NCBI GenBank assembly: GCA_013360875.1
Contig: JABWAU010000011.1
Location: 1 to 52,031, forward strand
Origin: Anaerolineales bacterium
Lineage (GTDB): Bacteria; Chloroflexota; Anaerolineae; Anaerolineales; Villigracilaceae
DNA: 52,031 nucleotides
Reading direction: 5' to 3'
The translations under genes and the position numbers were made by a program. Within the stretch, counting starts at the first letter, position 1; every line of letters begins with the position of its first letter. Below the pieces are notes generated by a model. The model was not told the DNA's origin and ran no database searches. It worked only from the letters and a program-made list of their open reading frames with translations. Below, piece after piece: positions 1-52,031 of the stretch.

Positions 1-620
1 GTGAGATATAACGCGCCGAAGACCTGATAGATCAGCCCCTGTGTGCCAATGCTGAAGAACAACGCAGTGAACATAACGAACAGGGCAACTTCGATATATG
101 CCCAGATTGTAGTTGTTGGGATGCGGGCGGCGTCTGTGCCGTAACGGCGCGCCAGCGAGCCCAGCAGAAGGAAATACAGACCGAACATCAGGAACTCGCC
201 CGTATTCAACAGGATGTCGAGGGATGGAGGCTTGACGAATCCCGCCCAGAAATTCAACTCATCTCCCAGGGGCCAGAACAACGGCACGCCGTTGAACCAG
301 ATCAGCAAGTCAAGAAGCACGTGCATCAGGATGCCTGCGCCAAAACCGACGCCGAAATTCCTCCATTTTATGTTCCTCGTAAGCGCCGCGATGACATAAA
401 ACAACAACGCCATGAAAATGATGGTGAAAATACTGTGCGTGAACGTGCGGTGATACTGGTCGGGGTCGGGCAGTTTGGCAAGCGCCGCGTAGGCAACAAC
501 GAGATTATCCAGGTCGGGGAACATGTTGCCCAGCACCGCGCCAAGCAGGAACCATTCGCGTTTCGGCATCCACTTGCGTGAAACGATGCCCACCATTGCA
601 TGAATTCCAGCCTGTGCCAT
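1..620 (-). CDS. YdjM/DUF457-like membrane metal-dependent hydrolase, partial
   Basis: The frame opens at an ATG at 620, preceded by AAAGGAG, and stays open for about 206 codons until it leaves the window on the left. The protein is hydrophobic with several membrane segments. It carries motifs of the YdjM (DUF457) family of inner-membrane predicted metal-dependent hydrolases: G-x-x-x-P-D-L-D near residues 31-38, H-R-T-F-T-H-S at about 57-63, and a later H-V-L-L-D-L. In the family these Asp and His residues are thought to bind metal; the substrate is unknown. The C-terminus is missing. The gene is transcribed away from the sensory operon at 889, so 621-888 is a divergent promoter region. Confidence 0.75.
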   Translation of the reverse strand, partial: MAQAGIHAMVGIVSRKWMPKREWFLLGAVLGNMFPDLDNLVVAYAALAKLPDPDQYHRTFTHSIFTIIFMALLFYVIAALTRNIKWRNFGVGFGAGILMHVLLDLLIWFNGVPLFWPLGDELNFWAGFVKPPSLDILLNTGEFLMFGLYFLLLGSLARRYGTDAARIPTTTIWAYIEVALFVMFTALFFSIGTQGLIYQVFGALYL

Positions 621-793
621 GAGGGTCTCCTTTGGTTTGACTCATACAACCCCGCGAATACAAAAAGGGAACGGAATGATCCGTTGAGCCTAAACCGTGC
701 GCTCCTCAGGCGACCTTCAGACACTTTCCTTTTTTGGGGGCGGGTTGTCTTGACATTCATGGATAATATCTCGATCGGATAAAAATTGAATCA

Positions 794-822
794 TTGTAAT
801 CCAGTAATACTGGATTTATAAT
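794..822 (+). promoter_or_regulatory. Promoter with a palindromic operator in the spacer
   Basis: A sigma-70-type promoter is visible: TTGTAA at 794-799, a 17-base spacer, and TATAAT at 817-822, which places the transcript start near 829, 60 bases before the ATG at 889. The spacer holds a perfect palindrome, ATCCAGTAATACTGGAT (799-815), with 8-bp arms around one central base. A regulator bound there would sit between the -35 and -10 boxes. The rest of 621-888 holds only the divergent gene's leader and a weak hairpin around 673-688. Confidence 0.7.
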
Positions 823-888
823 CGTTGCAGACTCGAAACATGCGCACGACTTATGTTTTGAAATCGCAATTTCGACAGGAGGACTTGT

Positions 889-2481
889 ATGAAACGAATA
901 CCGCTACCGGTTTTATTATCGTTCGCGATGATATGGCTGGTTTTGGGTATGAGCGGGGTAACTTCATCTTCAGCGCAACAAAACAATCCAACCCCTACCA
1001 TCACTGAATTCGTAACCTCTACGCCTCCTGGACCCGCTACGGCGTCCGCTGGCGATCTGGAAGACAGGGTCGAGCGGTTGGAGATTGCCCAGGAAGAGAC
1101 AATACATTCGCTGACCTCGATCAATGAATACAATCAATTTTTGTTCACGCTGACCGGGGGGATCGTCGCCCTCCTTGTCGGCATTCAGGGATTTGCAACC
1201 TATATCCAGTTCCGGAGGGAACGGGAACGGGAGGAACGCCAGATTCGACGCGAATCCGCCATGGACGACGCGCAACTTACGGGTGCAAAGCGGGTGTCGG
1301 ATATTATGAACGTTGTCCAACAAACGCTTGAAAGCCGCCTTCTGGCCGAGCAGGCAGAACGTGAAAAAGCCGAAAATTTGCAAAAGCAACTGGAAGATGT
1401 CGCGAACAAGTTCGACCGTTTGAATACTTTCTATCAGAAGTTTCAGTCCAACATTCGCAACCTGCGCAACGAATTGGAGAGCGAAGCAGCCCAATTGGCT
1501 CAGACCGGGCGGCATGATTTCAGGACAAACACGGATGCGCTCACCGATTTTGCGCGCCGCTTCGACCGTTTTATGTCGGATTACAAAGGCGTGGAGGAGG
1601 GCGATTATTCCTTCACGGCGCACGTTCCGTACATACGCGGAATCGCCGCGCATTATTCGAATCAGCCTGGAGCGGCGGAGGAATTTCTAAAGCAGGTCGT
1701 GACCCGGCAAAGCCCCGAACCGGGCGAGGAGAGTCTGGCTTACAACCGCCGCATGGCAAATTCATATTATTACCTGGGTTTGAACGGATCGAATTTCGGC
1801 AGATACGAAGAGGCGATCCAGTATTTCGAAATGGGGAATAAACTCGATTTTCAAAGCAGGGATTTCCTGACAAAAATCGTAATTGCCGAAGCCTATGTAA
1901 TGAACGGCGAATTCTCCAGAGCCGACCAGGTACTGGACGAAATCGAAACGCGGATGCGGGATATCGAAGAATTGGAGGAGACGCTTCGCAATTCGGAGTT
2001 TCGGCATAGAAGCCGTGTTGCGCTGATAAGGGCTAACATCCTTATTTTGAGGGGAACAGGAGACTGGAAGCAGGAAGCCCAAGCGCTGTTGCTGCCTGCG
2101 CGCAAAGCGGATCCATCGTACTATTATATAACTGCAACTCTTGCGCAGTTGTCCCATTTGCAGGGCGACGAGCAAACTGCCAGGGAATTGTTTCAGGATG
2201 TGTATGACACCATTTTGACGGTAGCCGACATTCACAAGATTCGTGAGGCGCGCTCAAAAATATTGCTTCTTATGATCGCAGGGATGGCTGCCAGGTACAT
2301 CGGGCAGGAAAAACAATCGAAGGATTACCTGGATCAGGCAAATGAACTCTGCGGCAATCTGCCGACACTGGGCTCCCGGACATGCACCGTGTTTTCGACG
2401 CTTACCAAACGGAACGAACCGCCGGAAACGATCAAACAACACATCGAGTTAATACGGAACGGCGGAATACTGATTACATGA
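889..2481 (+). CDS. Membrane-anchored coiled-coil/TPR protein
   Basis: This 530-residue protein opens the sensory operon and has a strong ribosome site (AGGAGG) before its ATG. Residues 1-30 look like a cleavable signal peptide ending near S-S-A-Q-Q. A Pro/Thr-rich stretch, a short coiled coil (about 60-78) and a membrane helix (about 87-106, F-T-L-T-G-G-I-V-A-L-L-V-G) follow. A highly charged region rich in R and E and a long coiled coil (about 150-200) come next. The C-terminal half is helical with TPR-like repeats (for example residues 287-310, Y-Y-Y-L-G-L-N-G-S-N-F-G-R-Y-E-E-A), so it probably binds a partner protein. The adjoining kinase and receiver genes suggest an accessory or sensor role. 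No named family was recognised. Confidence 0.75.
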   Translation: MKRIPLPVLLSFAMIWLVLGMSGVTSSSAQQNNPTPTITEFVTSTPPGPATASAGDLEDRVERLEIAQEETIHSLTSINEYNQFLFTLTGGIVALLVGIQGFATYIQFRREREREERQIRRESAMDDAQLTGAKRVSDIMNVVQQTLESRLLAEQAEREKAENLQKQLEDVANKFDRLNTFYQKFQSNIRNLRNELESEAAQLAQTGRHDFRTNTDALTDFARRFDRFMSDYKGVEEGDYSFTAHVPYIRGIAAHYSNQPGAAEEFLKQVVTRQSPEPGEESLAYNRRMANSYYYLGLNGSNFGRYEEAIQYFEMGNKLDFQSRDFLTKIVIAEAYVMNGEFSRADQVLDEIETRMRDIEELEETLRNSEFRHRSRVALIRANILILRGTGDWKQEAQALLLPARKADPSYYYITATLAQLSHLQGDEQTARELFQDVYDTILTVADIHKIREARSKILLLMIAGMAARYIGQEKQSKDYLDQANELCGNLPTLGSRTCTVFSTLTKRNEPPETIKQHIELIRNGGILIT

Positions 2482-2506
2482 AAAAATACGACTTCGAGGG
2501 CGAAGT

Positions 2507-4003
2507 GTGAAAGAGTCTCGTTCCCTACTCACTCAATTCGAGGATTTCGATTTTCGAGATCTGCCCATTGGTGTCTACATGACCTCGTTGGACGGGCAGT
2601 TCATTGTTTGCAACAAGACCCTGCGGAGGATGTTGGAATTGCCCTCGGATGGACAGGTCAACGCGAACATCGAAAAATTCTACGCCGATCCGGCCGCGCG
2701 GAAAGCAGCCATCGAACAGGCGGTTCAACTCGCTGAACAGGGCAGGAACGTCGAAAAGGGGATATTGCATCTGAAAGTGCATGATCGAGACTTGTATGTC
2801 GAGGATTATTGCAAGATCCTCAAGGATGATAATGGCCAGGTCGTTGGTTTTGTGGGTTGCATGGTGGACGTTACGAGCGAAATTGACACCCGGAAGCATG
2901 AGAAGGAACTGCGCGATCGGGTCGAGGAGTTGACGTTCGATATTGGGAGAATTCTGCATGCGAATAACACCACCCTGGTCATGATGAACGAGACCCTGAA
3001 AAGTGCCGCAAGGGTTTTGGAGCCGAATCCTTTTGGAGGTTTATCAGTTCCGCTGATGGAGGACGTGGAACGGGTGTTGGATGAAAACGCCCGACATCTC
3101 GTTGGTTCGATCCATCGCTTTATGCAGGCGGGCGACGAGGACCGCCGCAGCAAGGCTCTTCCCGAAAATCAATGGAAGGAATTGGCTGACAAGGCGACTT
3201 TTCTGGAGCGCTACAAGGAAAACGTCTCAGTGGAAGAGTTGCGACCACCCACCCTCGGCAATGTGGCTTATGAGATCATTCATATCTGCCATGCGATCGA
3301 ACCCGGTTTCCTGCCCAGGGAGGCGGTTCGCGATCTTCAGCAGAATGCCTTTCAATTGGAACGCGTCGCCGCGCTGTACGACGTCCTGAAGACGCGTGAT
3401 GCGGTGTTTCAAATGGAGTACACCCTACAGAGCCTGCGGGAATATGCGACCGCCGACGTAAGGAAGACTTCAAAGAGAACTGCGCTCACCGTAAAGTACC
3501 TGGTTGATCAGGTCGTCAGGAGATTGACCGGCTTTTCGCAAAGTTCGAAGGTGGACATCGAACTGCGCGATATCCTTCACGCGGAGGTGCGCGTCAATGA
3601 GCGTGAAATCGTCCGCGCCCTGGGCAACCTGCTTCACAATGCCATCAAGTATTCCTGGAGAAGGGACAAGACAAAACCGTCCTGGGTCTCGATCCGAACA
3701 TTCATCAGGGATCACAAGATTCACATTGAATTTGAAAACTGGGGAGTGGGAATGTCGCACGAAGAGATGGAACAGGGACTGGTGTTTCAACTCGGTTACC
3801 GCGGGCAGTTGTCCACGGAGCGGGGGCGGCTGGGAACCGGCATAGGCTTGACCGACGCGCGTCGGGTCGCGCGATCTCATGGCGGGGACGTGATCATTGA
3901 CAGCAAACCCACCAAGATATTTTCCGAGCAGGACCCGGAGTATTTCAATCAGCCTTTTCTAACGAAGGCGACTCTCTACCTGCCGTACGCAGAAAAGAAA
4001 TAG
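2507..4003 (+). CDS. PAS-domain sensor histidine kinase without an obvious H-box
   Basis: The protein (498 residues) starts at a GTG preceded by GAGGG; the upstream gene stops at 2481. Residues about 14-130 form a PAS domain ending in the PAC-like V-G-F-V-G-C-M-V-D-V-T. The C-terminus is a HATPase_c domain: N-box N-L-L-H-N-A-I-K-Y-S (about 372-381), G1 E-N-W-G-V-G-M, and G2 G-T-G-I-G-L-T-D-A-R-R. The middle 240 residues are helical but show no canonical H-E-x-x-x-P phosphoacceptor box. It lacks membrane segments, so it should be cytoplasmic, perhaps recruited by the upstream membrane protein. The likely partner is the receiver protein encoded 10 bp downstream. Confidence 0.8.
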   Translation: MKESRSLLTQFEDFDFRDLPIGVYMTSLDGQFIVCNKTLRRMLELPSDGQVNANIEKFYADPAARKAAIEQAVQLAEQGRNVEKGILHLKVHDRDLYVEDYCKILKDDNGQVVGFVGCMVDVTSEIDTRKHEKELRDRVEELTFDIGRILHANNTTLVMMNETLKSAARVLEPNPFGGLSVPLMEDVERVLDENARHLVGSIHRFMQAGDEDRRSKALPENQWKELADKATFLERYKENVSVEELRPPTLGNVAYEIIHICHAIEPGFLPREAVRDLQQNAFQLERVAALYDVLKTRDAVFQMEYTLQSLREYATADVRKTSKRTALTVKYLVDQVVRRLTGFSQSSKVDIELRDILHAEVRVNEREIVRALGNLLHNAIKYSWRRDKTKPSWVSIRTFIRDHKIHIEFENWGVGMSHEEMEQGLVFQLGYRGQLSTERGRLGTGIGLTDARRVARSHGGDVIIDSKPTKIFSEQDPEYFNQPFLTKATLYLPYAEKK

Positions 4004-4022
4004 AAGGGAGTTCTTGCAATTG

Positions 4023-4502
4023 ATGAAACCAAGGGTTTTGTGGATCGAAGACAGCGCACGCCTCGAGTTGAGGAACCTTGCCGCGCCCGTTTACTCGAGC
4101 GGGAGATTCGACTTCAATCTGGCTGAGGATGTGACCTCAGCCGTCAACCTGCTCAAGGTCACATCGTTCGACGCCATTCTCGTGGACGTGCGCCTGCCGC
4201 CGGGCGCCGATCCGCGTTGGAAGAGGCTCTATCAGCAGGCGGGCGCAGACAAGGTAAGCGCGCAATTGGGAATCAAATTGCTGAACTGGCTGATCAACAG
4301 GGATCGTAACGTTCACCCGGATGAACCGCCCAATGGCTTCGATAAAAGTCACCTGGGCATTTTTACCGTGGAGAGCCGGGAGGATATCCAGGAGGAACTC
4401 GATGCCCTGGGCATTACCGTTTTCTTCCAGAAGACGACCAGCCTGCCCGATGCGATACTGATCAAGATATTCGATACACTCATGGACCAGAAGCCCATGT
4501 GA
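4023..4502 (+). CDS. Divergent single-domain response regulator
   Basis: This is a receiver (CheY-like) protein of about 160 residues without a DNA-binding domain. The acidic pocket is W-I-E-D near the N-terminus, the phosphoacceptor is the second Asp in A-I-L-V-D-V-R-L-P-P, and the conserved Thr and Lys are in I-F-T-V-E-S and F-F-Q-K. There is an unusual insert of about 45 residues after the phosphoacceptor strand (L-Y-Q-Q-A-G through P-P-N-G-F-D-K). I chose the ATG at 4023, just before the first beta strand. In-frame TTG codons at 4014 and 4020 are alternatives, because the ribosome site GGGAG ends at 4010. It is probably the phosphotransfer partner of the kinase upstream. Confidence 0.75.
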   Translation: MKPRVLWIEDSARLELRNLAAPVYSSGRFDFNLAEDVTSAVNLLKVTSFDAILVDVRLPPGADPRWKRLYQQAGADKVSAQLGIKLLNWLINRDRNVHPDEPPNGFDKSHLGIFTVESREDIQEELDALGITVFFQKTTSLPDAILIKIFDTLMDQKPM

Positions 4503-5722
4503 AGGACGAGATGCCCGCCGAGATTGACGTTCCCCTCGACGCGATCGTTACATTGCTCGTATTTCTCATCGGAGTCCCGACGCTGGTATTCCAATCCATG
4601 CCGCCGGATGTCCGTCATATTTTTCTTGGACGCAGGCGTTTGCTGGGTTATTTGCTCGTATTGATCTTCGTGCCTGTATCGAGCGCCTTGGTGATCAGCA
4701 CCGTCGGGATCTACGCCGAAATATCGGTGGCGCATGACGCTCGAGAATGGGCGGTTCGATGGGCGGCTGTGCTGGGCGTCATGATCGCGGTGATCCTGGT
4801 CGTGGCGATCTACTTTCCTCTCCGTTATAGCCGCCGCCAGGGTGTGTTGCATCTGCTTGAACGGGAAGCGCTCCGGCGCATGAGATCCAGGGGAAGGCTT
4901 CCCGAAGAGTCGGTCGAAGACATCATTGATTTGGGCAAGAATGCGGAATCCCCCCAGGAAAAGGGCTCGGTGCTTCAATCCATCCACACTCTCGTCACAG
5001 AAACCTGCAAACATCCGTCGTATTCCGGCGACGGTCTAGAAACCCTCATCCTGAGGCTTCACGAGGTCGTGATCGTCGATTCCAAGCCGGTCAATCTCGA
5101 GAATTTTCGAATGGTCGCCGAAATCTTCCAGGAAATTGCCATCGCCAGGAAGGAGATTCAACACGTGGCCGATCTGCAAAGAACGGTCAAAGCCACGGGC
5201 AGCATGGGACGCGCCGCCCTGGCGCGATTCGAATCGGGCCTCGAAGTTGACAACATCGTTATGAGCTTCATCCAAACCCTCGGCCTGATCACCTATATCA
5301 AACCCCTGGATGTCATCAACAAACACCATTTTTACGTGATGACCGACGTGAGCGAAGCGCTGTTCGAGATCGGATCGCTGGCGGCTGAGAAACAAAGGGA
5401 TTTTATCGCCGTGGCGGCGTTGGACAAGATGATCACGATGCTCAGCCAGACCCCCAGGACCGAAGACCTGCCCTCCTATATCGTGGATGAGTTGGGCGCG
5501 GATGTGATGGGCTTGATGGCGCACATTTGGACGGGCGGCGACAGCCAGAAGGAATTCATCCTGCAAAGGCTGCCCGACGTCAGGGCGTCCATTGGAATGC
5601 CCGACGCCAAAATTTTCAGAAAAGCCAGGACCCATTATCTCGGCAAAAGCCAGTTCGAAACGGCGAATCGGCTTGCCCAAATGGAAAAAGAACTGAAACC
5701 AAAACCCCGCAGAAAAACGTAA
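4499..5722 (+). CDS. Membrane protein of unknown function, last gene of the sensory operon
   Basis: The GTG start overlaps the stop of the receiver gene (ATGTGA), which indicates translational coupling; an ATG at 4511 is an alternative. The 407-residue product has three membrane helices in its first 120 residues (V-T-L-L-V-F-L-I-G-V-P, L-L-G-Y-L-L-V-L-I-F-V-P and A-A-V-L-G-V-M-I-A-V-I-L). A long cytoplasmic helical domain and a basic tail (K-P-K-P-R-R-K-T) follow. I recognise no family. The tight coupling to a kinase and receiver suggests an output or a signal-input component of the same pathway. A hairpin terminator begins at its stop codon. Confidence 0.7.
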   Translation: MKDEMPAEIDVPLDAIVTLLVFLIGVPTLVFQSMPPDVRHIFLGRRRLLGYLLVLIFVPVSSALVISTVGIYAEISVAHDAREWAVRWAAVLGVMIAVILVVAIYFPLRYSRRQGVLHLLEREALRRMRSRGRLPEESVEDIIDLGKNAESPQEKGSVLQSIHTLVTETCKHPSYSGDGLETLILRLHEVVIVDSKPVNLENFRMVAEIFQEIAIARKEIQHVADLQRTVKATGSMGRAALARFESGLEVDNIVMSFIQTLGLITYIKPLDVINKHHFYVMTDVSEALFEIGSLAAEKQRDFIAVAALDKMITMLSQTPRTEDLPSYIVDELGADVMGLMAHIWTGGDSQKEFILQRLPDVRASIGMPDAKIFRKARTHYLGKSQFETANRLAQMEKELKPKPRRKT

Positions 5723-5743
5723 GACGACCCGTTCGGGTCGTCT
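5722..5743. terminator. Bidirectional hairpin terminator
   Basis: AGACGACCC and GGGTCGTCT form a perfect 9-bp stem around a GTTC loop. It lies between the convergent ends of the sensory operon and the PspC gene. T-rich bases follow on both strands, so it may serve both genes. Confidence 0.7.
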
Positions 5744-5749
5744 CTTCGT

Positions 5750-5956
5750 TTATTGCGTCGCTTGCGATTGCTCGGGAACGACGATCGCCATGATCAGATA
5801 CACGATTGCGATCCCGCCGAATCCCGTGAAGAACGCAAGGATCGTTAGCAGACGGACGATGGTCGGGTCAATACCGAGATACTCGCCCAGGCCCGCGCAC
5901 ACGCCCGCGATCATGCGGTTGGACGTGCTGCGGGTGAGGGTTTTGTAGTTGTTCAT
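5750..5956 (-). CDS. PspC-domain membrane protein
   Basis: The 68-residue protein is almost entirely a PspC domain. It has the family pattern L-x-R-S-x-x-x-R-x-I-A-G-V-C-A-G-L-G-E-Y-L-G-I-D-P-T-I-V-R, broken here to residues 7-36, then a membrane helix A-F-F-T-G-F-G-G-I-A-I-V-Y-L-I and the end M-A-I-V-V-P-E. A good ribosome site (GAAAGGAG) precedes the ATG. PspC proteins act at the inner membrane in envelope-stress responses or as small membrane modulators. No other phage-shock gene is nearby, so its own role is open. Confidence 0.85.
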   Translation of the reverse strand: MNNYKTLTRSTSNRMIAGVCAGLGEYLGIDPTIVRLLTILAFFTGFGGIAIVYLIMAIVVPEQSQATQ

Positions 5957-6056
5957 GTTGCTCTCCTTTCGATGATTTCCAGGGAGACATACGCAGGGGG
6001 CTTCGAAAGGTTGCGCGGCTTTTACGGACTGACCCCCAGCCTGCGCTGTTTTCGGG

Positions 6057-6953
6057 TTAACGCCTCCATGCTGATGAAGGCGCGCCCGCTAAAAAATCCA
6101 TCTGATGCGCGATGTACGTTAACTCGCCGCGTTCGATCTGCGCGCGCCGCTCCCGCAGCCAACTTGCAAACGCCTCCGCATCCAATTCAGGATGACCCGC
6201 AAGCGACTCCTCGAAGAAACGCAAAATGAAACGCAGAAAATACGCCTCGTCATCGGGATAATTACCGTTTAGTGCGTACACCACCCAATCCGACGCGCCC
6301 GCCGCAAGAACCTCCGCCCCCGCCTTTCGCAAATGCCCGAACAAATGCCGCCCGCTTCGACTGTCGCCGCCCCTCGGGCGCGCGTCCATCGTCTTGTGAT
6401 ACAGCCGTTCGATCTGCGCGTCCAGCGCGGCGTCAATCGTTGGTTCGAACGTCGTCACGCCGTCGAAGTTGATCGTCAGCCATGCAAGTTCCTTTGTCAA
6501 TGACAACAACTTTGGCAGGGACTCCGGCATGGGGAGCAGATCCAAAAACGCGTGAGCGATCAACAAATCCGCGCGCGTTTGATTCTTTTGGATGAAATCG
6601 AAGACGTCCGCCCGTTCGAACCGGATCCGGATATCGCGGCGCTCGTCAAATAAGCGAAGACGTTTCCCGCTTCCTTCCACGCTCAATCCCGCCTCCTCCG
6701 CCCAAACCTTTGCCCACTCTGACGCGTACGCCGCGTTCTCCGCCATCTCGTCCACCATCACGTACTCGGCGCGCTGGATTACATCCCACCGCGCCAGCCG
6801 CCTGAGCATCGTCCCGATCCCTGCGCCCACTTCGATGATGCGGATCGGCTGCTGTGGAAGATTCAATTTCAACGCATTCAACACATCCTTGTTCAGCGCG
6901 CGGTCGTCTACACTTTGTTTAGCGAGGAGGTAACGTTGGAAGGAATATTCCAT
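6057..6953 (-). CDS. Class I SAM-dependent methyltransferase
   Basis: The Rossmann SAM site is visible as I-I-E-V-G-A-G-I-G-T-M-L (about residues 38-49), followed by an acidic strand end (V-M-V-D-E) and later A-D-L-L-I-A-H-A-F-L-D-L. The frame stays open upstream to 6980, but those first nine codons lie in a dispersed repeat. The ATG at 6953 has a well-spaced GAAGG, so I chose it. It is the last gene of a minus-strand group that includes a glycosyltransferase, a pterin-synthase-like protein and a dehydrogenase. A role in modifying the same small molecule or glycan is possible but unproven. Confidence 0.75.
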   Translation of the reverse strand: MEYSFQRYLLAKQSVDDRALNKDVLNALKLNLPQQPIRIIEVGAGIGTMLRRLARWDVIQRAEYVMVDEMAENAAYASEWAKVWAEEAGLSVEGSGKRLRLFDERRDIRIRFERADVFDFIQKNQTRADLLIAHAFLDLLPMPESLPKLLSLTKELAWLTINFDGVTTFEPTIDAALDAQIERLYHKTMDARPRGGDSRSGRHLFGHLRKAGAEVLAAGASDWVVYALNGNYPDDEAYFLRFILRFFEESLAGHPELDAEAFASWLRERRAQIERGELTYIAHQMDFLAGAPSSAWRR

Positions 6954-6966
6954 ATTCAATGCCTTC

Positions 6967-7016
6967 GTCATTGCGACCATCGGGAAGCGACCCCCCGCCT
7001 CATGAGGAGATTGCTT
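6967..7016. repeat. Partial copy of the GTCATTGCGA repeat
   Basis: GTCATTGCGA (6967-6976), GGGAAGCGACC and GAGATTGCTTCC form part of the same dispersed element seen complete at 23670-23742. It fills part of the gap between the methyltransferase and glycosyltransferase genes; the right-hand terminal arm is degenerate. Confidence 0.5.
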
Positions 7017-7065
7017 CCGGGCTGTGATTTCGATACGCGCGAAACGCTTCGCGGACCCGCTCTAC

Positions 7066-8175
7066 TCAACCACCAGCCCTCGTAATGACATAGAGGAATT
7101 CTCTAATTTTCTTCGCCGTTTCATCCCACCTCGGCTGTGACTTGTACCTTTTCACCGCATTCAAGGACAACCTCACCAGCAATTCCCTGTGCCTCTCCAA
7201 TTCTCCAAGATGTTTCGCGAGCGCAGCAGAATCATCGGGTCGAATCAAAAACCCATTCTCCCCGTGCGTGATAATTTCACTTGCCGCGCCGGCCGTCGTC
7301 CCGATGGCGGGCAGACCGAACCCCATCCCTTCGAGATACACGATCCCAAACCCCTCATAACTCGATGGCACGACCATGACATGAGCCCGCCTGTACATCT
7401 CGATCAATGGCTCGTTGTCCAGCACGCCTTGAAACTTGACCATGGACTCCAGACCGTTGTCCGCCACAAATCTCCTCATTTTCTCCGCGTACTTTGGCTC
7501 GGCATTCAACCCGCCCACCACCTCCACCATCACCTTCGACTTGAGACTTGCGACTGATTTCAATAAAGTATGCAGCCCCTTCCGATAAATCACATTCCCC
7601 AGAAACAAAATTCTCAGTTCCTTGCCGTTCGCGCGATGCAGGATTTCGTTTTCTGAGATCGTTCTGTCGTTGAACCGATCCGTCGGCGGGTATGCGACTA
7701 CATTCGGATTATCGTTTCCAATCAATCCCTGCACCACGCCTCGCGTCGTTTTCGAGTTGAATATGAACCCATCCACGCTTTGCAGGTATCTCTTCTCAAC
7801 AACGCGATATAAGTCATTCTGCCACTTCGGTCTCAACTCAGAACAGCGTAAGTGATGCACGAGACTGATGACGGGGTAGGGATGTTTCCCTCTATTTGCT
7901 CGAATCAAAGATGGATGATTGAGTTCGTCCTGGATCAAAATATCGAATTTTTGGAATCGGACTGCTTGCTGTCCGATCTTCCAGAAACGAGCCTCTGGAT
8001 TCCATATCCGAAACCAAAAATTGTCCGTCAAATGCGCGGCGTAATTCCTCCACGGCAGTGAGATGACCTCCACCGCATCCCCCTGCGTGCGCAAATACTC
8101 CACCAGTTTCCGGTCGTACAAATACCCGCCGCTGACCGTATCCAGCGACCCGTAGATCACAAATCCGATTCGCAT
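7066..8175 (-). CDS. GT4-family glycosyltransferase
   Basis: The 369-residue protein has the two Rossmann halves of a GT-B glycosyltransferase. The N-terminal half starts R-I-G-F-V-I-Y-G and has the glycine-rich T-V-S-G-G-Y-L-Y loop. The C-terminal half has R-I-L-F-L-G-N-V-I-Y-R-K-G-L and the nucleotide-sugar site V-V-P-S-S-Y-E-G-F-G-I-V-Y-L-E-G-M, with the E-x7-E pattern of family GT4. It transfers a sugar from a nucleotide donor, retaining the anomeric configuration; the acceptor is unknown. It starts 22 bp after the pterin-synthase-like gene and is probably co-transcribed with it. Confidence 0.88.
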   Translation of the reverse strand: MRIGFVIYGSLDTVSGGYLYDRKLVEYLRTQGDAVEVISLPWRNYAAHLTDNFWFRIWNPEARFWKIGQQAVRFQKFDILIQDELNHPSLIRANRGKHPYPVISLVHHLRCSELRPKWQNDLYRVVEKRYLQSVDGFIFNSKTTRGVVQGLIGNDNPNVVAYPPTDRFNDRTISENEILHRANGKELRILFLGNVIYRKGLHTLLKSVASLKSKVMVEVVGGLNAEPKYAEKMRRFVADNGLESMVKFQGVLDNEPLIEMYRRAHVMVVPSSYEGFGIVYLEGMGFGLPAIGTTAGAASEIITHGENGFLIRPDDSAALAKHLGELERHRELLVRLSLNAVKRYKSQPRWDETAKKIREFLYVITRAGG

Positions 8176-8197
8176 GAGTCAAAAGTCAAAGGTCAAT

Positions 8198-8590
8198 TTA
8201 GACATGCGACTTGCGACCTTCGATGGAAAACGCCGCCCACGCCGACTCATTCTCCCACAACACAACTCTCAGCGTCAAGATATTCTCTGTCTTGATTCGT
8301 TCGTTCAGCGAAGTTGCCAGAATGCGCGCGAAATTCTCGATGGACGGATTCAACCCTGCGAATTCCTCACAGTCGTTCAACATCTGTTCCCTGTAAATGC
8401 CGATCACCTCATCGAGGTTTCTTTCCACGTCCACGATGTCCACGAGATAGCCATGCCGGTCGAGTTCGTTCCCCTCGAGTTGCAATTCGAGGACGTAATG
8501 ATGAGAGTTGGGATAATTTTCGGGTCCCCAATCACCTCCGATCAGGAAATGTCGTGCGATGAAGTCTCTTCTGACGCCAAGTGTGTACAT
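8198..8590 (-). CDS. Divergent 6-pyruvoyl/6-carboxy-tetrahydropterin synthase-like protein
   Basis: This 130-residue protein fits the QueD/PTPS fold and length. It has A-R-H-F-L with the first zinc His, S-H-H-Y-V-L-E-L in place of H-G-H-N-Y, Y-L-V-D-I-V-D-V-E as the conserved V-D-F strand, N-P-S-I-E-N-F-A-R for N-P-T-x-E-N, and a final Glu in L-W-E-N-E-S. The usual catalytic Cys is absent, with a Glu near its place as in PTPS-III enzymes. One zinc His is Asn, and the catalytic Asp-His pair is not evident. The ATG at 8590 has GGAG five bases upstream. The true substrate is uncertain; a pterin or other purine-derived compound is likely. Confidence 0.7.
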   Translation of the reverse strand: MYTLGVRRDFIARHFLIGGDWGPENYPNSHHYVLELQLEGNELDRHGYLVDIVDVERNLDEVIGIYREQMLNDCEEFAGLNPSIENFARILATSLNERIKTENILTLRVVLWENESAWAAFSIEGRKSHV

Positions 8591-8600
8591 GACAACTCCG

Positions 8601-10088
8601 TTATTCGCGAATGGTTTCCGGCGCGGGTGGACTTGCGCCTGCCTCGACCTGCGCGAAGGTCTCCCTATCCGCAAGGACGATAAGGGTATCGCCTTCCAGC
8701 AATTCGATCCCGCCGCTGGGCATGATGAATTCGTTATTGCGCGCGATCAGGACGATGAGAAATTCGGGGGGTAAACCCAGTTCCACGATGGTTTTACAGG
8801 CAAATGGCGAGTTGGGCGGGATGGGCAGTTCCTTGAGCTCGTTCTTGAATCCGCTGATGGGCGTATATTCAATCGGATAGATCGGTTTATTCTCGATGGG
8901 CGCGTCCACTTTGAGCCATTTGGCAAGATAGGGCAGGGAGGCGCCCTGCAACAGCGCGGAGGTCAAAACGACGAAGAAAACGATGTTGAAGATCGAATCA
9001 GCCTCGGGCAGCCGGGCAAGAAGCGGAAAAGTCGCCAGGATGATCGGCACCGCGCCGCGCAACCCAACCCATGAAATGAACGTCTTTTCCCGAAAATTGA
9101 ATCTGCGGGAAAACGCCAGGCTGATGAAAACGCTGGCGGGCCTGGCAACGAAGATCAACGCGGTTGCGATGAGTAATCCTGTCCCGATGATGGGAGCGAC
9201 ACGCGATGGAAAGACAAGTAAACCGAGCGTCAGGAACATGATGATCTGAGTCAGCCACGCCATGCCGTTGTGAAAGTGGATCAAACTCCTGCGGTGGACG
9301 AAATCCTGGTGGCCCGCCACGATGCCGGCGAGATAGACCGCAAGGAAACCGTTCCCGTGCGCCGCGCTGGTGACGCTGTAAGTGAGAAACACCATGGAAA
9401 GCGTAAGCACGGGATATAACCCCTCGAAACCGAGTTGCAGGCGATTGGCGAGGAACACGATCATCCTGCCGAAGACGAATCCCAACGCAACGCCGATGAG
9501 GATTTGAAGGATGAACGAAGCGACCAGATCGTTGGCTTGAAAATCGGGCTGGGTCAGCAATTGGATAAAGCCGACCGTGAGGAAAACCGCCATCGGATCG
9601 TTGCTTCCCGATTCGAGTTCGAGCAGCGGGCGTAATGTCCCCTTCAGCCCGAGACTTTTCGAACGCAAAATGGAAAACACCGCCGCCGCATCCGTGGAGG
9701 ACACGATGGCGCCGAGCAGAAGTCCCTGCAGGAGAGAAAAATCGAGCAGGGCTTGAGCCACCAACCCAACCGCCAACGCCGTGAGCAGGACGCCCAGCGT
9801 GGAAAGCGCAATCCCTTCCTTCAAAACGGGGCGGATGTCCTTCCATTCTGTTTCCAAACCGCCCGCGAACAGAATCAGGTTCAATGCGATGATGCCGATG
9901 AATTGCGACAGCGCCGGGTCGTCGAAATAGATCCCGCCGGGACCGTCGGCTCCCGCCAGCATACCCAGCGCAAGGAACAACAGCAGCGCGGGAATGCCAA
10001 AACGGTCCGAGACCTTGCTGGCAAATACGCTCAACAACAACAGGCTGGCGACACCGACCAAAATCAATACTTCAGCAGAGGCGGTCAA
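8601..10088 (-). CDS. K+/H+ antiporter, NhaP2/CvrA type, with TrkA-C domain
   Basis: This 495-residue CPA1-type cation/proton antiporter has about 12 membrane helices over residues 1-390. The core motifs are S-S-T-D-A-A-A-V-F (about 130-138) and E-L-E-S-G-S-N-D-P-M-A-V (about 157-168), the latter holding the conserved N-D ion-binding pair. A cytosolic TrkA-C regulatory domain follows (about 400-485, ending L-L-E-G-D-T-L-I-V-L-A-D-R). It should expel K+ or Na+ in exchange for protons. The pterin-synthase-like gene starts 10 bp after its stop, so the two are likely transcribed together, though their functions need not be linked. Confidence 0.9.
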   Translation of the reverse strand: MTASAEVLILVGVASLLLLSVFASKVSDRFGIPALLLFLALGMLAGADGPGGIYFDDPALSQFIGIIALNLILFAGGLETEWKDIRPVLKEGIALSTLGVLLTALAVGLVAQALLDFSLLQGLLLGAIVSSTDAAAVFSILRSKSLGLKGTLRPLLELESGSNDPMAVFLTVGFIQLLTQPDFQANDLVASFILQILIGVALGFVFGRMIVFLANRLQLGFEGLYPVLTLSMVFLTYSVTSAAHGNGFLAVYLAGIVAGHQDFVHRRSLIHFHNGMAWLTQIIMFLTLGLLVFPSRVAPIIGTGLLIATALIFVARPASVFISLAFSRRFNFREKTFISWVGLRGAVPIILATFPLLARLPEADSIFNIVFFVVLTSALLQGASLPYLAKWLKVDAPIENKPIYPIEYTPISGFKNELKELPIPPNSPFACKTIVELGLPPEFLIVLIARNNEFIMPSGGIELLEGDTLIVLADRETFAQVEAGASPPAPETIRE

Positions 10089-10119
10089 TCACCATTCTCC
10101 GTCGAATGAATATCGAACT

Positions 10120-11181
10120 TCATGTTGTGTAATCCAGGACGACCTGAATCGTCTCTTGAGGATTTTCATCCAGCAGACGATAAGCCTTCTCCGCCTCGTG
10201 GATGGGGAAGCGATGCGTGATCCATTTCTGAGGCTGGATTCGCTTCAACGCCTCCCACGCGACCCGGAACCTGCGCGGTTTATCCCAGCGCCCGCTCAAC
10301 GCCGGATCAATAACGCTGACCTGCGACGAGATGAGTTTGATCCGCGAGCGATGGAACGTACCTCCCAGGTTTATTTCCGCGCGTTTTTCTCCGTACCACG
10401 AACCGATGACGATGCGCCCGCTGAAGGCGGTCAACGCGATGGCGTCGTTCAACGCGGAGGGGGAGCCGCTGAGTTCGAAGGTCAGGTCGAATTTCGTCTG
10501 CGCGTAGCCAGGTTGGTATGTTGAGGGGACATGAATTGATTCATTTGCTTTACTCGCAGGTTCGGGATCGAACGAATCATTTACCCCCAATTCAAGCGAC
10601 GCCTTGCGCCTCAATTCGTAACAATCTGACGTGACCAATACTTCGAGGGGAAACTCTTTCAGCAATGAAGCCGTCAGCAAACCGACGATGCCTTGTCCCA
10701 ACACCAGAACGCGCTCTCCCAAAATCGGCGCGCCGTCCTGGACAAGATTTACGGCTGTTTCCATGTTTGGGAGGAAGCAGGCAGAGTCGGGTGACAGTGA
10801 ATCGGGAATGAGCAATAGGTTGTCTGGCGTTGCAATAAAATGGGAAGCGTGAGGTTGGAACGAGAATACCTGCCTGTCGAGCCATGACTTGTTTACCTGT
10901 GCACCTGTCTCCCTGATTACTCCTACGCAGGCATATCCATACGCGATGGGAAACTCGAAGCCGCCGCGCAAAGCCGATATAACGGGATCAGTTTCGAGTT
11001 CACGCGGGAAGCGGCCCTGGTAGATCAGCATCTCGGTCCCTGCGCTGATCGCCGAACAGAGCGTCTCCACCAAAACTTCGTCCGCGCCAAGAGCAGGCAG
11101 AGTCTCCTCGCGGAGTTCCACCTGTCGCGGCGCGGTGAAGTAGACGGTCCTTCGTTTCACTCCCCCAATTTTACCTTGCAT
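10120..11181 (-). CDS. Zinc-type MDR dehydrogenase, BchC-like
   Basis: The 353-residue protein is a medium-chain dehydrogenase/reductase. It has an N-terminal GroES-like domain (S-A-I-S-A-G-T-E-M near residue 43) and a nucleotide-binding Rossmann fold with V-L-V-L-G-Q-G-I-V-G-L-L. The usual catalytic Cys of zinc alcohol dehydrogenases is Ser-Ala-Gly-Thr here, as in the BchC-like subgroup, so a classic catalytic zinc is doubtful. The ATG at 11181 shares its A with the TAA stop of the small gene before it (TAATG). That coupling supports this start. The substrate is unknown; the neighbours suggest a role with the pterin-synthase-like protein. Confidence 0.75.
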   Translation of the reverse strand: MQGKIGGVKRRTVYFTAPRQVELREETLPALGADEVLVETLCSAISAGTEMLIYQGRFPRELETDPVISALRGGFEFPIAYGYACVGVIRETGAQVNKSWLDRQVFSFQPHASHFIATPDNLLLIPDSLSPDSACFLPNMETAVNLVQDGAPILGERVLVLGQGIVGLLTASLLKEFPLEVLVTSDCYELRRKASLELGVNDSFDPEPASKANESIHVPSTYQPGYAQTKFDLTFELSGSPSALNDAIALTAFSGRIVIGSWYGEKRAEINLGGTFHRSRIKLISSQVSVIDPALSGRWDKPRRFRVAWEALKRIQPQKWITHRFPIHEAEKAYRLLDENPQETIQVVLDYTT

Positions 11182-11516
11182 TAGGATTTGGGTTTGTCCA
11201 TCCAGAGGGAGGCGAGCAGGATCACTTCGGCGGCTTTGGCGTAGTAACCGGTCGCGCTCGATGTGCCTGCCACAAAGGTCTTATCGCCCATCACGATCCA
11301 CAGGACGATGGTGAGCGCGGTATAGCCGACCAACGCCCACTAGACCAGATTGCGGCGCTGTTGAAAGAACGAAATGGGGAGGAGGTACGCGCCCAACAGA
11401 CCGAGATACCCGAGGCCGTTCAACGTGAACATGATGTCCGGGTATAGCGAGATGTGCAGGATGGCGGTCGCGAGGGCGCTGAGGATGATGACGTAATGTT
11501 TGCCGGTAAGTTTCAT
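11181..11516 (-). pseudogene. Small membrane protein gene interrupted by an in-frame TAG
   Basis: An ATG at 11516, preceded by AAAGGAG, opens a frame of 111 codons that ends in the TAATG overlap with the dehydrogenase gene. Codon 59 (11342-11340) is TAG; everything on both sides stays in frame and is clearly coding. The first part has two hydrophobic helices (H-Y-V-I-I-L-S-A-L-A and L-G-Y-L-G-L-L-G-A-Y-L-L). The second starts W-A-L-V-G-Y-T-A-L-T-I-V-L-W and has another two. A single TGG-to-TAG change would explain it. It may be a recent pseudogene, a sequencing error, or less likely a readthrough site. No family was recognised. Confidence 0.7.
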
Positions 11517-11577
11517 TTTTGACTCCTTTACTTGTAAATACGGCTCATATCGGCGGATCGGATTTTATCATTGCTCT

Positions 11578-12468
11578 TCAAACAACGGACACGCCTTGAT
11601 CCGGCGGCTGGGTTTTGATCAATCCACGCAACCGCTGGATGACGACCTGATGGATCGCCAGCGCGTCGGTCGAGCCGACCTCATCGAGCGTGACCGGTCT
11701 TGCAAAACGGACATGCACGGTATTCGGGCGCGCGTCGCGCAGAATGATGACGAGCAATTGCAAGGCGGCGGCAAGTTTCTCGCTCTCTTTACGCGTCCGT
11801 TTGAGGCGCGTCAGCCAGTGACGCGCGGTCTTCTCCCATATCACTCCACTCACCAAAACGGGGACGATCCTCGTCTCACGCGCGAAGCGGATGAAGACGC
11901 CGGCGGAATCGGTCCAGTTCTTCAGGGAGTCCAGCGCGCCGGGATGCACGCCGGGATCGGGTTCGATCTCCCCGGCAGGGAAGGTCAACACGGAGCCGCC
12001 GCTCTTCAAATACGCCGAGACCTGCCGCACCGCGTTCATGCGTTTGGCGGGGTCGTTGTCAATGAAGAAAAGTTGTTTCGTTGTGTTTGTGAGCGATTCC
12101 AAAAACGGACGATGCAGCGCAATGATCTTCAGGTCGGCGCGGTTGATCGCCGCGAACAGGCTGATCGTATCCGCCATGCCGGGGTGGTTGGAGAGGAAGA
12201 GCGCGGGACCGGCGGCTGGCGCGTGTTCGCCTCCATGCACGCGGACATCTTTTACGTAATGCGAACGCATGATGCGACGCGAGGCTTCCGCCAGGTTGCT
12301 TTCACCGACGGCTTGATCGAAGTTCACCATCTGCTCTGCAAACTTGCGCGCAGGCTTGGCAAAGACGCGGCGCAGCGCGGAGGCAAGCAGGGGATAACCC
12401 TGCCAGCCGAAGGACGCGACCAGGTCATCGAGGTTGATTTGGGTGAGTATATCCAGTTGGGAAGGCAT
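11578..12468 (-). CDS. PlsC-like 1-acylglycerol-3-phosphate acyltransferase family protein
   Basis: The 296-residue protein has the acyltransferase signature L-S-N-H-P-G-M-A-D-T, matching the catalytic H-x4-D motif (about residues 94-99). The second block F-P-A-G-E-I-E-P replaces the usual F-P-E-G. It lacks an obvious N-terminal membrane helix. The family transfers acyl groups to lysophosphatidate or related acceptors in lipid synthesis; the exact acceptor cannot be told from sequence. It stands downstream of clpS and the aldo/keto reductase on the same strand. Confidence 0.75.
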   Translation of the reverse strand: MPSQLDILTQINLDDLVASFGWQGYPLLASALRRVFAKPARKFAEQMVNFDQAVGESNLAEASRRIMRSHYVKDVRVHGGEHAPAAGPALFLSNHPGMADTISLFAAINRADLKIIALHRPFLESLTNTTKQLFFIDNDPAKRMNAVRQVSAYLKSGGSVLTFPAGEIEPDPGVHPGALDSLKNWTDSAGVFIRFARETRIVPVLVSGVIWEKTARHWLTRLKRTRKESEKLAAALQLLVIILRDARPNTVHVRFARPVTLDEVGSTDALAIHQVVIQRLRGLIKTQPPDQGVSVV

Positions 12469-12524
12469 GAGGAATGTCTGCAGCGCGACATTTATGTCGC
12501 CTCGCTTGCGGAATAACTTTCGCG

Positions 12525-12830
12525 TTACTCGGGTGCCATCGTGAATTTCAATGGATAGCCCGCGTTGTTTGCCTCGAAGTGCGCCTTGTGGATGCGGCTT
12601 TCCGCCTCGCTTTTGGGAAGCGTCTGCACGTAGGCGTTGCCATAAATGTGCGCGGTGAGCATGATCTCCGCGGCGCGGTCGTTAGCGAGATAAAAGACGG
12701 TCTTGAGGATATGCACCACGTAATCCATTGGCGTCACGTCGTCGTTGTGGATGATGACTTTGTAGAGCGGTTCGAGCTCGGTTTCTGTTTCTTCGATGAT
12801 TTCAATGTCAGGGAGAATTTGGCGATTCAT
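12525..12830 (-). CDS. clpS: ClpS adaptor of the Clp protease
   Basis: The 101-residue protein contains the ClpS core Y-K-V-I-I-H-N-D-D-V-T-P-M-D-Y-V-V (about residues 23-39) with the N-D-D triplet and the Met that line the N-degron pocket. It also has A-H-I-Y-G-N-A-Y-V, equivalent to the conserved H-x-x-G region. The acidic N-terminal tail (E-E-T-E-T-E-L-E) is typical. ClpS delivers N-end-rule substrates to ClpA or ClpC, and no clp ATPase is encoded nearby. It is about 40 bp downstream of the aldo/keto reductase. Confidence 0.92.
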   Translation of the reverse strand: MNRQILPDIEIIEETETELEPLYKVIIHNDDVTPMDYVVHILKTVFYLANDRAAEIMLTAHIYGNAYVQTLPKSEAESRIHKAHFEANNAGYPLKFTMAPE

Positions 12831-12870
12831 TTCAAAAGGATGAAGGATGAATGATGAAGAGGGTTTTCTT

Positions 12871-13686
12871 TTAGGCGTTCGTGAGTTGCGTCAGTTCTTC
12901 ATTGGTCAATACAATATCCGCCGCGTCGAAATTTTCCTTGATATGCTGTGGATTGAACGACATGGGGATAGTGATGACGCGCGGCTGTTGAACAAGCCAT
13001 GCCAGCGCGATCTGAAAGATCGTCGCGTTGTGCGCTTTGGCAATCGCCTCGAGCGTTTTATTCGAGCGCAGGTTGCCTGTGTTCACGGGTTCGTAAGCGG
13101 TAAGCAGGATGTCATTTTGCTGGCAATATTCGAGAACGCCGTTCTTCACGTACGAACGATCCGAGAGGCTGTACGGAACCTGGTTTGTGACGATCGGCGT
13201 TTCGGAAAGCGACTGCGATTGCTTGAGCAGTTTCAAGTTGAAGTTGCTCACGCCGAGATGTTTCACTTTTCCATCGCGCACCAGTTTGTTCAATGCGCGG
13301 AAGGTCTCTTCGTATTTTCCTCCCGCGCGGGGCCAGTGAATGAGGTAAAGGTCAAGATAATCCGTTCCCAGGCGGTTGAGGCTGGCTTCGCAGGATTTCA
13401 AGACCTGTTCGTATTTGAGATGCGCGGGCTGGACTTTGGAGGTGATGAACAGCGCTTCGCGTCGGACTCCCATCTCGCGGATTGCCCGCCCGAGCAGTTC
13501 CTCCGCGTGACCGTTTGCGTACGTCTCTGCGGTGTCGAAGTGGGTATAGCCAACCTCCAGCGCGGAGTGGAGAGCAGCTAGTGAAACGGGATCAAGTTTC
13601 GGGTCCGGGCGGGAACCGCCGCCGATCTTCCAGGTGCCGAAGCCGATCTTGGGAATCGTTACATCATGGACGGTTTCATATTTCAT
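12871..13686 (-). CDS. Aldo/keto reductase
   Basis: The 271-residue TIM-barrel oxidoreductase has all the family blocks. The catalytic residues are D in F-D-T-A-E-T-Y (about 51-57), Y in the same block, K in I-T-S-K-V, and H in L-Y-L-I-H-W-P. It also has G-V-S-N-F-N. The NADPH-binding end is I-P-M-S-F-N-P-Q-H-I. It should reduce aldehydes or ketones with NADPH; the substrate is not predictable. The frame is open to 13740, but the ATG at 13686 has GGGAAA before it and starts the barrel directly. A terminator of the upstream operon lies 17 bp before it. Confidence 0.88.
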   Translation of the reverse strand: MKYETVHDVTIPKIGFGTWKIGGGSRPDPKLDPVSLAALHSALEVGYTHFDTAETYANGHAEELLGRAIREMGVRREALFITSKVQPAHLKYEQVLKSCEASLNRLGTDYLDLYLIHWPRAGGKYEETFRALNKLVRDGKVKHLGVSNFNLKLLKQSQSLSETPIVTNQVPYSLSDRSYVKNGVLEYCQQNDILLTAYEPVNTGNLRSNKTLEAIAKAHNATIFQIALAWLVQQPRVITIPMSFNPQHIKENFDAADIVLTNEELTQLTNA

Positions 13687-13702
13687 TTTCCCAATTGTAC
13701 AC

Positions 13703-13730
13703 AAAAAAACCCGCCTCCCACGAGACGGGT
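13703..13730 (-). terminator. Intrinsic terminator of the ferredoxin oxidoreductase operon
   Basis: On the minus strand ACCCGTCTC and GAGGCGGGT pair over 9 bp (one G-U) around GTGG, followed by seven T residues. It ends the operon that stops at 13766. Confidence 0.85.
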
Positions 13731-13765
13731 AACTAATCACTGATTACTGATCGCTGATCACTTTT

Positions 13766-14314
13766 CTACACAGGAATCTTTTGACCCGCCTCGAACCCCC
13801 TCCTCAACGCCTCGTAATTCTTCGGCAGCAAGTGTTTGTGTCTCGCGGGCAAATGAGCCTCCAGCGCCTTCTCGACATCTTCAATCGTAATTTCGGGCAG
13901 CGCCGTGAGCAGCGCGCCGACCGCCACCATATTAAGCAGTTTCTTGTCGCCGATCTCTTCGGCGATTTCGTTGCACGGCACAAAGATGACGTGGATGTCC
14001 GTCCGCTTCGCGCCGCGGTCCACCATGGATTGGTTGACGATCAATGTCCCGCCCGGGGCGAGCAGTTCCTCATATTTATCGAAGGACGGCAAATTCAGCG
14101 CAATCGCCAGCGGCGGATTCTTCACCAGCGGCGAGCCGATTTCGTCGTCCGCGATGATGATCGTGCAGTTTGCCGTCCCGCCGCGCATTTCGGGACCGTA
14201 GGACGGAATCCAGGTTACTTCCTTGCCGGTATCCATGGCGGCGTAAGCCAACACCTGCCCTCCAAACAAAACGCCCTGTCCTCCAAACCCTGCGATGATG
14301 ATTTCTTTTTGCAT
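13766..14314 (-). CDS. 2-oxoacid:ferredoxin oxidoreductase, gamma subunit
   Basis: The 182-residue protein matches the POR/KOR gamma domain: I-I-A-G-F-G-G-Q-G-V at the N-terminus, P-S-Y-G-P-E-M-R-G-G-T-A-N (about 38-50), and V-A-V-G-A-L in the last third. The gamma subunit sits at the interface of the oxidative decarboxylation complex and takes part in CoA handling. It is the last gene of the four-gene operon, after the ferredoxin, alpha and beta subunits, and is followed by a strong terminator. Confidence 0.9.
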   Translation of the reverse strand: MQKEIIIAGFGGQGVLFGGQVLAYAAMDTGKEVTWIPSYGPEMRGGTANCTIIIADDEIGSPLVKNPPLAIALNLPSFDKYEELLAPGGTLIVNQSMVDRGAKRTDIHVIFVPCNEIAEEIGDKKLLNMVAVGALLTALPEITIEDVEKALEAHLPARHKHLLPKNYEALRRGFEAGQKIPV

Positions 14315-14371
14315 AAGTCGCTTCGCTCCTGAGAATTAGAGAACCGAAGAATTCTCCAACCCTCCACTTCT

Positions 14372-15139
14372 CTAAACTTTTACTTGCTTGATCGCCTCGG
14401 TCACTTTATAGTCGCCCAGCGGAAACGCCGGAACCATCTGCTGTTCCACGAACTTCAACGACTCGACCGGAGTCAAACCCCAGTTGGTGGGACACGTGGA
14501 CAATAACTCGACCATCGAGAAGCCAAGCCCGCGCGCCTGGGTTTCGAACGCGAGACGTATCGCTTTCTTTGCGAGGCGAATGTTCTTCGGGTCGTGCAGG
14601 GAGCGGCGCACACAATACCCCGTGCCTGTCAGTGTCGAGAGCATTTCCGCCACCTGGATCGGGTATCCTTGTGTTTCCACATCGCGGCCGTTGGGGGAGG
14701 AGGTGGTCTTCATGCCGGGCAGCGTGGTCGGCGCCATCTGTCCGCCGGTCATGCCGTAGTTGGCGTTGTTGATGAAAATGACGGTAATATTCTCGCCGCG
14801 CGCCGCCGCATGAACGATCTCGCCCATGCCGATGGAAGCCAGGTCGCCGTCGCCCTGATACGTGAACACGATTCGGTCCGGCAGCACACGCTTGAGTCCG
14901 GTGGCCATGGCAGGCGCGCGTCCGTGCGGGGCTTCGACAAAATCCGTGTCGAAATAATTGTAGGCGAACACCGCGCATCCCACCGGCGCCACGCCGATGG
15001 TGCGGTCGAGCGCATCCATCTCTTCCAAAACTTCCGCAATCAAACGATGCGCCACGCCGTGCGTGCAGCCCGGGCAATAATGGGTGGGCGTTTCGGTAAA
15101 ACCTTCGGGTCGGTCATAAACAAGGTTGTTTGTTGTCAT
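14372..15139 (-). CDS. 2-oxoacid:ferredoxin oxidoreductase, beta (TPP-binding) subunit
   Basis: The 255-residue protein has the thiamine diphosphate motif G-D-G-D-L-A-S-I-G (about residues 94-102) ending with [11 protein letters not shown] (about 124-134), which binds the Mg-diphosphate. The cysteines C-P-G-C-T-H-G-V (about 22-29) and a later Cys match those that bind a 4Fe-4S cluster in KOR/VOR beta subunits. With the alpha subunit it oxidises a 2-oxoacid with CoA to acyl-CoA, CO2 and reduced ferredoxin. Its gene stands between those of the alpha and gamma subunits. Confidence 0.9.
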
Positions 15140-15158
15140 AAGATTACCTTTTTGCGTA

Positions 15159-15180
15159 GCGGACGTTCTCTAACGTCCGC
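15159..15180. repeat. GCGGACGTT hairpin repeat, copy 1
   Basis: GCGGACGTT and AACGTCCGC form a perfect 9-bp stem with a CTCT loop, between the beta and alpha subunit genes. Related sequences occur at 16682-16721, 37481-37510 and 45899-45936. Confidence 0.7.
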
Positions 15181-15199
15181 TTGCGCTAAAGAGCGCAGA

Positions 15200-16312
15200 T
15201 TACGCAGGATGCATCCTTTCCAGCCACGCCTCGCGCGGATTTGCGTCCACACTCAACTTGCTCGAAGCCATGCGTTCGATCTCATGCAGGATTTCATCCG
15301 GGAAGGGAACCACGCCGCCCATGCGCCCGTAGAACTCGACCGGCACGCGTCCCTTCACCGCCAGGCGGACGTCCTCCAGCATTTGCCCGGAGTTCATCTC
15401 TGTGACGAGGAACGCCTCGACCCGCCCCGCGAGTTGCTCGATGACCCCGGCCGGAAACGGGCTGACGGTGACTGGGCGCAGCAAGCCGACCTTGATTCCC
15501 TTTTGCCGCGCCTGCCGCACCGCCGAGAGCGCCACACGCCCCGCCGTCCCGAAGCCAATCACGACATATTCCGCATCGTCGAGATAATATTCCTTGTAAC
15601 GCACTTCATTCGCCTGAATGCTTTTCCAGCGGGTCAAAAGCCGCAGATTGAGTTTCTCTTCCTGGACAGGATCAAGATAAATCGAGGAAAGGATGCGTCG
15701 CGGACGTTTGCCCATCTTCCCGTCAGTTGCCCAGTCCCAATTTGCGCGTTGAATCGGTCTCATCTCCGGCATTTGCGCGGGTTCCATCATCTGCCCAACC
15801 GAGCCGTCGAGGATGACCATGCAGATGGCGCGGTATTTTTCCGCTAGGTCGAACGACAGCCCCATCAGGTCAATTGCCTCCTGTACCGAGGCGGGCGCGA
15901 GGACGATGGGCTGGTAATCGCCGTGACCGCCGCCATGCACCGCCTGGTTGTAATCGCCCTGCGACGGCGCGATGTTGCCCAAGCCGGGACCGCCGCGCAT
16001 CACGTTGACAAGTACAGCCGGAATCTCGGTCCCCGCGATGTACGACAGCCCTTCCATCATCAGGCTCACGCCGGGACTCGACGATGTGGACATGACGCGC
16101 ACTCCCGCGCACGCCGCGCCATAGACCATGTTGATCGCGCCGAGTTCGGATTCCGCCTGAACAAAAGCACGCCCAAGTTCGGGCATGCGTTTCGAGAGGT
16201 ATTCGAGGATTTCGGTTTGCGGGGTGATGGGGTAGCCGAAATACGCTTCGAGCCCCGCGCGTACCGCGGCTTCGGCGATGGCTTCGTTGCCTTTCCATAA
16301 TTCACGCGTCAT
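15200..16312 (-). CDS. vorB: 2-oxoacid:ferredoxin oxidoreductase, alpha subunit (VorB type)
   Basis: This 370-residue protein matches the alpha subunit over its whole length without the fused gamma domain. It has G-N-E-A-I-A-E-A-A near the start, [11 protein letters not shown] (about 24-34) for TPP and substrate binding, [20 protein letters not shown] and M-R-G-G-P-G-L-G. The domain II/III region, with R-P-V-T-V-S-P-F-P, resembles VorB, the branched-chain 2-oxoacid enzyme, more than pyruvate oxidoreductase. The KorA type is a close alternative, so the substrate should be taken as provisional. Confidence 0.85.
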
Positions 16313-16331
16313 TTAATTCTCCGTGATTTTT

Positions 16332-16407
16332 ACCGCGAAGACGCGAAGCTCGCCAAGTCTTTATAAAGAAAAAAAAAGAAACTTCGCGTTCTTTGCGTCT
16401 TCGCGGT
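16332..16407. repeat. ACCGCGAAGACGC inverted repeat
   Basis: ACCGCGAAGACGC (16332-16344) and its exact complement GCGTCTTCGCGGT (16395-16407) enclose a loop that ends in an A-rich run, with an inner GCGAAG/CTTCGC pair. It lies between the ferredoxin and alpha subunit genes, so it would form a large hairpin in the operon mRNA. Confidence 0.75.
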
Positions 16408-16411
16408 GAAT

Positions 16412-16654
16412 CTACACCGTTACAGGTGCGGCTTTGGTAATCTCGCGATACACCGTGATCGCCGCATCCGGGCAGACCAGCGCACAAATGGCGCACCCCG
16501 TACAACCTTCCTTGAAGATGTGCGCGGGGTGATAGCCTTTAGGGGTGAGCCGCGTCATGTCCAGTTCCATCACCTCCTGCGGACATGCGCTGATGCACAA
16601 TTCACAACCTTTGCAGTAAGTATCGCTGACTTCGATCCAGCCTTTGGCTGCCAT
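16412..16654 (-). CDS. 2-oxoacid:ferredoxin oxidoreductase, delta (2x 4Fe-4S) subunit
   Basis: The 80-residue ferredoxin-like protein has two cluster motifs, C-K-G-C-E-L-C-I-S-A-C-P (about residues 14-25) and C-T-G-C-A-I-C-A-L-V-C-P (about 51-62). Each is the C-x2-C-x2-C-x3-C-P signature of a 4Fe-4S cluster. It carries electrons from the TPP subunits to external ferredoxin. It is the first gene of the delta-alpha-beta-gamma operon, although a 76-bp inverted repeat separates it from the alpha subunit gene. Confidence 0.9.
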   Translation of the reverse strand: MAAKGWIEVSDTYCKGCELCISACPQEVMELDMTRLTPKGYHPAHIFKEGCTGCAICALVCPDAAITVYREITKAAPVTV

Positions 16655-16681
16655 GGACGCTCCTTTTATTTTGTTTGCGTA

Positions 16682-16776
16682 GGGCGCGTTCTCTTATGCG
16701 CCTTCGACGTTAGAGAACGTCTCCTACGCAGATTTGACGTCTCCTACGCAGATTTGACGTCTCTTGCGCAGATATG
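16682..16776. repeat. Hairpin repeat copy 2 plus a 20-bp tandem repeat
   Basis: GGCGC/GCGCC and GACGTT/AACGTC hairpins resemble the repeat at 15159. They run into three tandem 20-bp units beginning ACGTCTCCTACGCAGATTTG at 16717, 16737 and 16757; the last differs at three positions. It lies in the divergent gap (16655-16928) between the oxidoreductase operon and the thiolase gene. No clear promoter was identified in this gap. Confidence 0.65.
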
Positions 16777-16928
16777 AGTAGTCGGACATTATTTAGCGGG
16801 ATTCCCGCACCCTGATTATCGCCTCATCTGCCTTTTGGGTATAGTGCCATGAGTCACAATGCAGAACGTACAAATATCATTCTTTCAGGGTGGTAAAATC
16901 CCGATATGAAACTGAATTGGAGGAAACC

Positions 16929-18140
16929 ATGGCAGATGCTGTGATTGTGGACGCCATCCGCACGCCGGTTGGCGCATTGGGAGGGGTGCTCGCTTCAATC
17001 CGCCCGGACGATATGGCGGCTCTCGTTATCAGGGAAATTGTTCAACGCAACAAACTCGATCCCGCGCTCGTGGAGGAAGTCTTCTTCGGCTGCGCGAACC
17101 AGGCTGGAGAGGATAACCGCAACGTGGCGCGCATGGCAGCGCTGCTGGCGGGTTTGCCGGTGAAAGTCGCGGGTGTGACCGTGAACCGCCTGTGCGCCTC
17201 GGGGTTGAACGCAATCAATCAAGCCGCGCGAGCGATCAAAGCGGGGGAAGGGGATGTGTACATCGCGGGCGGAGTCGAATCCATGAGCCGCGCGCCCTAC
17301 TCCCTTCCAAAAGCCGAGGCGGGGTTTTCCTTCGGCAACCTGACCGCCTGGGATACGGCTTTGGGCTGGCGTTATCCAAACCCGCTGATGAAAGCCAAAT
17401 ACGGCACAGAATCCATGGGCGAGACTGCCGAAAATATCGCCGCGGAACGTCCGCACATCACGCGCGAAAAACAGGATGAATTTGCGCTTCGCAGTCATCA
17501 ACGTGCCATCGCCGCGATTGACTCAGGCAGGTTCAAAGAAGAAATTCTCCCAATTCTCATTCCCCAGAAGAAGGGCGAACCAAAAATCGTAGATACGGAT
17601 GAACGCCCGCGCCGTGACACTTCAATGGAATCGCTCGCCAAACTCAAGCCCGCGTTTGCCAAAGAGGGCGGAACTGTGACGGCGGGAAACTCGTCTGGAC
17701 TGAACGACGGCGCCGCCGCGCTGCTGATGATGAGCGAAGAAAAAGCCAGGGAACTGGGCTATAAGCCATTGGCGCGCATCGTTGCTTCCGCCGCGGCAGG
17801 CGTGGAACCGCGCGTGATGGGCATCGGTCCCGTCCCTGCAGTGACAAAAGTCCTGCGGCGCGCGGGACTGACGATTAAGGACATCGGCTTGATCGAACTA
17901 AACGAAGCCTTCGCCGTCCAATCGCTGGCGGTCATCGAGGATTTGGGTCTCGATCCCGAAATCGTCAACGTCAACGGCGGCGCCATCGCCATCGGGCATC
18001 CGCTTGGTTGTTCGGGCGCGCGGCTGATGACCACGCTCGTTCACGAGATGCGTCTGCGTGGGAACGTGAAATACGGGCTTGCGACTCTCTGTGTCGGCGT
18101 CGGTCAGGGCGAAGCGACGGTTGTCGAATTTATCGGTTGA
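16929..18140 (+). CDS. Thiolase (acetyl-CoA C-acyltransferase family)
   Basis: The 403-residue protein is a complete thiolase. Its nucleophilic Cys89 is in N-R-L-C-A-S-G-L, with [15 protein letters not shown], and the C-terminal catalytic Cys in L-C-V-G-V-G-Q-G. It either joins two acetyl-CoA or cleaves 3-oxoacyl-CoA; the sequence resembles degradative thiolases such as PcaF/FadA. The frame is open from a GTG at 16890, but the ATG at 16929 has GGAGG six bases upstream and fits the family start. It may share acyl-CoA metabolism with the divergent oxidoreductase operon. Confidence 0.92.
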
Positions 18141-18148
18141 TTTTTGTA

Positions 18149-18206
18149 GTCGAAGGTCAAAAGTCGAAAGTCGAAATCTGACCTGCGACCTTCGACTCTC
18201 GACTCC
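18149..18206. repeat. GTCGAAGGTC-type inverted repeat
   Basis: GTCGAAGGTC with AAGTCGAAAGTCGAA, then GCGACCTTCGACTCTCGAC, form an imperfect hairpin between the thiolase and the Asp-box lipoprotein gene. Related sequences occur at 8176-8222 and 26269-26309. It could act as a terminator or simply be a dispersed repeat. Confidence 0.55.
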
Positions 18207-18218
18207 ACAAGGAGATGA

Positions 18219-19373
18219 ATGAAACGAATCTTTTCTATTCTGCTCCTCTTATTGTTGATTACAGCCTGTAACGTTCCCTCCGCGCCGGTTGCAGAGGAAA
18301 CGCCCGCGCCTTACTCTCCCGATACGCCGTCGCCTCCATATATCAACGCGCCGCTGGTCGAATCTCCTGCGCTGGTCTCCATTCACTTCTTCAACGAACT
18401 CGATGGCTGGGGAGTGACCGAAACGCAGATCGTCCGCACGAACGACGGCGGGATCACGTGGTACGACGTCACACCTCAGGGACTCGCCGAGGCAGGCTAC
18501 AGCATCGAGTTATTCGCTTTGGATCACGACAATATCTGGGCGCACAAACCGGATTTCAGCAACTTTCCAAAGAGCGGAACTTTATATTACACGTCCGACG
18601 GCGGCATGACGTGGACGAATCGGACCACTCCGTTCAGCGGCGCACACCTTCATTTCCTCGATGCAAACAACGGCTGGGCGTTGGCCGATCTTGGCGTTGC
18701 CGCAGGCTCGAACGCGGTCGCCGTATATCAAACGGCCGACGGCGGCGCGACGTGGACTCAAAAATATACCAACGACCCCAACCTCGAAAACGCAGATGGA
18801 TCGCTCCCGTTCGGCGGGCTCAAGTCCGGGCTTGCGCCGTTGAACATGCAAACGGCGTGGGTCTATGGCGTCACCTACGCGCCCGGCATCGTGTACCTCC
18901 ATCGCACGGACGATGGCGGGGCAAGTTGGCGCGAGGTGACATTGCCTCTGCCGCCCGGCGCGGAAACCTCCGAACTGGGCATTGACCGCGATCAAATGGA
19001 ATTCGTTTCGCCCAGCGACGGCTTCATCGCCCTGCGCCTGACCGGGGACGCGTATCAACTTGCCATATACGTCACGCGCGACGGCGGGAATACGTGGACG
19101 CTCACGCCGACGCTCATTCCCAACGGCGGCTCCGTGGATTTCTTGTCGGCGGAGGAGGCGGTCGTTTATAACGGCGAGCAGTTCTACGTCACGCGCGACG
19201 CGGCGCGCACGTGGACCATCCTCCCGCCGGACGTGAACTTCGGCGACACGTTCGCTTTCATGGATTTTGTCAACCCGAATTCGGGCTGGGTCATCACGCT
19301 CGACCCGACCCATCGTCGTTCGTTGTATCGAACCCATGATGGAGGCGCGACATGGCTTCCCATAAATTCCTGA
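18219..19373 (+). CDS. Asp-box (BNR/Ycf48-like) beta-propeller lipoprotein
   Basis: A lipoprotein signal peptide ends with the lipobox L-I-T-A-C at residue 17. The rest holds about seven Asp-box repeats, S/T-x-D-G-G-x-T-W: R-T-N-D-G-G-I-T-W, Y-T-S-D-G-G-M-T-W, Q-T-A-D-G-G-A-T-W, R-T-D-D-G-G-A-S-W, V-T-R-D-G-G-N-T-W, V-T-R-D-A-A-R-T-W and R-T-H-D-G-G-A-T-W. This pattern forms a beta-propeller like Ycf48 or sialidases. No sialidase catalytic residues were recognised, so a binding or scaffold role at the cell surface is likelier. The ATG follows AAGGAG. The next lipoprotein gene overlaps its end by 22 bp. Confidence 0.85.
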   Translation: MKRIFSILLLLLLITACNVPSAPVAEETPAPYSPDTPSPPYINAPLVESPALVSIHFFNELDGWGVTETQIVRTNDGGITWYDVTPQGLAEAGYSIELFALDHDNIWAHKPDFSNFPKSGTLYYTSDGGMTWTNRTTPFSGAHLHFLDANNGWALADLGVAAGSNAVAVYQTADGGATWTQKYTNDPNLENADGSLPFGGLKSGLAPLNMQTAWVYGVTYAPGIVYLHRTDDGGASWREVTLPLPPGAETSELGIDRDQMEFVSPSDGFIALRLTGDAYQLAIYVTRDGGNTWTLTPTLIPNGGSVDFLSAEEAVVYNGEQFYVTRDAARTWTILPPDVNFGDTFAFMDFVNPNSGWVITLDPTHRRSLYRTHDGGATWLPINS

Positions 19374-20281
19374 GTTGGATTTTGAGCCTCTGCCTGCTTT
19401 TGACCGCGTGCCGGAGTTTTGCCTCGGACTCCCCGACGCCTGCCCCGGTTTCCGAACCAACTTCCCTTCCCGACACCCCGACCCCAACGCCCGCGCCCGA
19501 TTACATGACCCGGTTGATGAACGCGGAATACCAACTCGGACTCACGGATGCGCTTCGCGTGGTGCAGTTGACCGACGGCAAATTCGAGCAGGGCGCGCCC
19601 GGCAGCGTTGACCGCGTCTCCGCGGCTCTAACCGGCTTTGCCGCGCGCGGCGACCTGGACGGCGACGGTCGCAATGAATACGCCGCGCTCGTTTCCGAGA
19701 ATTACGGCGGCACGGGAGTGTTCGTCTTTCTTGCTGTGTTCGACGACGCGGATGGAAAGCCGACCTTTCGAACCTCGGCATTGGTGGACGACAGGCCCCT
19801 GTTGAACGATCTTTCGATTGCAAGCGGTCAAATCTTTCTGGACGCCGCGATCCACAAATCGGACGACCCGATGTGCTGTCCCACCCTGCGTACGACGCGG
19901 CATTACCGGCTGATCCACAACCAGTTGAAGATGACCGATTACGTCACGTTCACCCCGGACGGAAGACCGCGCGCGATCACCATCGAATCGCCCGCCGATG
20001 GGACGGAGGTCTTCAAATCGGTCCCGATCAGAGGCAGCATAACGATCGCACCGTTCGAGAACAACCTGATCTATGGCATTTATGACGCGGGCGGCATCCT
20101 GCTTTCGGAGGGACACATCACAGTGGATGCGCCGGACCACGGTGCGCCCGGCACGTTCGAGCAGACGATCCTGCTGGGGAATTTTCTCTCCGGCACAGTG
20201 ATACGCGTCAGGGTGCAGGATTTTAACCAGGAAGACGGTTCCCTGTTTGCCATGGATTCGGTGGAATTGGTTGTAAAATAA
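19352..20281 (+). CDS. Lipoprotein with DGDG motif and Gmad2-like domain
   Basis: The 309-residue protein has a lipoprotein signal (L-L-L-T-A-C at residue 20) and a Pro/Thr-rich linker. A middle domain has the calcium-like motif D-L-D-G-D-G-R-N-E. Residues from about 208 (I-T-I-E-S-P-A-D-G-T-E-V) look like the immunoglobulin-like Gmad2 domain found in secreted and spore-related proteins. A C-C pair in M-C-C-P-T could form a disulfide. Its start lies inside the 3' end of the propeller gene, so the two are translated together and probably work together at the cell surface. Function unknown. Confidence 0.75.
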   Translation: MASHKFLSWILSLCLLLTACRSFASDSPTPAPVSEPTSLPDTPTPTPAPDYMTRLMNAEYQLGLTDALRVVQLTDGKFEQGAPGSVDRVSAALTGFAARGDLDGDGRNEYAALVSENYGGTGVFVFLAVFDDADGKPTFRTSALVDDRPLLNDLSIASGQIFLDAAIHKSDDPMCCPTLRTTRHYRLIHNQLKMTDYVTFTPDGRPRAITIESPADGTEVFKSVPIRGSITIAPFENNLIYGIYDAGGILLSEGHITVDAPDHGAPGTFEQTILLGNFLSGTVIRVRVQDFNQEDGSLFAMDSVELVVK

Positions 20282-20326
20282 CACAGCAGGATATTACCCC
20301 GCTTCATAAACTTATCGGAGGAGAGT

Positions 20327-20740
20327 ATGCCCAACACAGTTCGCGATTGGATGTCCAGCCCCGTTGTTGTCGTTGACCCGGATTCGAGCGTCAAATATGC
20401 GCTCACGCTGATGCGCCGCCGCAAGATCCATAGCGTGGTCGTGGACATATCGGAGAAGAATCCCGCCTATGGGATCGTGACGACGACCGACATCCGCGAC
20501 AAGATCGTCGCGGAGGGGCGCAACCCCGCGGAGACGACCGTGCGCGAGATCATGTCCGGTCCCATCGTCACCGGAAAACCTGGTTGGACGCTGATGGAAT
20601 GTTCCAAGGTGATGCAGGAACACCGAATCCACCACCTGCCGATCGCGGACGAAAGCGGCGCGTTGATCGGCTTGATATCGGCGACGGATATTTTCATGGC
20701 GGTGGAGGAGATCGGCTGGCAGGGGGATTTGAATAGTTGA
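20327..20740 (+). CDS. CBS-domain pair protein
   Basis: The 137-residue protein consists of two CBS domains, about residues 5-60 (V-R-D-W-M-S-S-P-V-V-V-V through G-I-V-T-T-T-D-I-R-D-K) and 70-130 (V-R-E-I-M-S-G-P-I-V through G-L-I-S-A-T-D-I-F). Such pairs bind adenine nucleotides and control partner proteins or act as free energy sensors. GGAGGAGAGT precedes the ATG. There is no fused effector, and the partner is unknown. Confidence 0.9.
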   Translation: MPNTVRDWMSSPVVVVDPDSSVKYALTLMRRRKIHSVVVDISEKNPAYGIVTTTDIRDKIVAEGRNPAETTVREIMSGPIVTGKPGWTLMECSKVMQEHRIHHLPIADESGALIGLISATDIFMAVEEIGWQGDLNS

Positions 20741-20789
20741 TTTTCGATCCGGGGGCGGGTGGGCTTATCCATCTTTGCGGGTTGAAACG

Positions 20790-21413
20790 ATGCCGAAGCA
20801 AAAGTATTACGTCGTGTGGAAAGGACGCAAGACCGGTATCTTCACCTCGTGGGCGGAATGTGAAAAGCAGGTGAAGGGTTTTGCCGGCGCGGAGTACAAA
20901 GCGTTTGGCACGCTCAGGGAGGCGGAGACAGCCTTTCGGTCGAAGTATGAAGCGTACAAAGGGAAGCCATCCTCTTTGGGAAAATGGAGGGAGGCGAGCG
21001 TCAAGCCCATCCTTCCATCCATCTGCGTGGACGCGGCTTGCAGCGGTTCGCCCGGCACGCTCGAGTATCGCGGCGTGTATACCGAATCGTCAAAGGAGAT
21101 TTTCCGAGTGGGTCCGTTCCCGGATGGGACGAATAACGTGGGCGAATTCCTGGCGATCGTCCATGCGCTGGCGTGGATGGCGAAGAACAATAAGCGGATA
21201 TCGGTCTATTCGGACTCTGAGAGCGCCATTGCGTGGGTCTATACCGGCGAGTGTGGGACGCAACTCAAACGCACATCGCGCAACGCGCCGATCTTTGTTT
21301 TAATCCGCAGCGCTGAGAACTGGCTCGCGGAAAACGAACTGCTCGACGATGCAGTGCTGAAATGGGACACGGAATTATGGGGCGAGATCCCTGCAGATTT
21401 TGGGAGGAAGTGA
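20790..21413 (+). CDS. RNase H family protein with viroplasmin-like N-domain
   Basis: Residues 1-45 (K-Y-Y-V-V-W-K-G-R-K-T-G-I-F, then W-A-E-C through Y-K-A-F) match the viroplasmin/RNase H N-terminal hybrid-binding domain. The C-terminal domain is RNase HI-like: V-D-A-A-C-S-G-S-P-G with the first Asp, N-N-V-G-E-F-L-A with the Glu, Y-S-D-S-E-S-A-I with the second Asp, and a final Asp in A-D-F-G. It should cleave RNA in RNA-DNA hybrids. The ATG at 20790 is preferred to a TTG at 20775. It is followed by a convergent gap filled with hairpins (about 21428-21490). Confidence 0.82.
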   Translation: MPKQKYYVVWKGRKTGIFTSWAECEKQVKGFAGAEYKAFGTLREAETAFRSKYEAYKGKPSSLGKWREASVKPILPSICVDAACSGSPGTLEYRGVYTESSKEIFRVGPFPDGTNNVGEFLAIVHALAWMAKNNKRISVYSDSESAIAWVYTGECGTQLKRTSRNAPIFVLIRSAENWLAENELLDDAVLKWDTELWGEIPADFGRK

Positions 21414-21427
21414 GGGGGTGGGAAAGC

Positions 21428-21490
21428 CGGCAAGCAGACAAGTAAACAAAGCACACAAGAGGCAACGCGCCTACTTGTGTCAACTGTGTA
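21428..21490. repeat. Hairpin in a convergent intergenic gap
   Basis: CACAAGAGGC and GCCTACTTGTG pair around AACGC, within longer weak symmetry (GGCAAGCAG to CTGTGTACCTGCC). It lies between the stops of the RNase H gene and the DUF503 gene and could end transcription from both sides. Confidence 0.45.
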
Positions 21491-21495
21491 CCTGC

Positions 21496-21780
21496 CTAGA
21501 TATACATTTCGATCCGCGCCTCTATCACATCTCCATCCGTCCAATTTGCTTCCACCCATTTTGCCACAGTCTGCATCGCGGATTCAAGATGCCCGCGTCC
21601 GTTCCCGACCATCGCGCAGACGATGATCGCCTCCTGCCATGCATCCTGCGAATCCATCTCTGCCACAGAGACGTTGAACTCGCGATGCAAACGGGATATG
21701 AGAGGCTTGATCCGTCCGCGCTTTTCTTTGAGCGAGGAACAGGCGGGGAGGCGGAGATGAATGGTGAGGGCGGCGAGCAT
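21496..21780 (-). CDS. DUF503 family protein
   Basis: The 94-residue protein fits DUF503 over its length: L-T-I-H-L-R-L-P-A-C-S-S-L-K-E-K-R (about residues 5-21) followed by I-K-P-L-I-S-R-L-H-R-E-F-N-V-S-V-A-E-M-D. DUF503 proteins are small, and many bacteria encode them near ribosome-maturation genes; their role is not known. The frame is open to 21819, but the ATG at 21780 fits the family start. It has no Shine-Dalgarno site, and a -10 box (TATACT) lies six bases before it, so the mRNA may be leaderless. Confidence 0.85.
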   Translation of the reverse strand: MLAALTIHLRLPACSSLKEKRGRIKPLISRLHREFNVSVAEMDSQDAWQEAIIVCAMVGNGRGHLESAMQTVAKWVEANWTDGDVIEARIEMYI

Positions 21781-21786
21781 GGGGAG

Positions 21787-21816
21787 AGTATACAAGGAAA
21801 CACGTACACAGGTAAA
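21787..21816 (-). promoter_or_regulatory. Promoter of the DUF503 gene, probably leaderless
   Basis: On the minus strand TTTACC (21816-21811), an 18-base spacer and TATACT (21792-21787) end six bases before the ATG. Transcription would begin at or next to the start codon. Confidence 0.5.
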
Positions 21817-21843
21817 CAAGACACGTATTTCCCGTGTATCCTT

Positions 21844-22281
21844 TTAGGTGTGTGCTGTCCACTTTTTCATTGTCTCGCGTAATTTGCCTGCCAGTTCAGC
21901 CGCCTCCTCATCGCTACAAGAATCGTCCCTTGAAAGGAATTTCACCCCGCGCTCCGCGACATCCCTCCCGCGCGGGACGAGCCAATTATGAAAGTGGGGT
22001 TGTCCTTCCATCGTGGCGAGTTGATAAATGCGTTCGGCATCCGTGTGAGTTCTGAGCGCATGGTAAATCTTTTTCATCACATTTCCCAGCGAAGCGGACT
22101 CCTCGTCCGTCATTTCTGCATAGTCCAAAAAGTGACGCTTCGATTCGATGAACAGCGTTCCCAGCGGACCCAACTTCCCCGGCGCATGGCAGACCCTCCA
22201 ATGCCCGTCTTCGTAGATGTAGCCGCCGGGCGGGGCGGCTTCCTGTCCCTTGTGTTTGCGGCAGATGAAGCAGGATTCCAT
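21844..22281 (-). CDS. HIT-like nucleotide-binding protein
   Basis: The 145-residue protein starts M-E-S-C-F-I-C, a zinc-type cysteine pair also found in other HIT-family proteins. The histidine triad appears as Q-P-H-F-H-N-W-L (about residues 94-101) with only two of the usual His. The middle region, F-I-E-S-K-R-H-F-L-D-Y-A-E-M-T-D-E-E, is typical. HIT proteins hydrolyse or transfer nucleoside phosphates. The divergent second half of the triad makes the activity uncertain. It is transcribed away from folC, 50 bp apart. Confidence 0.75.
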   Translation of the reverse strand: MESCFICRKHKGQEAAPPGGYIYEDGHWRVCHAPGKLGPLGTLFIESKRHFLDYAEMTDEESASLGNVMKKIYHALRTHTDAERIYQLATMEGQPHFHNWLVPRGRDVAERGVKFLSRDDSCSDEEAAELAGKLRETMKKWTAHT

Positions 22282-22296
22282 AAGTTAACCTCGTGA

Positions 22297-22325
22297 TTTA
22301 CGTTTTACGGATTACGATTTACAAT
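22297..22325 (+). promoter_or_regulatory. Candidate leaderless promoter of folC
   Basis: TTTACG (22297-22302), a 17-base spacer and TACAAT (22320-22325) end seven bases before the folC ATG at 22333, and no Shine-Dalgarno sequence is visible. Confidence 0.45.
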
Positions 22326-22332
22326 CCCTCGC

Positions 22333-23706
22333 ATGACCGACATCGAAACCGCCTACAACAAAGCCCTTGATTATCTCTACTCTTTCGTGGATTATAGCCT
22401 GAAACATGCCTCCGAACTTGCGAAAGCGGAGTTCAACCTGGATCGCATGTTCGCCTTGATGGAGGAACTTGGCAATCCCCAGAACGCATATCCCATCCTC
22501 CACGTGGCAGGGACAAAGGGGAAGGGGTCGGTTTCAGCTTTGTGCGCGTCGGCGCTTCGTGCGGCGGGATACAGGGTCGGGTTGTACACGTCGCCGCATT
22601 TGCTGGATTATGTGGAGCGGATTCAGGTCAACGGCGAGCCGATCTCACATGAGGAATTGGTCGAGTTGGTGGAAGAGGTCAAACCGGCGGTACTGCGTAT
22701 TCCGTTTTTGACGACGTTCGAGATTACGACCGCTCTCGGATTTCTGGCTTTTGCCAGGCAGGGATGCAACGCGGCGGTGATCGAAGTCGGGTTGGGGGGG
22801 AGGTTGGACGCGACGAACATCGTCATGCCAAAGGTTTCGGTGATCACGTCGCTGTCGTATGACCACATGGCAGTGCTGGGAGATACGCTGGCGAAGATTG
22901 CTAGCGAGAAAGCAGGAATTATCAAGGAAGGAATTCCGGTAGTCTCTGCCCCGCAAAAAGAGGAAGCCCTCGAGGTCTTGGAGCGTGCAGCCAAACTGAA
23001 AGATTGCAGGTTTATTTTGGTTGGCAAGGATATTAAGTTTGAAAAGATTGAATCGTCGCTGGATGGACAGACGCTGGGGTTGTCAGCGAGCAGTGAGCCG
23101 TCGTTGATTGATGCCGCCCGGCGTGTGGAATTGAAAATACCCTTGCTTGGTAATCATCAACTCGAAAACGCCGCGACCGCATACACCGCGCTCAAAGTCA
23201 GCGGGATGCCAATTTCCGACGAAGCCATCCAAAAGGGATTTCCTCAGGTAAAATGGCGCGCCCGCTTCGAGATCGTGCGGCGCGACCCGCCGGTCATTTT
23301 TGATTCGGCGCACAACGCGGATTCGTTTGCGAAGTTGAGTGAAACGCTCGAAGAGTATTTTCCCGGCAAACAGGTCCTTCTCATCTTTGGCGCGTCGGAG
23401 GATAAGAACATCCCCGGTATGTTCGCGGAGATGAAGCCGCGGATCAGGAAACTCATTGTCACGCGCGCAGATCATCCGCGCGCGCTCGAAGCGGAGAAAA
23501 TTGTCGGGTTGGCGAATCAGGCCGGGATCCCGAATGAAGCGATCACTCCTGTTGAGTCCGCGTTGGCGCGGGCGTTGGAGTTCTCCGCGAATGATGGTAG
23601 CATTGTCCTGTCCGCCGGCAGCATCTTTGTGACGGCGGAAGTCATGCAGGCATGGAATAATCTTGAGGCGTCATTGCGAGGGCGAAAACCCGAGGCAATC
23701 CCGTAA
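22333..23706 (+). CDS. folC: Folylpolyglutamate/dihydrofolate synthase
   Basis: The 457-residue Mur-ligase-like enzyme has the ATP loop H-V-A-G-T-K-G-K-G-S-V-S (about residues 57-68) and the folate-binding Y-T-S-P-H-L-L-D-Y-V-E-R-I. It also has E-V-G-L-G-G-R-L-D-A-T-N and D-S-A-H-N-A-D-S. It adds glutamate to folates and may also make dihydrofolate from dihydropteroate. The last 12 or so codons (A-S-L-R-G-R-K-P-E-A-I-P) come from a dispersed repeat that begins at 23670, so the native C-terminus has probably been replaced. Confidence 0.92.
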   Translation: MTDIETAYNKALDYLYSFVDYSLKHASELAKAEFNLDRMFALMEELGNPQNAYPILHVAGTKGKGSVSALCASALRAAGYRVGLYTSPHLLDYVERIQVNGEPISHEELVELVEEVKPAVLRIPFLTTFEITTALGFLAFARQGCNAAVIEVGLGGRLDATNIVMPKVSVITSLSYDHMAVLGDTLAKIASEKAGIIKEGIPVVSAPQKEEALEVLERAAKLKDCRFILVGKDIKFEKIESSLDGQTLGLSASSEPSLIDAARRVELKIPLLGNHQLENAATAYTALKVSGMPISDEAIQKGFPQVKWRARFEIVRRDPPVIFDSAHNADSFAKLSETLEEYFPGKQVLLIFGASEDKNIPGMFAEMKPRIRKLIVTRADHPRALEAEKIVGLANQAGIPNEAITPVESALARALEFSANDGSIVLSAGSIFVTAEVMQAWNNLEASLRGRKPEAIP

Positions 23707-23742
23707 TCGGGGTGGGGATTGCTTCGCGGCTCCCGCAATGAC
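23670..23742. repeat. GTCATTGCGAG palindromic repeat, complete copy
   Basis: GTCATTGCGAG at 23670-23680 and CCGCAATGAC at 23733-23742 are terminal inverted arms; inside, GGCAATCCC and GGGATTGC pair again. The 73-bp element covers the end of folC and stops 11 bp before the lon ATG. A degenerate copy lies at 6967, and a variant with other arms at 27154. Confidence 0.75.
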
Positions 23743-23753
23743 ATGAGGCAACT

Positions 23754-26225
23754 ATGAGTCACCCGAAAGAATGGTATGAAGAAGATAATTTCGATCTGAC
23801 CCTCTCGCAGCGCACGGAGGAGTTGTATCGCATCCCCAACCGCGAGGCGGACGAAAGAGGCACGATCCAGGCGGCGGTGCTGCCGCTGCGCGACCTGATC
23901 ATTTTCCCGCGCATGGTCTCGCCGATCTTTGTGGGGCGCGAGGCGTCCCTGCTTGCGGTGGAGGAGGCGCAGCGCAAGGGGTTGACCGTCATCGGACTCA
24001 CGCAGACCGACCCGGAACAGGATCATCCCGGCATTGGGGATTTTTTGCCGGTGGGCGTGGAGATGGCGGTTGGGCGTCTGCTTGCGATGCCGGACGGTTC
24101 GCATTCCGCCCTCGTGCAGGGACGCCGCCGCGTGGAGATCGTGGAATTCGTCCGCACGGTTCCTTATCTTGTGGCGCGCGCCCGCGTCGTCCCTGAACCT
24201 CAAACTGCGGACCGCCAAACGCAGGCTCTCATGCGCTCGGTCCTCGATCTGTTCGATCGCTGCGTGCAGTTGGACCGCACCATTCCCGAAGAGGCGCATC
24301 TCTTCGCGATGAACATTTCGGAACCCGGCTGGCTGGCGGATATGATCGCCACCTCGCTGGCTTTGAATTACGAAGCGAAGCAAACCCTGTTATTGCTTCT
24401 GAACGTACGCGAACGCCTGCGGGCGCTGAACAAGATCCTGGCGCAGGAGGTGGACGTATTGGAACTGGAGGACGAGATCCACGCGCGCGTGCAGGACGAG
24501 GTGGATAAGAGTCAGCGCGAGTTCTATTTGCGCGAACAGATGCGGCAGATCCAGAACGAATTGGGCGAGGGCGATGTCTTTACGAAGGACGCCTCCGAAC
24601 TCAAGAAAAAACTGGAGGCGGCGAACCTGCCCGATGAACCCAAGTCTGTGGCGCTCAAGGAATTGGAGCGCCTGAACCAGATGCCGCCAATGGCGCCCGA
24701 GGTGGGCATCATCCGCACGTACATTGACTGGATCGTGGAACTGCCGTGGTCGAATTTCACGCCGGATAACCTCGACGTGAAGAACGCGGCGAAGATCCTC
24801 GAACGCGACCATTACGGATTGAAGAAGGCAAAAGAGCGCATCCTCGAATACATTGCCGTTCGTTCGTTGAAGCCGAAGAAGGAACGTCAGCCGATCTTGT
24901 GCTTTGTGGGCCCGCCCGGCACCGGCAAGACCTCGCTGGGGCGTTCGATTGCGGAGGCTTTGGGCAGGAAGTTCGTGCGCGTGTCGTTGGGCGGCGTGCG
25001 CGACGAGGCTGAAATTCGCGGACACCGCCGCACGTACATCGGCGCGCTGCCCGGGCGCATCATCCAGACCATGAAGCGGGCGGGGACGTCCAATCCGCTG
25101 TTCATGCTGGATGAGATTGACAAATTGTATTCCGATTTTCGCGGCGATCCTGCCTCGGCGATGCTCGAAGTGCTCGACCCGGAACAAAACAACGCGTTCA
25201 GCGATCATTATCTCGAATTGCCGTTCGATCTCTCGAAGGTCATGTTCGTGACGACCGCCAATTACCTGGGCACCATCCCGCCTGCGCTGCTCGACCGCAT
25301 GGAAGTGATCGAGTTCCCCGGTTACATCGAGGAGGAAAAACTCGAAATCGCGAATCGTTATTTGATCCCGCGTCAGATGGATGAAAATGGATTGGACGGG
25401 ATCAACCTGCGGTTCGAGACCGAAGCGGTGCGGCGGATCATCCGCGAATACACGTACGAGGCGGGCGTCCGCAATTTGGAGCGCGAGATCGGCAAAGTCC
25501 TTCGCAAAGTGGCGCGTCTGAAGGCGGAGGGGAAGAAGTATCCGACCCTGATTTCCTCTGAAGCGGTGGAGAAGTTACTGGGTCCGCAGCAGTTCTTTCA
25601 GCCCGAAGCCGAACGCTCGGACGAAGTGGGCGTGGTCACTTCGCTGGCGTGGACGGAGAACGGCGGCGAGATCATGCCGGTGGAAGTGGCGATATTGGAA
25701 GGCAAGGGCGGCTTGCAGATGACCGGACAGATCGGCGACGTGATGCAGGAATCGGGGCAGGCGGCGCTGACGTACATCAAGTCGCGCGCCGCGCAGTTGA
25801 ACATTGACCTGGAGGTCTTCGAACGCATGGACATTCACGTCCACATGTCGGAGGGCGCCATTCCGAAGGATGGACCTTCCGCCGGGATTACGATGGCGAC
25901 GGCGGTCATCTCCGCCTTGACGGGGCGCCCGGTCTACCGGCACGTGGGCATGACCGGCGAGATCACCCTGCGCGGGCGCGTGCTTCCCATCGGTGGCGTG
26001 CGCGAGAAGGTGCTGGCGGCGCATCGCGCCGGACTGAAGACCGTCATTCTGCCCGAAAAGAATTTGAAGGATCTGGTGGACCTGCCCAAAGCCGCGCGGA
26101 ATGACTTGAAGATCATCCCGGTCCAGCACATGGACGACGTGCTGAAGATCGCGCTTTCACCGGAGGTTGTGGTGGAACCGCCGAGACCGAAGAAACAAAA
26201 GAACGAGGAAAATGAAGGAGAATGA
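23754..26225 (+). CDS. lon: ATP-dependent Lon protease
   Basis: The 823-residue protein has the full LonA plan. An N-terminal substrate domain starts near residue 42 ([10 protein letters not shown]). The AAA+ module has Walker [11 protein letters not shown] near 386 and Walker [10 protein letters not shown]. The protease domain has the catalytic dyad Ser in K-D-G-P-S-A-G-I-T (about 708) and Lys in V-R-E-K-V-L-A-A-H (about 750). It degrades misfolded and regulatory proteins in the cytosol. The tail is charged ([11 protein letters not shown]). GAGG precedes the ATG, directly after a dispersed repeat. Confidence 0.97.
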
Positions 26226-26268
26226 GGGAAGTGAGTTGACCGTCAAAGGTGAGAAGTAAAAGGTAAAA

Positions 26269-26309
26269 GGTCGAAGGTCAAAGATCTATCCAACTCTAGA
26301 CCTTCGACC
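26269..26309. repeat. GGTCGAAGGTC inverted repeat
   Basis: GGTCGAAGGTC and GACCTTCGACC form a perfect 11-bp stem between lon and the SDR gene. It belongs to the same family as the sequence at 18149-18206 and could also end lon transcripts. Confidence 0.6.
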
Positions 26310-26325
26310 TATATAACGAGGGTTC

Positions 26326-27141
26326 ATGGCGATTGATCTCAGAGGCAAGGTGGTTCTCATCACCGGCGCGTCTTCCGGGTTTGGGGAGGAGGCGGCACGT
26401 CTCTTCGCGCAGGAGGGATGCAAGGTGGTTCTCGCCGCGCGTCGTCTCGACCGCCTGCAAACGCTCGCCGCCGAAATACAGGATCAGGGCGGGGAGGCGC
26501 TCGCCATTCCGGTGGACGTTAACGTGCCAGCCGAGATCGAATTGATGGCGCGGACCGCGCTCGACCTGTACGGCAAAATTGACATTCTCTTCAACAACGC
26601 GGGCTTCGGCAGCGTGGACTGGTTCGAGAATCTCGACCCCGTGCGCAACATCGAAACGATCATCAAAGTCAACCTGATCGGGACCATGCTGGTCACGCGG
26701 GCGGTGCTTCCGCACATGCTCGAACGCGGAAGCGGTCACATCATCAACATGTCGTCGGCGGGAGGGTTGATCGCCGCGCCGCTCCTCACCACGTATTCCG
26801 CGAGCAAGTTTGGCGTGCGCGCCTTTACCGACGCGCTCCGCCGCGAGGTTGCGCCGTTGGGCATCAAGGTCAGCGGCATCTATCCCGGTCCCGCGCGGAC
26901 GGAGTTCGGGAAAAAATTGCAGCGCACAAAATCGCGCGAGGCCGTCAAGCGTTTGAAGTACCCGCATCTCTCCTCGGAATATGTCGCCCGCCGCGTGGTG
27001 GAGGCGGCGAAACGCCCGGTGCGCACTCTCGTCATTCCGTGGTGGTTCCGCGTCATCACCATGTTCGATACGCTCTTCCCGGTGGTCGTGGATTGGATCC
27101 TTTACCTCTTCTCGAAACGCAATCACCGTTTGGATAATTAG
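26326..27141 (+). CDS. Short-chain dehydrogenase/reductase
   Basis: The 271-residue SDR has the cofactor motif T-G-A-S-S-G-F-G (about residues 14-21), then A-A-R-R after strand beta-2, which favours NADP(H). It also has N-N-A-G-F-G, catalytic Ser in M-S-S-A-G-G and the Y-S-A-S-K pair. The C-terminal hydrophobic stretch (F-D-T-L-F-P-V-V-V-D-W-I-L-Y-L-F) could anchor it to the membrane. Substrate unknown; members of this subgroup act on lipids or small ketones. The next gene is a peptidase separated by an 81-bp repeat. Confidence 0.88.
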   Translation: MAIDLRGKVVLITGASSGFGEEAARLFAQEGCKVVLAARRLDRLQTLAAEIQDQGGEALAIPVDVNVPAEIELMARTALDLYGKIDILFNNAGFGSVDWFENLDPVRNIETIIKVNLIGTMLVTRAVLPHMLERGSGHIINMSSAGGLIAAPLLTTYSASKFGVRAFTDALRREVAPLGIKVSGIYPGPARTEFGKKLQRTKSREAVKRLKYPHLSSEYVARRVVEAAKRPVRTLVIPWWFRVITMFDTLFPVVVDWILYLFSKRNHRLDN

Positions 27142-27153
27142 TGGACGTTATCT

Positions 27154-27234
27154 TGTCATTTCGACAAGCCTTGTCTCTAACGAATGTGAGAGAGCAGCGA
27201 GGAGAAATCTGGACGGCGCCGCTCGAAATGACAA
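27154..27234. repeat. TTGTCATTTCGA palindromic repeat
   Basis: TTGTCATTTCGA (27154-27165) and TCGAAATGACAA (27223-27234) are perfect 12-bp terminal inverted arms of an 81-bp element between the SDR and the M24 peptidase gene. It resembles the GTCATTGCGAG family but with different arms. Confidence 0.75.
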
Positions 27235-27264
27235 GGTCGCAGAATGAACCAATGGAGACTCAAC

Positions 27265-28371
27265 ATGACTCAATCCCGGCTCGACAAACTCAACGCTTCA
27301 TTACATACATCCGAACTTGATTCGGTTATCCTGAATCCCGGTCCCACGCTGACGTATTTGACCGGGCTCCGCTTCCACCTCATGGAACGTCCGGTGGTCC
27401 TCTTCTTTGCGAAGGATCAGGTCCCTGCCATCGTTCTGCCCGAACTGGAGTTGCAGAAGGTTGCGTCGCTGCCATATAAGATTCAAGTGTTCGCGTACCC
27501 GGAGAATCCGTCGGAGTGGGAGGCGGCTTTTCGGAAGGCGGCGCAGGCTCTCGGTCTGGATGGGAAGCGTATCGGGGTCGAGCCGCGCGCGCTCCGCCTG
27601 CTGGAATTCCGTTACGTCAAATCCGCCGCGCCCGAAGCGGATTTTCCCGATGCAAGCGACGTGCTGGCGGGATTGCGGTTGAGGAAGGATCAGTCTGAAA
27701 TTGCCGCGATGCGCAAGGCAGTGAAGATCGCGCAGTCCGCGCTCGAGGCGACGATCCCTTCCATCAAGATCGGCATGACCGAAAAGGAATTATCGAGCGA
27801 GTTGGTGATGCAACTGCTTGGGCATGGCTCCGATTCCGAAATGCCGTTCAGTCCCATTGTCTCCAGCGGACCGAACTCGGCAAATCCGCACGCCTCGCCG
27901 ACCGGACGGAAATTGCAGGCTGGCGACCTGCTTGTAATTGACTGGGGCGCAGCGTGGGATGGCTACATCTCCGATTTGACGCGCACGTTTGCGGTGGGCG
28001 AGGTGGACGGGGAATATCGCAGGATCCACCAGATCGTGCTGGACGCGAACGCGGCAGGACGCGCCGCCGCACAGCCCGGCGTCCCTTGCGCGGAGGTGGA
28101 TAAAGCCGCGCGCGAGGTGATCGAGAAATCCGGTTATGGAAAATATTTCACGCATCGCACCGGTCACGGCATCGGCATGGAGGGACACGAGGAACCGTAC
28201 ATGCGCGGCGACAATATGCAGATCCTCGAACCCGGCATGGCGTTCACGGTGGAGCCGGGCATCTACCTGCCCGGCAGGAACGGCGTGCGCATCGAGGACA
28301 ATGTTGTGATCACCGAAACCGGCGCGGATGTGTTGTCCGATATGCCGAGGGGGATCCGCGTGGTGGGGTAG
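27265..28371 (+). CDS. M24 family Xaa-Pro aminopeptidase-like metallopeptidase
   Basis: The 368-residue protein has a creatinase-like N-domain (residues about 1-125) and the pita-bread M24 domain. The five metal ligands are all visible: two Asp in D-W-G-A-A-W-D-G-Y-I-S-D-L-T, the His in H-R-T-G-H-G-I-G, and two Glu in V-E-P-G-I-Y and R-I-E-D-N-V. It should remove N-terminal residues before proline. The ATG at 27265 has GGAG seven bases upstream and is preferred to one at 27244 next to the repeat. Confidence 0.9.
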   Translation: MTQSRLDKLNASLHTSELDSVILNPGPTLTYLTGLRFHLMERPVVLFFAKDQVPAIVLPELELQKVASLPYKIQVFAYPENPSEWEAAFRKAAQALGLDGKRIGVEPRALRLLEFRYVKSAAPEADFPDASDVLAGLRLRKDQSEIAAMRKAVKIAQSALEATIPSIKIGMTEKELSSELVMQLLGHGSDSEMPFSPIVSSGPNSANPHASPTGRKLQAGDLLVIDWGAAWDGYISDLTRTFAVGEVDGEYRRIHQIVLDANAAGRAAAQPGVPCAEVDKAAREVIEKSGYGKYFTHRTGHGIGMEGHEEPYMRGDNMQILEPGMAFTVEPGIYLPGRNGVRIEDNVVITETGADVLSDMPRGIRVVG

Positions 28372-28487
28372 TTTTCTTTTTTGCCGCGCATACCTCGACA
28401 CGGCTCGATACAAGGTCCACGAATTTTTGCGAATTTGATTTTTTTCTTCGCGTCAATTCGCGAAACCTGTACTGAGCATGTCGAAGT

Positions 28488-28510
28488 ATTCGCGGCTAGC
28501 ATTTTTCAGG
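28488..28510. repeat. Left direct repeat flanking the GxxExxY gene
   Basis: ATTCGCGGCT then AGCATTTTTCAGG closely matches 28919-28943 (ATTCGCGGCT then GAGATTTTTGACAGG). More TTCGCG/CGCGAA-type sequence fills 28420-28470. Confidence 0.65.
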
Positions 28511-28517
28511 AGGAATC

Positions 28518-28910
28518 ATGGCGGAGATACTGTATAAAGCATTGTCATTAGCGGTCGTTGGCGCGGCTATGGAGGTGCATAAGATTCTTGGTCCCGGCTT
28601 CCTCGAATCGGTTTACCAGGCAGCGCTTGAGAAAGAATTAACCCTGCGCGGGATACCATATCAACGTCAAGTTGAATTACCGGTTTCTTATAAGGGTGAG
28701 GTAATTGGAGTGTATAAGGCTGATCTCGCTGTTGACAACAAGATCATTATCGAGATCAAAGGAGTATCCAAACTCAATGCATCCCACACTGCACAAGCCC
28801 TTCACTACCTCGCCGCAACAGGTTTGGAACTTGCCATTTTGATTAATTTTGGCGCCGGGTCTCTGGAGTATCACCGCGTAGTGAGGTCCGAAAACAAAAC
28901 TTCGCGATAA
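28518..28910 (+). CDS. GxxExxY protein
   Basis: The 130-residue protein carries the name-giving motif in G-P-G-F-L-E-S-V-Y-Q (about residues 25-34). Residues A-D-L-A-V-D-N-K-I-I-I-E-I-K-G look like a PD-(D/E)xK nuclease core (D in A-D-L and E-x-K). Its biochemical role is unknown. AGGAGG precedes the ATG. Imperfect direct repeats lie on both sides, and the last codons (S-R-stop) are made of the TTCGCG repeat sequence. This suggests that the gene and its flanks move as a unit. Confidence 0.85.
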   Translation: MAEILYKALSLAVVGAAMEVHKILGPGFLESVYQAALEKELTLRGIPYQRQVELPVSYKGEVIGVYKADLAVDNKIIIEIKGVSKLNASHTAQALHYLAATGLELAILINFGAGSLEYHRVVRSENKTSR

Positions 28911-28918
28911 TTCGCGTA

Positions 28919-28943
28919 ATTCGCGGCTGAGATTTTTGACAGG
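28919..28943. repeat. Right direct repeat flanking the GxxExxY gene
   Basis: This is the partner of the repeat at 28488-28510. It follows the TTCGCGATAATTCGCGTAAT sequence that contains the stop codon of the GxxExxY gene, and it overlaps the first possible start of the next gene. Confidence 0.65.
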
Positions 28944-28962
28944 TTATGGTACAGGTGACAAA

Positions 28963-30234
28963 TTGATAAATACGATTCGCGAAAACAAAGGCAAGTCCCT
29001 GCTCGTTGCGGGGATTGTTTTGATGTGGGCGGCGCTTGGAATTTTGTTCAACGCGTATGGATATGAGAAGACGTGGCAGTTGTGGAACGTTCCCACCGAA
29101 ATGCCGCCCTTCAAGGACTTCCGCCTGATTCCGGGAAGCGCCGAGTCGTTTCGAAATGGTTTCGAGCCGACGATAACGAATCCGGGCGATCCGAACGGCA
29201 GGATATTCAACTATCCGTTTTTTTGGAGGTTGTTCTTTTATACGAACATCACACAGGACGATACGGTCTGGATCGTCGTGGTGATGCTGGTCCTGTATTT
29301 TGCAGGCGCGATCTTATTCCCGCAAAAGATCACGATGCCGGACGCGTTGTTGATGCTGCTGGTTCTGTTTTCGCCAGCCTCCATGTTGTTATACGAGAGG
29401 GGCAACGCCGACCTGATCGTCTTCTTCATCTGCGCCATGATCGTCCTCGCGGCAAATTACTCCTCGTACCTGACGTTTGGCTTGATCCTGTTCGGCGCGG
29501 TGGTTAAGATGTTTCCGTTTTTTGGGATCACGGTCCTGTTGAAGGAATCGAGGCGAAGGTTTTACCCGTTCCTCGCGGCGGGCGCGATCTTCATGGTCGT
29601 TTACAGCCTTTTGACGCTCGATAGTCAACGCGCGGCGTGGACCACCACCATGCGCGGGGACGGGATTTCATACGGCACGTTCGTCTTCATTACAAGGTTG
29701 GGGGGATATGTCCAGGAGGTTTTACCGGGGTTGTTTTCACTGTCGCAGTGGGGATGGTTGTTCGAAGCGGTCGCCCTCGTCCTGATCCTGCTTGCCGGGT
29801 TTTGGGCGGTGCGTGAACCGAATCCATTGACCTGCTCTCACGAAAGGAATCTCACCGCTTTCCGCATGGGCGCTTCCATTTACCTCGGCACGTTTCTTCT
29901 TGGCAACAACTGGGATTACCGCCTCGCGTTTCTCGTCCTGGTTGTCCCTCAACTTTCACAGTGGACTTGGCAGGAAAAGGGGACGCGCCGCTTCGTTTCG
30001 GTCGGCGTGTTGATCGTGTCGCTCGTATCCTGCTGGCATCTGTTGCTGAATATTGATTTGCCGTTCATTCCCCTGAAGGATCCAGCCAACCGCATCTTCG
30101 TTTTCGACGAATTGGTCAACTGGCTGATGGTTCCGGGATTTACGTACCTTCTGGTCGCCTCCTTCCCGGATTGGATCAGGATGGATCTGCGAAAATTTTT
30201 CGGGAGGGCAATTTCAAGGAAGGTCGAGGCGTGA
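28963..30234 (+). CDS. Multi-pass membrane protein, GT87-like
   Basis: The protein has about ten membrane helices. It also has features of the DUF2029/GT87 glycosyltransferases: an Asp/Pro-containing loop (N-P-G-D-P-N-G-R-I-F-N-Y-P-F-F) after the first helix, the motif Y-E-R-G-N-A-D-L-I-V-F, and G-A-V-V-K-M-F-P-F-F. Such enzymes use polyprenyl-linked sugars at the outer face of the membrane. I chose the TTG at 28963, with AGGTG five bases upstream. The frame is also open from a TTG at 28936, but that one lies inside the flanking repeat. The exact sugar and acceptor are unknown. Confidence 0.7.
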   Translation: MINTIRENKGKSLLVAGIVLMWAALGILFNAYGYEKTWQLWNVPTEMPPFKDFRLIPGSAESFRNGFEPTITNPGDPNGRIFNYPFFWRLFFYTNITQDDTVWIVVVMLVLYFAGAILFPQKITMPDALLMLLVLFSPASMLLYERGNADLIVFFICAMIVLAANYSSYLTFGLILFGAVVKMFPFFGITVLLKESRRRFYPFLAAGAIFMVVYSLLTLDSQRAAWTTTMRGDGISYGTFVFITRLGGYVQEVLPGLFSLSQWGWLFEAVALVLILLAGFWAVREPNPLTCSHERNLTAFRMGASIYLGTFLLGNNWDYRLAFLVLVVPQLSQWTWQEKGTRRFVSVGVLIVSLVSCWHLLLNIDLPFIPLKDPANRIFVFDELVNWLMVPGFTYLLVASFPDWIRMDLRKFFGRAISRKVEA

Positions 30235-30264
30235 CCCACTGACATGCCCTGAAATGATCTCCTC

Positions 30265-30296
30265 GGTCGCGCCGGTTTGGGCGACCTCCGCTTTTG
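30265..30296 (+). terminator. Possible terminator after the GT87-like gene
   Basis: GGTCGC and GCGACC pair around a 10-base loop, then CTTTTGTT follows. The stem is short, so this is weak. The rest of 30297-30466 holds a 55-codon open frame discussed separately. Confidence 0.4.
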
Positions 30297-30466
30297 TTAT
30301 CCATGAACCCCGCCATTATTTTCATCCACGACGCTTCCAGTTCGGGAAAGGCGACGTTACTCTCCAAATGTTATGGGCGCATATCAAATGAGTTGAAGAT
30401 AAAACGTCTCGAAGGTTTGCTTGAAGAAGTATCGGTCGCGTGTGCCAACCTTTGGGACGGTTTCAA

Positions 30467-30496
30467 CTGAAATGAAACACGCCCGAATGATATAAT
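30467..30496 (+). promoter_or_regulatory. Promoter of argS, probably leaderless
   Basis: CTGAAA (30467-30472), an 18-base spacer and a perfect TATAAT (30491-30496) lie nine bases before the argS ATG. No Shine-Dalgarno sequence precedes the ATG, so the transcript should start within three bases of it. Confidence 0.6.
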
Positions 30497-30505
30497 CATC
30501 CAGCC

Positions 30506-32332
30506 ATGTTCGAAAAAGAAGAACAACTCATCGAAGAAAAGATCAAGGCATATTGCGCGGCGAACGACCTCGCGCTCGCCGAACTGAAGTGGCAGCCCAT
30601 CCCGTTCACGGGGGAATGGGGCATCTCCACGTCGTTTTTTCAGACCGCCGCGAACGAGGCGCGCGCCGGCAAAGGCAACAAGGTCCCGGTGCCGCAAAGG
30701 GCTCAGGAGATCGCCGAGCAAGTCAAGGCGGAGATCGGAAGCGTGGAGGGCATCAGCCGCATCGAGGCGGTTAAAGGCTATCTCAACCTTTATTTCACCA
30801 CTTCCGAATACGCGCATCGCGTGGTGGATGAGGCGCTTTCCTTGAAGTCCGATTTCGGGCGCGGTCAACCTAAAGACGAGCGGGTCATGGTCGAGTATGC
30901 CCAGCCGAATACGCATCACTCGTTTCACATTGGGCATTATCGCAATACGGTGTTGGGTGAATCGCTTGCCAGGCTGGTCGAGTTTGCGGGCTTCGAGACC
31001 ATCCGCGCATCCTATCCCGGCGACTTGGGACTTGGCGTTGTCACCGTGATGTGGATCTACGACAAGTTCTACAAGGGGAAGGAACCGCAGGGCATTCACG
31101 AGCGCGGGCAGTGGTTGTTGAAATTGTACGTGGAAGCAACCAAGTTGCTCGAGAAAAAGGAAAACGAAACGCCCGAAGAGACCGCCCGGCGTGAGGCGTA
31201 TGAAGCCGAGCGGCGCGAGATGTATCGCAAATGGGACGCGGGTGATCCGTATGTGGTTGAACTCTGGAAAACCACGCGCGAGTGGAGTTTGGAAGAGTTA
31301 CGCGCCATCTTGAAAATGATGGACGTAAAAATCGATGTCTGGTTCTTTGAATCGGAGGTGGACAAACCGTCGAAGGCCATCGTGGAGGAACTGATCGCGA
31401 AAGGCATCGCCGACGATGAACGTCCGCAGGGCGGGGCGGTGATCGTGAAGATCGATGAAAAACTGGGGTTGAAGAAAGAGAAGTATCGCACGAACGTCAT
31501 CCTGCGCTCGGACGGCACGACTTTGTATCTCACAAAAGATCTTGCGCTGGCAAAAGAGAAGTTCGAAAAGTATCATGTTGACCGCTCGATCTATGTGGTG
31601 GATGTGCGCCAATCCCTGCATTTGCAGCAGGCGTTCGCCATTCTGAAACTGTGGGGTTTCCCGCAAGCGGAGAAGTGTTTTCACCTGGGTTATGGATTTG
31701 TGAGCCTGCCCGAGGGCGCCATGTCGGCGCGACGCGGACGCGTGGTGCTGTTCAAGCAGGTTTATGATGAAGCCATCAAGCGCGTGCTGGCTGTTGAATC
31801 CGAACGAAGCGGGAATATCCCTGAGAATGAGCGCGAGGAAATCGCCAGACAGATCGGTCTGGGCGCGCTGGCATACTCGATGCTGGCTGTTGACAACAAC
31901 AAGGACATCGTCTTCCACCTGGACGAAGCCTTGTCCTTCGATGGGCGGACGGGACCGTACATTCAGAACGCGCACGTGAGGGCGAACAGCATATTGAAGA
32001 AGGCGGGGGTGGAAAGTGGAAAAGCAGAAAATCACTTTCCACTTTCCACTTTCCAATACGAACTGACCAAGCACGAGATCGAACTCATTGACCTGATCTC
32101 GCAATTCCCGGCGAAAGTGCAGCAGGCGGCGAACGAATATCGCCCGTTGGTGATGGCGCAATTCGCCTACGACCTGGCGACCGCGTTCCATTCGTTCTAT
32201 CATGCCGTGCCGGTATTGCAGAGCGAAAATGAAAACATTCGCAACGCGCGCCTGCGGCTGGTCGCCGCGGCAAAGCAGACGATTGCCAACGCGCTCCGTC
32301 TGCTGGACATTCAGGCGCCGGATGTAATGTAG
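30506..32332 (+). CDS. argS: Arginyl-tRNA synthetase
   Basis: The 608-residue class Ia synthetase has an N-terminal Arg-tRNA domain (about 1-110), the H-I-G-H motif in S-F-H-I-G-H-Y-R-N (about 140-148), and a KMSK-loop counterpart A-M-S-A-R-R-G (about 412-418) without the usual Lys. A DALR anticodon domain forms the C-terminus (Y-D-L-A-T-A-F-H-S-F-Y). It charges tRNA-Arg with arginine. An in-frame insertion of a 41-bp inverted repeat (32009-32049, about residues 502-515, reading V-E-S-G-K-A-E-N-H-F-P) lies in the linker before the anticodon domain. No ribosome site precedes the ATG. Confidence 0.95.
   Translation: MFEKEEQLIEEKIKAYCAANDLALAELKWQPIPFTGEWGISTSFFQTAANEARAGKGNKVPVPQRAQEIAEQVKAEIGSVEGISRIEAVKGYLNLYFTTSEYAHRVVDEALSLKSDFGRGQPKDERVMVEYAQPNTHHSFHIGHYRNTVLGESLARLVEFAGFETIRASYPGDLGLGVVTVMWIYDKFYKGKEPQGIHERGQWLLKLYVEATKLLEKKENETPEETARREAYEAERREMYRKWDAGDPYVVELWKTTREWSLEELRAILKMMDVKIDVWFFESEVDKPSKAIVEELIAKGIADDERPQGGAVIVKIDEKLGLKKEKYRTNVILRSDGTTLYLTKDLALAKEKFEKYHVDRSIYVVDVRQSLHLQQAFAILKLWGFPQAEKCFHLGYGFVSLPEGAMSARRGRVVLFKQVYDEAIKRVLAVESERSGNIPENEREEIARQIGLGALAYSMLAVDNNKDIVFHLDEALSFDGRTGPYIQNAHVRANSILKKAGVESGKAENHFPLSTFQYELTKHEIELIDLISQFPAKVQQAANEYRPLVMAQFAYDLATAFHSFYHAVPVLQSENENIRNARLRLVAAAKQTIANALRLLDIQAPDVM
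32009..32049. repeat. Inverted repeat inserted in the argS coding sequence
   Basis: GTGGAAAGTGGAAA and TTTCCACTTTCCAC form a perfect 14-bp stem around 13 bases, entirely inside argS and in frame. Such GGAAAGTGG sequences look like an intergenic repeat, not native synthetase sequence. Confidence 0.7.
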
Positions 32333-32338
32333 AAATCG

Positions 32339-32384
32339 CGAAACACGCAACACGCCATTAATCATGTTGCGTGTTTCGTAAAAT
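32339..32384 (+). terminator. Hairpin terminator after argS
   Basis: CGAAACACGCAAC and GTTGCGTGTTTCG make a 13-bp stem with a 14-base loop, followed by TAAAAT. It may end argS transcripts, although the T-tract is poor. Confidence 0.6.
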
Positions 32385-32406
32385 CACATCAAGGAGACAA
32401 ACGTAT

Positions 32407-33729
32407 ATGCCGATCAAAACCATCATCATGGGCGCGGCGGGACGTGACTTTCACAACTTCAACACGTTCTTCCGCCGCAACAGGGACTACGAAGTCGTCG
32501 CGTTCACCGCGAACCAGATCCCGGACATCGAAGGACGCCTCTACCCGACCGAACTGGCTGGTGACTTGTACCCGAACGGAATCCCCATACGCGCGGAGGA
32601 GGAACTGGTTGACCTTATCAAAAAGCACGCCGTGGAACAGGTTGTCTTCGCGTACAGCGACGTGCCGCACGAATACATCATGCACAAGGCTTCGATGGTC
32701 AACGCGGCAGGCGCGGACTTCCGTTTGATGGGGACGAAGTACACGCAGGTCAAGTCCACAAAGCCGGTCGTGTCGGTCTGCGCGGTTCGGACGGGATCAG
32801 GCAAAAGCCAGACGACGAGGCGGGTTTCTCTCATCCTGCGCGAGATGGGATACAATGTCGCGGCAATCCGTCATCCCATGCCTTATGGAAATCTGATCCG
32901 ACAGGAAGTGCAGCGCTTCGCGGACTACGACGACCTCGACGAACAGGAATGCACCATCGAGGAACGCGAGGAATACGAGCCGCACATTGACAACGGGGTG
33001 ATCGTGTACGCGGGTGTGGATTACGAGAAGATTGTGCGCCGGGCGGAGCAGGAAGTGGACATTGTGCTGTGGGACGGCGGCAACAACGATTTTCCGTTCT
33101 ACGTCCCCGATCTGCAAATCGTGGTCGCCGATCCGCATCGCCCCGGCCACGAGTCAACGTATCATCCCGGCGAGGTCAACGCGCGCATGGCGGACGTATT
33201 CGTCATCAACAAAGTGGACACCGCCGACGCGGAGAACGTGATCAAACTGCGCGAGTCGCTTCACAAGTTGAACCCGAACGCCATCCAGATCGAAGCCGCC
33301 TCCCCGCTCTTCGTGGACGATCCCGAAGCCATTCGCGGCAAACGCGTTCTGGTCGTCGAAGACGGTCCCACCTTGACTCACGGCGAAATGGCTTATGGCG
33401 CGGGCTACGTGGCGGCGCGTCGCTTTGGCGCGAAAGAGATCGTTGATCCGCGTCCCTTCGCGGTCGGTTCGATTGCGGCAACCTATGCAAAATACCCGAC
33501 GACGGGGACGATCCTGCCCGCCATGGGATACGGCGGGAAGCAGACGAAGGAACTCGAGGAGACGATCAACAAGGCAGACGTGGACATGGTCGTCATCGGC
33601 ACGCCGATTGACCTTTCGCGCGTGGTGAAGATGAACAAGCCCTATCAGCGCGTGCGCTACGAATTGCAGGAGATTGGTCAACCCACGCTGAAGGATGTTT
33701 TGATGAGAAAATTTGGGGCGAAGAAATAG
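32407..33729 (+). CDS. Cyclic 2,3-diphosphoglycerate synthetase-family protein
   Basis: The 440-residue protein matches the cyclic 2,3-diphosphoglycerate synthetase family over its length. It starts I-I-M-G-A-A-G-R-D-F-H-N-F, has the P-loop V-R-T-G-S-G-K-S-Q-T-T (about residues 125-135), D-G-G-N-N-D-F-P-F, and G-T-I-L-P-A-M-G-Y-G. The archaeal enzyme closes 2,3-diphosphoglycerate to a cyclic solute that protects proteins in heat. Bacterial members lack a proven role. The ATG at 32407 has AAGGAG ten bases upstream. It stands alone between argS and a strong terminator. Confidence 0.85.
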   Translation: MPIKTIIMGAAGRDFHNFNTFFRRNRDYEVVAFTANQIPDIEGRLYPTELAGDLYPNGIPIRAEEELVDLIKKHAVEQVVFAYSDVPHEYIMHKASMVNAAGADFRLMGTKYTQVKSTKPVVSVCAVRTGSGKSQTTRRVSLILREMGYNVAAIRHPMPYGNLIRQEVQRFADYDDLDEQECTIEEREEYEPHIDNGVIVYAGVDYEKIVRRAEQEVDIVLWDGGNNDFPFYVPDLQIVVADPHRPGHESTYHPGEVNARMADVFVINKVDTADAENVIKLRESLHKLNPNAIQIEAASPLFVDDPEAIRGKRVLVVEDGPTLTHGEMAYGAGYVAARRFGAKEIVDPRPFAVGSIAATYAKYPTTGTILPAMGYGGKQTKELEETINKADVDMVVIGTPIDLSRVVKMNKPYQRVRYELQEIGQPTLKDVLMRKFGAKK

Positions 33730-33758
33730 GCGAGTACATCGTAGACCGGTAGACAGGT

Positions 33759-33803
33759 AATCAGGAGTTGGATGAATTCGTCATCCGACTCCTGATTTTA
33801 TAT
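33759..33803 (+). terminator. Strong intrinsic terminator
   Basis: AATCAGGAGTTGGATGA and TCATCCGACTCCTGATT pair over all 17 bases (one G-U) around a 5-base loop, followed by TTATATT. It separates the cDPG-synthetase-like gene from the convergent kinase operon. Confidence 0.85.
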
Positions 33804-33825
33804 TCAATTCCAAAGACCGCCGCGA

Positions 33826-35784
33826 TCAAACCGACGGCGAACTGCGCTTCAGACTTACGACGAATTTGGTCCCCTGACCAAGGGCGCTCTCCACGCTGAT
33901 GCTTCCCCCCAGTTCCTCCACGATGGATTTCACGATGTACAACCCGATGCCGCTGCCGGGGATCTCGGCGATGGTGACATTTTTGGCGCGATAGAAACGC
34001 TCGAACAGATGAGGGATCGCTTCGGGAGGGATGCCCAAGCCATGGTCCGAAACGATGACCGATACGTCGTTCTCCGTTTGCGTCACGTCAATTTCGACCG
34101 ACGCGCCTTCCGGCGAAAACTTGACGGCGTTATTGATGAGGTTGATGAAGACTTGCTGCAATCCGCTTTTATCCCCGAGGATGTGGATATTCTCCTCCGG
34201 CGCGTTGAGCTGCAGGGAGACCTTTTTCTTGCCTGCAATCGGCTTCACCGCCCGAATCGACTCCTCCAGCACGGGGATCAAGTCCAGCGGTTCGCGTTCG
34301 AGTTTCATCATGCCGCTTTCGAGGCGTCCTGCAATCAACAGGCGGTCTATCAGAATCTTCTGGCGGTTCAGTTCGCTGGTCAATATCTGCCAGTATTCCT
34401 GCAACTCCTCGGGCGTTCCGCCGCCTTGGATCAGTTCGATCATCAGGATCGCGGAGGTCAACGGGGTGCGCAGTTCGTGAGAGGCGCGGTTGATGAAGTC
34501 GGATTTGAGTTCGTTCAATTTCTCCTGTTCGGTCACGTCACGGATCAGGATCAGGGCTTCCCTGGCGCTGATCGGATGCAGGCGGGATTCGTACACGACG
34601 TTGCTGTTTGGGAGGCGGAATCCTTCCAGCCAGTGCGATTTTTCGAAAGCGTTTGCGTTGACGCTTCCGACGATATTTTTCACGACGTCCTGAGGCCAGA
34701 TGGCGGATAGTTTTTTACCGGAGATCATATCGCGATGGAGGTAGAGCGGATGATCGGGATGCGCGCTATAATCCAGGATGTTCCCTTCGATGTCAATGCG
34801 GATGAGCAGGTCGGGAATGGTGTTGAGGATGATGCGATTCCGCATTTCGCTCAGGCGGATGGTCTCCTCGTAGCGGTTGCGCTGCAACGCGGAACCGAGC
34901 AGATTTGCCGCGGTCTGGATCGCGTCGCGCTCCGATTGGATCCACGAGAGGCTATCCCTCTGGTCGAACAATCCCAGGAATCCCCACGAACCCAGCGTCC
35001 CCTGGATGGGAACGATGGCGAAGGATGGCGCGGAGGCGCGCGTCGTTCCGTCCGCGCCGGCGGAGTTCGAAAAGAATCCGCCCGGCGTATCGAGGATGGA
35101 GGGGAGGAACGGCGTGATCGCGCCAGTCAGGTCGAAATCGGCGGCGTCCTGCTGCTTCCATTGATATTGGATGTTGACGTCGGGTTTGGTGGAGAAGGTG
35201 TTGACCTCGAAGATGGCACAACAGGAAACGCCGATCACCCGCCCCAGCGATTCCAGCACTTCAGGGATTTTGGTCTCGATGTTCGACGTGCGGAGGAGGC
35301 GCACGGTCGCGTCGCTGATCGCCGAGAGGATGAGCGAGTGTCGTTTGAGCGCCTGTTCGGCTCGTTTCCGTTCGGAGATGTCCCGCGCGATGCTTTGGAT
35401 GTAGGCGGGCTCGTTCCTCTCGTTGTAGACGATGGAGGCGCTGATCTCGACGGGGAGCGTCGCGCCGTCCTTTCGTTTGAGGATGCGTTCGTACAGGCGG
35501 GAGCTGTCGTCGTTGAAGGTGACGTGTCCCAGTTCGTCGTCGAGAGACATGATGTCGCCGACCGGCATGCCGATCAATTCGTCTTCTTCGAATCCCAACA
35601 AACTCAACGCCTGCTGGTTTGCGGCGATGCAGCGCAGGTCCAGCCCGATGATGAACACACATTCCCCGGTCTGTTCGAAGAGGGCGCGATAGTGCAGGTC
35701 GTCGCCCCATTTGTTGTCGGTTTTTTTCACCGCCGCCTCTGTTTCGATGAAGAATTTTTCCAACGGAATGGTCTCATCAACCAT
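33826..35784 (-). CDS. PAS-GAF-PAS sensor histidine kinase, last gene of the FHA operon
   Basis: The 652-residue soluble kinase has a PAS domain with PAC end (about residues 25-140, F-E-Q-T-G-E-C-V-F-I-I-G), a GAF-like domain (about 165-310), and a second PAS (about 320-415, I-P-D-L-L-I-R-I-D-I). The HisKA domain has the phosphoacceptor His in R-A-S-H-E-L-R-T-P-L. The HATPase_c domain has N-L-I-N-N-A-V-K-F-S, D-H-G-L-G-I-P and G-S-G-I-G-L-Y-I. It lacks membrane segments. Its start overlaps the previous gene by eight bases, so it is co-translated with it. Confidence 0.92.
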   Translation of the reverse strand: MVDETIPLEKFFIETEAAVKKTDNKWGDDLHYRALFEQTGECVFIIGLDLRCIAANQQALSLLGFEEDELIGMPVGDIMSLDDELGHVTFNDDSSRLYERILKRKDGATLPVEISASIVYNERNEPAYIQSIARDISERKRAEQALKRHSLILSAISDATVRLLRTSNIETKIPEVLESLGRVIGVSCCAIFEVNTFSTKPDVNIQYQWKQQDAADFDLTGAITPFLPSILDTPGGFFSNSAGADGTTRASAPSFAIVPIQGTLGSWGFLGLFDQRDSLSWIQSERDAIQTAANLLGSALQRNRYEETIRLSEMRNRIILNTIPDLLIRIDIEGNILDYSAHPDHPLYLHRDMISGKKLSAIWPQDVVKNIVGSVNANAFEKSHWLEGFRLPNSNVVYESRLHPISAREALILIRDVTEQEKLNELKSDFINRASHELRTPLTSAILMIELIQGGGTPEELQEYWQILTSELNRQKILIDRLLIAGRLESGMMKLEREPLDLIPVLEESIRAVKPIAGKKKVSLQLNAPEENIHILGDKSGLQQVFINLINNAVKFSPEGASVEIDVTQTENDVSVIVSDHGLGIPPEAIPHLFERFYRAKNVTIAEIPGSGIGLYIVKSIVEELGGSISVESALGQGTKFVVSLKRSSPSV

Positions 35785-36913
35785 AGACGATGTCCTGGGG
35801 TCTCCGGTTGGGAAGCATCGCCCGCACGCGGCAGCCTTTGGGAGCGTCGAGGATCTCGAGCGTTCCGCCCATGTTTTCGAACACGGCGCGCGCGATGGTC
35901 AAGCCCACCCCCAAACCTTCGTGTTCCCGGTTGTCTCCCTGGCTGATCTGGTAATACCGCTCGAATACCTTTTCCCGCAACTCCGACGGGATGCCCGGTC
36001 CTTCGTCCTGCACGGTCACGATCGCACCTCCGTCTGCGCCCGACTCGACCGTCAGCTTCACCCTGCCGTTTTGGGGACTGAACTTGAAGGCGTTATCCAC
36101 AAGGTGCAAAATGGCGCGGGTGAATTCGGCGCGTGGCGCGAAGATGCCGGTTCGCGCAGAGACCTCCTGGATGAGTTCGAGATTCTTCGACGCGTACCTT
36201 TCCAACCTCTTTCGCACCGGCAGAAGGATGTGGTTCTCCACATCAATGGTCTGTCGAATGCGATTGAGGTCGCCGTGGTCAATGTTGGTCAGCAGGATGA
36301 AATCGGTCACGAGCGATTCCAGCCGGTCCACGCTGGAGAGCGCCATGCGGATGAAGCGGATCTGTTCCTCGGGGGTGTCGAATTTGTTGGTCACCACCAT
36401 TTCGAGCGGCATGATGATGTTGGTGAGGGGCGTGCGCAGTTCGTGGTGGAAATTTTGCAGGATCTCCCGCTTCAACCGTTCCATGTTCTGTTGAGCGATC
36501 TCCTGCATCTGTTCGCGCCCGCGAGCTTGTTCGCGCTCCACGCGCCGCAGGACGGCTTCGATGCGCGCCAGCAGTTCGTCGGGGACGTAGGGCTTCGTGA
36601 CGTAATCGTCAGCGCCGTCGCGGATGCCGGTCACTTTGTCCGCCACCCCGCTTCGGGCGGTGAGGAAGATGAAGGGAATGGAAGCCAGTTGCGGGTCCTG
36701 ACTCATGAGCCGCCGCATCTCGAATCCGTTGGGCGGGGGCATCATCACGTCCGAGAGGATGAGGTCGGGAAGGATCTCCTTCGCTTTGTTCAAGCCTTCA
36801 TGTCCGTCGTTGGCGGTGGTCACGCGGTATCCGTGACGTTTGATCAAAGCCGCTAATCCGAGCCGCAATGCGGGTTCGTCGTCAATAATAAGGATGGAGG
36901 GTGTCTTATCCAT
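35777..36913 (-). CDS. Hybrid receiver-histidine kinase
   Basis: The 378-residue protein has an N-terminal receiver (acidic I-I-D-D-E, phosphoacceptor in L-S-D-V-M-M-P-P, Thr in F-L-T-A-R, Lys in T-K-P-Y). This is followed directly by HisKA with N-F-H-H-E-L-R-T-P-L and HATPase_c with H-L-V-D-N-A-F-K-F-S, D-E-G-P-G-I-P and G-L-G-V-G-L-T-I. A receiver feeding a kinase suggests that phosphorylation of the receiver controls the kinase. The ATG at 36913 is preceded by GGAAG and overlaps the FHA stop by eight bases. The frame is open to 36940. Confidence 0.92.
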   Translation of the reverse strand: MDKTPSILIIDDEPALRLGLAALIKRHGYRVTTANDGHEGLNKAKEILPDLILSDVMMPPPNGFEMRRLMSQDPQLASIPFIFLTARSGVADKVTGIRDGADDYVTKPYVPDELLARIEAVLRRVEREQARGREQMQEIAQQNMERLKREILQNFHHELRTPLTNIIMPLEMVVTNKFDTPEEQIRFIRMALSSVDRLESLVTDFILLTNIDHGDLNRIRQTIDVENHILLPVRKRLERYASKNLELIQEVSARTGIFAPRAEFTRAILHLVDNAFKFSPQNGRVKLTVESGADGGAIVTVQDEGPGIPSELREKVFERYYQISQGDNREHEGLGVGLTIARAVFENMGGTLEILDAPKGCRVRAMLPNRRPQDIVYG

Positions 36914-37307
36914 GTGTGTTCTTCCTGCCGGGCGGATCATCCTGGTGCAGGCTTTGTGTCGTTCCCAAAGCCTTGCCGGTGATCTTGGGACTGTTGTTCA
37001 CGAACATCATGTTGATGTTCGCGAGCGAGATCAGGTCGCCGGAATTCAGCACGCAGCGGTCAATCTTCTTGCTGTTTACGAATGTTCCGCTGGTGGAATC
37101 CTTGTCGTACAACACGTATGCCCCGTCCTCCTGGACGATCTCGGCGTGGAATCGGGAGAGGAATTCCTCGTGAAATACGATGTCATTCTCCAGTTGACGC
37201 CCAAGCGTGGTGACCTTTTTTTTCAAGGGAATGATCTGCCTGTTTACGATCAGGAAAACGCCCTGTTCGTAGGAGGGGAGGTGATTTGACGACTCTTTTT
37301 CTTTCAT
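36906..37307 (-). CDS. FHA-domain protein
   Basis: The 133-residue protein is one FHA domain with short tails. It has T-L-G-R-Q-L-E-N-D-I (Gly-Arg, about 34-43), S-R-F-H-A-E-I (the Ser-Arg-x-His phosphothreonine pocket) and the S-T-S-G-T-F-V-N turn. FHA domains bind phosphothreonine peptides, so this hints at Ser/Thr kinase input into the two His kinases it is co-transcribed with. The ATG at 37307 starts the predicted domain region. The frame is open further upstream, but no ribosome site supports that. The gap 37308-37654 holds the operon's upstream region and two repeats. Confidence 0.88.
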   Translation of the reverse strand: MKEKESSNHLPSYEQGVFLIVNRQIIPLKKKVTTLGRQLENDIVFHEEFLSRFHAEIVQEDGAYVLYDKDSTSGTFVNSKKIDRCVLNSGDLISLANINMMFVNNSPKITGKALGTTQSLHQDDPPGRKNTHG

Positions 37308-37480
37308 ACCGACATGATATATCCATATTTCCCGGTAAAAAATACGGGTTTTCCCCACCTCCCGCCTGACAGTTTGGTTAATGCAGTTTGCCCGTACCGC
37401 AACATTCATATTGCCTGGCAAATGCGGGAGCGTGGTCTCGCGGTACTGCGTAAGAAAGTGTTTTCAAACTACTCGCCTTG

Positions 37481-37580
37481 CGCGTAAGCGACGTTCTCTA
37501 ACGTCCGCTGCGGCTTTTTGATATCCGGTTTTTTGGGTTTTTTTCCGTGCGTCTCCGTGCCATCCGTGCCGTCCGTGTCC
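37481..37580. repeat. Hairpin repeat copy 3 and a CCGTG-rich direct repeat
   Basis: GACGTT and AACGTC with CTCT between (37490-37505) resemble the repeat at 15159. Next comes a T-rich part (37515-37545), then repeated CCGTGCGTCT-CCGTGCCAT-CCGTGCCGT-CCGTGT units (37545-37579). These lie between the divergent FHA operon and obgE. Confidence 0.55.
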
Positions 37581-37641
37581 AGAATCACGGGAATTCCCGG
37601 AGAGCCGAAAATACGATGCAATGCGTAATCGAAGAATGGGA

Positions 37642-37647
37642 TAGAAT
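37642..37647 (+). promoter_or_regulatory. Candidate leaderless -10 box of obgE
   Basis: TAGAAT lies seven bases before the obgE ATG at 37655, and there is no Shine-Dalgarno sequence. A good -35 box was not found. The flanking GGGAT and ATCCC are complementary. Confidence 0.4.
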
Positions 37648-37654
37648 AAATCCC

Positions 37655-38920
37655 ATGTTCATTGACCAGGTAGAAATCCACGTTCGGTCCGGCAAGGGCG
37701 GCGACGGCATGGTGCATTTTCGCCGCGAGAAATACGTGCCGCGCGGCGGACCCGACGGCGGCGACGGCGGCAAAGGCGGCGACGTGATCTTCGAAGTCAA
37801 GTCCACGCTCAACACGCTTTCGTCGTTCCGGCAAAATCAAAAATTCAAAGCAGAGGAGGGCGCGCGCGGCGGTCCCTCGCAAATGACCGGGCGGAACGGC
37901 AAAGACCTCGTCATTCACGTTCCGCCCGGCACGGTCATCTTCGACGCGGACACGGGCAGCCTCATCGGCGACCTGACCCAGCCCGGCCAGCAATTGACCG
38001 TCTGCAAAGGCGGGCGCGGCGGACGCGGAAATCAGCATTTTGCGACTTCGCGGAACCAGGCGCCTCGCACCGCCGAAAAGGGCGAACCCTACGAGGAGAA
38101 ACGCCTCAGGCTGGAATTGAAACTGATCGCCGACATTGGGCTGATCGGCGTCCCGAATGCCGGCAAATCCACACTGCTCTCGGCATTGACGAACGCCAAA
38201 CCGAAGATCGCGCCGTATCCGTTCACCACGCTGGAGCCGAACCTCGGAGTCGCGTATATTGACGACGATACGACCGTCGTCCTGGCGGACATCCCCGGTC
38301 TGATCGAGGGCGCGTCGCACGGAGCGGGACTCGGTCACGATTTTTTGCGTCACGTTCAACGCACGCGGGTATTGATCCATTTGCTCGATGGATTATCCGA
38401 AGACCCGCTCGCGGATTACAGCCAGATCAATACCGAGTTATCCCTCTTCGATCCGAATTTGGGGAAAAAGCCCCAGATAGTGGCGCTCAATAAGGTGGAC
38501 CAGCCTGAAGTCCGGGAAAGACTCGTAAAGATCCAGAAGGAATTCAAAAAGCGCAAAGTGGAGTTCATATCCATCTCCGCGTTGGCGCGCACAAACACAC
38601 GCGATTTATTGATCAAAGCCCATCAGACATTGCAGGATGCGCCGATCCCCGAAGTGTTTGAAATGCCGGCGCCGGTTTACAAGCCGAAGGAGGACCCGCG
38701 CGAATTCGAGATCACGCGTGAGGGGGCGCGCGAATGGCGCATCAGGGGAATTGCCATCGAACGCGCCGCAAAGATGACCTATTGGGAGCACGACGGTTCC
38801 GTGAGACGTTTTCAAAGGGTGCTGGACGCGCTCGGCATAAAAGACGCGTTGCGTAAGGCAGGCGTTCAGGACGGCGATACTGTCTCGATTGATGAGTTCG
38901 AGTTGGAGTGGCAGGAGTGA
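37655..38920 (+). CDS. obgE: Obg family GTPase
   Basis: The 421-residue protein has the glycine-rich Obg fold (residues about 1-155: G-G-D-G-M-V-H-F-R-R-E-K-Y and G-G-P-D-G-G-D-G-G-K-G). The GTPase domain has G-V-P-N-A-G-K-S-T-L (about 165-174), D-I-P-G-L-I-E-G and N-K-V-D. The C-terminal OCT domain follows (about 345-421). Obg assists 50S ribosome assembly and links GTP level to growth. The frame is open from 37547, but the ATG at 37655 begins at the usual M-F-I-D-Q. The ABC permease follows after 4 bp, so the genes are co-transcribed. Confidence 0.95.
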   Translation: MFIDQVEIHVRSGKGGDGMVHFRREKYVPRGGPDGGDGGKGGDVIFEVKSTLNTLSSFRQNQKFKAEEGARGGPSQMTGRNGKDLVIHVPPGTVIFDADTGSLIGDLTQPGQQLTVCKGGRGGRGNQHFATSRNQAPRTAEKGEPYEEKRLRLELKLIADIGLIGVPNAGKSTLLSALTNAKPKIAPYPFTTLEPNLGVAYIDDDTTVVLADIPGLIEGASHGAGLGHDFLRHVQRTRVLIHLLDGLSEDPLADYSQINTELSLFDPNLGKKPQIVALNKVDQPEVRERLVKIQKEFKKRKVEFISISALARTNTRDLLIKAHQTLQDAPIPEVFEMPAPVYKPKEDPREFEITREGAREWRIRGIAIERAAKMTYWEHDGSVRRFQRVLDALGIKDALRKAGVQDGDTVSIDEFELEWQE

Positions 38921-38924
38921 TCTT

Positions 38925-40643
38925 ATGGGCTTGTTTCAAAGCGCCCTGCCGCCCAGGGAACGCATGGAACGATCCTTCACTTGGGGGGATGTGGTCGTCA
39001 TTCTTTTCATTGCCGTTCTCCTGTATGGAGGCGTGCGGCTTGCGTTCGCACTGCCGTCCAGTTTGGAAGGTCCGCAAATCTCTTTGGAGCCGGGCGCGCT
39101 TCCGCGTTACACTTTGTTTTCGCTGGGACGCATGGCGGCGGCGTACGCGCTTTCATTGCTGTTCACGCTGACCTACGGGCGCGCCGCGGCGTACAACCGC
39201 CGCGCCGAAGCCATCCTGATGCCCCTGTTGGACGTGTTGCAAAGCGTGCCCATCCTGTCGTTTCTCCCGGTGGTGCTTCTTGGCTTGAGCGCCATTCTTC
39301 CACAAAACATCGCCGCCGAGATCGCTTCCATCGTGCTGATCTTTACCAGCCAGGTATGGAACATGACCTTCGGCTGGTATCAATCGTTGACCACCATCCC
39401 CAGGGAACTGAGGGAAGCCAGTGCCATATTTCGCCTCAACGCCTGGTTGAAATTCAAACGCCTCGAACTGCCGTTCTCCACCATCAGCCTGATCTGGAAC
39501 AGCATGATGTCGTGGGCAGGCGGATGGTTCTTTCTGATGGCGGCGGAGATCTTCACCGTCGGCACACGCGACTTCCGCCTGCCTGGGCTGGGCGCGTATC
39601 TTCACGAAGCCGCCAACCAGGGGAATTTCCGCGCCATCGGGTTTGGATTGACCGCCCTGATCCTGACCGTCGTCGCGCTCGACCAGTTCGTCTGGCGTCC
39701 GCTGCTGGCATGGTCGGACCGCTTTAAAGTGGAGATGACGGAGGGTGAGCATCCGCCTACTTCGTGGTTCTACGACCTGATCCACACTTCGCGATTGTTT
39801 TTGTGGGCAAGTTCGCTGTTGAAAAACCTGTCCGAGAGATTCGATCAATGGATTGTCCGTCGCGCGCCCATAAAAGATGACGGGGAGGGGGAGGAAGGAA
39901 CGGATTGGAAAACGATCCTGTTCCTTGTCGCGTTCAGCGGTGTGATCCTTTACGGCGGATATCGTTCCGCGCTCATGCTGGTCTCGATCCCGCTGGCGCA
40001 ATGGGCGCAGATGGGAATCGGCGTGCTGGCGACATTCCTGCGCGTGACCGTCTCCCTGTTGCTCGCGCTGGCATGGACAATTCCCGTCGGTGTCGCCATC
40101 GGGATGAATCGCCGCGTCGCCGCCGCGCTCCAGCCCATCGTCCAGGTGACGGCGGCGATCCCGGCGACGGCGGTCTTTCCCGTCATTCTGCTGGTCTTCA
40201 TCAAACTGCCGGGCGGGCTGAACGCTGCCGCCATCCTCCTGATGCTGATGGGCACGCAATGGTATCTCCTGTTCAATATCATCGCCGGCGCGAGCGCCAT
40301 CCCGCAGGATTTGAAATACACCTCCGCCCTGCTGGGACTCTCACACCGGGAAAGGTGGCGCACATTGATCCTGCCCGCGCTGTTTCCCTACATCATCACC
40401 GGCGCGATCACAGCTGGCGGCGGCGCGTGGAACGCCAGCATCGTCGCGGAGTACGCGCATTTCAATGAACAGACCCTGTTCACCACCGGAATCGGTTCGT
40501 TGATCTCGCAGGCGACGGCGAAGGGAGATTATCCGTTATTGCTGGCTTCCACGCTCGTCATGGTATTGGCTGTGATCCTTATCAACCGATTGTTCTGGCG
40601 GCGGATGTACCTGATCGCCGGGGAAAAGTATCGAATGGAGTAG
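38925..40643 (+). CDS. Fused two-domain ABC permease of the NitT/TauT type
   Basis: The 572-residue protein contains two binding-protein-dependent permease domains in one chain. The first covers residues about 60-270 with the EAA loop E-L-R-E-A-S-A-I-F-R-L-N-A-W. The second covers about 365-565 with D-L-K-Y-T-S-A-L-L-G-L-S-H-R-E-R-W. A charged linker (D-D-G-E-G-E-E-G-T) joins them. It forms the channel for an ABC importer together with the downstream ATPase. The ATG has AGGAG seven bases upstream. No substrate-binding protein gene occurs in the window. Confidence 0.9.
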   Translation: MGLFQSALPPRERMERSFTWGDVVVILFIAVLLYGGVRLAFALPSSLEGPQISLEPGALPRYTLFSLGRMAAAYALSLLFTLTYGRAAAYNRRAEAILMPLLDVLQSVPILSFLPVVLLGLSAILPQNIAAEIASIVLIFTSQVWNMTFGWYQSLTTIPRELREASAIFRLNAWLKFKRLELPFSTISLIWNSMMSWAGGWFFLMAAEIFTVGTRDFRLPGLGAYLHEAANQGNFRAIGFGLTALILTVVALDQFVWRPLLAWSDRFKVEMTEGEHPPTSWFYDLIHTSRLFLWASSLLKNLSERFDQWIVRRAPIKDDGEGEEGTDWKTILFLVAFSGVILYGGYRSALMLVSIPLAQWAQMGIGVLATFLRVTVSLLLALAWTIPVGVAIGMNRRVAAALQPIVQVTAAIPATAVFPVILLVFIKLPGGLNAAAILLMLMGTQWYLLFNIIAGASAIPQDLKYTSALLGLSHRERWRTLILPALFPYIITGAITAGGGAWNASIVAEYAHFNEQTLFTTGIGSLISQATAKGDYPLLLASTLVMVLAVILINRLFWRRMYLIAGEKYRME

Positions 40644-40646
40644 ATT

Positions 40647-41966
40647 ATGGATTCGACGAACACAGACAATCCCCTGCTCAAACTGCGTCACGTCCAACAG
40701 ATATTCACCAGCGGGCAGCGACGCTTCACGGCAGTACAGGACGTGAACCTGACGGTTTTCGAGGGGGAGTTTGTCGCCCTGCTGGGTCCTTCCGGCTGCG
40801 GTAAAAGCACGCTTTTACGGATCATCACGGGACTGCAAAAGCCATCCGAAGGCAGGGTGCTTTACCGCGATCAACTTCTGCGCGGGGTCAATCCGCACGC
40901 GACCATCGTCTTTCAAACCTTCGCGCTGTTTCCCTGGCTGACTGTCCTGGAGAACGTGGAACTGGCGCTCAAAGCCCGTAATGTTCCCCCCGACATCCGC
41001 ACGCCTCGCTCTCTGGACCTGATTGACCGCGTCGGCTTGGACGGCTTCGAGACCGCCTATCCGCGTGAACTCTCCGGCGGAATGCGCCAAAAAGTCGGAT
41101 TTGCCCGCGCCATGGCGGTGGAACCGGAACTGCTCTGCCTCGATGAGCCGTTCTCCGCGCTGGACGTGTTGAGCGCCGAATCCCTGCGCGGCGAATTGTT
41201 GGAATTGTGGACAAGCGGAAGCATCCCCACCAAAGCCATTCTGATGGTCAGCCACAATATCGAGGAAGCCGTCTTCATGGCGGACCGCATCGTCGTCATG
41301 GACAAGGAGCCGGGGCGCATCCTCTCCGAACTGAAGGTGGAATTGACGCATCCGCGTCAGCGCAAGTCGGAGGAATTCCAGAAAGTTGTGGACGAAGTAT
41401 ATGCCATGCTTGCGGGACAGACCGAACCTGAACTCATCGAGTTGGGAACCGCCCCGGGCGAGCCCGGGCGCACGCGCGTCCTGCCGCAGGTCACGATCAC
41501 CGACCTGGCTGGTCTGCTCGAGCATCTGTCCGAACTACCCAACGACCGCGCCGACATTTATCGTTTGACGGAGGAACTCGGCATTGACTCCAACCACCTC
41601 TTCAATCTCACGGAAGCCGCGGAAATTCTGGGATTTGCGACCGTCGCGAAAGGCGATATCCTCCTGACGCCGCTCGGCGAGACCTTTGCCGAAGCCAGCA
41701 TCCTGGCGCGCAAGGAGATCTTCGCCACACGCATCCGCCGCCTGCCCCTGGTGCGTTGGTTGACGAACATGCTGACCCATTCTGAAAACCGTTCCCTTGC
41801 ATGGGACGTGATCCAGACCGCGCTCGAACTGGAGTTCCCACCCGAAGAAGCAGGAAAACAACTTGACACCCTCATCAACTGGGGACGGTACGCGGAGTTG
41901 ATCTCCTATAACGACGACAGGGAACAAGTCTATCTCGAAACGCAATCTCAGCCGCAAAAGGTTTGA
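40647..41966 (+). CDS. NitT/TauT-like ABC ATPase with AAA-associated C-domain
   Basis: The 439-residue protein has a complete ABC domain: Walker A G-P-S-G-C-G-K-S-T (about residue 47), signature L-S-G-G-M-R-Q (about 140), and Walker B L-L-C-L-D-E-P-F-S-A-L-D. A C-terminal domain of about 170 residues follows (Q-V-T-I-T-D-L-A-G-L-L-E-H-L to Q-V-Y-L-E-T), matching the AAA-associated domain of some nitrate/sulfonate-type ATPases. This domain may be regulatory. It is 3 bp from the permease gene. The transported substrate is unknown. Confidence 0.92.
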   Translation: MDSTNTDNPLLKLRHVQQIFTSGQRRFTAVQDVNLTVFEGEFVALLGPSGCGKSTLLRIITGLQKPSEGRVLYRDQLLRGVNPHATIVFQTFALFPWLTVLENVELALKARNVPPDIRTPRSLDLIDRVGLDGFETAYPRELSGGMRQKVGFARAMAVEPELLCLDEPFSALDVLSAESLRGELLELWTSGSIPTKAILMVSHNIEEAVFMADRIVVMDKEPGRILSELKVELTHPRQRKSEEFQKVVDEVYAMLAGQTEPELIELGTAPGEPGRTRVLPQVTITDLAGLLEHLSELPNDRADIYRLTEELGIDSNHLFNLTEAAEILGFATVAKGDILLTPLGETFAEASILARKEIFATRIRRLPLVRWLTNMLTHSENRSLAWDVIQTALELEFPPEEAGKQLDTLINWGRYAELISYNDDREQVYLETQSQPQKV

Positions 41967-41996
41967 ATTTTTCGATCTGTGGAATCAGGAGCAGAC

Positions 41997-42434
41997 ATGA
42001 CCCCCGCACGACAACGCGCCTTGATCCTTGGCATGATCCTCATTGGGTTCGCAATCGCCGCGGTCTTCGGTTTGCGCGCCCTTCATGCCTTCAGGCAATT
42101 CCGCGGACATCCTCCGCCGCCCATCGCCGCATCGAACATGGAGCGCGTCGAAACGGACGTGGAGTTGATCCGCGGCTGGATGACCGTACCGTATGTTTCC
42201 AGGATGTACAACGTTCCGCCGGGGCTGCTCTTCGATGCGCTTGGAATTTCCCCAATCGGCAATGGCGAAAAAAGCCTCGAACAACTGAACGAGGAATATT
42301 ATCCGCAGGCGGACGACTTTGTCATCGCCAGCGTCAAAGCCGCCATCCTTGAATACCAGGCGCGGGACACGCCCGTCGCGACCCCCGTTCCCCACAATCC
42401 ACCCATTCGACCCATAGGACCCATCCCTCCATAG
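41997..42434 (+). CDS. Small single-pass membrane protein with HTH-like domain
   Basis: The 145-residue protein has one N-terminal membrane helix (about residues 8-28, A-L-I-L-G-M-I-L-I-G-F-A-I-A-A-V-F-G). A short domain V-P-Y-V-S-R-M-Y-N-V-P-P-G-L-L-F-D-A-L-G-I resembles a helix-turn-helix-like fold. The tail is Pro-rich (P-P-I-R-P-I-G-P-I-P-P). The ATG at 41997 has AGGAG five bases before it. No family was named with confidence. It is co-transcribed with the ABC genes and dedA, so it may serve that membrane system. Confidence 0.7.
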   Translation: MTPARQRALILGMILIGFAIAAVFGLRALHAFRQFRGHPPPPIAASNMERVETDVELIRGWMTVPYVSRMYNVPPGLLFDALGISPIGNGEKSLEQLNEEYYPQADDFVIASVKAAILEYQARDTPVATPVPHNPPIRPIGPIPP

Positions 42435-42444
42435 GCCGAACTCC

Positions 42445-43086
42445 ATGTCCGATTTTCTGTTGACTCAAATCATCAATTACGGCGCGCCCATCCTCGGCGC
42501 GATCGTGTTCATCGGCGCGATGGGCGCGCCCTTCCCCGGCACACTGATCGTGATCGCCGTCGGCGCGTTCGCCCGGCAGGGACTCCTTGCCTGGCATACC
42601 ACCGGTCTCATTGCGCTGGCATGTGTCGTTGCCGGGGACGGGTTGAGTTACGCGATGGGACGTTACGCGCGCGATGCCGTGCTGCGCCGTTTTCAAAATT
42701 CGGAGAGATGGATCAAGGCTGAGTTCACGTTCAATCGCTGGGGCGGCATGGCGGTATTCTGGACGCGCTTCCTCATCACAGGCATCGCCGTGCCGGTCAA
42801 CCTCATCGCAGGGACGAGCAGGTTTGGTTACAGACGCTTCCTCCTTTACGACCTTTTCGGCGAAACGATCTGGATCTTCGGCTACGGCAGTTTGGGATAT
42901 CTCTTCGGCTCGCAATGGGAGATGATCAGCGACCTGATCGGAAATATAAGCGGGCTGACCTTGGGCCTCCTCCTCCTTGCTGCCGGGTTATGGCTGGGAA
43001 TAAAGCGGTGGAAGGCGATGGAAGCGAAAAAAACAGAAATCCCCGAGTCGCAAACCCGGGGACTACCATCACGTAATACGAAATAA
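42445..43086 (+). CDS. DedA/VTT family membrane protein
   Basis: The 213-residue protein has the VTT (SNARE-associated) fold: an N-terminal helix, F-I-G-A-M-G-A-P-F-P-G-T as the first re-entrant region, the long middle stretch F-W-T-R-F-L-I-T-G-I-A-V-P-V-N-L-I-A-G-T (about residues 109-128), and F-G-Y-R-R-F-L-L-Y-D. DedA proteins act as lipid flippases, moving undecaprenyl phosphate or phospholipid. It follows the small membrane protein after 10 bp. Its last codons overlap a minus-strand terminator, so the C-terminus (T-E-I-P-E-S-Q-T-R-G-L) is probably repeat-derived. Confidence 0.85.
   Translation: MSDFLLTQIINYGAPILGAIVFIGAMGAPFPGTLIVIAVGAFARQGLLAWHTTGLIALACVVAGDGLSYAMGRYARDAVLRRFQNSERWIKAEFTFNRWGGMAVFWTRFLITGIAVPVNLIAGTSRFGYRRFLLYDLFGETIWIFGYGSLGYLFGSQWEMISDLIGNISGLTLGLLLLAAGLWLGIKRWKAMEAKKTEIPESQTRGLPSRNTK
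43026..43062 (-). terminator. Terminator of the malic enzyme gene, inside the dedA 3' end
   Basis: On the minus strand TCCCCGGG and CTCGGGGA pair over 8 bp (one G-T) around TTTGCGA, followed by TTTCTGTTTTTTT. It lies 56 bp past the malic enzyme stop and inside the coding end of the DedA gene on the other strand. Confidence 0.75.
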
Positions 43087-43117
43087 GCAACACGCGCCGC
43101 GCATCACGCACCACAAC

Positions 43118-45379
43118 CTACTTCCCTTCGCGGCTCATCACGTCCATCACTGCCACCGACGCGATCTGCACGATGGTATTCACGTCGTCGCCTGTTTGCA
43201 ACACGTGGACCGGCGCGCCCATACCGAGCAGGATCGGTCCAATCGCCTTGGCATTGCCGAGACGAGCCAGCAGTTTATAAGCGATGTTCGCGGATTCGAG
43301 CGATGGGAAGACCAGCACATTCGCGTCCTTCACACTGCTGAACGGATAGCGGTTTTCGATGATGTCCGCGACCACGGCCGTATCCGCCTGCATCTCGCCG
43401 TCCACGAGCAGGTCCGGGCGGCGGGCTTTGGTCAATTCGACCGCGCGCCGCACCTTGTCCGAGAGGGGATGCGGGGTCGAGCCAAAGTTCGAGAAGGAGA
43501 GGAACGCCACGCGCGGGTCGAGTTCCAACTTCTTTGCATAGTCCGCGGCGAGGCAGGCGATATCCGCCAGATCTTCCGCGGTCGGGTCAATGTTGACGGT
43601 CGCATCGGTGAACAGGTACACCCGGTCATCCACGATCATGATGTATACGCCCGCGGCGCGCGCTACGCCCGGCGCGGTGTGATGGATCCGCAGCGCGGGG
43701 CGGATGACATCGGGATAATCGTACGTCAGCCCCGAGACAAAAGCGTCGGCATCGCCCATCTTGACCATCATCGAACCGAGAATGTTGGCTTGTCGCACGC
43801 GCTTGCGCGCGACGGCAAGCGTCACTCCCTTGCGCCTGCGCAGTTCGAAATAGGCTTGAGCGTATGCCTCGTGTTTTTCGAAATCATAAGGGTCAAGCAC
43901 CGTCGGACTCCAGGAAAGTCCCAGATCCTCGATGTGTTTCTGGATCACCTGCGGGCGTCCGAGCAAAATGGGGGTGGCGATGCCCTCCTCTTTGATCTGG
44001 TATGCGGCGCGGACGATCTTCGTCTCCTCGCCTTCGGCAAACGCCACGCGTTTCTTTCCGCCCGAGGTGCGCGCCTTGTTCTGGAAGAAATACCTCACCT
44101 GTTCCCCCTTGCCCTGACGGAAGGCGAGTTGCTCTCGGTATTCATCAATGTCAACGGTCTTGCGCGCAACGCCGGTCTTCATCGCCATTTCAGCCACGGC
44201 GGGCGCCTCCCACAGCAGGACGCGCGGATCAAGCGGGGTCGGAATAATGTAATCACGCCCAAACTTGATCGGTTCTCCGCCATAAGCGCGGATGACCGAA
44301 TCCGGCACATCCTCCTTTGCCAGCGCGGCGAGCGCCTTGGAAGCCGCGAACTTCATATCCTCGTTGATGGCGCTGGCGCGCACATCCAGCGCGCCGCGGA
44401 AGATGAACGGGAAACCCAACACGTTGTTGACCTGATTCGGATAATCGGAACGCCCCGTGGCGATGATGACATCCTTGCGCGTCTCCTTCGCCAGTTCGGG
44501 CTTGATCTCCGGGTCGGGATTCGCCATGGCAAATATGATCGGGTCAGGCGCCATGGACTTGACCATCTCCGGGGTCATCACATTGGCGACGGACAAGCCA
44601 TAGAACACGTCCGCACCGCGCACCGCGTCTGCAAGGGTGCGGGCATCGGTATCCAATACAAAACGTTGCTTGTATTTGTTCAGGTCTGTCCTGCCGCTAT
44701 GCACAACGCCCTTGCTGTCACACAGCATGATATTCTCACGCTTCACCCCCCAGCGGATCGCCAGTTCCGCGCACGAAATCGCCGAAGCGCCCGCGCCCGA
44801 GATCACAATCCGAATGTCTTCGTGTTTCTTGCCGACGATCTTCAGGGCATTTGCCAAAGCCGCCGAGGAGATGATCGCCGTCCCGTGCTGATCATCGTGG
44901 AAGACGGGGATATCCAGCATCTTCTTCAATTCTTCCTCGATGTAAAAACATTCGGGGGCTTTGATGTCCTCGAGGTTGATCCCGCCAAAGGTCGGTGAGA
45001 TCGCCGCTACCACCCTGATGATCTCGTCCGGGTCGCGGGAATTCACCTCGATGTCGAACACGTCAATATCCGCAAATTTCTTGAACAGCACCCCCTTGCC
45101 CTCCATCACGGGCTTGCTTGCCAGCGCACCGCGGTCGCCGAGCCCCAGGATCGCCGTGCCGTTCGAGACCACAGCCACGAGATTGCCCTTGGACGTGTAC
45201 TCATACGCGTCCTGCGGGTTCTTCTCGATCTCCAAAACCGGCTCCGCCACGCCCGGCGAATATGCCAGGCTCAGGTCGCGCTGGGTGTCCATGGGCTTGG
45301 TCGGCACGATCGCCACCTTGCCCGGCTTGCCCTTCAAACGATGATATTCGAGTGCGTCTTCGCGCGTAAACTTTGCCAT
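43118..45379 (-). CDS. maeB: NADP-dependent malic enzyme with phosphotransacetylase-like domain
   Basis: The 753-residue protein begins [13 protein letters not shown]. The malic enzyme part (about 1-430) has S-P-G-V-A-E-P, the catalytic K in [11 protein letters not shown], the metal site H-D-D-Q-H-G-T-A, and G-A-G-A-S-A for NADP. The remainder resembles phosphate acetyltransferase, as in MaeB, and probably acts as a regulatory domain. It converts malate to pyruvate and CO2 with NADP+. The ATG at 45379 has GGAGG upstream; the frame is open to 45445. Confidence 0.94.
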
Positions 45380-45523
45380 ACTGCCTCCATTGGTGTAAAA
45401 ATCCCTTGCATTATTCCACGACTTCAGGGTTTCACCCAGTTCCATTTGTCACGATTTTATGTATATAACCCGCCCGCCAAAAAATGCTACGAAAATTTCA
45501 GGTTCCAAATCTTAAAAAACATG

Positions 45524-45529
45524 TATAAT
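45524..45529 (+). promoter_or_regulatory. Possible -10 box for the structured region
   Basis: TATAAT preceded by TG at 45522-45523 would start a plus-strand RNA near 45536. The -35 candidate (TTCCAA at 45503) has only a 15-base spacer, so this is uncertain. Confidence 0.35.
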
Positions 45530-45535
45530 CAGAAA

Positions 45536-45880
45536 AATCCGAAAGGATACGAACTCGCTTACCTCCACCGCCCCCGCGGTCCTGGCTGTACTGGATTCTG
45601 GATATGAGAGCAAGAATCTCCCCCGGTTTGGGAGTTAATTTGTGAAGTCGAATTAGGAACATCTTGAAACAGCATCGGACTTCCACCCCCCTTAACCTGT
45701 TCACAAGGCGCGCTCCGGTCGTCTGCCTTGTGATTTGATCTACACCCGAACACGCTTCGCGCGTGACCTGGGGCCTGCTCAACCTACCCAGACATTTTCC
45801 ATCACCCTGCTGACGCACGTCGCTGTGCGGCAGCCTTCCGCAGCCGAGGAACCGTTGGACGGTCCTTCGGCTGTGCGCGT
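45536..45880 (+). ncRNA. Unidentified, strongly structured noncoding region
   Basis: The 570-bp gap between maeB and recX contains about 340 bases with many nested complementary pairs. They are GATTCT/AGAATC (45594/45613), GTGAAGTC/GACTTCCAC (45642/45678), TCACAAGGC/GCCTTGTGA (45701/45725, perfect 9 bp), CACGC/GCGTG (45751/45761), and TGCGG/CCGCA (45826/45838). A 15-position stem from CAGCCGAGGAACCGT to ACGGTCCTTCGGCTG (45841-45873) has one mismatch. No convincing protein frame covers it. I found no RNase P, tmRNA, SRP or 6S signature. The strand is not certain; the plus strand is chosen because of the TATAAT. Confidence 0.4.
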
Positions 45881-45898
45881 TTAATCTCATTGCGTAAT

Positions 45899-45936
45899 GT
45901 GCGCTCTCTTGCGCACAACGCAGCGTTGGAGAACGC
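45899..45936. repeat. Hairpin repeat copy 4
   Basis: GTGCGC/GCGCAC and GCGTT/AACGC hairpins, followed by CTGCTACAC, resemble the element at 16682-16736. It lies just before recX. Confidence 0.45.
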
Positions 45937-45954
45937 CTGCTACACAATTTGACA

Positions 45955-46608
45955 ATGAAAAAGATCACCGCCATCGAAGCGCAAAAAAAGAACCCCAATC
46001 GGGTGAACGTTTACCTCGATGGGGAATTCGCCTTCGGGCTGGAACGCATCACCGCCGCGTGGCTGAGGGTGGGCCAGGAATTGGACGAAAAGAAGATCGG
46101 ACAGTTGCAGGCTGAGGACGCGCGTGAACGGGCGCTCCAGCAGGCGTTGCTCTTTTTGAGTTACCGCGCCCGCTCCGAATCCGAAATCCGCAGGAATCTC
46201 CAAAAACACGAGATTCCCAAAGACGTGATCGAGGAGACGATTGAACGCCTGCGCAGGGACGGGCTTGCGAACGACGACCAATTCGCCCGCGCCTGGGTCG
46301 AAAACAGGAGCGCCTTCCGCCCGCGCAGCCGCCGCCTGATGGCGCTGGAACTTCGCCAGAAGGGACTCGACGACGAGGCGGCGAAGTCCGCGCTCGAAGG
46401 CGTGGACGATGAAGCGCTCGCTTACGAAGCCGCCCAAAAACGGGCAACCCGATTCAAAGGTCTGGAGTGGAGCGAGTTCAGAACAAAACTTTCCGGGTTC
46501 CTCGCCCGACGCGGTTTTTCCTATTCGGTGATCGCACGTGTGGTCAGCCGGGTGTGGAATGAATCGCACAACGAGGAACGACATTTTGAAGAAGAGGACA
46601 CAACATGA
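45955..46608 (+). CDS. recX: RecX regulatory protein
   Basis: The 217-residue protein has the three RecX helical repeats: A-R-E-R-A-L-Q-Q-A-L-L-F-L-S-Y-R-A-R-S-E, then I-E-R-L-R-R-D-G-L-A-N-D-D-Q-F-A-R-A-W and R-R-L-M-A-L-E-L-R-Q-K-G. RecX binds RecA filaments and controls recombination. A TTG at 45949 is an alternative start, and no clear ribosome site precedes either. Its stop overlaps the rny start (ATGA), which indicates coupled translation. Confidence 0.88.
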   Translation: MKKITAIEAQKKNPNRVNVYLDGEFAFGLERITAAWLRVGQELDEKKIGQLQAEDARERALQQALLFLSYRARSESEIRRNLQKHEIPKDVIEETIERLRRDGLANDDQFARAWVENRSAFRPRSRRLMALELRQKGLDDEAAKSALEGVDDEALAYEAAQKRATRFKGLEWSEFRTKLSGFLARRGFSYSVIARVVSRVWNESHNEERHFEEEDTT

Positions 46609-48131
46609 ACCCGATATTGATTTTTGTAGATGTGATCGTCCTGTTCGTGGGTGTGATCGCCGGGTACTTCTTACACAGGTATCAGACGGAGCAAAGGGCA
46701 AAACAGCAGCAGGACAAGGCGGACACCATCCTGAAGGGCGCCAACGAACAGGCGCGCCTGATCGAAAGCCAGGCGCGTGACAACGCCGTAAAGATCATCC
46801 AGGCGGCGGAGGCGGAGATCAAAGAACGCCGCATCGAACTCAACAAGGAATCGGACCGTCTCGACAAACGCCGCTCTGAACTCGACAACCGCGCCGACCG
46901 GCTCGAACAACGCGAACAGACGATCAACAAACGCCAGTCGCAGGTGGACCGGCGCGGCAATGAAATTGACAAATTGTACGAGGAACAGGTCAAGAGACTC
47001 GAACAGATCGCCCAAATGACCCAGGAGGACGCGAAGAAGGAACTCTTCGCGGCGGTGGAGAAGGAGGCGCGCAGCGACATGGCACGCATCATGCGCCAGA
47101 TCGAAGCCGAGGCGCGCGAGGAAGGCGAAAAGCGCGCCCGCAAACTGATCGCCGACGCCATCCAGCGCGTCGCCTCCGAACACGTGGCGGAAGTGACCCG
47201 CGCCGTGGTCACGCTGCCCAGCGAGGAAATGAAGGGTCGCATCGTGGGGCGCAACGGTCGCAATATCAAAGCCTTCGAGCAAGCCGCGGGCGTGGACGTG
47301 ATCGTGGACGATACCCCGGACTCTGTGACCATTTCCTGCTTCGACTCGGTTCGCCGTGAGATCGGTCGCCGCGCCCTCGAAAGGCTGATCCTCGACGGAC
47401 GCATCCATCCCGCGCATATCGAGAAGGTCGTGCAGGATGAAACAAAGGCGGTCGAGAAGATCATCAACGAGGCGGGCGAGCAAGCCGCGTTCGACGCCAA
47501 TATCTCAGGCTTGCATCCCGAAGTTTTGCGCATGATGGGGCGACTCAAATTCCGCACGTCCTACGGGCAGAACCAACTCGCCCACGCGGTGGAAGTCGCC
47601 AAACTGGCTGGCATCCTTGCCGCGGAGATCGGCGCGAACGTGGAACTTTCCAAGCAGGGCGGTTTCCTGCACGACATCGGCAAAGCCATGGATCACAACC
47701 AGGAAGGCACGCACGCCATGCTCGGCGCGGAGTTTTGCAAACGCTACGGCGTGAACCCCAAGGTCGTCAATGCCATTGCTTCGCATCACCACGAAGTGGA
47801 ACAGGAATCCATCGAAGCGATCATTGCCGAGGCGGCGGATGCCATCTCCGGCGCGCGTCCCGGCGCCCGCCGCGAGGATCTCGAGGCGTACATCAAACGC
47901 ATCCGCACGCTCGAGGAACTCTCCACATCCTTCGAAGGCGTGGAACAAGCCTTTGCCATCCAGGCGGGACGCGAGGTGCGCGTCATTGTCAAGCCTGAAA
48001 AGATAGACGACCTGACCTCCGCCCGCCTGGCGCGAGACATCGCCAAGAAAATCGAAGAGACCATGCAATATCCCGGTCAAATCAAGGTGACGGTGATCCG
48101 CGAGACGCGGTCAACGGAATATGCGAAGTAA
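46605..48131 (+). CDS. rny: Ribonuclease Y
   Basis: The 508-residue enzyme has an N-terminal membrane helix (about 3-22), a long charged coiled coil (about 25-190), a KH domain (G-R-I-V-G-R-N-G-R-N-I, about 207-217), and an HD domain with F-L-H-D-I-G-K (about 351-357). RNase Y starts mRNA decay by endonucleolytic cleavage at the membrane. It is directly coupled to recX and ends at a good terminator. Confidence 0.96.
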   Translation: MNPILIFVDVIVLFVGVIAGYFLHRYQTEQRAKQQQDKADTILKGANEQARLIESQARDNAVKIIQAAEAEIKERRIELNKESDRLDKRRSELDNRADRLEQREQTINKRQSQVDRRGNEIDKLYEEQVKRLEQIAQMTQEDAKKELFAAVEKEARSDMARIMRQIEAEAREEGEKRARKLIADAIQRVASEHVAEVTRAVVTLPSEEMKGRIVGRNGRNIKAFEQAAGVDVIVDDTPDSVTISCFDSVRREIGRRALERLILDGRIHPAHIEKVVQDETKAVEKIINEAGEQAAFDANISGLHPEVLRMMGRLKFRTSYGQNQLAHAVEVAKLAGILAAEIGANVELSKQGGFLHDIGKAMDHNQEGTHAMLGAEFCKRYGVNPKVVNAIASHHHEVEQESIEAIIAEAADAISGARPGARREDLEAYIKRIRTLEELSTSFEGVEQAFAIQAGREVRVIVKPEKIDDLTSARLARDIAKKIEETMQYPGQIKVTVIRETRSTEYAK

Positions 48132-48150
48132 AAAAACATGGAAACAGGGA

Positions 48151-48186
48151 AACAGGGCGGCTCGGTGAGAGTCGCCCTGTTTTGAT
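48151..48186 (+). terminator. Intrinsic terminator of rny
   Basis: AACAGGGCGGCTC and GAGTCGCCCTGTT pair around a short loop with one G-T, followed by TTGATT. It sits between the convergent ends of rny and the metallo-hydrolase operon. Confidence 0.8.
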
Positions 48187-48199
48187 TCGGGTGTTTGGC

Positions 48200-48838
48200 T
48201 TATTTCATACTCACAAACGGATTCTCCCTCTTCTCCTCCCCCACCGTCGTTTCGGGACCGTGACCGGATAACAGGCGCGTATCGTCAGGCAGGGTAAATA
48301 CTTGCATCCTGATGCTTTCCACCAATTGATCCCAACTTCCGCCGAGGAAGTCGGTACGACCAACGCCGCCGGCGAAGATCAGGTCGCCGCAGAAGCAGAC
48401 CTTCTCCGCAGGTATATGCAGAATACAATGACCCGGCGTATGCCCCGGCGTGAAGCGGACCTCGAATTCGTTCGAGCCGAGTTTCATTTTCATGCCGTGG
48501 ACGAAGTCAATCGTCGGTTCGGGACCGGGGTCAATGTCGAAGCCGAACATCGCGCCGCCTCCGCCTGCGCGCCAAAGGACATGGTCATTCGGATGCAAGG
48601 CGACCAATGGCAACGGATTCAGCGCATCCGCGATTGCCGCCGCGCCGCCGATGTGATCGAAGTGCGCGTGCGTGTACCACAAGTGACCGATCCGCCAGCC
48701 GCGTTTTTGCGCGGCATGAAGGATGACGTGACCGTCCCACGCGGGATCAATCACTGCGGCTTCTTTTGTTTCGGGGTCGGCAACCAGATATGCGTTGGTT
48801 TGGGCAGGACCGAGTGTAAAGGATGCGATCTCAAACAT
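48200..48838 (-). CDS. MBL-fold metallo-hydrolase, glyoxalase II-like
   Basis: The 212-residue protein has the zinc-binding motif Y-T-H-A-H-F-D-H-I-G (about residues 56-65), the next His in T-P-G-H-T-P-G-H-C (about 132-140), the bridging Asp in C-G-D-L-I-F, and the last His in S-G-H-G-P-E-T. It resembles GloB-like hydrolases that cut thioesters such as lactoylglutathione, but the true substrate is open. It is the last gene of a three-gene operon and overlaps the MFS gene by eight bases. Confidence 0.9.
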   Translation of the reverse strand: MFEIASFTLGPAQTNAYLVADPETKEAAVIDPAWDGHVILHAAQKRGWRIGHLWYTHAHFDHIGGAAAIADALNPLPLVALHPNDHVLWRAGGGGAMFGFDIDPGPEPTIDFVHGMKMKLGSNEFEVRFTPGHTPGHCILHIPAEKVCFCGDLIFAGGVGRTDFLGGSWDQLVESIRMQVFTLPDDTRLLSGHGPETTVGEEKRENPFVSMK

Positions 48839-49952
48839 GGAGGAGCCTCCTCGGGAGGATCAGGCTGATGAGAACAGAAACAGCAATCAGTCCGAGAGCG
48901 AACGGGTAATTCGTCGCAGGGTCAATCTTGTAGAGGAATCCAGCCAGGGGCGGAGTCAGGATGAAGATCACGGAGTTGACCGTCTCCATCACGCCATAGG
49001 TGAGTCCCATTTGCGAATCGTGGACGAGTTCGCGCGCCTGCGCCAATGCCAGTGGGCGCGCGGCGCGAAAACCACCGAGCAGAAAATATCCGAGCGCCAG
49101 AATTGGCAGGCTTATCCCGCGCCAAATGATAAACGCGAAAGCGGCGACCATCGTCTGCGCGACGAGAAAACCGCCATAAGGTTTTGCGCGGCTCAAAAAG
49201 ATGGCAAGCAGGGCGTTGCCCAGCGCGCCACAGGTAAAGATGATCCCCACGTTGCCGAGCGAAAAACCGCGCACGTCTTCGAGGAAGTTCGGGGTAAGCG
49301 GCTGGGGGAGATACATGGCAAAGACGGCAAACGCCACAATACCGATATAACTCATCAAGCGGAAATTGTTCAACAAACCCGGCGGAGGCATTTCGGGATC
49401 GTGATGGTCAATCGGTTGTTTTTGAATGAACAGGATGCAGAGTGTGGAAACAGTAAAGAAACCTGCGGCAACAAAATAGATCGTGCGTAAACCGAAATGG
49501 TCGCCGATCCAGCCGCCGGTCACGGGACCCAGTATCATCCCTGTGTTGAACGTCGCAGTCGTCAATGAAAGCGCGGTGGTCACCGACCATTTGCCGCGCG
49601 CCGCGGTCACGTAACTGCTCAACGGCGAGGCAACGAACGCGGTCAAGCCGTAGAGCAACATGCCAGCGACGAACAACGGCAATGTGCGCGCCATTGCCAT
49701 GATGATCGTCGCGATCAATCCCATGATCCACGCCGCGAACAACAACGGCCTGCGCCCAATGCGGTCCGCCAGGCGCCCGGCAGGGATGTGCGTGATCGCC
49801 ATCGCCGCGCCGAACGCGCCCAGGATGAACCCGATCTGCTGTTCGTCGCTCCCCAGCGATTTCAGATAAATGGGTTGGAAATTGAAGAACAAGCCCTCGC
49901 CGAATCCCCACGTGAGCAGGGCGAGAGCCACGAACAGGAGGTTGCGATTCAA
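48831..49952 (-). CDS. MFS transporter
   Basis: The 373-residue protein has about 10-12 membrane helices. The MFS loop motif is G-R-L-A-D-R-I-G-R-R-P (about residues 58-68) between helices 2 and 3. Export of a small compound is usual for this type; the substrate is unknown. It starts at a TTG that overlaps the esterase stop (TTGA), and its end overlaps the MBL gene. Confidence 0.88.
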   Translation of the reverse strand: MNRNLLFVALALLTWGFGEGLFFNFQPIYLKSLGSDEQQIGFILGAFGAAMAITHIPAGRLADRIGRRPLLFAAWIMGLIATIIMAMARTLPLFVAGMLLYGLTAFVASPLSSYVTAARGKWSVTTALSLTTATFNTGMILGPVTGGWIGDHFGLRTIYFVAAGFFTVSTLCILFIQKQPIDHHDPEMPPPGLLNNFRLMSYIGIVAFAVFAMYLPQPLTPNFLEDVRGFSLGNVGIIFTCGALGNALLAIFLSRAKPYGGFLVAQTMVAAFAFIIWRGISLPILALGYFLLGGFRAARPLALAQARELVHDSQMGLTYGVMETVNSVIFILTPPLAGFLYKIDPATNYPFALGLIAVSVLISLILPRRLLHV

Positions 49953-50728
49953 GCCTGACCTCCGACTCGCCGGATGAATTCCAAAGCGGATTCGAACACC
50001 TGACGACGAGCCGCATCGCGCGTGACGACATGGCTTGATCCCGTCAAATAGACCTTTGTCCTGTCTGACGCGTTCTTCAAGTCCTCGAAGATCATTTCCA
50101 TGTTTTCAGGAGACACGTACCGGTCGTCCTTCGAGTGCATCAATAACACCGGCACATTGATCTTCGGCAACGCGGCGCGCATTTCTCCCAGCAACTTGTT
50201 CAACTGCCCAATCGAACGGACAGGATTCTGCGGATACGAAATATGATCCTTCCATGCCTCTTTATCGAACCAACTCGCGCCAGGTTCTTCATTGCTCTTT
50301 GGCATGTAGGGAATCATTTTGGCGATCCAATCAATGTGCCTCAACCGCGGATCATCGGGCAGTTTGTACGGCGTGGACATGGCGACCACGCCATTGACAT
50401 TCGCCCTGGTTGACATCAGCAAGGACAACACTCCTCCCATCGAAAGGCCAACGAGGAAGACCGCATCGCTCGAATCCCGGAGGAGGGAAAAGCCGTCTTC
50501 AACGGAGGCAACCCAATCGGTCCAGTTCGAGCGGATCATGTCTTCGGGGTCTGTGGCGTGACCGGCGAGGCGAATCCCGAGGCAGGTATATCCGTTTTGG
50601 TTGAGGTATTCCCCCATCCAGCGCATTTCCTTGGGCGTGCCGGTGAATCCGTGAACGAGCAGGCAGGCAGGTTTTGAGCGGTCACCCAAAAGGAGGAAGG
50701 GCTCCGCAGTTGCGATGATCTGTGGCAT
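49949..50728 (-). CDS. Alpha/beta hydrolase (esterase/lipase)
   Basis: The 259-residue hydrolase has the nucleophile elbow V-G-L-S-M-G-G (about residues 93-99), oxyanion part L-V-H-G-F-T-G-T (about 24-31), Asp in H-S-K-D-D-R-Y-V and His in T-G-S-S-H-V-V-T. It resembles carboxylesterase Est30 and monoacylglycerol lipases. I chose the ATG at 50728. The frame is open to 50782, but that extension translates the tail of a broken tag gene. There is no ribosome site; TATAAT lies seven bases before the ATG, so the mRNA may be leaderless. Confidence 0.88.
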   Translation of the reverse strand: MPQIIATAEPFLLLGDRSKPACLLVHGFTGTPKEMRWMGEYLNQNGYTCLGIRLAGHATDPEDMIRSNWTDWVASVEDGFSLLRDSSDAVFLVGLSMGGVLSLLMSTRANVNGVVAMSTPYKLPDDPRLRHIDWIAKMIPYMPKSNEEPGASWFDKEAWKDHISYPQNPVRSIGQLNKLLGEMRAALPKINVPVLLMHSKDDRYVSPENMEMIFEDLKNASDRTKVYLTGSSHVVTRDAARRQVFESALEFIRRVGGQA

Positions 50729-50735
50729 GCGGTGA

Positions 50736-50741
50736 ATTATA
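50736..50741 (-). promoter_or_regulatory. Candidate leaderless -10 box of the esterase operon
   Basis: A perfect TATAAT on the minus strand ends seven bases before the ATG at 50728. No clear -35 box was found. Confidence 0.5.
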
Positions 50742-50751
50742 GACGATCTGC

Positions 50752-50890
50752 GGCGCATCCACGCGGGGCGGAGCGACGCCACCCTTTTGTAAATCGGACA
50801 ATTCTTGTCGTGTGCGCAGGCAAATACCCCGTGGATAACAGGAACTTATTCACGATTTCCCCGCCAGTAGAGACGGGTGTCTTTTTCAAG
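50752..50890 (-). pseudogene. 3' remnant of a tag (3-methyladenine glycosylase I) gene with a frameshift
   Basis: On the minus strand the residues S-T-G-G-E-I-V-N-K-F-L-L-S-T-G-Y-L-P match F-T-G-R-E-I-V-K-E-F-L-M-S-T-G-Y-L-P of the intact tag gene just upstream. The matching frame then changes: A-H-D-K-N-C-P-I-Y-K-R continues in the next frame, as expected if one G was lost from the Gly codon after Leu-Pro (about 50816). The zinc-ligand His and Cys are still present. The 5' part of the gene is gone, and the tail runs in frame into the esterase. Confidence 0.75.
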
Positions 50891-50956
50891 GCTTGAACAC
50901 AATAACTACGGGAAAGGCCTGATACTTTCAACAGAAATAACTCTCCAATAGGCAAA

Positions 50957-51508
50957 TCAGGAGCATAGTGAATGCCACGGTGGTCGCTTAGCAATCACCA
51001 CTCCATAAATGGGGCAATCCGGCGTATGAGCACCGGGAAGGTATCCGGTGCTCATTAGAAATTCTTTGACGATTTCCCTGCCTGTAAAAATGAAGTTGCG
51101 TTTGAACAATACAGCCCACTTCTCCAAAGTTTGGGGATGATGACGATCCAGCCAAGCCTTGAAGGATCCATATTCGTTCCGCAAGTTTTGGATGCGACGT
51201 GCATTCTCAATCGCCGCATTCACTTTCAGTCGATTCCGAATTATGCCAGGATCGCTGAGCAATCGGACTCGATCTGTTTCATCATATGATGCGACTTTGT
51301 CGATATCAAACTGACTATATGCAGAACGGAATTTATCGGCTTTTTTCAAAATCGTGATCCACGAAAGCCCCGCCTGATTAATCTCCAAAATGAAACGCTC
51401 GAAAAGCAGGTTGTCGTCCCTGAGGGGAAAACCATACTGTGTATCGTGGTAGACCCGATTATAAGTATCCTCAGGGTGAGAGTTGCAGTAGTCACAATAA
51501 GTGGTCAT
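50957..51508 (-). CDS. tag: DNA-3-methyladenine glycosylase I
   Basis: The 183-residue protein matches TagI. The zinc ligands are the early Cys in Y-C-D-Y-C and the C-terminal His and Cys in G-A-H-T-P-D-C-P. It also has Y-H-D-T-Q-Y-G-F-P-L and F-E-R-F-I-L-E-I-N-Q-A-G-L-S-W with the conserved Glu and Trp. It removes 3-methyladenine from alkylated DNA. The base composition is visibly more A+T-rich than its neighbours, and a remnant of another tag lies directly downstream. This suggests acquisition by transfer. Confidence 0.92.
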   Translation of the reverse strand: MTTYCDYCNSHPEDTYNRVYHDTQYGFPLRDDNLLFERFILEINQAGLSWITILKKADKFRSAYSQFDIDKVASYDETDRVRLLSDPGIIRNRLKVNAAIENARRIQNLRNEYGSFKAWLDRHHPQTLEKWAVLFKRNFIFTGREIVKEFLMSTGYLPGAHTPDCPIYGVVIAKRPPWHSLCS

Positions 51509-51600
51509 GCTGATATTTTACTATCCCCTTCAAAATAATGCGGGACCGGGACTCATATACAATCAGTACGTTGTATCCCAAAATTGTTGCATTCCATCTT

Positions 51601-51731
51601 GATTATCAGTACTTCATGAAAGCGCGTATTTGGCGCTCTCCCCTGGCACCGCCCGCCAGGGCAGATGTACCGCCAGATTTTCGCTAGAGAGCGAAAATTG
51701 CGCGGCGTTTTCGTGATCTACTGATTATGAC
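51601..51731. mobile_element. MITE-like palindromic element
   Basis: GATTATCAGTACTTCATGAA (51601-51620) runs on to AAAGCG. Its imperfect inverted copy, CGTTTTCGTGATCTACTGAT continuing to TATGAC, lies at 51706-51731; about 18 of 24 bases agree. Inside are three further hairpins: AGCGC/GGCGCT (51621-51637), CCTGGC/GCCAGG (51642-51660) and ATTTTCGCT/AGCGAAAAT (51677-51698, perfect 9 bp). There is no coding frame. The rest of 51509-51862 shows nothing else recognisable. Confidence 0.5.
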
Positions 51732-51862
51732 TCTGAAATTGTGAAACAGGCCAGGTACGAGCGGCAAACATTATTCAGTCTTGAGAATCCAAGACTTGCA
51801 GATATAACGCTTGGACGGAAAAGGCGAGTAAGAAACTTTGCTACCGACGAGACCTCTGTTCG

Positions 51863-52031
51863 CTAGTCCCATTTAGCCAGCGCCATGTTGTCACAAGGGA
51901 ACTCGGCGGCGGCGCTGACCCCCAGGATGGGTAGAACGTCGGTGACGTGATGCAAGCAGCAGGCGACCATTGCCGTGACGGAGGTGCCGCCGCTCGTTCC
52001 CATCATTGCCGCCGCATGACCTGTGGATGTG
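51863..52031 (-). CDS. Membrane protein fragment with a Cys-Cys-x-His-His motif, partial
   Basis: A frame enters from the right edge and runs 55 codons to TAG at 51863. It reads M-M-G-T-S-G-G-T-S-V-T-A-M-V-A-C-C-L-H-H-V-T-D-V-L-P-I-L-G-V (split here), which is typical of a membrane segment with a possible metal site (C-C-L-H-H). After S-A-A-A-E-F the hydrophobic character stops and a short odd tail (P-C-D-N-M-A-L-A-K-W-D) leads to the stop, so the gene may have been cut there. The family was not identified. Confidence 0.5.
   Translation of the reverse strand, partial: TSTGHAAAMMGTSGGTSVTAMVACCLHHVTDVLPILGVSAAAEFPCDNMALAKWD

Follow-up and report, generated by a model that had tools for sequence, protein, structure and literature searches.

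What is the highly structured stretch of some 340 bases that separates a malic-enzyme-like gene from recX in this Anaerolineales genome, and does it act on the genes that follow it? Within the window, by which we mean the whole 52,031-nucleotide stretch of contig JABWAU010000011.1 that was analysed, the gap lies among the following genes:

43118-45445, minus strand: divergent malic-enzyme-like gene (maeB), on the other side of the gap
45955-46608, plus strand: recX, a RecX homologue and the first gene 3' of the leader
46605-48131, plus strand: rny (RNase Y), the second gene 3' of the leader, adjoining recX in relatives

RecX is a modulator of RecA, and RNase Y is a major RNA-decay enzyme. A first-pass annotation had described the gap as structured, non-coding and preceded by TATAAT, and had offered a new noncoding RNA, an RNA-intron relic or a long leader controlling recX-rny as explanations. 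The description was borne out, with the 9-bp perfect stem located at 45701-45709/45725-45733, a 15-position stem of 87% complementarity at 45841-45855/45859-45873 and TATAAT at 45524-45529. The open reading frames of the gap were all unconvincing, and many insertions and deletions among homologues were not multiples of three, so the gap is not coding. A leader peptide from a short reading frame (ATG near 45603) was also considered and is unlikely, because that frame is not kept in relatives. Single-sequence folding energy was mildly unusual on both strands (z of -2.5 on the plus strand and -2.8 on the minus strand), and stems on their own therefore prove little. The strong evidence is instead comparative and drawn from sequence, in the form of conserved position, conserved sequence blocks and coevolving long-range pairs, and it places the functional element at approximately 45536 to 45885.

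A covariance search against Rfam, proposed in the first-pass annotation as a check, returned no match for the window region among 4227 families, either at the gathering threshold or at E<=10; group I and group II intron models were among those without a match at E<=10. The same 4227 families gave no match in 16 relatives apart from one sub-threshold hit, on the opposite strand of one locus (L088), and neither the T-box model nor the riboswitch families of Rfam matched the window region or these relatives. Identity with 6S RNA, RNase P RNA or tmRNA was rejected, as confident copies of all three sit elsewhere in this genome, on different contigs. Separately, the genome (G000) shows one more RNase P RNA-like match besides the full copy on contig C40: a partial one near a contig edge (L035; contig C102, 103-310; 42.9 bits, E 7.6e-12), perhaps from contamination or from an additional partial copy. 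Within the searchable RNA-discovery literature, no leader of recX or rny was described.

The search for homologous intergenic regions and covarying pairs, also suggested at the outset, was more productive. A DNA search recovered the region from 17 of 17 genus-mates, as well as from some of the family's other genera, and in all 17 the homologue lay directly before recX-rny, one contig ending before recX; wherever the contig was long enough, rny came after recX. A covariance model built on the 5' core, which reaches only part of the family, matched 28 of 100 family genomes with one match per genome, and all new family loci that it found precede recX-rny. More distant leaders were reached via recX. 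With recX from 28 further genomes, comparable leaders comprising TATAAT, a 5' element and a hairpin before recX were found in most family genera, even where the covariance model matched nothing, and of the 27 further genera sampled via recX the majority had such a leader before recX-rny. Equivalent leaders occur across the family and in a large part of the class Anaerolineae, and the other neighbour, maeB, varies between loci while recX-rny stays. Where relatives of this recX are named, they come from Anaerolineales/Anaerolineae genomes, and the source is accordingly placed in that group. Three matches (L021, L023 and a second match in G025) were rejected as copies of the RNA, being a dispersed repeat or short similarities. 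In two loci, L083 (G043) and L135 (G137), the recX match reads through one internal TAG, for which sequencing error, a pseudogene or recoding are candidates.

Internal blocks of the leader were strongly conserved within the genus, whereas between genera the middle diverged fast and the switch strands were kept. Because of this divergence, most helices were lost when 33 family sequences were aligned and folded automatically with MAFFT and RNAalifold, and for distant members the evidence for pairing therefore comes from duplex tests in which partners were swapped. From the genus alignments and these tests, the leader can be divided into the following elements:

45524-45529, plus strand: TATAAT, the -10 box of the leader promoter, aligned in 21 of 21 homologues
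45537-45548, plus strand: P0, a 5' hairpin (AUCC-GAAA-GGAU) present in many homologues and lost or changed in some
45567-45580, plus strand: P1 hairpin (ACCGC/GCGGU), a consensus pairing in alignment folds, found in nearly all genera read
45576-45589, plus strand: antiterminator strand GCGGUCCUGGCUGU, complement of the terminator 5' arm, with which it coevolves
45597-45601, plus strand: P2 5' strand (UCUGG), pairing with 45788-45792 in the RNAalifold consensus
45608-45612, plus strand: P3 5' strand (GAGCA), pairing with 45776-45780 in the RNAalifold consensus
45618-45634, plus strand: P5 hairpin (CUCCC/GGGAG), nearly invariant in the genus
45644-45683, plus strand: P6 stem, GAAGUC (45644-45649) with GACUUC (45678-45683), its pairing conserved in alignment folds
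45701-45733, plus strand: P7 stem, the 9-bp perfect stem noted above, confirmed by a stem check
45751-45765, plus strand: P9 hairpin (CACGC/GCGUG), CCCGC/GCGGG in relatives
45776-45792, plus strand: P3 3' strand (UGCUC, 45776-45780) and P2 3' strand (CCAGA, 45788-45792), from the RNAalifold consensus and the swap test
45840-45885, plus strand: terminator-like hairpin and tail CGCGUUUAAU, 5' arm 45840-45854, 3' arm approximately 45859-45874, -25.3 kcal/mol

Transcription probably starts near 45536. In many relatives TTAACA lies about 17 nt upstream of TATAAT, which itself stands 265-373 nt upstream of the end of the final hairpin in most family loci. In the genus alignments, the long-range stem P2/P3 encloses P5, P6, P7, P8 and P9; the least certain helices are P4 and P8, which were assigned by visual inspection of relatives. 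Several of these helices are replaced rather than lost elsewhere: P3 by, for example, UACGCCUG/CAGGCGUA in other genera (L077), P5 by UGCCC/GGGCA-like pairs in some other genera (e.g. L090), and the 9-bp form of P7, which is restricted to close relatives, by CGUGAC/GUCACG in many or CGCCGG/CCGGCG.

The pairing between the two ends of the leader carries most of the argument for a switch. No site in the window leader (L001) complemented the 5' arm of the terminator better than the antiterminator strand, which lies approximately 250 nt from this partner (-22.1 kcal/mol, with none of 100 shuffles as good), and the best complementary site fell at the same place in most loci. In permutation tests, which neither model phylogeny nor remove relatedness, changes being shared by clades, duplexes between own partners were stronger than between swapped partners in 26 leaders from 25 genera, genus g3 being represented twice (-19.5 vs -17.3 kcal/mol, an average gain of 2.2 kcal/mol; 0 of 50,000 permutations), and likewise in 20 loci outside the family, drawn from further families and orders, whose arm sequences differ considerably (-20.5 vs -17.9; 0 of 50,000). 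A hand-curated 10-bp core had 284 of 309 cells paired against 266 expected (0 of 20,000 permutations), and the P2/P3 flanks also favoured their own partners (-16.5 vs -14.0; 1 of 20,000 permutations as good). Automatic detection of the terminator chose the wrong hairpin in approximately 12 loci, and arms were instead anchored on a motif in the 26-leader test and picked by eye in the 20 loci outside the family. Compensated arm variants included AGCCGAGGCC, AGCCGUGGCC, AGCCGUAACC, AGCCGCAGCC and AUAGCUGCGGC; because these sequences are so varied, shared ancestry is unlikely to be the sole cause of the signal. In some distant loci (L089, L129 and L130), no convincing antiterminator was found.

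Predicted folding agreed with two mutually exclusive states. When leaders were folded only up to the terminator 5' arm, the antiterminator formed in 51 of 53, compared with 17% when the upstream bodies were shuffled, and on addition of the 3' arm most leaders switched to the terminator. Approximately one third kept the antiterminator in the full-length fold, so the balance varies between leaders; near-balanced alternative folds are what attenuators show. As in an attenuator, the element is a 5' leader before the genes it would control in all loci with enough contig, and its terminator hairpin shares one arm with a mutually exclusive antiterminator helix. What is shown computationally is a conserved position, a pair of complementary strands that are mutually exclusive and coevolve, and a predicted switch between the two states.

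Taken together, these results make it quite probable that the element acts in cis as a structured 5' leader RNA and regulates recX-rny through transcription attenuation, and of the explanations first offered the long leader is the one well supported, through its fixed position before recX-rny and the coevolution of antiterminator and terminator. In the proposed mechanism, transcription would start near 45536, and the strand at 45576-45589 can base-pair with 45840-45854, the terminator hairpin's 5' arm, while a long rod of P2 and P3 would close the multi-branched domain and set both switch strands side by side. With the domain folded and the antiterminator formed, RNA polymerase would read into recX-rny. 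P1 would compete with antitermination, because the antiterminator strand begins with the 3' arm of P1; with that strand held in P1, the terminator would form and transcription would stop just before recX. The hairpin presumably terminates transcription in the cell, and the folded domain should favour readthrough, because P2 stacks next to the antiterminator.

The sequence between hairpin and start codon bears on whether control is transcriptional. The tail after the hairpin is only moderately U-rich (GUGUGUUUUAA type), and in most close relatives no more than approximately 20 nt separate the end of the hairpin from the recX start codon. No obvious Shine-Dalgarno sequence precedes recX in the window or its close relatives, so the hairpin might act on translation, and a reading in which the hairpin and the long-range pairing alternately hide and free the recX start codon draws on the genus, where the hairpin mostly ends 3-19 nt before an ATG that lacks such a sequence. 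We consider this quite improbable. Several other families have a U-rich stretch after the hairpin, then a Shine-Dalgarno-like sequence and then the start codon, and the Shine-Dalgarno-like purines found between hairpin and start codon in several distant loci (e.g. L126 and L135) fit transcriptional rather than translational control; in the window itself, approximately 70 nt, including a dispersed repeat, separate hairpin and ATG. This repeat (45889-45946, GTGCGCTCTCTTGCGCAC...GTTGGAGAACGCCTGCTAC type) has many copies in its own and related genomes, with three in tandem in G006.

That the RNA is free-standing and acts in trans, with its own promoter and terminator and with recX-rny merely downstream and reached by low-level readthrough, is unlikely, even though the conserved promoter and terminator, the single copy per genome and the strong conservation of internal blocks within the genus would all suit such an RNA, and E. 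coli recX, which receives approximately 10% of transcription by terminator readthrough according to PMC3542578 (citing Pages 2003), supplies a precedent. The element was never found apart from recX-rny though its upstream neighbour changes, its 3' end is a partner in two exclusive helices, as is typical of attenuators, and its middle loses conservation between genera while the switch strands persist. Of the suggested new noncoding RNA, therefore, the part that stands is a structured RNA absent from Rfam, and the part that falls is its independence, as it looks cis-regulatory. A structure arising by chance in GC-rich intergenic DNA, or the remains of a mobile RNA, could accommodate folding z-scores of only about -2.5 and is otherwise contradicted by the family-wide conservation, covariation and coevolution, leaving it barely credible; the intron relic first suggested likewise fails on the lack of an Rfam intron match and on a promoter-to-terminator architecture conserved across genera.

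Under the preferred reading of a cis-acting attenuator, feedback by RNase Y or RecX is our leading guess for the signal, held tentatively, and a metabolite or ion is ranked next, as a doubtful candidate; feedback by an operon product is preferred over a widely used metabolite because there is a single copy per genome. More speculatively, the leaders may form a new, large riboswitch-like RNA class ancestral to the class Anaerolineae, whose folded domain would directly sense a signal linked to DNA repair or RNA decay, such as a nucleotide second messenger, a product of RNA decay or one of the two proteins RNase Y and RecX, and jointly set the levels of RecX and RNase Y. The predicted fold does contain a multi-branched domain that could serve as an aptamer, and it matches no Rfam riboswitch. 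As a candidate regulatory RNA, the leader is conserved in a class that has been little studied and is largely uncultivated, and it stands before an operon that couples a RecA modulator to a major RNA-decay enzyme; if the proposal is true, these two are under direct RNA-level control, by a well-defined orphan switch for which a ligand or protein partner can be sought.

Autoregulation of RNases through 5' UTRs occurs with RNase Y in Bacillus subtilis and RNase E in E. coli, and here too an mRNA-decay enzyme lies in the operon and a 5' leader could report its activity. RNase Y of B. subtilis limits its own synthesis by cleaving its own mRNA (PMC10303841), and the abstract of that paper describes no terminator switch for it. 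As in E. coli, where the terminator before recX belongs to recA (PMC3542578, citing Pages 2003), recX immediately follows a terminator, which presumably holds its expression down; here, in contrast, that terminator is part of a dedicated, apparently switchable leader. Neither precedent uses this design. Compared with transcription-attenuating riboswitches and antiterminator leaders, the recX-rny element has no known aptamer among the 4227 Rfam families and carries its antiterminator strand at the far 5' end, while sharing with them an arm common to antiterminator and terminator, a folded domain in between and a position ahead of the operon it would control.
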